The position numbers were made by a program, and so were the translations under genes. From positions 1-27,277 of the IMG/VR virus record IMGVR_UViG_3300046529_000497: DNA of 27,277 bases; one strand, given 5' to 3'. Source of the stretch: a virus. Of the stretch, positions 1 to 27,277 are shown in pieces. Position 1 is the first letter of the stretch. Every line of letters starts with the position of its first letter. The notes under the pieces were generated by a model. It was not told the origin of the DNA and did not search any database. It saw nothing but the letters and a program-made list of their open reading frames with translations.

Positions 1-80
1 CGACCGAGGGCTACATCAAGCAGCGCGAGGTGCCCGTTTCGACTATCCGCCTCGCCCTTCCCGCTGTAAAATCCGCCTGA
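1..80 (+). CDS. int: Tyrosine recombinase/phage integrase, C-terminal end (partial)
   Basis: Only the last 25 codons lie in the window, read in the frame starting at base 3 and ending with TGA at 78-80. The residues TEGYIKQREVP fit the end of the catalytic domain of tyrosine recombinases, in which a conserved Tyr (here codon 12-14) forms the 3'-phosphotyrosine link to DNA; the preceding T-x-x-Y spacing is typical of phage integrases. The gene ends about 130 nt before a tRNA-Pro 3' fragment, the expected arrangement for an int gene whose 3' end abuts its own attachment site. The Arg-His-Arg catalytic residues lie outside the window, so the family call rests on this short tail plus context. Confidence 0.75.
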   Translation, partial: TEGYIKQREVPVSTIRLALPAVKSA

Positions 81-84
81 AATT

Positions 85-97
85 TTTCTAATATTTT
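85..97 (+). repeat. TTTCTAATATTTT motif, left copy (possible integrase arm site)
   Basis: The 13-mer TTTCTAATATTTT lies just after the integrase stop codon and recurs in the same orientation at 341-353, on the other side of the tRNA-derived core. Tyrosine integrases of the lambda type bind short repeated arm sites on both flanks of attP. The position and AT-rich character fit, but binding is inferred. Confidence 0.45.
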
Positions 98-208
98 GTG
101 GCTGACTAGCCGCAGAGCCGCGCCAGAGCCTGCTCGTTTCTTGAGCATTTCCTTAGAAAGCTGGTTTGCAACTCCTTGAGCGTAAAGCGTTAAATCATCT
201 GAACGTTG

Positions 209-257
<49 letters not shown>

Positions 258-263
258 GAATAG

Positions 264-298
264 AACCCGCGTCGGCATTAGCTGACGCGGGTTTTTTC
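264..298 (+). terminator. Rho-independent terminator after the tRNA-Pro fragment
   Basis: A strong hairpin pairs 264-276 (AACCCGCGTCGGC) with 281-293 around an ATTA loop, with one G-T pair, and is followed by a T-run to about 297. It starts six bases after the tRNA CCA end. In an integrated phage it would terminate the rebuilt host tRNA transcript or limit transcription across att. It may have been carried over from the host tRNA locus together with the core. Confidence 0.8.
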
Positions 299-329
299 TT
301 GTGCTCGTTTTTTATGCAGGGGCGGACGG

Positions 330-353
330 ATATTAGAAACTTTCTAATATTTT
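330..353 (+). repeat. Palindrome ATATTAGAAA-C-TTTCTAATAT plus TTT, right copies of the arm-like motif
   Basis: A perfect 10-bp inverted repeat with a single central base spans 330-350. Its right half extends into a second full copy of TTTCTAATATTTT at 341-353, identical to 85-97. The right flank of the core therefore carries the motif in both orientations and the left flank carries one copy. Either integrase arm binding or a dimeric accessory or regulator protein could explain it. Confidence 0.45.
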
Positions 354-385
354 TCTCTAGCTGGCGCATCGCGCGCCCGGCGTGA

Positions 386-405
386 TACTGTACATTCATA
401 CAGTG
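386..405 (+). promoter_or_regulatory. LexA-type SOS box
   Basis: The sequence contains ACTGTA-N6-TACAGT (387-404), matching the CTGT-N8-ACAG LexA operator used by Escherichia coli and by betaproteobacteria. It lies 27 nt before the ATG of the next gene. The two extra symmetric base pairs on each arm and the promoter-proximal position make a chance match less likely, although the bare 8-base core alone could occur by chance in a window this size. LexA binding is inferred. Confidence 0.6.
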
Positions 406-431
406 TTTTGAATGGGCGGAAGGAGCAGACG

Positions 432-623
432 ATGACGGCGATGTGGTGCCCTGTCTGCGCGCGGCGGCTCGCGCGCGATGAGTTTCAGCCGGCGGTCGGT
501 GACGTGCCGGATCGATGGATGTGCGGCGACTGCGATTGCATCGTCAACGAATACGACGACGAGTACGAGCACCCGGACTGGATTGCGGCCGTAGAAGATC
601 AGGCACCGGCATGCGATGGGTAA
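432..623 (+). CDS. Small cysteine-motif (zinc-ribbon-like) protein, SOS-box led
   Basis: A 63-residue protein with two CxxC pairs, CPVC at residues 6-9 and CGDC at 31-34, consistent with one four-cysteine zinc ribbon, followed by an acidic segment (NEYDDEYEH). The start at 432 is chosen because AAGGAG (419-424) lies seven bases upstream; an in-frame ATG at 408 has no comparable ribosome-binding site. It is transcribed away from att, downstream of the LexA-type box at 386-405. It shares eight bases with the next gene (ATG of the next gene at 616, TAA here at 621-623), suggesting coupled translation. I do not recognise a named family. A regulatory or nucleic-acid-binding role is possible, and an SOS-induced role is inferred only from the operator. 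Confidence 0.7.
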   Translation: MTAMWCPVCARRLARDEFQPAVGDVPDRWMCGDCDCIVNEYDDEYEHPDWIAAVEDQAPACDG

Positions 624-861
624 GAACGGAAGCGTTCTCCTTGGCGAGTTCGCCGAGCGCGCGAGCCACATCGACATCGCGTGCTCTCGGTGCGACCGCA
701 AAGGCCGGTATCGAGTCGCCAAGCTAGTTGCGCGACTCGGCGAGGAATTCCCGATGACGGATCTTGGCGCCGAGCTGGCGGATTGTCCTCGGCGGAGCGC
801 CACCGCTCATCACGAGCGGTGCGATGTGTATTTCCCCAAGCTTGCACAGATCATGGCTTAA
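616..861 (+). CDS. Small cysteine-containing phage protein
   Basis: An 81-residue protein. Its core has CSRCDRKGRY (C23, C26) followed by a basic helix, then CPRR (C57) and a late cysteine (C69) near two histidines (H65, H66), a pattern suggesting a zinc-stabilised fold. Similar short proteins with a C-x-x-C-x-R-x-G-R start and a later DCPRR motif are familiar from phages and alphaproteobacterial and betaproteobacterial genomes, with no assigned function. It overlaps the upstream zinc-ribbon gene by eight bases and so probably shares its promoter and LexA-type operator. Its end converges on the DUF1353 gene of the late operon with a four-base overlap of opposite strands (858-861), and no terminator is seen between them. 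Confidence 0.65.
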   Translation: MGKNGSVLLGEFAERASHIDIACSRCDRKGRYRVAKLVARLGEEFPMTDLGAELADCPRRSATAHHERCDVYFPKLAQIMA

Positions 862-1223
862 GACTGCCAGTGACCTGCTCCGCCGAGACGCACGCCGGCC
901 CACATCAGCCACGACCGCCACTTCGGCACGCCAGTCAGCAGCGACGCCTCCTTCAATACGGCATCGGCAACGTCGCGCGTCACCGGATGCTCGGTATATA
1001 ACCAGTCATGCACGACCGACGCGAGCGTGCTCGTATCGCCGCACAGCCAGTAGACGAGCGGAGCGCGCGGGACAGACGCATAGTCCGTGATGAAGCCAGC
1101 CGGCACGGTGAAGGTCTGGTCGGCGATGTCCGACTGATAGACGAGCGGCGCGGTCAAGCGCCACTTCCCATCATCCAACACGCTGGCGTTCTCGACTCGA
1201 AGCTCGGTCAGGAATGCGCTCAT
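858..1223 (-). CDS. DUF1353 family phage protein
   Basis: A 121-residue protein matching the DUF1353 family (PF07087) by its core: a hydrophobic ...AGFITDYASVPR... motif followed by a conserved VHDWLY segment. DUF1353 proteins occur widely at phage lysis or tail-end loci; their function is unknown. The conserved Asp, His, Asp and Tyr residues suggest a metal site or enzyme activity, but this is inference. Its ATG overlaps the stop of the upstream lipoprotein gene by four bases (ATGA), indicating translational coupling. It is the last gene of the minus-strand late operon. A longer open frame exists upstream, but it is antisense and out-of-frame read-through over the lipoprotein gene. Confidence 0.85.
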   Translation of the reverse strand: MSAFLTELRVENASVLDDGKWRLTAPLVYQSDIADQTFTVPAGFITDYASVPRAPLVYWLCGDTSTLASVVHDWLYTEHPVTRDVADAVLKEASLLTGVPKWRSWLMWAGVRLGGAGHWQS

Positions 1224-1657
1224 TGCGCGCTCGCGATCGCCGTTGCAATTGCGACCTGCGCCGCGGTGATTGCGATCTCGGCGGCTGTCTTCTGTGCCTG
1301 GTCGAGCGGCGACAGATCGATGATCCGAATGAGCGACGGAATCGCCTGATTCGCGAGCGCTTGAACGTCGGCAACCGAGAACGTGACCGGCGCGCCGTCC
1401 GCCGCGTTGCTCGCGAATGCGCATACCTTTGAAGTCGCCGCCGACGCCTGCGAGAGCTGCGCGATCGCATCGGCCGACAGTTGTGACTGCATCGCAAGCA
1501 TCGAGCTCATGAACGGCTGCACGACGGCGCACTGCTTCACGACCTGCTTCTGCAGATTCGCGAGGGCGTCGGATGCCGGAACGGTGGTGACCGTCGAGCA
1601 TGCGGAGAGAAAGAGCGCGACGAGGCCTGCCGCGAGCAGCATGATGGTGCGTTTCAT
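1220..1657 (-). CDS. Lipoprotein, candidate lysis accessory (possible spanin)
   Basis: A 145-residue protein with a clear lipoprotein signal: MKR, a hydrophobic stretch, then the lipobox LSAC with the lipidated cysteine at residue 20. The mature part is Ala/Gln/Ser-rich and probably helical, with two further cysteines (C43, C79). It ends in an Ala/Ile-rich segment (about 124-145) that is moderately hydrophobic. AAGGA lies just upstream of the ATG. It sits between a holin-like gene and DUF1353. No separate Rz/Rz1 pair is visible in the window, so a role in outer-membrane disruption is plausible. A unimolecular spanin would need a true C-terminal transmembrane segment, and the Glu and Gln within this one weaken that reading. 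An outer-membrane lipoprotein of other function, such as exclusion, remains possible. Confidence 0.6.
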   Translation of the reverse strand: MKRTIMLLAAGLVALFLSACSTVTTVPASDALANLQKQVVKQCAVVQPFMSSMLAMQSQLSADAIAQLSQASAATSKVCAFASNAADGAPVTFSVADVQALANQAIPSLIRIIDLSPLDQAQKTAAEIAITAAQVAIATAIASAQ

Positions 1658-1697
1658 GGTGATTTCCTTCGATGAGATACCGCTCGCGCGGCGGGAC

Positions 1698-1919
1698 TTA
1701 CTGTTGCGTCGGGGCCGCCGACTCGCTGGCCGATGCTCGTGCGAGCAGATAGTTGTAGAGCGCGTGCGCGCCGGCCGCGACCAGGCCAGCGAGCAAATAC
1801 GACACGGTTTCAGGAACCGGTCGCGGAAAGCCGCCCAGTGCCCATTCGACCGCGGGAACGAGCGACGCGGCGCTGACCGTCAGGCCGCCCGTGACAATGC
1901 TCGACGAGGATGTACTCAT
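1698..1919 (-). CDS. Holin-like small membrane protein
   Basis: A 73-residue protein with two predicted membrane segments (about residues 8-28 and 38-59), separated by a proline-rich turn (FPRPVPE) and followed by a short polar tail. Size, topology and position next to a lipoprotein gene fit a class II phage holin, which would permeabilise the inner membrane to release or activate the endolysin. The start has GGAG nine to ten bases upstream (GGAGTGAACGCATG). The endolysin is not adjacent: it lies about 3 kb upstream in the operon (4818-5354), next to another single-TM protein that could also serve as a holin or antiholin. No sequence motif proves holin activity, so the call rests on topology and neighbourhood. 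Confidence 0.6.
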   Translation of the reverse strand: MSTSSSSIVTGGLTVSAASLVPAVEWALGGFPRPVPETVSYLLAGLVAAGAHALYNYLLARASASESAAPTQQ

Positions 1920-1931
1920 GCGTTCACTCCA

Positions 1932-2288
1932 TCAGGAATCGGCCAGCGGCCGGTGAGAGATTTTGTCGTTCCAGCGCGCGGCGTCAGCGACGACGTCGAC
2001 GTTGAAACTCTTGAAGTTGCCCAGGTGCCCGGTGAAGAGGTGGCAGTTGACGCCGCCCTTGTTCGCCTCACAGAGAGTCACGAGATTGTTCGGGTCGAGC
2101 TCTAGATCCGGATGCAGATGGAAAGGCCGTATGTGATGCACTTCGAGCTTTTCCGTTCCTCCGCACACTGCGCACGTGGGGTTCAGCGTGAGGTGGTGCT
2201 TTCGGATCGTGGGCCAGTGCGACGACCGCTTCGCCGCGACCGGATGCTTGCCCTTCGCAGCATCGACGAGGTGTTTGAAGATGGGCAT
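1932..2288 (-). CDS. HNH endonuclease
   Basis: A 118-residue protein with a CxxC (C39, C42), the core HHIRP (H51-H52), then a DPNNLVTLC segment (N67-N68, C73) and a final CH (C82-H83): the beta-beta-alpha-metal HNH fold stabilised by zinc. The N-terminal MPIFKHLVDAAKGKHP stretch is typical of small phage HNH proteins. Many cos-type phages carry such a nuclease beside the terminase, where it helps genome packaging. Here it lies at the far end of the late operon among lysis genes, so it may be a packaging cofactor displaced from its usual place or a free-standing homing-type nuclease. No good Shine-Dalgarno precedes the ATG; a terminator-like hairpin ends about 10 bases upstream, so translation may be weak. 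Confidence 0.85.
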   Translation of the reverse strand: MPIFKHLVDAAKGKHPVAAKRSSHWPTIRKHHLTLNPTCAVCGGTEKLEVHHIRPFHLHPDLELDPNNLVTLCEANKGGVNCHLFTGHLGNFKSFNVDVVADAARWNDKISHRPLADS

Positions 2289-2298
2289 GTCGTAAACG

Positions 2299-2321
2299 AA
2301 AAAAGCCGCCCGAAGGCGGCT
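2299..2321 (-). terminator. Intercistronic hairpin, GCCGCC-TTCG-GGCGGC-T6
   Basis: On the minus strand, AGCCGCC-TTCG-GGCGGCT is followed by a T-run (2299-2304). It lies between the fibre-adaptor-like gene and the HNH gene, about 10 bases before the HNH start. The core is the same as the hairpins at 17235-17257 and 20904-20926. Confidence 0.75.
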
Positions 2322-2341
2322 GGTTAGTGGCGTCGCGCCGA

Positions 2342-2671
2342 TCAGCGCGCTATAACTTGCACCGGTAGCGTCCGCGAGTCGGTGCGCCCCATGCTTGTCG
2401 TAAAAGTGAAGCGGACGTTGTATGTCACGCCTGCCGTACCGCCGGATAGCCATGCGACAAGCAGGCTCGACGCGACGCCTTGACTGTTCGCGGCGATCGA
2501 CGACGAGTTGACCGTGACGCCGGTGTCCGCCGTTACTTGCAGGCCGGTGACAATCTCTCCAGAGACAAGCCACGGTTGTTGGTTGATGCCGGCGGCCGGC
2601 GCAAGGTCGAGCGCGTAATCCAACACGGCGCTCGGGTCCTTGTACTGCGTTGGAATCGCTTGCGGTTTCAT
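2342..2671 (-). CDS. Phage fibre-tail adaptor-like beta-sandwich protein
   Basis: A 109-residue protein that starts with KDPSAVLDYALDLAP, a motif familiar from small phage structural proteins in which a DPxxxLDYxxDW-type opening precedes an Ig-like domain. The rest alternates hydrophobic and Ser/Thr residues (VTGLQVTADTGVTV... YNVRFTFTTSMGRTDSRTL), as in a small beta-sandwich. It follows the repeat-rich protein by 15 bases in the same direction, so the two probably work together, for example as the attachment piece of a fibre. No ribosome-binding site is clear; translation may be coupled to the upstream gene. The exact family assignment is from memory of similar proteins and is uncertain. Confidence 0.55.
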   Translation of the reverse strand: MKPQAIPTQYKDPSAVLDYALDLAPAAGINQQPWLVSGEIVTGLQVTADTGVTVNSSSIAANSQGVASSLLVAWLSGGTAGVTYNVRFTFTTSMGRTDSRTLPVQVIAR

Positions 2672-2686
2672 GTATGGCCCAAAGGG

Positions 2687-4345
2687 TTATGCGGTGACAC
2701 ATGCCGTGCGAACATCGAGCGGCAAGACGACAGTCCGCTCGTCATCCCCGACATCGAGTTTTCGAAGCTCCGCCCCGATGGCGGCAAATCGCCTTTCACC
2801 TGCAATTCCGACGGACCGGATGTCCGAATAGATCGGCACCGTGACGGGATCGACCAGTTCGCGCGCGACGAACGCGGCCGCCGCACAAATGTTAGGCTGC
2901 TGCGTTGCCGCCGCTGCGGCGACGATCCCTTCAAGCTGAATCGCTGTCGTGCTCGCACTGGCATTCGCGGACTGAATCGCACTTCCAGACGTCGACACCA
3001 ACACTGATGCCGACGTCGACACGAGCGAAGTACTGCCCGACGTCGCGGCCGATACCATCGCGCCCACCGCCGCGGTGGCGACCGCCGCGTTCTGTTGCTG
3101 CGCGGCCGCGACAACGAAGGCCGCGATGTTGCCAATGGAAGCAGTCGTTGCGCTCGCGTTCGGCGCTTGAGTGCCGCTCGCCGAGGAAGAAACCGCGATC
3201 GCCGCGCTGGCTAACGCCGACTGCATTGACTGCGCGATCACCGCCGTCGAGCTGACCGACACCGCCGCCGCGCCAGCGGCCGCATTCGCCGCCTGCGTGA
3301 CCGCACCCACGGTTGAGACGTCCACCGCGATCGCGCTCGCGGTAGCATTCCGGGTTTGCGTTGCCAGGCCGGCCGCCGCCACCGCGACCGTAGATCCGGC
3401 CGCCGAAACGTTGTCCGCCTGCACTGATGCTGACGATGCAGATAGAGCAACGCTCGCGAGTGCCGCGCCGACGTTTTGCTGCTGATTGACGGCGCCCGAG
3501 ACAGACAGCGAGATACCCGCGGAAGATGCGCCGGCGTTCGCGCGCTGCGTGCCGGCACCCGTCGACGAGACCGTGACGGCTGCGCTGCTCGCTCCCGCGT
3601 TCAGTTGCTGTGTACCAGCCGCGCTCGACGAAAGAAGAATCGCCGCCGAGGATGCCGCGACCTGCATCTGCTGCGTACCGGCGACTGCACCGCCTACCCC
3701 GATGCTCGCCGATGCCGCCGCTGCATTCGGCTGCTGAGTTGCCGCTCCGCTCACGCTGACCGACGAGGCGCTCGCGAGATACTTGATCGCGTGAAGCATC
3801 ACGTTGAACGACGATCCGACAGTCGTCGTGATCAGAGTCTTGATCGTCAGCGTCTGCGAGGCGGAATTTGCCGCCCACGTGATCGTCGTCGAATAGAACT
3901 TCTGGTTGCCGCTTCCTGTCGTGCCTGGCGAGACGGTGTAGGCAGTCGCGCTGCCGTCTGAGAGCGTCGCGGTCAGCGTGCACGCACTCGAATACGCCGC
4001 CCAATAGATCGTCAGCGTGCGCGACGTGGTGTCGGCAGGCAGAATGATCTGAATGCCTTGGCCAGTCCCCGTCGTATTGTCGGCATAGATGCCACCAGCG
4101 AGCGCGGTGGCGGACGCAGTCGGCGTTCCGTCCGTCCAGGTGAACTTCGGGCCGTCCGTGTAACCGGTGAATGTGACGCCTGTACCGACGGTCGTCGGCA
4201 GCCCGATGGTCGATCCGCCGCCCGACTTACGATTAACTGAAGTCGCCGACTGCGGGAACTGAATCCAGTCCGTCTGCGCCGGTGACGAGAGGTTGAATGT
4301 CTCAGTACCCGCGAGGACTGTATTGGAGCCGGTGAGAGTGCCCAT
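2687..4345 (-). CDS. Repeat-rich Ala/Ser/Gln structural protein (putative fibre or stalk)
   Basis: A 552-residue protein in three parts. Residues 1-190 look like a beta-sandwich (GVTFTGYTDGPKFTWTDG, LTIYWAAYSS). Residues about 198-496 are a tandem repeat with an exact 21-residue period: Gln occurs at 204, 225, 246, 267, 288, 309, 330, 351, 372 and 393, usually with Asn three residues later, and the unit approximates AGTQQxNAxASSAAVxVSSxG. Later units are less regular (416, 458, 482). Residues 497-552 are a non-repetitive charged domain (YSDIRSVGIAGERRFAAIGAELR). The layout suggests a head, a repetitive stalk and an attachment domain. The start is supported by GGAGACTGA before the ATG. It sits between two small beta-rich phage proteins, so it is probably a virion fibre or decoration, but I do not recognise a named family. 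Confidence 0.7.
   Translation of the reverse strand: MGTLTGSNTVLAGTETFNLSSPAQTDWIQFPQSATSVNRKSGGGSTIGLPTTVGTGVTFTGYTDGPKFTWTDGTPTASATALAGGIYADNTTGTGQGIQIILPADTTSRTLTIYWAAYSSACTLTATLSDGSATAYTVSPGTTGSGNQKFYSTTITWAANSASQTLTIKTLITTTVGSSFNVMLHAIKYLASASSVSVSGAATQQPNAAAASASIGVGGAVAGTQQMQVAASSAAILLSSSAAGTQQLNAGASSAAVTVSSTGAGTQRANAGASSAGISLSVSGAVNQQQNVGAALASVALSASSASVQADNVSAAGSTVAVAAAGLATQTRNATASAIAVDVSTVGAVTQAANAAAGAAAVSVSSTAVIAQSMQSALASAAIAVSSSASGTQAPNASATTASIGNIAAFVVAAAQQQNAAVATAAVGAMVSAATSGSTSLVSTSASVLVSTSGSAIQSANASASTTAIQLEGIVAAAAATQQPNICAAAAFVARELVDPVTVPIYSDIRSVGIAGERRFAAIGAELRKLDVGDDERTVVLPLDVRTACVTA
2858..3754 (-). repeat. Degenerate 63-bp tandem coding repeat
   Basis: The segment encodes at least ten uninterrupted 21-codon units, then two to four looser units. 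The nucleotide copies are divergent, for example variants of GTTCAGTTGCTGTGTACC recurring near 3535, 3598, 3661 and 3724 on the plus strand. The period is conserved exactly while codons vary, indicating selection on the protein repeat rather than recent DNA slippage. Confidence 0.75.
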
Positions 4346-4365
4346 TCAGTCTCCGGGGCTGCTGA

Positions 4366-4785
4366 TCAGTTGCCGTTAGTTAGCGTGAAACTCGAGTCGC
4401 TCACCGTCTGACCGGTCGCGATCGACGCCGAGCCGACAAAGTTCATGTCGTAGCCGGAGCCGACGCCGCACGTGCCATCGACGTGAGCCGTGCCGCCCGA
4501 GGTCGTGATTCGGAAGAAGGTCGCCGCGGTGCCAGCGCCAGCGCCAGCCGTGCCAGTTCCGCTCGTGATGCCGTTAAGCGTGAGCACGCCCCCCGAGGGT
4601 GCAGGAGCGAACGTCGCGGCGCATGTCAGCGTCGCGAGCAGGGTCTGCGACGTGATCGCCGTATCGGGACTGGCGGGTTGCGAACCGGCGTAAATGTTGA
4701 TGAGCGCGTTTGCCCCGACCGTGGTCGTGATCGCGGCCTGCTGAGCGTTTTTCAACACCGCGCTGTATTTCAGATTCGATGCCAT
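4366..4785 (-). CDS. Conserved phage structural-type protein, function unknown
   Basis: A 139-residue protein beginning MASNLKYSAVLKNAQQAAITTTVGANALINIYAGSQPA, a pattern recurrent in phage genes near tail fibres and endolysins (an opening helix, then ...ALLxIYSGxQPA...LAxLTCNATFAPAxxGG). The body is Gly/Ala/Thr/Ser-rich and beta-like, which fits a virion component, but no enzymatic motif is visible. AGGAAAG lies just upstream of the ATG. It follows the endolysin gene by 32 bases and precedes the repeat-rich protein by 20 bases, so it appears to belong to a three-gene structural block (4785-2342) placed inside the lysis region. I cannot assign a role beyond probable virion association. Confidence 0.6.
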   Translation of the reverse strand: MASNLKYSAVLKNAQQAAITTTVGANALINIYAGSQPASPDTAITSQTLLATLTCAATFAPAPSGGVLTLNGITSGTGTAGAGAGTAATFFRITTSGGTAHVDGTCGVGSGYDMNFVGSASIATGQTVSDSSFTLTNGN

Positions 4786-4817
4786 AGCTTTCCTGTTTGA
4801 TGGTCAAATCGAGGCAC

Positions 4818-5354
4818 TCAGATCCCAAGCGCCTTCTTCGCAGCGCCGTACAGCGCGAGCCGATCGGCCGCGCCATTCGTTCCGCCATTGATGATTCGGG
4901 TGATGCGGTCGAACTGCTCGAGATCGGCGTATCCGTTCAGGCCGTGATTGGCCCACCACCAGCCCGCCGAGCTCGCCGCGTTCGCAGGCTGCTCCAGCAA
5001 CTCGGGATGAGTGATGAGGTCAAGGTCGAGGCCGATGCTCGCGAGTTGGTAATTACGCCGTCCCGTGATTTGCAAGAGGCCGCGGCCCATGAATCGCCTT
5101 CCGTCGCCCGGCTGGTTGTTCCCGAGATCAGTGCGCCCCTCGTAGCGCGTCTGCGCAGGCGTTGGCCCCCAGATCTCGCGCACATAGACGAGGCCGCCCG
5201 ACTCGTGGCCGATCTGTGCAAGGAAAGCAGCGACCCGCCGCGGCGTGTTTATCGCGAAGCGGTCGCACGTTGCCTGCAGATGCGGCAGCCATTGCGCAGC
5301 ACGAAGCTGCGTCGCGCCGGTGCCGGCGGACACGATCGTCGAGTTCAGTTCCAT
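4818..5354 (-). CDS. Endolysin, glycoside hydrolase family 19 (chitinase-like lysozyme)
   Basis: A 178-residue protein with the GH19 signature in order: FLAQIGHESGG (catalytic Glu about residue 51), a second Glu at about 60, YEGRTDLGN (71-79), GRGLLQITGRRNY (90-102) and ITRIINGGTNG near the C-terminus. GH19 phage endolysins cleave the beta-1,4 glycosidic bonds of peptidoglycan at the end of the lytic cycle. There is no signal peptide, so export would depend on a holin. It follows the coiled-coil/TM gene after a single base (TGA-C-ATG), giving a two-gene lysis unit. The length is normal for a single-domain endolysin; no separate wall-binding domain is seen. Confidence 0.92.
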   Translation of the reverse strand: MELNSTIVSAGTGATQLRAAQWLPHLQATCDRFAINTPRRVAAFLAQIGHESGGLVYVREIWGPTPAQTRYEGRTDLGNNQPGDGRRFMGRGLLQITGRRNYQLASIGLDLDLITHPELLEQPANAASSAGWWWANHGLNGYADLEQFDRITRIINGGTNGAADRLALYGAAKKALGI

Positions 5355-5355
5355 G

Positions 5356-5652
5356 TCAGTCCAGATTCGGCCACTTGCCGTGAGCGAGCGCCCAGATAAC
5401 CCCGCCGACCGTCAGAAACGGCCCGAGATAGATCGCGGCACTGCGAAGGAAGCGCGCCATGCGCGCAAAGAACGTCGCGCTCTGCCCCGCGCGATTGAAT
5501 ATTTCGATGAGTGCCCGCGTGTTGCTTTCGATGCGAAGTGAGCGCTCGTCCGCCGATTTCGTCAGCGCCGTGTTCTCCTCGATGGACTTGTGGACGGCCT
5601 CGAAGCGGCGGTCAATCTGCTCTTGGAAGTCCTCGAACCTCTGGTCGATCAT
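5356..5652 (-). CDS. Coiled-coil plus single-TM protein, XhlA/holin-like
   Basis: A 98-residue protein with an N-terminal, strongly helical charged region rich in Arg/Glu heptads (RFEDFQEQIDRRFEAV... residues 1-65) and one membrane segment at about 72-91 (AIYLGPFLTVGGVIWAL). This architecture resembles XhlA/haemolysin-type lysis accessories and similar small proteins encoded just before endolysins. It probably supports holin function or regulates endolysin release. The start at 5652 is chosen because GAGGAG lies nine bases upstream. An in-frame ATG at 5733 would translate through a terminator-like hairpin (5720-5745) and has no ribosome-binding site. The gene is followed after one base by the GH19 endolysin. 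Confidence 0.65.
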   Translation of the reverse strand: MIDQRFEDFQEQIDRRFEAVHKSIEENTALTKSADERSLRIESNTRALIEIFNRAGQSATFFARMARFLRSAAIYLGPFLTVGGVIWALAHGKWPNLD

Positions 5653-5719
5653 CGCGAACCGCTCCTCATTGCTGGGTCGGCGCTCCAGGTGCGCGGGTGG
5701 ATTCAAAAGTTGGCCCCGT

Positions 5720-5745
5720 AAAAGAAAAGCCACCCGTAGGTGGCT
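5720..5745 (-). terminator. Hairpin AGCCACC-TACG-GGTGGCT followed by T-rich tract
   Basis: On the minus strand a 7-bp stem with a TACG tetraloop is followed by TTTCTTTTAC. It lies upstream of the lysis genes and just outside the divergent acyltransferase gene. It would stop minus-strand transcripts arriving from the fibre genes, which run antisense through the acyltransferase. Confidence 0.65.
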
Positions 5746-5820
5746 GGTTACAAACCGTGTTGGCTAATCGTCGGAGATCGGCCGGGTGTTAGACTTCGTT
5801 TTTTTCGAAAGAACTGACTG

Positions 5821-6924
5821 ATGATCCGCGACGTCCTCTTCCTGAACGGCTTACGGGCGATAGCCGCTTTTTGGGTCGTCATTGCACATTGCATGATCTG
5901 GGGTGGATGGACGGCAACCACGATTCCCGATCCCAAACTGGCCGTCGATCTCTTCATGATGATTTCGGGATTCCTAATGTCCTACAACGCACGCCTGCGC
6001 GATACAAAGGAACCGATGAGTCATCCTTCGACCTGGCTGAAGTTCTACATCCGCCGGTACTTTCGAATCGCGCCGGCATACTACCTGTCGCTCGCGCTCG
6101 CGGCGCTTTCTGCACCGATCTTCCTCAGCGGTTACAAGCAACTTCAACTGCTCAATCCAGATTTTTGGGGAACCGGTGGCATCTACGATCCCGCAACGAT
6201 TCGCTACACACTTAGCAACGTAGCGGCGCACATCAGCTTTACGTTCGGCATCCTGCCAAAGTACGTTTTCTCGACAATGCTGCCGGACTGGAGCCTCAGT
6301 CTTGAAATGCAGTTCTATCTTGCCTTTCCGTTTCTCTACCTACTGATGCGCAAGGCAGGTCCGGCAATCGGCGGCATAGTCGTGTGTGCTGTCTCGTTTT
6401 TGCTTGCCCGAGCTTTTGCACCGAGCTTTCCCGAGCCCGGATTTCTTCCTCTCAAAATTTCGCTTTTCATCGTTGGCATGCTGGTAGCCGAACTGCCGTT
6501 CGGCTCCTCGCGTCGCCCGAAGATGGCGATTGGTGCGCTGTCCATCGCACTACCCTTCGCACAGGCATCGCACTATCAAAATTCGATCTGGCTACTGCCT
6601 GCGATGTCCGCCTCACTATACGTGCTGACCCTCACCCGTGGTGTCAGTGCAAGAGCGTCGAAGCTGACCGACGCGATCCTAGGTGGCCGCGTCTCCCATG
6701 TTCTCTCCGAGGCCTCGTACGGCGTCTATCTCTTCCACGGATTCTTCATTGCGTTTTCCGGTTATTTCCTTTTCGGTAGCGTCGGAGGACTTCAGGTGAC
6801 GGGGAATGCGCGTACCGTCATCCTATGGGCGATAACGGTACCCGGCTCGCTTATTGTGGCGCTGGCAGTCAGTCGCACGATTGAAAAATTCGGAATCGGT
6901 ATCGGGCGAGCAATCACTTCATAA
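5821..6924 (+). CDS. Membrane acyltransferase (acyltransferase 3 family), probable surface-polysaccharide O-acetylase
   Basis: A 367-residue integral membrane protein. The N-terminus has the family motif NGLRAIAAFWVVIAH (Arg12, His23), then DLFMMISGFL (about 45-54), FYIRRYFRIAP, and many hydrophobic segments, as expected for the roughly ten-helix acyltransferase 3 family (PF01757). Such enzymes transfer acetyl groups to periplasmic sugars; phage-borne members modify O-antigen during lysogeny and block superinfection. It is on the strand opposite to all neighbouring late genes, and looks less GC-rich and less Ala-rich than they are, both typical of an acquired moron gene. Only a weak AAAGAA-like ribosome-binding site precedes the ATG, and I found no convincing promoter. 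The substrate is unknown. Confidence 0.88.
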   Translation: MIRDVLFLNGLRAIAAFWVVIAHCMIWGGWTATTIPDPKLAVDLFMMISGFLMSYNARLRDTKEPMSHPSTWLKFYIRRYFRIAPAYYLSLALAALSAPIFLSGYKQLQLLNPDFWGTGGIYDPATIRYTLSNVAAHISFTFGILPKYVFSTMLPDWSLSLEMQFYLAFPFLYLLMRKAGPAIGGIVVCAVSFLLARAFAPSFPEPGFLPLKISLFIVGMLVAELPFGSSRRPKMAIGALSIALPFAQASHYQNSIWLLPAMSASLYVLTLTRGVSARASKLTDAILGGRVSHVLSEASYGVYLFHGFFIAFSGYFLFGSVGGLQVTGNARTVILWAITVPGSLIVALAVSRTIEKFGIGIGRAITS

Positions 6925-6938
6925 AACGAATAGGCCAA

Positions 6939-7130
6939 TTATTGCCCGCTCGGCGGCGGCAGCCCAAGCAACGCCGCCGAAGGAACCGATTGGTAATAGG
7001 CGAGATAGCGGGGGTCGCTACTGTCAACGACGCCTTGGTTAGGCCATGCCGTTGCGTCTTGCGGCGCACCAAAAATCGAAACCAGCTTGGTCTTCGACGC
7101 GTCAGAAAACTGTACGTAGATGGATGTCAT
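6939..7130 (-). CDS. Small protein after the tail fibre gene
   Basis: A 63-residue protein starting MTSIYVQFSDASKTKLVSIFG and containing WPNQGVVDSSDPRYLAYYQ, ending in a Pro-rich tail. Comparable short proteins with the pattern F(S/A)xxQD...YPNQGxVxxxDxRYxxY are commonly encoded right after fibre genes in phages of Burkholderia and relatives; a role as fibre partner or assembly factor is inferred from position only. GAGG precedes the ATG at 7130. The gene starts 11 bases after the fibre stop codon and ends 14 bases from the end of the convergent acyltransferase gene, marking the point where the moron gene abuts the structural operon. Confidence 0.6.
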   Translation of the reverse strand: MTSIYVQFSDASKTKLVSIFGAPQDATAWPNQGVVDSSDPRYLAYYQSVPSAALLGLPPPSGQ

Positions 7131-7141
7131 AGCGCCTCGAC

Positions 7142-8122
7142 TCAGAACGTATAGCCGGTGATTGAGCAGGAGAACGTCATAGTTCCGGCACTCGCGGTTG
7201 CAATGTAGAAAAGCGTCTGCGGAGTGGCAAGCGGAATATCCGCAAATGGCGCGCCAACCGTCAAAACGGACTGTCCATTCGTGACCTGCGACCCGACTCC
7301 AGTCGAAGTGCTCGATACGCCCGACCCAATGATTGCGGACGATGTGGAGCCACAGTTCGTTGATCCGAACACTGTTTTGGCATTGAGCGGGACGGCGCCG
7401 GCAATCGAAAAACTCGTGTAACTTGATGTTTGCGACGAAGTGCTGAGCACGTTGGTCGTCGTAATGGAAACCTTCCTGTCTCGCTGAACTCCGACGCCAA
7501 GCGTCCCGCCAGAGCCGGCGGGCCAAACGCTGACGAGAGCCGATGCGGTATAGCCAGCAGGCATATTTGCGCCGCCATATACGCTCGGTTGCGCCGCGGC
7601 ATTGGCATTTGTCGCAAGCAAAGCGCTCGCGCCCGTCGACGGGTTGTAGATCGCATACAGCGCGACAAAGCCGCTCGTAGGTGCGCTACCAGTGTCCATC
7701 CCGCCCGCACCGGTCGTCGCAAGGTTGATCGTCTTGCTAAAGCTCGAAAGCGTGTATTTCAAGCCGCCGAGCGCAGAACCAACTATGATTTCGTCGGCCG
7801 TCATCGTCGCCGAAGAGGAAGTCGCTGGCACGCTCATCGCCAGATTGCGAGCCGTTCCGACCACCGGAGCGACCCCTGCACCGCCCAGAATCAACTGCTT
7901 GACGGCGTCGCGAACCTGCGTGTACGTCGTCTTGCTTGGCGTCAGACCGCCTGCGCTGACGACGTTCACCAACTCCATCATGACCATGTTCATGAAATCG
8001 GCATCAAGGATAGTCGCAGCGATGCCACTCGCCGGATTGCCGTTCGTGAAGTAGCCTTGCGTCCCTGCTGCTGCCGGCGTCGGCAACGTGCTCGATGCTG
8101 TTGCTTGATCGGTCTGAAACAT
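7142..8122 (-). CDS. Tail fibre / receptor-binding protein
   Basis: A 326-residue protein immediately after the gp48-like baseplate gene, the standard location of the fibre in Mu-type tails. Residues about 1-75 (GYFTNGNPASGIAATILDADFMNMVMMELVNVV... TYTQVRDAVKQLI) match the conserved N-terminal part of many phage fibres that attaches to the baseplate. The remainder is Gly/Ser/Thr/Ala-rich and beta-prone with little charge, ending ...MTFSCSITGYTF, compatible with a trimeric shaft and tip. AAAGGA lies upstream of the ATG. It is short for a fibre and no chaperone domain is visible. Receptor specificity cannot be read from the sequence. Confidence 0.8.
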   Translation of the reverse strand: MFQTDQATASSTLPTPAAAGTQGYFTNGNPASGIAATILDADFMNMVMMELVNVVSAGGLTPSKTTYTQVRDAVKQLILGGAGVAPVVGTARNLAMSVPATSSSATMTADEIIVGSALGGLKYTLSSFSKTINLATTGAGGMDTGSAPTSGFVALYAIYNPSTGASALLATNANAAAQPSVYGGANMPAGYTASALVSVWPAGSGGTLGVGVQRDRKVSITTTNVLSTSSQTSSYTSFSIAGAVPLNAKTVFGSTNCGSTSSAIIGSGVSSTSTGVGSQVTNGQSVLTVGAPFADIPLATPQTLFYIATASAGTMTFSCSITGYTF

Positions 8123-8131
8123 GCTGATCCT

Positions 8132-8728
8132 TTAGTGATATGCGAAATTCAGATACGTATGTGCCGGCTTGATTGCCGTCAGTTCGCATTGCAAAACTGC
8201 GTTACCCCAACTCGCGAGCGCCTGGCCAACGTACGACTGCCCGGTAGCGAAGTACGCCACCGTGTTGAGCACAGAATTGATCTGCCACGTGAAGGCCCAG
8301 TCCTGTGTGCCGAGCTGGCAACCCATCCGCTGCTGTCCGATCCGGAACGGCGTGAACTCGGTCACCGTCACCGTGTATCCGAGCGTCTTTGCATACGCGA
8401 TGAAATACGAGACCGACTGGCCACCGCTGTTCGTCAGCCGTGCGACAACCTGCTGCTGCCGGCCCTGCAACGTTGGGGAACTGCCTGCGCACGGGTCCGG
8501 GAGATTCAGCGCCGCTTCCCATTCGGGGAGCATCTCGACGGCCGACGCGGGGAACGCATCAACAAGCAACTGATTGTTCGCTTGCGTATGCCTCGCCCAT
8601 GTCGGTCCGAAGCCAGCAATGACTTGAGCCTGCACTGCAGCGGGGTCGCGCGGCCAAACAAGGCCGCGAGGCATCAGCGCGTGTATCGCCGACGCAAAGT
8701 CGGATGCCTGATAGTTCGGTGCGGCCAT
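8132..8728 (-). CDS. Baseplate protein, Mu gp48-like (DUF2313)
   Basis: A 198-residue protein matching the Mu gp48/DUF2313 family (PF10076): opening YQASDFASAIHALMPRGLVWPRD, central LPEWEAALNLPDPC and RQQQVVARL, then YFIAYAKTLGYTVTVTEFTPFRIG. In Mu-like tails gp48 completes the baseplate wedge outside gp47 and links it to the fibres. The ATG follows the TAA of the gp47 gene with no spacing, so the two are co-translated. Length is normal for the family. The conserved order gp45-gp46-gp47-gp48-fibre supports the assignment. Confidence 0.9.
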   Translation of the reverse strand: MAAPNYQASDFASAIHALMPRGLVWPRDPAAVQAQVIAGFGPTWARHTQANNQLLVDAFPASAVEMLPEWEAALNLPDPCAGSSPTLQGRQQQVVARLTNSGGQSVSYFIAYAKTLGYTVTVTEFTPFRIGQQRMGCQLGTQDWAFTWQINSVLNTVAYFATGQSYVGQALASWGNAVLQCELTAIKPAHTYLNFAYH

Positions 8729-9886
8729 TTACGGGTTCCACGTGATCGTGCCGAGCACTGGCAGTTGCCCCGTCGTGCCCTGAATGTTCGCTGTCGGGGA
8801 TGTGATAACGAAGCCTGACGTTCCGGATATGGCGGCGATCGCCGACTCGATGTACGAAAGAGCGACGGTGCCGTTTTGACCCGCTGTCGAGCTAATCGGC
8901 GACCCATACATGACGAACACGCCGGTGATTGCCGACTGAATCAGGGCCTTCGTGGCAGCGCTAAAGCTTCCTGTGCCACTGATCGTGAAATTGACGATCA
9001 ACTTGCTTGGGGCACACACATAGACGAGTGCCGTCGCAGGACGAAGCGGATAGATGTAGTTCGCGATCGTCAGTTGGTCTCCGGTCGCGGCAACACCACG
9101 GCTTTCCGCTGCGGCCACGCCGTTACTCCCTACCGGGAATCCGCCGTTGGCAGACTCTGCGTTATCCAGCATCGCGTACACAACGACGGTTCCAACACCA
9201 AAGCCGTTCGGATTGCACCAGGCGCGTGTGACGCCGCTGACTTGATCGGCCCACGAGACGTAATCTGTCACCGCCCCGCCCTGCGGCGGATTCTGATAGG
9301 CGAACAGCATCCGCGAGCGCAGGCTCTCGTCCAGCTCGATGTCGGCGCCGCCGGTGAATGCAGTCGACACAGAGCCGGTCGACGAGATGCCAGCGATCGA
9401 CGTACTGAGCGTCATCACGGTGCCGGCGGCGCAATTGCCAAACGCGCCAGTTAGGCCTGCCGGATCAGCGTTCGCAACCGCATTGACTGTCACGGTTCCA
9501 CCAACCACGGTACCGAGCGATGTAGTCGTATATCCGACCCCGTCGCCGCGCGCTATCGGGGTTCCAATCGGGATCTGGTAACCGTTCGTGCCCGGGAAGG
9601 TGATCTGACCAGGCGTCGCGGAGCCAGCTTGCGTGGCAGCCTCGCGATAGACTTTCTTCAGCGCAGCCCACGCCTCTAGAAACTCATCGGTCGCAGTGAA
9701 CGGGTTCGACTGCAGCGCGACCCAATCCGTATAGCCGTATTGCTCGTTCGCCAATCCTGCGAGTGCTCTGCCGAGCACGTTCAGGCTTGAGAATCTCAGA
9801 AGCGGATCCGAGCCCACAGAACTCGCCTGGAGATCTGCGGCTACTCCTGCGCGCAACTGAGTAAGTGTCGGGCGTGCATACGGCAT
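8729..9886 (-). CDS. Baseplate J-like protein (Mu gp47)
   Basis: A 385-residue protein of the baseplate J family (PF04865). Recognisable parts are the N-terminal [19 protein letters not shown] and [38 protein letters not shown], the central [38 protein letters not shown], and [21 protein letters not shown]. It forms the wedge that surrounds the hub and triggers sheath contraction. Spacing from the gp46 stop is one base (TGA-T-ATG) and it runs directly into the gp48 gene. A Gly/Thr-rich Ig-like segment in the middle ([37 protein letters not shown]) is normal for the family. Confidence 0.93.
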
Positions 9887-9887
9887 A

Positions 9888-11177
9888 TCAATTAATCCCC
9901 GTCCAGGCCCAAGCGTATTGGCCCTTCGAAAGTATGGTTCCCGTCGGCGAATATGCCGTTATCGATGCGCCTAGCGTGCCTCTGCGCACCCACTGGGCGT
10001 TGATGTCAAAGCGCGCAACGACGCCGTCGTCGACCATCCATTGCAACGCCTCGGCCAGATAGTCGTATGCGCGCTGAAGCGTTTCGCCGGTCTGTTTCGC
10101 CCGTCGAAGCAACCACATCCGAGACCCTATGGGTACGTCATCATCGGCCCACCACCCCCGCGGATCGTCGCCGTCCGGTATGACGTCATCCGGATCAGCC
10201 AGACGATCTGAAAAGATGCTGATCAAGATTGCCGTCTGGATGTCATCGCCGGTTTGGAGATAGCCGCCCTGCTGAAATATATTAAGCGTGTAGCTTCCAG
10301 TCCACGAAAGGACCGCACCGGGAAGCGCTGCCGCAGCGAGAGTCAGCGCCCCGCTCGATGACAGCGTGTAATCTGTGACCGTGACGGCTGCCGTGGTCGT
10401 TAGGACGTACGATGAAGGAGCCGGTGCCGAAACGCTGTTTATCTCAACCTGAGCGCCCCATACGTAGATGCCACTGACGCCGTCGCCCGTATATGTCGCG
10501 GACGATCCGTTGGTCGCTGTATACACGGACGGACCAAGCGCCACGCTCGATGCAACTGCTGTTACGGTCGTCGAGATTCTCCACCACCCATTCGGGTAAG
10601 CGGTGACAGATACCCGACTTGCATCAGCAACGTTGAATGCACCGGTTGACAGGTTGACGTACAAAGCTTGCGGGTTGACCTGATTTGCAAAGTTCCCGAG
10701 TTGCACACAAGTCCATGTGCGCTCCGCAGCCTTCACGAACACAGAGTAAGTAACAACAGCATTTGCTGGAACTGTGACAGACTCGAGAATGCTGTGCGTG
10801 TTTGTCGCCGTCGTATCTTCTACAAGCTTATCTGCCGTCAGCGTTCCGTCCGGTGCCGTAGTCGCGTTGGTAGTGATCGTCGCGCGCGTCTTGGTCCACG
10901 AGGCGTTGTCGAACGTCTGCGATTGCAGCACCGAGTTCGTGCGCGGCGTCGCATACAGCAATTGATTCCCTTGCCAGTCGTTGCGATATATCTGCGCCAC
11001 TGCATTGCTGATTGCGCTCTGAGAATAGACAAGCGCGAACTGCGTCGCGATTCCGTCCCCGACACCAAACTGCTGCGGCGAAGAAATCATAATCGGCGTC
11101 TGCGCGACCGTCGGCGGGTTCAGGACCCAATCTCCGCGGCCGTTCGCCGTATCCCATGCGATCGTGATGTCTGCCAT
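9888..11177 (-). CDS. Baseplate protein, Mu gp46-like, with nested carbohydrate-binding-like insertion
   Basis: A 429-residue protein, about three times the usual gp46 size. Residues 1-22 ([15 protein letters not shown]) and 303-429 ([46 protein letters not shown]) form a complete gp46 domain (PF07409), the LysM-free baseplate wedge component. Between them lies an insertion of about 275 residues. Residues 27-79 ([23 protein letters not shown]) and 261-300 ([27 protein letters not shown]) look like two halves of one small beta domain. They enclose residues 80-258, which resemble the concanavalin-like fibre domain ([57 protein letters not shown]). This would place a glycan-binding module on the baseplate rim; binding is inferred. 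A hairpin lies just upstream and the ribosome-binding site is weak. Confidence 0.85.
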
Positions 11178-11187
11178 TGCGCTCGGG

Positions 11188-11212
11188 CAAAAGAAAACCC
11201 GCCGAAGCGGGT
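11188..11212 (-). terminator. Hairpin ACCCGC-TTCG-GCGGGT followed by TTTCTTTT
   Basis: On the minus strand a 6-bp stem with a TTCG loop is followed by a T-rich tract. It separates the gp45 spike gene from the gp46 gene and ends about 11 bases before the gp46 ATG. The stem sequence differs from the GCCGCC copies but the loop and placement are the same. Confidence 0.65.
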
Positions 11213-11234
11213 CCTATCGTTGAGCGCTTGCGCG

Positions 11235-11816
11235 CTATTCGGCCTGGTTCGGCCCGTTCGATGTGACAGTGCTACTGCCCGCCTGAACGCCCGGCACGGG
11301 GTGTGTATGCGTGTTGTAGATGGAGCGCATCTGCGCCATCGTGTGGCTGTTGCTGCCCGCGTTGTCGATGATGTCGCCCGTACATTCGAGCATCGGCGTC
11401 ACCATGCGCACCTTCGTAGCGGCATTGATGGTGACGATCGTCGCGTCGTTGACCGTTACAGCCTGCCCCCTCGCTTCGACGACAATGCCGCCGCTCGCCG
11501 TCAGGTAGACGTACTTGCCGTCCTGGCTGTAAAGCATCGTTTCGCCGGACTGCAGCCCCGTCGGGCGCGACGCTTGATGATTCGTGCCGAGCACAGCGCC
11601 AGCCGACCGATCACCGTCGACGTGAACAGCGATTACGTCAGAGTCGATGGGCGGATTGGACGTGAAGCCGAATTCGGGAACCCGAAACCGACTATCAGGC
11701 GTCTCCATGCCGCTCATCAGCACCTGCATTTTCTGCACCGTGCCCGAGTCATCGACGAACTTCACGCGCCCGCGCCCGACGAGCGCTTGGATTCTGCGCT
11801 TGACGTCTTCAATCAT
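11235..11816 (-). CDS. Baseplate spike protein, Mu gp45-like
   Basis: A 193-residue protein with an N-terminal OB-fold region (GRGRVKFVDDSGTVQKMQVLMSGMETPD, EFGFTSNPPIDSDVIAVHVDGDRS), then a repetitive beta segment (LYLTASGGIVVEARGQAVTVNDATIVTINAATKV) and a C-terminal NTHTHPVPG motif. The HxH pair (H170, H172) matches the iron-binding tip of phage membrane-piercing spikes. This is the Mu gp45 family (PF06890), the trimeric needle that pierces the outer membrane. The true start at 11816 overlaps the gpP stop by four bases (ATGA); the longer frame upstream is antisense noise over gpP. Confidence 0.9.
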   Translation of the reverse strand: MIEDVKRRIQALVGRGRVKFVDDSGTVQKMQVLMSGMETPDSRFRVPEFGFTSNPPIDSDVIAVHVDGDRSAGAVLGTNHQASRPTGLQSGETMLYSQDGKYVYLTASGGIVVEARGQAVTVNDATIVTINAATKVRMVTPMLECTGDIIDNAGSNSHTMAQMRSIYNTHTHPVPGVQAGSSTVTSNGPNQAE

Positions 11817-12973
11817 GAGTTGACACCGCTTACGGTTGTGAAGTCGGGTGCGATCGGATACAACGTGACTGGCTCCGGATAGAAAGCCTGCGGCGGCATG
11901 ATGACAAGGTCTGCGCGCGTGCCCTGCTCGTTTCGCAGATAGGTGACATCGGCAATAAGCCAGGTCTTTGGCGTGAGCTTGAGACCTGGCAGATCGATGT
12001 CGACGAGCGTGTTCGGCTCGTACAGGGTTCCCGACGAATCGCGCCAACTGTCTGTCGCCAAACGGACCTGCATTGAACGCCCCATCCGCGCCCCAAGTTC
12101 CCAGTTCGCGCGCTGCTCCGCGATGGTCGAACCTCCCGCGACGTTCTCCGACACGATCGCGCGATAGCGCAGCCGCGGCACCCCCGGATCGGTTACGTGC
12201 GCGATCAGATTTCCGCCGTTTCCGATGTCCTGGAGCGTGTCGAGCCCTTGATACACCGCGTCATAGTCGGAGAAGCGCCCGTCCATGCCGTACATCGCGC
12301 CAGCGGAGGCCACGTTGATGCCTTCTTTGAAGCCACTCGCGGCCTTGCGTGTGCCGATTCCGGTCGATCCGTCCGAACCAGCACCACCGTTCGCGAGCAG
12401 CAAGCTTCCGTCTGGCTGATCGTAGAGCAGCAGCGCTCGGTATCGGCAAATTCGCTCGAGGACGCCGTAAATCGGCTCGCCGACCATGATGTTAAGCTGC
12501 GGAATCGGGTCACCGATCACCGTGCCCGCGGCGACGTTGACGTCGATCCCGTACACAGAGCAAAGACGTTTCGCGATCTGATCGACGGTCAGATTCAGCA
12601 GCTGGCCGCCCGTCCATTTCGCCGAGCAGTCGACCAGATCCTGGCATTTGCTCCGGCCAGTGACGCGGATCGTGTGCTCGCGGGCCGTGTAACTGGGCAG
12701 ATACCGATCGACGAACCCAGTCAGCACGACGTCTTGTCCGAGAAGCACCTGCACAAAATCGCCCGGCTGCACGATCACCTGCGAAACGCCCGGATATGGC
12801 TCAGTGAACGAGACCTCGAAGTCGGACGGGCATCGTTCGATTCCGCGCGACACCCGCACGGATGTCCACCCTGAAATCTGCCGCCCGTTCGACGTAGTGA
12901 ATGTCGGCTCGCCAATACCCGCGGACGCGTTCCGAGTGCACGTTGAGACGCGCAGCGTGATGTCATCAGCCAT
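11813..12973 (-). CDS. Baseplate hub protein, Mu gpP-like (gpD family)
   Basis: A 386-residue protein of the late control D/Mu gpP hub type. Features include GRQISGWTSVRVSRGIERCPSDFEVSFTE near residue 30, VVLTGFVDRYLPSYTAREHTIRVTGRSKCQDLVDCSA near 95-120, and a late region LYEPNTLVDIDLPGLKLTPKTWLIADVTY. The hub forms the central ring from which the gp45 spike projects and connects the tube to the baseplate. It overlaps the gpN gene by one base (TGATG) and the spike gene by four bases. Length (Mu gpP about 380 residues) and gene order agree with the assignment. Confidence 0.9.
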   Translation of the reverse strand: MADDITLRVSTCTRNASAGIGEPTFTTSNGRQISGWTSVRVSRGIERCPSDFEVSFTEPYPGVSQVIVQPGDFVQVLLGQDVVLTGFVDRYLPSYTAREHTIRVTGRSKCQDLVDCSAKWTGGQLLNLTVDQIAKRLCSVYGIDVNVAAGTVIGDPIPQLNIMVGEPIYGVLERICRYRALLLYDQPDGSLLLANGGAGSDGSTGIGTRKAASGFKEGINVASAGAMYGMDGRFSDYDAVYQGLDTLQDIGNGGNLIAHVTDPGVPRLRYRAIVSENVAGGSTIAEQRANWELGARMGRSMQVRLATDSWRDSSGTLYEPNTLVDIDLPGLKLTPKTWLIADVTYLRNEQGTRADLVIMPPQAFYPEPVTLYPIAPDFTTVSGVNS

Positions 12974-14397
12974 CAGTTTGAGACCGCTTGAAATTGCTTA
13001 GGGCAGAAGGCCGGATGAATCGGATCGATCTGTTGCACCAACTGATCAGCACGCGCCGCGTCGCGATAGATGCGATTCGCAAGCACCAATGCGGGGAGCG
13101 GCGCGTTGAACTTGAATGTCGCGACTGGAGCGAGATTCGCCCCGCGCGACTGCAAATCCGCGGCGACCGCCTGCCGCAGCTCTCGCAATGCCACAAACGA
13201 GGCATCGTCACCAGAATCTCCGGCAATGTCGATCTCGTTGTCGATCAGGCTGACCGCCGCCGCCATCGTCGTGTAGGCGTCCTGTTGCGACGACGGCCGA
13301 TATGTCGTCAGCGACGTGGCGAGTTGCGCGAGCGCGTACCGGCGGAAAAGCGCACCGAGTGCCGTTTGCATCGTCAGCATCGAACTACCGATTGGCCCCG
13401 GCGGCGTCACTGCGCTCGGCGTGTACTGCGCCATGCTGCTCACTAAGCGCACGGCGTCTGCCGGGCCCACTGCGGACGCGGCGACGGCTGCAACATACGC
13501 CTGCGTCGCAGATCCGAGCGTCGCGGAATCTGACGGGTTCGCTGCCGCCGATTGGAGCGTGGCGCCCGCACTGAAAACCGCTGCGCGCGACGCAGCCGCC
13601 GAAGCGAGAAGATCCGCTGCCGTCGTGCTTTGCGGCGCCTGGCTGTTGCTGCCGGACACACCGCTGTTGCCGCTACCGAACAGGCGGCCGAAGTTTCCGG
13701 CGAGTGTCGATACCGCGCTCATGAAGCGCTTGACGTCGTTCACTGCGGCGACGCCGATTTGATACCAGCCCACTGCGGTTGATACTGCCTGCTGCACGAC
13801 GGCCGCGCCCGCAGCAAGCGTTGACGCGACACCCTTGGCGAAATCGGCCAGCGCGGCGAGTCCAGTTTTGCTTGCGGCCGCTGCGCTCGCGGAAGCGGTC
13901 GACGTGGTCGTCGTTGGGAAAAGCTGAGAACCCGAAACGATGAGGTTGAGCCTGATCTCGAACACCGCCCCGAGATCTCGCCGTTCAATCACCTCGACGC
14001 CGAGGCAAACGACGTTACGGACGCGCCCGATCGTGGGGTGGACAAGCGTCCATCCGCCCTCCCACTCGCATACTTCGAGCAAAGCGTCGCGCTGCGAAAT
14101 CACGCTGCCGCCGCCCGTCTTCACATCGTTCTCGATCAGATACCCGACGATCTCGAATTGCCGCGATCGCTTGCCGAGATCTTCGACCCAGACGTCATCG
14201 CGGAAGGGGTAGTCGTGAACGGCCGTCTTCCGACCGGTCACAAGCCGATTCGACTCAACGGCGAACGGCACGTCGCCGAAGCTCGCCTGCTTCAGGTTGT
14301 CGAAGAAGTTGCCGTTGATCAGCTCATTGAGATTGTTGATCGACTGGGCAACCCCGCCGATGCTCCCGGCAACGTTGAGAAGTTTCGTGCTAGCCAA
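12973..14397 (-). CDS. Tail/DNA circularisation protein, Mu gpN-like
   Basis: A 474-residue protein whose N-terminal domain has the DNA_circ_N pattern (PF07157): ASFGDVPFAVESNRLVTGRKTAVHDYPFRDDVWVEDLGKRSRQFEIVGYLIENDV, then LLEVCEWEGGWTLVHPTIG. The family was named for DNA circularisation in phage Mu, but gpN is a tail/baseplate component lying between tape measure and hub. The remainder is Ala/Ser-rich and helical. The start is a TTG codon at 14397 with AGGAGC six bases upstream, nine bases after the tape-measure stop; no ATG fits better. Several alternative internal starts exist, so the first residue is moderately certain. Confidence 0.88.
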   Translation of the reverse strand: MASTKLLNVAGSIGGVAQSINNLNELINGNFFDNLKQASFGDVPFAVESNRLVTGRKTAVHDYPFRDDVWVEDLGKRSRQFEIVGYLIENDVKTGGGSVISQRDALLEVCEWEGGWTLVHPTIGRVRNVVCLGVEVIERRDLGAVFEIRLNLIVSGSQLFPTTTTSTASASAAAASKTGLAALADFAKGVASTLAAGAAVVQQAVSTAVGWYQIGVAAVNDVKRFMSAVSTLAGNFGRLFGSGNSGVSGSNSQAPQSTTAADLLASAAASRAAVFSAGATLQSAAANPSDSATLGSATQAYVAAVAASAVGPADAVRLVSSMAQYTPSAVTPPGPIGSSMLTMQTALGALFRRYALAQLATSLTTYRPSSQQDAYTTMAAAVSLIDNEIDIAGDSGDDASFVALRELRQAVAADLQSRGANLAPVATFKFNAPLPALVLANRIYRDAARADQLVQQIDPIHPAFCPKQFQAVSN

Positions 14398-14405
14398 GGC
14401 TGCTC

Positions 14406-16364
14406 CTAGATGCCGTCGAGACGGTAATTCACTCGGGTCGGCAGATAGCTGCCATCTTGCGTTTTTGCTTCAGGACGCACACCCGCAGGCACGTTGTCGA
14501 AGGTGATGTGCAACTTCGTCGCTTGCTGCTGCATTTCCGCGAGACGCGAGGCATGCATGGCATCCTGTCCCGCCGGCGGAGGCGGAAGCGATAGACCGCC
14601 GCCCTGCTTTCCGGACAGCGCCGCCGCGACGCCAGCGTTGATTTGGTCCGATGAGTACGGCTGCTGACCGTTCTCCGCGCGGATCTGCGCAGCGAGCAGC
14701 GACGCGACGACCGACTGGTTGTTCAGATCGGGCACCTGATCTGCGCTCAACCCCGTCCCCTTCGACAGCAGGCCAACGTAATTCGCCATCTGCTGGGGCG
14801 TGTTGCCGGTGCGAGCACCGCCTGTCCACTTGTCTGCGATCGCCGCAAGCGAAAGCCCACGGTAGCCACGCCGAAGATTCTCGGCGGCCGCTCGAATGCC
14901 CGCCTCCGGCGTCTCGTACACTCGCTCGTTCTTGTCGCGATCGAGGATGTTCAGCGGATTGTTGCTGCGGATCCCGAGCGGAACCTTGCCGCCACCTGCA
15001 GACGTATCGCCCGCGCCCCCGTACGTCGCAGACGGATTGCCTCCTGATGCAAGCGAGTCTGCGATGTCGGAGTCTGACTTCCCCGACATGTGCGCGGTCA
15101 GCGCCCGCAGGAAATCACCGGCCGGGAGATGCGTCGACGCGGCGAGCCAGTCGCCGTTCCGAACGTCGTCGATACCCTGCTTGTTGTCGACATCGGGAAG
15201 CCCTGCGAGCTTTGCCACCTTCAGCGCTCCCCATGCCGCCACACCCGCAAGCCCGAGCGAGCCGAGCGCGGTAACCGCTGCAGGAATCGTCATCGTCGTG
15301 AGCTTCACGAGCGACGTGATCAGGTTGAGCACGCCGGCTATGGGGCCTGCAAAGGTGATCGCCGCAACTGCGATTGCGACGCCCTTGATTCCACCGATGT
15401 TGTCCCACAGCACCTTCGCCTTCGACGAAACCGCGTCCCAGTCGATCTTCGACAGCCAGGTGACGAACTTCTGCACCGCGGTGGCGACCTTGTCTGCAAT
15501 GTCAGCCCGATTCTTGTCAAGCCAGTCAGACATCTTCTTCACGACCGGATCCAGCACCGGGATAAGCGCGGATCCGATGCCATTTCCGAGGCCTTCGACG
15601 GAGCCTTGGAGGTCGGTGATGTGCTCCTTGAACGCCTTCGCCTTAGCGATTTCGTCTGCGCTCGGCACGAGCCCTTGGCGGTATGCGCGCGCCTTGTCGG
15701 CATCCCACGTTCCCTGCTGGATCATGGGAAGCATCGAGCCCATGCCGAACGTGTCGGCGGCCTCGCGCTGCGCTTGAACAGACTTTTGGCCCTGAATCGC
15801 CTTCATCAGGCGCATCTGGGTCGAGTAATAGTCGACCGTGCCGTCCTTGTTCTTCGCGATCTGCACGCCCATCTTCTGCAGCAGCAGCATCGCGTGCGGG
15901 TCCGCGCCGTTTGCGGCAGCGCGGATCGCCATCTGAGACGAACTCATGCTCGAGTCGAACTCTTCTGCCGATACACCTGCACGCTTTGCGGCGACATGCC
16001 AGGATGCGAGGTCCTGAGCGTTCATACCCAGCAACTTCGACGTCTTGTTCAGCGTGAAGCCGAACGAGCCAAACCGCACTGCTAGAGCCGAAAGTCCCGC
16101 GAGCGATGCAGCACTGCCGATGGCAGCAAGGCCGGGCACGATCTCAACGATTTTGTCGACCACCTTTCCGGCCGCCGCCGCGGCATTGCGGAAACCCTTT
16201 TCCAGCTTTCCGAGATTCGCGGAGCCGAGATCACCGAATTTCCCGATACGCTTCTGCGCTTTGTCGATTGGATCGGTCACCTTGCCGAGCGCCGCCTTGA
16301 TCTTGTTGACGGTCGCGGTCGCAGCGTCGTCGGCACGGATGCGAATGACAAATTCTTGCGACAC
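14406..16364 (-). CDS. Tail tape measure protein with C-terminal lysozyme-like domain
   Basis: A 652-residue protein. The first part is helical and basic (DDAATATVNKIKAALGKVTDPIDKAQKRIGKFG), typical of tape-measure proteins, with hydrophobic stretches near 80-110 and in the middle (IKGVAIAVAAITFAGPIAGVLNL; LGSLGLAGVAAWGALKVA). Residues about 460-580 form a separate domain, LGIRSNNPLNIL... YETPEAGIRAAAENL... SLAAIADKWTGG... NYVGLLSKGTG. It resembles the lysozyme/transglycosylase-like modules found in phage virions, which open the cell wall during DNA entry. The start is GTG at 16364, with AAGGA eight bases upstream, because no ATG is placed as well. It lies directly downstream of the frameshifted tail assembly chaperone, as expected. 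Enzyme activity of the domain is inferred. Confidence 0.9.
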   Translation of the reverse strand: MSQEFVIRIRADDAATATVNKIKAALGKVTDPIDKAQKRIGKFGDLGSANLGKLEKGFRNAAAAAGKVVDKIVEIVPGLAAIGSAASLAGLSALAVRFGSFGFTLNKTSKLLGMNAQDLASWHVAAKRAGVSAEEFDSSMSSSQMAIRAAANGADPHAMLLLQKMGVQIAKNKDGTVDYYSTQMRLMKAIQGQKSVQAQREAADTFGMGSMLPMIQQGTWDADKARAYRQGLVPSADEIAKAKAFKEHITDLQGSVEGLGNGIGSALIPVLDPVVKKMSDWLDKNRADIADKVATAVQKFVTWLSKIDWDAVSSKAKVLWDNIGGIKGVAIAVAAITFAGPIAGVLNLITSLVKLTTMTIPAAVTALGSLGLAGVAAWGALKVAKLAGLPDVDNKQGIDDVRNGDWLAASTHLPAGDFLRALTAHMSGKSDSDIADSLASGGNPSATYGGAGDTSAGGGKVPLGIRSNNPLNILDRDKNERVYETPEAGIRAAAENLRRGYRGLSLAAIADKWTGGARTGNTPQQMANYVGLLSKGTGLSADQVPDLNNQSVVASLLAAQIRAENGQQPYSSDQINAGVAAALSGKQGGGLSLPPPPAGQDAMHASRLAEMQQQATKLHITFDNVPAGVRPEAKTQDGSYLPTRVNYRLDGI

Positions 16365-16366
16365 GC

Positions 16367-16836
16367 TCAGTCCTTTTTGATCATGCGCGCAGCGTGATAT
16401 GCGTAGTTACGCACCTCGCTCCACGTCAATTTTTTGGTTTCGCTCGGCTGCCAGCGCCAGAAACGCTCGGTTACGCGGACGATATGCTCCCAATCTATTG
16501 GGAGCCCGCCGCGTTTCCCTCGGGGTCGTCCTCGTCCGGAGGACTGATGAACTCGGTCAGATAGTCCTGCGCCTTGTAGAAGTCGCGCACGCCGATCTTC
16601 GAGAGCACCGGGAGCGGGATGCCCGACACCGACGAAATCAGCGACTTCATCGCGTCGAGCGCGCCTTCCTTGTTGGCTTTCTTGATGAAAGTGCTGAGCT
16701 GCTCGAGGTTCGGCTCATGCAGAATGATTTCGGTGTAGACGGTGTCATCACCGCCGCCACCGAGCGTGATCGAGTTCTTCAGTTCGATGGTGAGGCTATC
16801 CGGCACCTCTTTCCGCTTTTTCTTCTCGTCTGCCAT
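16367..16836 (-). CDS. Tail assembly chaperone, -1 frameshift fusion product (156 aa)
   Basis: Ribosomes that slip back one base at GGGAAAC (minus strand, 16519-16513) leave the 113-residue frame after residue 108 and continue for 48 residues to a TGA at 16369-16367. The extension contains DWEHIVRVTERFWRWQPSE and LTWSEVRNYAYHAARMIKKD, a coherent helical sequence resembling the GpE/T-type extension of contractile-tailed phages and lacking its own start codon. In lambda (G/GT), P2 (E/E') and Mu-type phages the short and extended chaperones coat the tape measure in a fixed ratio while the tube assembles. The extension ends three bases before the tape-measure GTG. The heptamer is in the correct register (G-GGA-AAC). 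Confidence 0.85.
16486..16519 (-). promoter_or_regulatory. Programmed -1 ribosomal frameshift signal
   Basis: On the minus strand the slippery heptamer GGGAAAC (16519-16513) is followed after seven bases by a perfect 8-bp stem, GCTCCCAA (16505-16498) pairing with TTGGGAGC (16493-16486). The TAGA loop contains the zero-frame stop codon. Heptamer type, register, spacer length and hairpin all match known -1 frameshift signals; lambda uses GGGAAAG at the equivalent G/GT site. Confidence 0.88.
16495..16836 (-). CDS. Tail assembly chaperone, short form (Mu gp41-like)
   Basis: A 113-residue protein, MADEKKKRKEVPDSLTIELKNSITLGG... with a core EIILHEPNLEQLSTFIKKANKEGALDAMKSLIS, and LPVLSKIGVRDFYKAQDYLTEFI near the end. 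It belongs to the phage tail assembly chaperone group (Mu gp41/TAC type). It lies between the tube gene and the tape-measure gene, the invariant position of this factor. It starts one base after the tube stop (TGA-T-ATG) and ends with TAG at 16497-16495, within the loop of the frameshift hairpin. The main product should be this short form, with a minority extended form. Confidence 0.88.
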   Translation of the reverse strand: MADEKKKRKEVPDSLTIELKNSITLGGGGDDTVYTEIILHEPNLEQLSTFIKKANKEGALDAMKSLISSVSGIPLPVLSKIGVRDFYKAQDYLTEFISPPDEDDPEGNAAGSQ

Positions 16837-16837
16837 A

Positions 16838-17215
16838 TCAGCTCACCGAGACCGTCTGTTCGGAAACTTGCGGACCTTCGAACTTGACGTCGAACTTCGC
16901 GTCTTCCGTGTCCACTTCCTGTGCGTCGGTCGCGCCCATGTTGCGGCCTGTGACGATCTTGCCGTTTGCGAGCTCGAGCACGACGGTCGCATTGCGCATC
17001 GAGTTGAAGTCCGCCACCGTCAGATCACCAGCGTCGCGGAGCGACATCGAGATGAAACCCGGAATCGGAGTTTCCTTCCAGCCGTGGAACCCGTCTTGGC
17101 CCATCATCGCTTCCCGCTTGACCTTCGATACGCTGTACTTGGCGCTGCCTTCGAGCTGATACGTCGCGCCGTCCACAGTCACCTGTGCGGTACCGGCAAT
17201 CAGATTGCTGGCCAT
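16838..17215 (-). CDS. Tail tube protein (Mu gpM-like)
   Basis: A 125-residue protein, MASNLIAGTAQVTVDGATYQLEGSAKYSVSKVKREAMMGQDGFHGWKETPIPGFISMSL... matching the Mu-type tail tube family (PF10618). Hexamers of this protein stack to form the inner conduit of the contractile tail. The start is strongly supported by AGGAGG upstream of the ATG. A GCCGCC-TTCG-GGCGGC hairpin lies just upstream between sheath and tube genes, so tube expression may be partly separated from that of the sheath. Length (Mu gpM 118 residues) and order sheath-tube-chaperone-tape measure fit. Confidence 0.92.
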   Translation of the reverse strand: MASNLIAGTAQVTVDGATYQLEGSAKYSVSKVKREAMMGQDGFHGWKETPIPGFISMSLRDAGDLTVADFNSMRNATVVLELANGKIVTGRNMGATDAQEVDTEDAKFDVKFEGPQVSEQTVSVS

Positions 17216-17234
17216 TGTCGGCCCTCCTGAAAAC

Positions 17235-17257
17235 GAAAAAGCCGCCCGAAGGCGGCT
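17235..17257 (-). terminator. Intercistronic hairpin, GCCGCC-TTCG-GGCGGC-T5
   Basis: On the minus strand AGCCGCC-TTCG-GGCGGCT is followed by TTTTCGTTTT, between the sheath and tube genes and about 20 bases before the tube start. The strong tube ribosome-binding site lies just beyond it. Confidence 0.75.
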
Positions 17258-17279
17258 CTACTGCTATGGGATGGCTGCG

Positions 17280-18764
17280 TTACTGCAACCGGAACTGGAC
17301 GAGCGTCGCGAACGTGCGCATCTGGTTCACCGGCGTTCCGGGCCACAGGATGTCGAGCCGGTTCGGATTCACGGTGTTCTTCTGAACGACCAGCGTCGAA
17401 GCGAACGTGTCAGCGTTCTGCGTGAAGCCATCATCGGTCCGCTCCTGATAAAGAGCGATAACGTCGGCCTTGATGGTGTTCGGCGTCACGAGGTTCGACC
17501 CCGCCGGCGGCTTTGACCCGTTATCCGCGAGCTTGCATCGCGCATACTTCGACGTCAGCATCGCCTGCAACGTGCGGATCTCAAGCACGAGCTGGAACAT
17601 CGTCTCGACTTCCAGATAGCTGTTGTCAGCCACGCCCTGGGCGTTTGTCTGATAGGTCGTGATGATGTTCTCGGTCTGCACCGTGCCGTCTTGCGTCACG
17701 GTGAAGGTCGAGATGCCGTCATACAACAACGTCTGGCGCTGGCTCGGCAGGAACTGGTTTGCGACCGGCGGCGGCAACACACCCTGCAACGGCAGGTATT
17801 GCAGAGGAACGCCCGGATCTGCGCGCACGCTCACTGCTGCCTGCGCACAAAGCGCCGCGGCCCACAGCCAGCTCGGCGTCGGGCTGCCGTAGAAGCCCAT
17901 CACCGTTTCGTGTTGATTGTTCCGCGCCAGACCCAGCGTCGTCTGCGACGCGAACGTGCCGGCATACGCACCGAACGCATGACCGTACAGTTGCTGGTTG
18001 TAGCTCCAGCGGCCCGTCTGGTCGTTCAGCAGTTGCTTGACTGCATCGAGCGACGTCGTGTCCGTGTAGGGATTCACGATGAAGTCGAACGTCATATTGC
18101 CGAGATTGCCCAGCGCCGTCGTCAGCGTCGGGTTCGTCGCACCGCCCGACATCGCCGTGATGGTGTACGTGAGCCCGACCGGCGTCGCTTCGCCGTTGGC
18201 CGTGCCGCCGTAGTTGAACTGGATGTTGATCTCGTTGCCGCAGAGACCCTTGTTGTCGGCAGTCAGCGTAACGGTGCTCGTCGACACTGACGCGGTCACC
18301 GGCATCGCCGCAATCGCGTTGATCGCGGCAGCGACGGCCGTCGCGATAGTCGCCGTGGTCTGCGCGGCGGTCACCGGAACCGTGACGACCTGGCCCGCGA
18401 TATAGAGCGAGATCGTTCCGTTTGCCGTCGGCGCTGCCGTGAACGCGATCGAGCCGGTTGCAGCAGTAGCGCCCGCCGCGTCAGCAAGCGGCAGATACCA
18501 GACTTCGCCGAAGGAGTCGTTGAGGCGGTACGTGCTGACCATGTTCGCCAGCATCGAGTTGGCGCCGCCCTGAAGATTTGCATCGCCAGTGCCGCCCGAG
18601 ATGACAGGGACGTTCGGCGAAGCAATCCCAGTGGACGTAATCTGGCCGATGATCAGCGCGCGCTGGTTTGCTTGCGCCGTGTTCGCCTGCGAGTTGTCGA
18701 GCTCGAAGTATGCGCCCGGCAGTCGCAGATTTGCGGGAACGACTTTAAACGGTACCGTGCTCAT
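17280..18764 (-). CDS. Tail sheath protein (Mu gpL-like)
   Basis: A 494-residue protein of the Mu gpL sheath family (PF04984). It has the opening LRLPGAYFELDNSQANTAQANQRALIIGQ, the segment MVSTYRLNDSFGEVWYLPLAD, a variable Ig-like middle domain, then FDFIVNPYTDTTSLDAVKQLLND, QRQTLLYDGISTFTVTQDGTVQTENIITTYQ and the C-terminal FTQNADTFASTLVVQKNTVNPNRLDILWPGTPVNQMR. The sheath contracts to drive the tube through the envelope. Mu gpL has 495 residues, so the gene is full length. It overlaps the DUF2635 gene by four bases (ATGA), as Mu L follows gp38. Confidence 0.95.
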   Translation of the reverse strand: MSTVPFKVVPANLRLPGAYFELDNSQANTAQANQRALIIGQITSTGIASPNVPVISGGTGDANLQGGANSMLANMVSTYRLNDSFGEVWYLPLADAAGATAATGSIAFTAAPTANGTISLYIAGQVVTVPVTAAQTTATIATAVAAAINAIAAMPVTASVSTSTVTLTADNKGLCGNEINIQFNYGGTANGEATPVGLTYTITAMSGGATNPTLTTALGNLGNMTFDFIVNPYTDTTSLDAVKQLLNDQTGRWSYNQQLYGHAFGAYAGTFASQTTLGLARNNQHETVMGFYGSPTPSWLWAAALCAQAAVSVRADPGVPLQYLPLQGVLPPPVANQFLPSQRQTLLYDGISTFTVTQDGTVQTENIITTYQTNAQGVADNSYLEVETMFQLVLEIRTLQAMLTSKYARCKLADNGSKPPAGSNLVTPNTIKADVIALYQERTDDGFTQNADTFASTLVVQKNTVNPNRLDILWPGTPVNQMRTFATLVQFRLQ

Positions 18765-18940
18765 GCCTTGTCACCTTCCTTTGCGGAAGACGACTTCGCC
18801 GAGACCAGCACGACGTCGCCGTCATTGAGAATCTTGTTCCAGATGATGCTGTCGTCGGCAACGTCGATGCCATCGTCCGGCAGCAATTGCTTCGTCTCCG
18901 GGTCTCGTACCTTCAGGCCCGGTGCAGGTTTGATGCGCAT
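18761..18940 (-). CDS. DUF2635 protein (Mu gp38-like)
   Basis: A 59-residue protein, MRIKPAPGLKVRDPETKQLLP... ending SAKSSSAKEGDKA. The pattern KPApGlkVrDPet...Lp..G..V.....W...l.dGDV matches DUF2635 (PF10948), represented by Mu gp38, which precedes the sheath gene in Mu-type tails. AGGAG lies seven bases before the ATG, and its TGA overlaps the sheath ATG (ATGA). The function is not established; the conserved position suggests a role in tail completion or in sheath assembly. It is easily missed because of its size. Confidence 0.9.
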   Translation of the reverse strand: MRIKPAPGLKVRDPETKQLLPDDGIDVADDSIIWNKILNDGDVVLVSAKSSSAKEGDKA

Positions 18941-18949
18941 GCGGCGCTC

Positions 18950-19522
18950 CTACGAAATTGGGTTGGGAAATTCGATCGAGAACTTCGGCTCGACGGTTCC
19001 AGGTGGCTCGACCACAGTCACATCCATGCCGGTGAGCGGAGTTCCATCGATCGGATGGAAGGAGTCAGGCCCTTGCGTGAACTCGATCTCGATGCGCATC
19101 TGCAACTCAGCCATCGGCATTTCGCCTTCGGAACTGGTTGTGATCTCGGATTCGACCGACTCGAACTGTTCGATGACCTGCCCACCGTTCTCGTCCACCC
19201 AGATCGACGTGTTGTTGATCAACGCGACTTCGATCTGGTATTTCAGCTGCTCCGCTAGGGCCAGCGCTTCCGCAGATCCGGCATCACCGATCTGCGCCAC
19301 CGCGCGCGTACGCGCGATGATCTCGACCGTAGTCGTCACCGAGAACAGCGGTGCGTTCTTGCCGAGAGATCGCTTACGCTCGCGCGGCGCGCGCACGAGA
19401 ATGCAAGGGAACGACGTCGGGCTGGTCGGCCAGTCGAATGGCGAAAACACCGATGCGCCCGCATTGGTCGATCCGGTGAGAGCCTGAATCACCAGGCTTC
19501 TGATGTCCGCTGATGTCGTCAT
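18950..19522 (-). CDS. Tail terminator/minor tail-like protein
   Basis: A 190-residue protein starting SADIRSLVIQALTGSTNAGASVFSPFDWPTSPTSFPCILVRAP, then FSVTTTVEIIARTRAV, a helical EALALAEQLKYQIEVAL segment and a late beta region (AELQMRIEIEFTQ). The arrangement (N-terminal helix, central strand, long helix, paired strands) resembles the tail terminator proteins (lambda gpU, Mu gp37 and related) that cap the tail tube and join it to the head connector. It lies exactly where a terminator gene is expected, between the gpFII-like connector gene and gp38. Overlap with the upstream gene is four bases (ATGA). No enzymatic motif is present; the specific name is inferred mainly from order and fold pattern. 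Confidence 0.7.
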   Translation of the reverse strand: MTTSADIRSLVIQALTGSTNAGASVFSPFDWPTSPTSFPCILVRAPRERKRSLGKNAPLFSVTTTVEIIARTRAVAQIGDAGSAEALALAEQLKYQIEVALINNTSIWVDENGGQVIEQFESVESEITTSSEGEMPMAELQMRIEIEFTQGPDSFHPIDGTPLTGMDVTVVEPPGTVEPKFSIEFPNPIS

Positions 19523-19848
19523 GGACCCACCTTGCTGAGCATCAGCTTTGCCCCGCCGCGACTGTCGGTTCGCACCTCACGCACGAGATACGTCGCGCCG
19601 GTGCTGACGACGGTAAGCGAGTCGTTTTGAGCTGGCATTGCAGAGAACTGCGAAAGCTGCACGCCGAGCACAGCGGATACCGTGGTGACGCCCGAGGTTG
19701 CATCCTCAAACATCACCTCTTTCAGATACGCGTCATCGAAGACGCCGCTGAGCTGGAATGCCGCACTGCCTCGCGGCGTATAGGTCACCGGCTCGCCAAA
19801 CACACCCATAAGCGGGCCGATTACTATGGCATTCCAGTCGATGGGCAT
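19519..19848 (-). CDS. Head-tail connector protein, gpFII-like
   Basis: A 109-residue protein, MPIDWNAIVIGPLMGVFGEPVTYTPRGSAAFQLSGVFDDAYLKEV..., with a small beta-barrel pattern ending TYLVREVRTDSRGGAKLMLSK. The GVFDD motif, size and place after the major capsid gene match the lambda gpFII head-tail attachment family (PF05354), which forms the ring bridging the gpW layer and the tail. The true start at 19848 overlaps the capsid stop by one base (TAATG); an upstream in-frame ATG lies within the capsid gene and lacks support. It in turn overlaps the next gene by four bases. Confidence 0.78.
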   Translation of the reverse strand: MPIDWNAIVIGPLMGVFGEPVTYTPRGSAAFQLSGVFDDAYLKEVMFEDATSGVTTVSAVLGVQLSQFSAMPAQNDSLTVVSTGATYLVREVRTDSRGGAKLMLSKVGP

Positions 19849-20885
19849 TACGTACCTGCGCGGCCGCTTGCGAGGACTTCCGGACGGGTGCAGATGTGGA
19901 GCGGGTAGCTCGACACTTCCATCTTCCACCACTCGTTGCGATCACGATCCATGATCGGAACGACGTAAACCGGCTTGCCCGGCGTGTTGACCCACTGGAA
20001 CGACTCGCCCGGGGCCAGCGCGCGGCGGAAGATACCGGGCGCGCCGACCGGGAAGAACTTCACCTTGTCGTCCGCAATCTTGATGGTCGAGTTGTCATCC
20101 GAGCCGCGGTAGTTGATCCAGCGGATGCCGCCGAACTCGAATGCCTGGAATGCGCCGCCCGCGTTGCCGCCGCGAATTTCCGTTGCATCACTCCAGTTCA
20201 CGAACGTGCGGATCACGTCCGGATGGTTCACGAACGCGTCGTAGAACGCGTCGCCGCAAAGGGCGAACACCTTCGTCGAAGGCGTGAACGCGCCCTGCGC
20301 CTTGCGCGCCATCGTTCGGATGATCGCGTTGCAGAGCGGGCGCAGCGAGTTTGCCGTACCGGCCGAGAGGTTGAAGGCGACTTCCGTTGCCGGGGTGATG
20401 CCGAACTCTTGCGACCAGTCGTACTTCACGGTGCCGTCAGCATCGGTGAAGAGACCCTGTACCGCCGCGAGACGCTGGAACTCCCACGTGTACTCGATGT
20501 TCTTCAGCAGACCAGTCGGACCTGCGAGGCGACGTGCGACTTCGTCTTGCACCTGCATCAGCTCGGACTCGGTGCCGAAAGCGCGGATGTTCTGCAACTC
20601 GTTCGCGTAGATCGTGTCCGAGTGACGCAGACGCGGCACTTCGAAGTAACGCGCTTGGCGCTTTTCGGTCGTACGCTGCGTGCCTTCTTCGCCGCGCTCG
20701 CTCAGCGGGATCACCACGAGCTGGCCTTGGCGCTGCTCGACCACGAGAGCGGTCGTGCGGATGGGATCGTCGTCGAAGATACCGAGTTCGCCGAGCGTCT
20801 GCGGCTGATACGGGTACTTGTCTACCGCTGCGGTCAGCGAGACGGTCGAGAACGGATCCTGATTGAAGATGTCAAGCGATGCCAT
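19848..20885 (-). CDS. Major capsid protein (lambda gpE-like)
   Basis: A 345-residue protein of the phage capsid E family (PF03864); lambda gpE has 341 residues. Characteristic parts are the N-terminal DIFNQDPFSTVSLTAAVDKYPYQPQTLGELGIFDDDPIRTTALVVEQRQGQLVVIPL, the central KNIEYTWEFQRLAAVQGLFTDADG, and AKIRG-type C-terminal strands (FKFFPVGAPGIFRRALAPGESFQWVNTPGKPVYVV). It forms the icosahedral shell with decoration protein D. AAGGAGC lies upstream of the ATG, and a hairpin between the D and E genes may allow different expression levels. Confidence 0.95.
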   Translation of the reverse strand: MASLDIFNQDPFSTVSLTAAVDKYPYQPQTLGELGIFDDDPIRTTALVVEQRQGQLVVIPLSERGEEGTQRTTEKRQARYFEVPRLRHSDTIYANELQNIRAFGTESELMQVQDEVARRLAGPTGLLKNIEYTWEFQRLAAVQGLFTDADGTVKYDWSQEFGITPATEVAFNLSAGTANSLRPLCNAIIRTMARKAQGAFTPSTKVFALCGDAFYDAFVNHPDVIRTFVNWSDATEIRGGNAGGAFQAFEFGGIRWINYRGSDDNSTIKIADDKVKFFPVGAPGIFRRALAPGESFQWVNTPGKPVYVVPIMDRDRNEWWKMEVSSYPLHICTRPEVLASGRAGT

Positions 20886-20903
20886 TGAACGGCTCCTTCA
20901 AAT

Positions 20904-20926
20904 GAAAAAGCCGCCCGAAGGCGGCC
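20904..20926 (-). terminator. Intercistronic hairpin, GCCGCC-TTCG-GGCGGC-T5
   Basis: On the minus strand GGCCGCC-TTCG-GGCGGC is followed by TTTTTC, between the decoration-protein and major-capsid genes, about 20 bases before the capsid start. Same core as the copies at 2299-2321 and 17235-17257. Confidence 0.75.
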
Positions 20927-20948
20927 TGTCTATTCGTGTTGTGGGGTA

Positions 20949-21596
20949 TCAGCGGGCGATGATCTTCAGCGCGAGCAGCGAGGCGAGCGCGGCGGTCTTC
21001 GCGGGCGAGTCCATCGACGCATCCCACACGAGTTCCGACGTGTTCACTTCGACGTCGCGCACGACCAGCGCACCCGGGGTATCGTTCAGCGTCGCATCGA
21101 CGAGGCCGAAGGAGATGCCCGCTGCGATTTGCGAACCGTCCGTTGCCGTTTTCGTGCACGGCACCCACTTGCCCGATCCAGCAGCCACGGTGACCGTGAA
21201 GCTGTCGCCCGGTGCGAACGCCGTGCCGCCGGCCGTGATCGTGAACCCCAAGCCGCCGGCACTGAACGCCGATCCCGCGGTGCCGTGGCCTACTTCCTTG
21301 CCGTTCGGGTCAGCCACAACGAATTGCGTCGCCGAGTCGAACTCGACCGTGTAAGCGCCTGCGATTGCCGCGCCGACCGTGATCGTGCCGAATGTGCCGT
21401 TGCCGGTGTTGGTGCCGAGCGCCGCAGCGACCGCGGTCGTGCCGACGGTCTGCTTGCCCATCACCGTGCCGGGATAGACCTTGACCGCGCCCGTGAAGGT
21501 GCCGCGATCGATGTGACGGTGGCCGCGCGGCTGCGAGACCAGAAAGCCGCCCGCGTGCCATTGCTCGATCAGGGGCGAGCGAGAAACGTAGCTCAT
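20949..21596 (-). CDS. Head decoration protein D with inserted Ig-like domain
   Basis: A 215-residue protein, about twice the size of lambda gpD (110 residues). The outer parts (SPLIEQWHAGGFLVSQPRGHRHIDRGTFTG at the start; KWVPCTKTATDGSQIAAGISFGLVDATLNDTPGALVVRDVEVN at the end) match the decoration family (PF02924), whose trimers clamp the expanded capsid. Residues about 60-138 (GTNTGNGTFGTITVG, AYTVEFDSATQFVVADPNGKEVG, FAPGDSFTVTV) form an extra beta domain of a type seen in several phage surface proteins. This would protrude from the shell and might bind host surfaces or mucus glycans; that role is inferred. AAGGAGC precedes the ATG. Confidence 0.88.
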   Translation of the reverse strand: MSYVSRSPLIEQWHAGGFLVSQPRGHRHIDRGTFTGAVKVYPGTVMGKQTVGTTAVAAALGTNTGNGTFGTITVGAAIAGAYTVEFDSATQFVVADPNGKEVGHGTAGSAFSAGGLGFTITAGGTAFAPGDSFTVTVAAGSGKWVPCTKTATDGSQIAAGISFGLVDATLNDTPGALVVRDVEVNTSELVWDASMDSPAKTAALASLLALKIIAR

Positions 21597-21630
21597 GAGA
21601 GCTCCTTAGATGAGGATGTGAAAGGCGCGC

Positions 21631-22269
21631 TTACGAGCGCTTGCCAGATGCCTTGTTGAAGGCGCGGTCCCAGCCAGCCGATGCCTCACGCTGCGGGTTG
21701 CGTTGCACTTCTCCGCCTGCGCCGAGTTGCGGGTTGCGAGCGGAACGCTCCGGGCGATCGGCATTCGCCGAGTTGCCCGGCGTTGCCTTCAGGACGGCGA
21801 TTGCTTCTTGGCTGCTCATCGACGTGTTGAACGCGAGGCTCGCAGCGAGCGCGACGTTGCGGCCGGCTGCCTTGTGACCCATGATCGCCGCGCAGCGCGC
21901 ACGCTCGCTGAGACGTGCACGGGCGACGGCGCCCTTGCCGCGCGCTTGCTCGTTCTCTTCGTCTTCGGCGCGCTCGTCGTCTTCGTCGTCGGCTGCCTTC
22001 TTGCCTTTCTTGCCCTTGCCCGAATCGTCTTCTTCGAGCTCGTCGTCTTCAGCATCTTCGTCGTCACGCTCGTCTTCAGCGCGCTTGCCCTTCTTGCCCT
22101 TCGAGCCGTTGCTGTCACCGTCGTCGCGGTCTTGCTCTTCCTGCTCGTCGTCTTCGGCGCGCTCGTCTTCGTCGTCGCGCTGATCGTCTTCTGCACGCGC
22201 CGCGCGCGAGTTGATGCCGGCGAGATGGGCGAACGAGAGCCCGCGCGCCGCAAGGGTGCGAATACTCAT
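21631..22269 (-). CDS. Acidic low-complexity protein, probable scaffold-type capsid assembly factor
   Basis: A 212-residue protein in three parts: residues 1-24 (MSIRTLAARGLSFAHLAGINSRAARAED), a highly charged block at about 25-110 (runs of Asp, Glu and Arg, interrupted twice by Lys-rich GKKGK patches), and a folded C-terminal part (SERARCAAIMGHKAAGRNVALAASLAFNTSMSSQEAIAVLKATP). The last segment resembles sequences at the C-terminal, scaffold-like end of phage prohead proteases (an ERARI..I......R..LA..LAF.T.MS...AIA.L pattern). Lambda makes its scaffold Nu3 from the 3' part of the protease gene; here that function seems to be a separate gene, placed correctly between protease and D. The function is inferred. 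Confidence 0.65.
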   Translation of the reverse strand: MSIRTLAARGLSFAHLAGINSRAARAEDDQRDDEDERAEDDEQEEQDRDDGDSNGSKGKKGKRAEDERDDEDAEDDELEEDDSGKGKKGKKAADDEDDERAEDEENEQARGKGAVARARLSERARCAAIMGHKAAGRNVALAASLAFNTSMSSQEAIAVLKATPGNSANADRPERSARNPQLGAGGEVQRNPQREASAGWDRAFNKASGKRS

Positions 22270-22295
22270 AAATTGTCCTTTCGGGGTGGGGAATG

Positions 22296-23165
22296 TCAGC
22301 CCAGCTCTTTGAGCAGGGATCGAAACGCCTCGTCCGGCGCCATCACGGCGTCAGCGAAGCCGATCTCGACGCCGTCGGCACCGAGAAACGTAGTTGCTTG
22401 CGTGCCGCGCACAGCGGCCGCAGAGAGCTTGCGATTGCGCGCGACAGTCTTCACGAACAGTTCGCCCATCGCATCGACGTCGGACTGATAGCGCGCAAGC
22501 GCTTCATCCGACAGCGGGTTGTACGGATTGCCATCCGCCTTGCGCGCGCCGTAGTGGATCATCGTCACTGCGATCCCGTCCTTGGCAAGCGCCTTGGAGA
22601 AATCGACGTGTGCGCAGATCACACCGACCGACCCAGTTCCGCCAGTGCGCGGCACCGTGATCTTGTCGGCCGCGCTGGCGATCGCGTAGGCCGCCGAATA
22701 GGCGCTCTCCGAGAGCACCGCCCAGATTGGCTTCTTGCCGCGAGCGTTGTAGATGGCATCGACCAGGTCGAAGCATCCTGCGACTTCTCCGCCGCCACTG
22801 TCGATGTCGAGCATGATCGCGCGCACCGCCGAGTCCTCGAGGGCCATGCTCAAGTTTGCGCGGATGCCGTCGTAACCGGTCATGCCGCACGTCGGCCGCA
22901 TATAGCCCGACTTCTGAACCAGCGTGCCGCTGATCGGGATGATCGCGACGCCGGCCACGACGTCGTAGTAGCGATACGGCTCATCTTCGCCGTCTTCGGC
23001 AAAGCCGCCGAGATCGCTCATCGCGACCCCTTCGCCCGTCGGACGGAACAGCTTCGTGATGCCAAGCCGATCCGCCAACGCGGCCATCACCATCTCTGCC
23101 TTTGCAGGCGTGATGGCGAGCGGCGTGTTGAACAGCCGCTGCGCCAAGAACGGGAGGTTTTTCAT
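22296..23165 (-). CDS. S49-family prohead protease (lambda gpC-like)
   Basis: A 289-residue serine peptidase of the S49/SppA group. It shows VAIIPISGTLVQKSG (73-87), AIMLDIDSGGGEVAGCFDLVDAI (116-138), SESAYSAAYAIASAADKI with the likely nucleophile Ser157, TGGTGSVGVICAHVDFS, and GARKADGNPYNPLSDEA with the probable general base Lys209. Such proteases mature the prohead between portal and capsid assembly. The start at 23165 overlaps the portal stop by four bases (ATGA); the longer upstream frame runs antisense-like through the portal gene. It lacks the long scaffold extension of lambda gpC, which here appears as the next gene. Confidence 0.92.
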   Translation of the reverse strand: MKNLPFLAQRLFNTPLAITPAKAEMVMAALADRLGITKLFRPTGEGVAMSDLGGFAEDGEDEPYRYYDVVAGVAIIPISGTLVQKSGYMRPTCGMTGYDGIRANLSMALEDSAVRAIMLDIDSGGGEVAGCFDLVDAIYNARGKKPIWAVLSESAYSAAYAIASAADKITVPRTGGTGSVGVICAHVDFSKALAKDGIAVTMIHYGARKADGNPYNPLSDEALARYQSDVDAMGELFVKTVARNRKLSAAAVRGTQATTFLGADGVEIGFADAVMAPDEAFRSLLKELG

Positions 23166-24829
23166 TGCGGTTGCGGCTCTTCTTGAGGGGTGGATGCCTC
23201 GGCAGCCGACTCGGTGCCAGCCCAACTCGGCGGTTTCATGCCGAGCCGTTCGAAGGCCTTCAGTTCGATCGAGCGCTGCGCGAGCACTTCCTCCCAGTCG
23301 AGGCCCTGCTCTGCGCACTCGCGCTTGAGCGTAGACAGACCGGCGTCCATGCCGAGCACTGCGCCCTGCTTTTCCTTGACCGGATCGACCCATCCGCGCG
23401 CAACGCCGAGCCAATCGCACCGCGAATAGGCGGTGGCAGCCTCGATGAAGTCGGGCGCGCCTTTTGGCAGCACGTCGTCGAGGTCGCCGCGTTCGATGAC
23501 TTCCTGCAGCCAGGTTGCGTAGAGCGGGGTTGCCGTGCCGATTTTGTACTCGGCGCTGCGCCGACTCAGCGTCTTCCAGCTTTCCAAGAGCGCCGCGCGC
23601 GCGCTGGAGTAGTTCGTCTTGCTCCAGTCCTGCGTGATTTGCTCTGCGGAAACACCGAGCGCCGCCGCGATCGAGCGCAACATCTCGTGCGCGAAGTCTT
23701 CGAATCCGCTATGCGGGTGAGCCGCTGCCACCTGTCGGATTTCTTCGCCCGGTGCCAGCGTCGGGACGCGGACACCGTTGAGCATCGCCGGCCGCTCTTT
23801 CGCCCAGTCTGCTCTGAGATCCTGATAGAAGCCCAGTTCGCCGCCGTCGCTATCCATCGCGGCTTCGGTCATCGCGGGGTCATACGGGCTCGTCACATAC
23901 GTGCCGAAGATCGTTGCCACCGTAGCAGCTTGCAGCTCGACTCCGTAGTACCGCGCCAGCATCTTCGCGTGCGCGAGAACTGGCGTGAATACGCCGATGC
24001 CGCGGTTCTGACCGGCGCGGTCGTGCTCGAAGTCGTGAATGACGCGGCGCCAGCCGTCGTCGTCCTCGCGCACGACGCGCTCCCACTCCATCGACTCGAC
24101 GGCGTTATACCAGTCGTTCTGATGCGCCTTCCGGATGTGATACGCAATCGGCACGCCGTTGTCGTCAATCTCGACTCCACCGCGCAGATACTTCTGGTCG
24201 ACCATCTGAAACGGGTTCGACAGCCGATCCGGATCGACAACCATGAACGCCGTTGCGTATTGCGCCGCGCCGCGGCCGACGCGCTCAGGCATCCAGTAGT
24301 TCACGAACAGCGATTCGCCATCGATCAGCTTGTGACGCATCGCAAGCCGCAGTTGCTGAGAAACCGTCAGTTGGCGCGAGACGTCATTGAACCGCCCGAG
24401 ATCCTCGGAGAACCCGCGCCACAACGACTCGATGGCCTGGCGAATCTCGTCGGCCCAGACTGCGTCGAACTTCTTGCTGAAGCGCGACAGCGAGCGCCAG
24501 TCGGGATTTGCCGACAGTCGAAGATGCGCTCCGACGGTGTTGTCAAGGATGCGGGTAATACCGCCATGCGCCCAGCCATCGTTTCGAACCAGATCCCGCT
24601 GACGCGCGACCATGCGATCGCGGTGCTGGTTGATTTCCGAATCCGGCGAGCGAATGTAAGGAAACCACTGACCCATCTCCTGAGTCTGGATGTTCGCTGC
24701 CTCATACGGAAAGAGGCTCGAATACGGCGGCTGCGTGACGCCCGGCCCGCCCCATCCAGAATCAGCGCGCGCACGACCGCCGCCCAGCTCGCCAAACGGC
24801 TTGCCGGAAGAATCGACGATGAGTGACAT
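23162..24829 (-). CDS. Portal protein (lambda gpB family)
   Basis: A 555-residue protein of the lambda portal family (PF05136; lambda gpB 533 residues). Typical segments are HRDRMVARQRDLVRNDGWAHGGITRILDNTVGAHLRLSANPDW, FVNYWMPERVG, MVDPDRLSNP-like DPDRL, VEIDDNGVPIAYHIRKAHQ, and GVFTPVLAHAKMLARYYGVELQAATVATIFGTYV. Twelve copies form the ring through which DNA is packaged and to which the gpW and gpFII layers attach. It overlaps the gpW gene by one base (TAATG) and the protease gene by four bases. A C-terminal Glu/Pro tail is present, as often seen. Confidence 0.94.
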   Translation of the reverse strand: MSLIVDSSGKPFGELGGGRARADSGWGGPGVTQPPYSSLFPYEAANIQTQEMGQWFPYIRSPDSEINQHRDRMVARQRDLVRNDGWAHGGITRILDNTVGAHLRLSANPDWRSLSRFSKKFDAVWADEIRQAIESLWRGFSEDLGRFNDVSRQLTVSQQLRLAMRHKLIDGESLFVNYWMPERVGRGAAQYATAFMVVDPDRLSNPFQMVDQKYLRGGVEIDDNGVPIAYHIRKAHQNDWYNAVESMEWERVVREDDDGWRRVIHDFEHDRAGQNRGIGVFTPVLAHAKMLARYYGVELQAATVATIFGTYVTSPYDPAMTEAAMDSDGGELGFYQDLRADWAKERPAMLNGVRVPTLAPGEEIRQVAAAHPHSGFEDFAHEMLRSIAAALGVSAEQITQDWSKTNYSSARAALLESWKTLSRRSAEYKIGTATPLYATWLQEVIERGDLDDVLPKGAPDFIEAATAYSRCDWLGVARGWVDPVKEKQGAVLGMDAGLSTLKRECAEQGLDWEEVLAQRSIELKAFERLGMKPPSWAGTESAAEASTPQEEPQPQ

Positions 24830-25074
24830 TAGAAGAGAGCCCTTCGCGCGCGCGGGTAGTGTTGAATGATGCCGAGTGCTTTCTGCAGCATCAGGATGCT
24901 GCGGTAGACAAGTGCCGTATCGGTGGCTGTGTACGTCACCGACTTCGTGCCGTCGCCCTGCGCATAGGAGGCGCTCACGATCTTCGCGCCGGCTGACAGG
25001 TCGAAGTACGCCGCTTGAAGCGCGGCGAGTCTCGACTGCATGTCTGCCGTGCTCATTCCATCCGTGATTGCCAT
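24829..25074 (-). CDS. Head-tail joining protein gpW
   Basis: An 81-residue protein with the gpW pattern (PF02831): STADMQSRLAALQAAYFDLSAGAKIVSASYAQGDGTKSVTYTATD, then LVYRSILMLQKALGI. It forms a small layer beneath the portal that completes the head and offers a site for tail attachment. AGGACAGCA precedes the ATG. It lies between terminase and portal, as in lambda (Nu1-A-W-B), and overlaps the portal gene by one base. Length is normal (lambda gpW 68 residues, many homologues about 80). Confidence 0.88.
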   Translation of the reverse strand: MAITDGMSTADMQSRLAALQAAYFDLSAGAKIVSASYAQGDGTKSVTYTATDTALVYRSILMLQKALGIIQHYPRARRALF

Positions 25075-25081
25075 TGCTGTC

Positions 25082-27226
25082 CTATGCGAGACGGTTCGTC
25101 AGCTTCTTCCTGACAGGTTGAACTTCGGTCGTTGGCGCCATCGGTACTGACGGCGCAACGACTGGCGCATCCGCTTGAGTCGGTGCCCACTCTTGCTGCA
25201 CGGCGTCGTATTCGAGCGGCATCGCAACGAGATCCGCCCGCTTGTTCAGCTTCAGCCCAAGGTGCGTGAGGCCGCAAAGCGCCGCGTATGCGTACACTCG
25301 GCAGTCCAGCGCCTCGTTCGCGCGGCCCGAAGGCAATTCCCACACCCGGAACTTCTGGCCGCTCGTCACCTTCACGACGGATCGCTCCGACGTGAGCTGC
25401 TCGAAGTAGCCGATGTCCCGATCGCTCGGAAAGTGCATGAAGCCCGGACCCGATTCCTCGACGTGGAGTCGATTGCGGATCGTGTCCTTCGCCGTGTTCA
25501 CGCCGATGATCACCGGCCGGAATGACGCTTTCGTCCGCCGCGACGGCTTCTTCACCGGCCACACGGGATTGCGTCGGCCATTCACGGCCGACTCGCCCTT
25601 GATCGCCCAGATCTTTCGACCGAGACGCGCCTTCGAGAAGTCGTAGACCTTCTGCGTGTGGTGACCACCCGAGTCGATACAGACCGCCATCGCTTCGAAC
25701 GGTCTCCCGTCGGCGCGGCGCCAGACCTGGTCGAGAAACGCGTCGAGCCGATCCCACGGCTCGGGCGTTTCCATGTCGCCTTCGATGACCTCGTAGTCGA
25801 TCGACCAGCTTTCCTCGTTGCGGCCCCAGCCCACCACTTCGATTTCGAAGCGATAGTCCTGAACGTCGACGCCGACGGTCACGACAGCGACGCCATCCGG
25901 CACCTGCGCGGCCCACTTCTCGCCGCGCGCAAGCAACGCCTCAACGCGCAGCGTCTTTCCGGAGTTCGGCCGGTAGGGAAGCCCCTGCTGCGTGTTCCAC
26001 CAAGTCTGCTTCTTGTCTTCGTCGCCTTCGGCCGCGAGCCACTTCGCAGCGATGTCGGACGGTTTGTCCTTTTGCCAAGGGCTGAAGAGCTTGCCGGCCT
26101 GGAAGCCGGCATGTTCGTTCTCGACGCCCCACTTTCCGCAGTCAGGGCACTTCGCCCGGTAGACGGCATGACGATCACTCGTCGACCATTCCCAGATCGC
26201 ATCGATCGCCGCAGCGCCATCTTGATCGCGCCACGCGCGGTCGTAGTCGTCAAGCGGCACGTGCCGGCCGCCGCAGCATTCGAACGTTCTGGTCTGGTGC
26301 CAGCGCGTCGTCTGCAGCGCGCGCAAGCGCTCGCCCTCGGTCCAACCAGCGCCGCACGACTCGCAGTAGATGCGCGCCGTCTTCGGGAAGTGCTGAAGCA
26401 CCGTCCCGTTGTCGTCTTTCGACTTGTCCCACTGGACGTGCTTGAAGAATTCGAGGAACTGCCGATGCGAGCAATGCGGACACTCGACCGACGCGCGCCG
26501 CTGGTCGGATTCCTTGTAGCTGGCCTCAATGCGGCTTTCGTCTTCGACCGTGGGCGAGCACGCGCGCACCGACAGCCAGTTGACGCCGAACGTCGCGGTC
26601 CGCTCTTCGGCCAACGCGATCGGCTCGCCTTCGCGGGTCACCGGGTACTTGTCGACCTCGTCGGCGAGAATCACGCGCACCGGGCGCCGCGCGAGGTTGT
26701 CAGGACTACCCGCACCGGCCAGCGCCAGAAAGCCGCCAGGGAACGCCTTGAACAGCAGCGTCTCATCGGCGTTACGCGTCTTGCTCGTGCCAACGATCTC
26801 GCGCAGCACGGGCGTCACGCGGATCAGCGGACTGATCCGCTCCTTACTGAACTGCTCGGCAGCGTCCTCTTTCGGTTGCAGCAGCAGGATCGGGCAAGGA
26901 TCAAGATGCGCGAAGTATCCGAAGACGTTCTCAAGCAGTGCGGTCTTCAGCAGCTGCGTGCTCACCATCGTGGTGACGACATGCACGCCGGGCTCGGTTA
27001 CCGCGAGCATCGGTCCGCGCGCGATCTCGACCGTCGAGGTTTCCCAGTTGCCCGAGGTGCTGCCGGCTTCCTTCGCAAGCTTCCGGAAGGTGTCCGCCCA
27101 TGCCGGCACGCTGATGCGCGGCGGCGGCGTCCATGCGCGGCGCACAGACGCGCGGAGCTTGTCAGCCTTCTCGTTCCGAGAAATTGGCTTCCGGCTCGCC
27201 GAGTTGGGCAATATGCTTGTGGACAT
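25082..27226 (-). CDS. Terminase large subunit (lambda gpA-like)
   Basis: A 714-residue protein of the lambda gpA family (PF05876), slightly longer than lambda gpA (641). The N-terminal ATPase has a deviant Walker A at 89-95 (STQLLKT), Walker B VILADE (185-190), and LLLQPKEDAAEQFSKERISPLI. A zinc-ribbon-like pair follows (CPHC 249-252, CESC 288-291), then further cysteines (317-318 and CPDC 360-363) in an extra segment of about 60 residues. The nuclease region includes VTVGVDVQDYRFEIEVVGWG (about 449-468) and AVCIDSGGHH. The enzyme cuts concatemeric DNA at cos and powers packaging, which suggests a cos-type phage. The gene overlaps the small-subunit end upstream. Confidence 0.95.
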   Translation of the reverse strand: MSTSILPNSASRKPISRNEKADKLRASVRRAWTPPPRISVPAWADTFRKLAKEAGSTSGNWETSTVEIARGPMLAVTEPGVHVVTTMVSTQLLKTALLENVFGYFAHLDPCPILLLQPKEDAAEQFSKERISPLIRVTPVLREIVGTSKTRNADETLLFKAFPGGFLALAGAGSPDNLARRPVRVILADEVDKYPVTREGEPIALAEERTATFGVNWLSVRACSPTVEDESRIEASYKESDQRRASVECPHCSHRQFLEFFKHVQWDKSKDDNGTVLQHFPKTARIYCESCGAGWTEGERLRALQTTRWHQTRTFECCGGRHVPLDDYDRAWRDQDGAAAIDAIWEWSTSDRHAVYRAKCPDCGKWGVENEHAGFQAGKLFSPWQKDKPSDIAAKWLAAEGDEDKKQTWWNTQQGLPYRPNSGKTLRVEALLARGEKWAAQVPDGVAVVTVGVDVQDYRFEIEVVGWGRNEESWSIDYEVIEGDMETPEPWDRLDAFLDQVWRRADGRPFEAMAVCIDSGGHHTQKVYDFSKARLGRKIWAIKGESAVNGRRNPVWPVKKPSRRTKASFRPVIIGVNTAKDTIRNRLHVEESGPGFMHFPSDRDIGYFEQLTSERSVVKVTSGQKFRVWELPSGRANEALDCRVYAYAALCGLTHLGLKLNKRADLVAMPLEYDAVQQEWAPTQADAPVVAPSVPMAPTTEVQPVRKKLTNRLA

Positions 27227-27277
27227 GCGCGGTTAGGGTCTCGACAACTCGGTCGGCCTCGACGCCCAGATCGGCTG
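27162..27277 (-). CDS. Terminase small subunit, C-terminal end (partial)
   Basis: The frame entering from the right edge on the minus strand encodes 37 residues, ADLGVEADRVVETLTAHVHKHIAQLGEP and so on, ending with TGA at 27164-27162. It overlaps the start of the large terminase gene by 65 bases. The helical, charged composition and position directly before a gpA-like gene fit the end of a Nu1/DUF1441-type small terminase subunit, which recognises cos DNA. The DNA-binding N-terminus is outside the window, so the family is inferred from context and the short tail. Confidence 0.55.
   Translation of the reverse strand, partial: ADLGVEADRVVETLTAHVHKHIAQLGEPEANFSEREG

Follow-up and report, generated by a model that had tools for sequence, protein, structure and literature searches.

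We analysed a stretch of 27,277 nucleotides of viral DNA (IMG/VR record IMGVR_UViG_3300046529_000497), hereafter the window. It is the structural half of a phage, encoding terminase GpA, portal, capsid E, sheath and tape measure together with Mu-like baseplate proteins, a tail fibre and a GH19 endolysin, and the phage is contractile-tailed. On the minus strand, three genes separated by gaps of a few bases follow one another in the order bead, string (repeat) gene and adaptor, named here after the roles proposed for them:

4366-4785, minus strand: bead gene, 139 aa, garland-type (phrog_3758; PHROG E=1e-22)
2687-4345, minus strand: string (repeat) gene, 552 aa (ORF and translation)
3761-4345, minus strand: N-terminal beta domain, aa 1-195, proposed exchangeable distal tip (relatives, model, Foldseek)
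3110-3739, minus strand: ten exact 21-residue units, aa 203-412 (autocorrelation z=12)
2858-3109, minus strand: about four looser units, aa 413-496 (shifted-frame motifs; lag 21 top over aa 201-500)
2690-2839, minus strand: C-terminal 9-residue Arg ladder, aa 503-552, proposed adaptor-docking tail (Arg period)
2342-2671, minus strand: adaptor gene, 109 aa, Gp77 family (Pfam PF23148 E=4.6e-17; PDB 8jou_D E=4.6e-6)

Relatives of the string protein were found at 45 viral loci from IMG/VR and on contigs of Caballeronia zhejiangensis and Pararobbsia alpina. The order bead, string, adaptor is kept in most of 41 string-protein loci, where the contig extends far enough. An HNH endonuclease-like ORF (1932-2297, minus strand) lies just downstream of the adaptor gene. 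Elsewhere in the window, short imperfect DNA tandem repeats cluster at 21948-22191, inside an ORF (21631-22269, minus strand) that adjoins the capsid and protease genes.

The ten 21-residue units of the 552-aa protein run from residue 203 to residue 412 uninterrupted by any insertion. Gln is invariant at position 2 of the unit (residues 204, 225, 246, 267, 288, 309, 330, 351, 372 and 393), Asn occupies position 5 in eight of the ten, and position 13 is Ile or Val in all. The BLOSUM62 autocorrelation over aa 201-415 is highest at lag 21 (1.80), followed by lags 42 and 63. Composition-preserving shuffles gave a lag-21 score of 0.19 ± 0.13, hence z = 12, and across lags 3-79 none of 2000 shuffles went above 0.88. 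The tandem repeat noticed in the sequence-only reading is therefore real, with its ten in-frame units and its Asn three residues after each Gln in eight of them. The looser units that this reading had placed behind the ten are also present, about four in number and reaching about nt 2858. Mean pairwise identity between the units is 37% at the protein level and 48% at the DNA level, as expected from the claim that the nucleotide copies have diverged, and because of this divergence Tandem Repeats Finder did not report the 21-residue (63-nt) array from the window DNA. The repeats are rich in Ala, Ser and Gly. Searches of Pfam, PHROGs and PDB sequences returned no named family for the string protein, in agreement with the first impression that the repeat belongs to none, and comparison of the string or the bead with known phages gave zero matches. 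The protein had been taken for a phage structural protein and very probably belongs to a phage fibre.

The two neighbours of the string gene are related to components of known phage fibres. The bead sequence matches 9rkv_A (phmmer, E=3e-4) and 44nx (E=4e-5) in the PDB, and its model (pLDDT 82) retrieves 9rkv_A, from phage 7-7-1 tail fibers, in a Foldseek search (E=1e-5, probability 1.00, TM 0.59). The adaptor belongs to PF23148, labelled Gp77 'Podophage GP4 fiber-tail adaptor'. In the GP4 structure 8jou, a bead-like protein is present in ten chains and the adaptor in three. With hhalign, no homology was detected between the bead of the window and that of GP4 (probability 0.3%), and 8jou is absent among the 50 Foldseek matches listed for the window bead. 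We did not file the window system as a GP4 fibre because this homology was tested and not found; since the beads are not detectably homologous, what links the window to GP4 is the order of the genes, the adaptor and the form of the string. Sequence searches of the PDB, also by way of GP4-like relatives, revealed no string chain.

A viral collection was scanned with profiles of the two bead types, yielding 62 (window-type) and 67 (GP4-type) non-redundant downstream neighbours. The downstream neighbour is periodic (18-23/38-45 aa) for 31 of the 62 window-type beads and 49 of the 67 GP4-type beads, versus 0 of 58 and 5 of 74 upstream neighbours, respectively. That half of the downstream neighbours of window-type beads lack periodicity counts against a string role. 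The period itself differs with the bead family: 21 residues with window-type beads (28/31) and 20 with GP4-type beads (48/50). In phages BcepIL02, JC1, PBC5, Itty13, Atu_ph08 and POI1126, a GP4-type bead is followed by a protein with repeats of about 20 residues and an Arg-containing tail, then by the adaptor, and DSL-LC06 shows the same arrangement of GP4-type bead, repeats of about 20 residues and adaptor. Itty13 and Atu_ph08 give a periodic signal of moderate strength, BcepMigl a weak one. The tested neighbours of bead-like genes in mycobacteriophage Hocus, Venkman, Mvi-JY20, KPP25 and AP1 gave no significant repeats. In Agrobacterium phage Atu_ph08, an unannotated ORF between the bead and adaptor genes (L054:4411-4920) encodes repeats of about 20 aa and the Arg-containing tail, and is likely a string gene missed by annotation. 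At two loci (L187 and L203), a 20/40-aa period is found in the gene before the GP4-type bead and is absent from the gene after it; the order of string and bead may be reversed there.

The number of units varies among phages by whole 21-residue steps, as had been anticipated. The closest relative (L065), whose bead is 96% identical, carries exactly one extra unit, and L089 exceeds L090 by one. Repeat regions are about 245, 267-270 or 307-313 residues long, and indels between pairs amount to one unit at a time. A strict arrangement of two repeats per bead dimer is disfavoured by these single-unit shifts in length and indels.

The structure of the string protein was modelled with AlphaFold as a monomer. 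The N-terminal domain is modelled acceptably (pLDDT mostly 50-88) and is up to 92% conserved in relatives. In a Foldseek search with the full string model, which yielded weak matches only and was not retained as a fold identification, mainly this domain was matched, to the carbohydrate-binding modules CBM35, CBM6 and CBM61 (E 1e-3 to 3e-2). In relatives with the same bead clade, it is swapped for a Gly-rich domain (PF21722). The last 50 or so residues (about aa 503-552), which the sequence-only reading had described as a charged C-terminal domain, are themselves periodic: an Arg recurs at 9-residue intervals, both in the window and in relatives. Between these domains, the first repeats show weak alternating strands, two per unit, at pLDDT 40-56. 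The score falls to 20-35 in the later repeats, and almost nothing is modelled beyond residue 325. Such low confidence would be expected of a chain that becomes ordered only on a partner, and equally of a disordered or plain linker.

The self-standing solenoid or trimeric shaft proposed at first is unsupported by this monomer model. An autonomous fold of this kind, with one rung per 21-residue repeat and the bead located elsewhere in the virion, would agree with the exact period and with the two weak strands per unit, and trimeric shafts often fold only as trimers while our model is monomeric. Yet pLDDT stays between 20 and 56 over the repeats, and such a fold leaves unexplained why the repeat sequence tracks the bead gene and why the period differs with the bead family. 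We regard it as improbable. We think it very unlikely that the repeats are a flexible low-complexity linker joining an adhesin to an adaptor with no specific partners: their Ala/Ser/Gly-rich composition and the poor model confidence are what a linker would show, but a linker does not call for a strict period across ten units, an invariant Gln, indels of whole units or a repeat type tied to the bead type.

This tie was quantified on 24 cassettes. With the N-terminal domain partialled out, the similarity of the repeats can be predicted from how identical the beads are (partial Mantel 0.70, p=0.0005, an optimistic value because the test treats related phages as independent). Among pairs whose N-terminal domains are at least 75% identical, bead identity below 50% goes with unrelated repeats (median z 1.9), and at bead identities of 75% or more the repeats are close relatives (median z 53). 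Where the Gly-rich N-terminal domain accompanies a bead of the window clade, the repeats are still related (z 6.4-137), versus z 0.2-4.4 with a bead of another clade. The other end of the protein follows the adaptor. The Arg-ladder tail co-occurs with the adaptor gene (30/31 versus 4/94, Fisher p = 2e-23), and the two also covary in sequence (partial 0.54-0.58, p = 0.0005), these two p-values being optimistic for the same reason. Mere genomic hitch-hiking of neighbouring genes whose products do not touch, which the few-base gaps and the clear recombination of the cassettes might suggest, is a most improbable cause, because on the DNA the bead gene and the repeats are separated by the N-terminal domain, which fails to follow them, and the homologous beads of phage Milano had already been inferred to need a string.

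We consider it probable, given the gene order, the covariation with the bead gene and the structures of related phages, that the 552-aa product serves as the string in a bead-chain fibre: its repeats would bind the bead, its tail would dock onto the adaptor, and it would carry an exchangeable tip. Each 21-residue unit would be a putative binding site, stretched out over the small garland-type dimeric bead whose gene lies just upstream, and the number of units would thereby set the number of beads and the length of the fibre. By our own arithmetic, 20-21 extended residues at 3.3 angstroms per residue span about 66-70 angstroms, and one such unit could cross one small dimer, by analogy with the extended chain of phage A511. 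The 9-residue Arg ladder would dock the string onto the gp77-type adaptor encoded just downstream and thus attach it to the virion, and the N-terminal beta domain would form an exchangeable, probably glycan-binding tip. The fibre is most likely flexible, with a host-binding tip. The repeat, the cassette, the families of bead and adaptor, both covariations, the whole-unit indels and the change of period with the bead family are results of the analysis; the physical binding of bead and string, their orientation, a stoichiometry in which each unit serves a dimer and not a subunit, the function of the tip and the place of the fibre on the virion are inferred.

The bead-chain fibre proposed here is best compared with the garland of contractile-tailed phages. 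The tail fibres of Agrobacterium phage 7-7-1 are mapped in 9RKV (PMC12796354), where four chains belong to the 141-aa 'structural protein' matched by the window bead. In the 7-7-1 genome, this protein is encoded directly behind a putative tail fibre of 587 aa. The homodimeric garland protein around the 7-7-1 baseplate is gp014, numbered beside the long tail fibre gp015, of 587 residues (PMC12796354); judging from gene order and length, the 141-aa protein can be equated with gp014. In phage Milano, gp125 occupies the same place as gp014 and was named garland protein, and the garland dimers seem to form a filament of beads on a string, the identity of the string being unclear to the authors, who draw a comparison with A511, in which every dimer is crossed by an extended chain (PMC10811340). 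The garland beads (gp014; gp125/gp127) are homologous to that of the window (phmmer E=3e-4; Foldseek E=1e-5), and these phages share with it the contractile tail and, as proposed for the window, a chain of dimers needing a string. In the window, unlike in the garland phages, the gene directly after that of the bead is the string gene, whose product has both a tip domain and an Arg-ladder tail. Phage 7-7-1 encodes 21-aa repeat proteins close to its bead: 000108 (L063:9860-10882, 340 aa) and, in its C-terminal part, 000109 (L063:10876-12303, 475 aa) have lag 21 as their strongest signal, unmatched in 300 shuffles, with a YPxY motif, and an APMADA motif at exact 21-aa spacing. Both are candidates, on sequence grounds, for the missing garland string.

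A second comparison is with fibres of the GP4 type. The fibre of the Ralstonia podophage GP4 (8jou) is made up of bead dimers, a gp77 adaptor and a rope protein, the last reportedly described by Zheng et al. in 2023. The window shares the gp77-family adaptor with the GP4 fibre 8jou (PF23148 E=4.6e-17; 8jou_D E=4.6e-6), and it shares with GP4-like Burkholderia and rhizobial phages the order bead, string, adaptor, a repeat string and an Arg-containing tail. In contrast, GP4-like strings have a period of 20 instead of 21 and no large N-terminal tip domain, and GP4 is short-tailed whereas the phage of the window is contractile-tailed. By its bead the window fibre belongs with the garland, by its adaptor with GP4, and it works like both. 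Alishewanella phage LSH1 has a module of three genes of similar make-up (gp34-gp36), encoding an adhesin, a GP4-fibril-like dimer and an Ig-like protein, and the C-terminal region of this adhesin could not be modelled by AlphaFold (PMC13243795); unlike the window string, the adhesin has a lyase-like beta helix. The neck fibre gp82-gp81-gp80 of Anabaena phage A-1(L) is likewise built as a chain of beads and works in a similar way, having an anchor as well as a carbohydrate-binding module at its distal end (PMC10966104). It was set aside as a homologue and kept as an analogy only, since its beads are trimers that join head to tail with no string protein. In the window, a repeat gene sits between the bead and adaptor genes.

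More broadly, such strings may constitute a widespread genetic ruler, in which the crossed dimer would set the period (20 or 21 residues) with one dimer per repeat, in unrelated bead families and with exchangeable tips; we hold this generalization to be evenly balanced between true and false. Bead-chain fibres and garlands are known from several phage structures. The proposal of a string addresses a gap left in the Milano study, namely what serves as the string of the beads (PMC10811340), and it bears on the poorly modelled C-terminal region of the LSH1 adhesin, for which the authors gave no explanation (PMC13243795). The combined signature of a 20- or 21-residue period beside a bead gene and an Arg-ladder tail beside a gp77-type adaptor makes strings findable in raw sequence, including those that annotation has left out. 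How the number of repeats relates to that of the beads and to the length of the fibre becomes directly testable, and the ruler proposal, if true, would point to the missing garland string of 7-7-1 and Milano.
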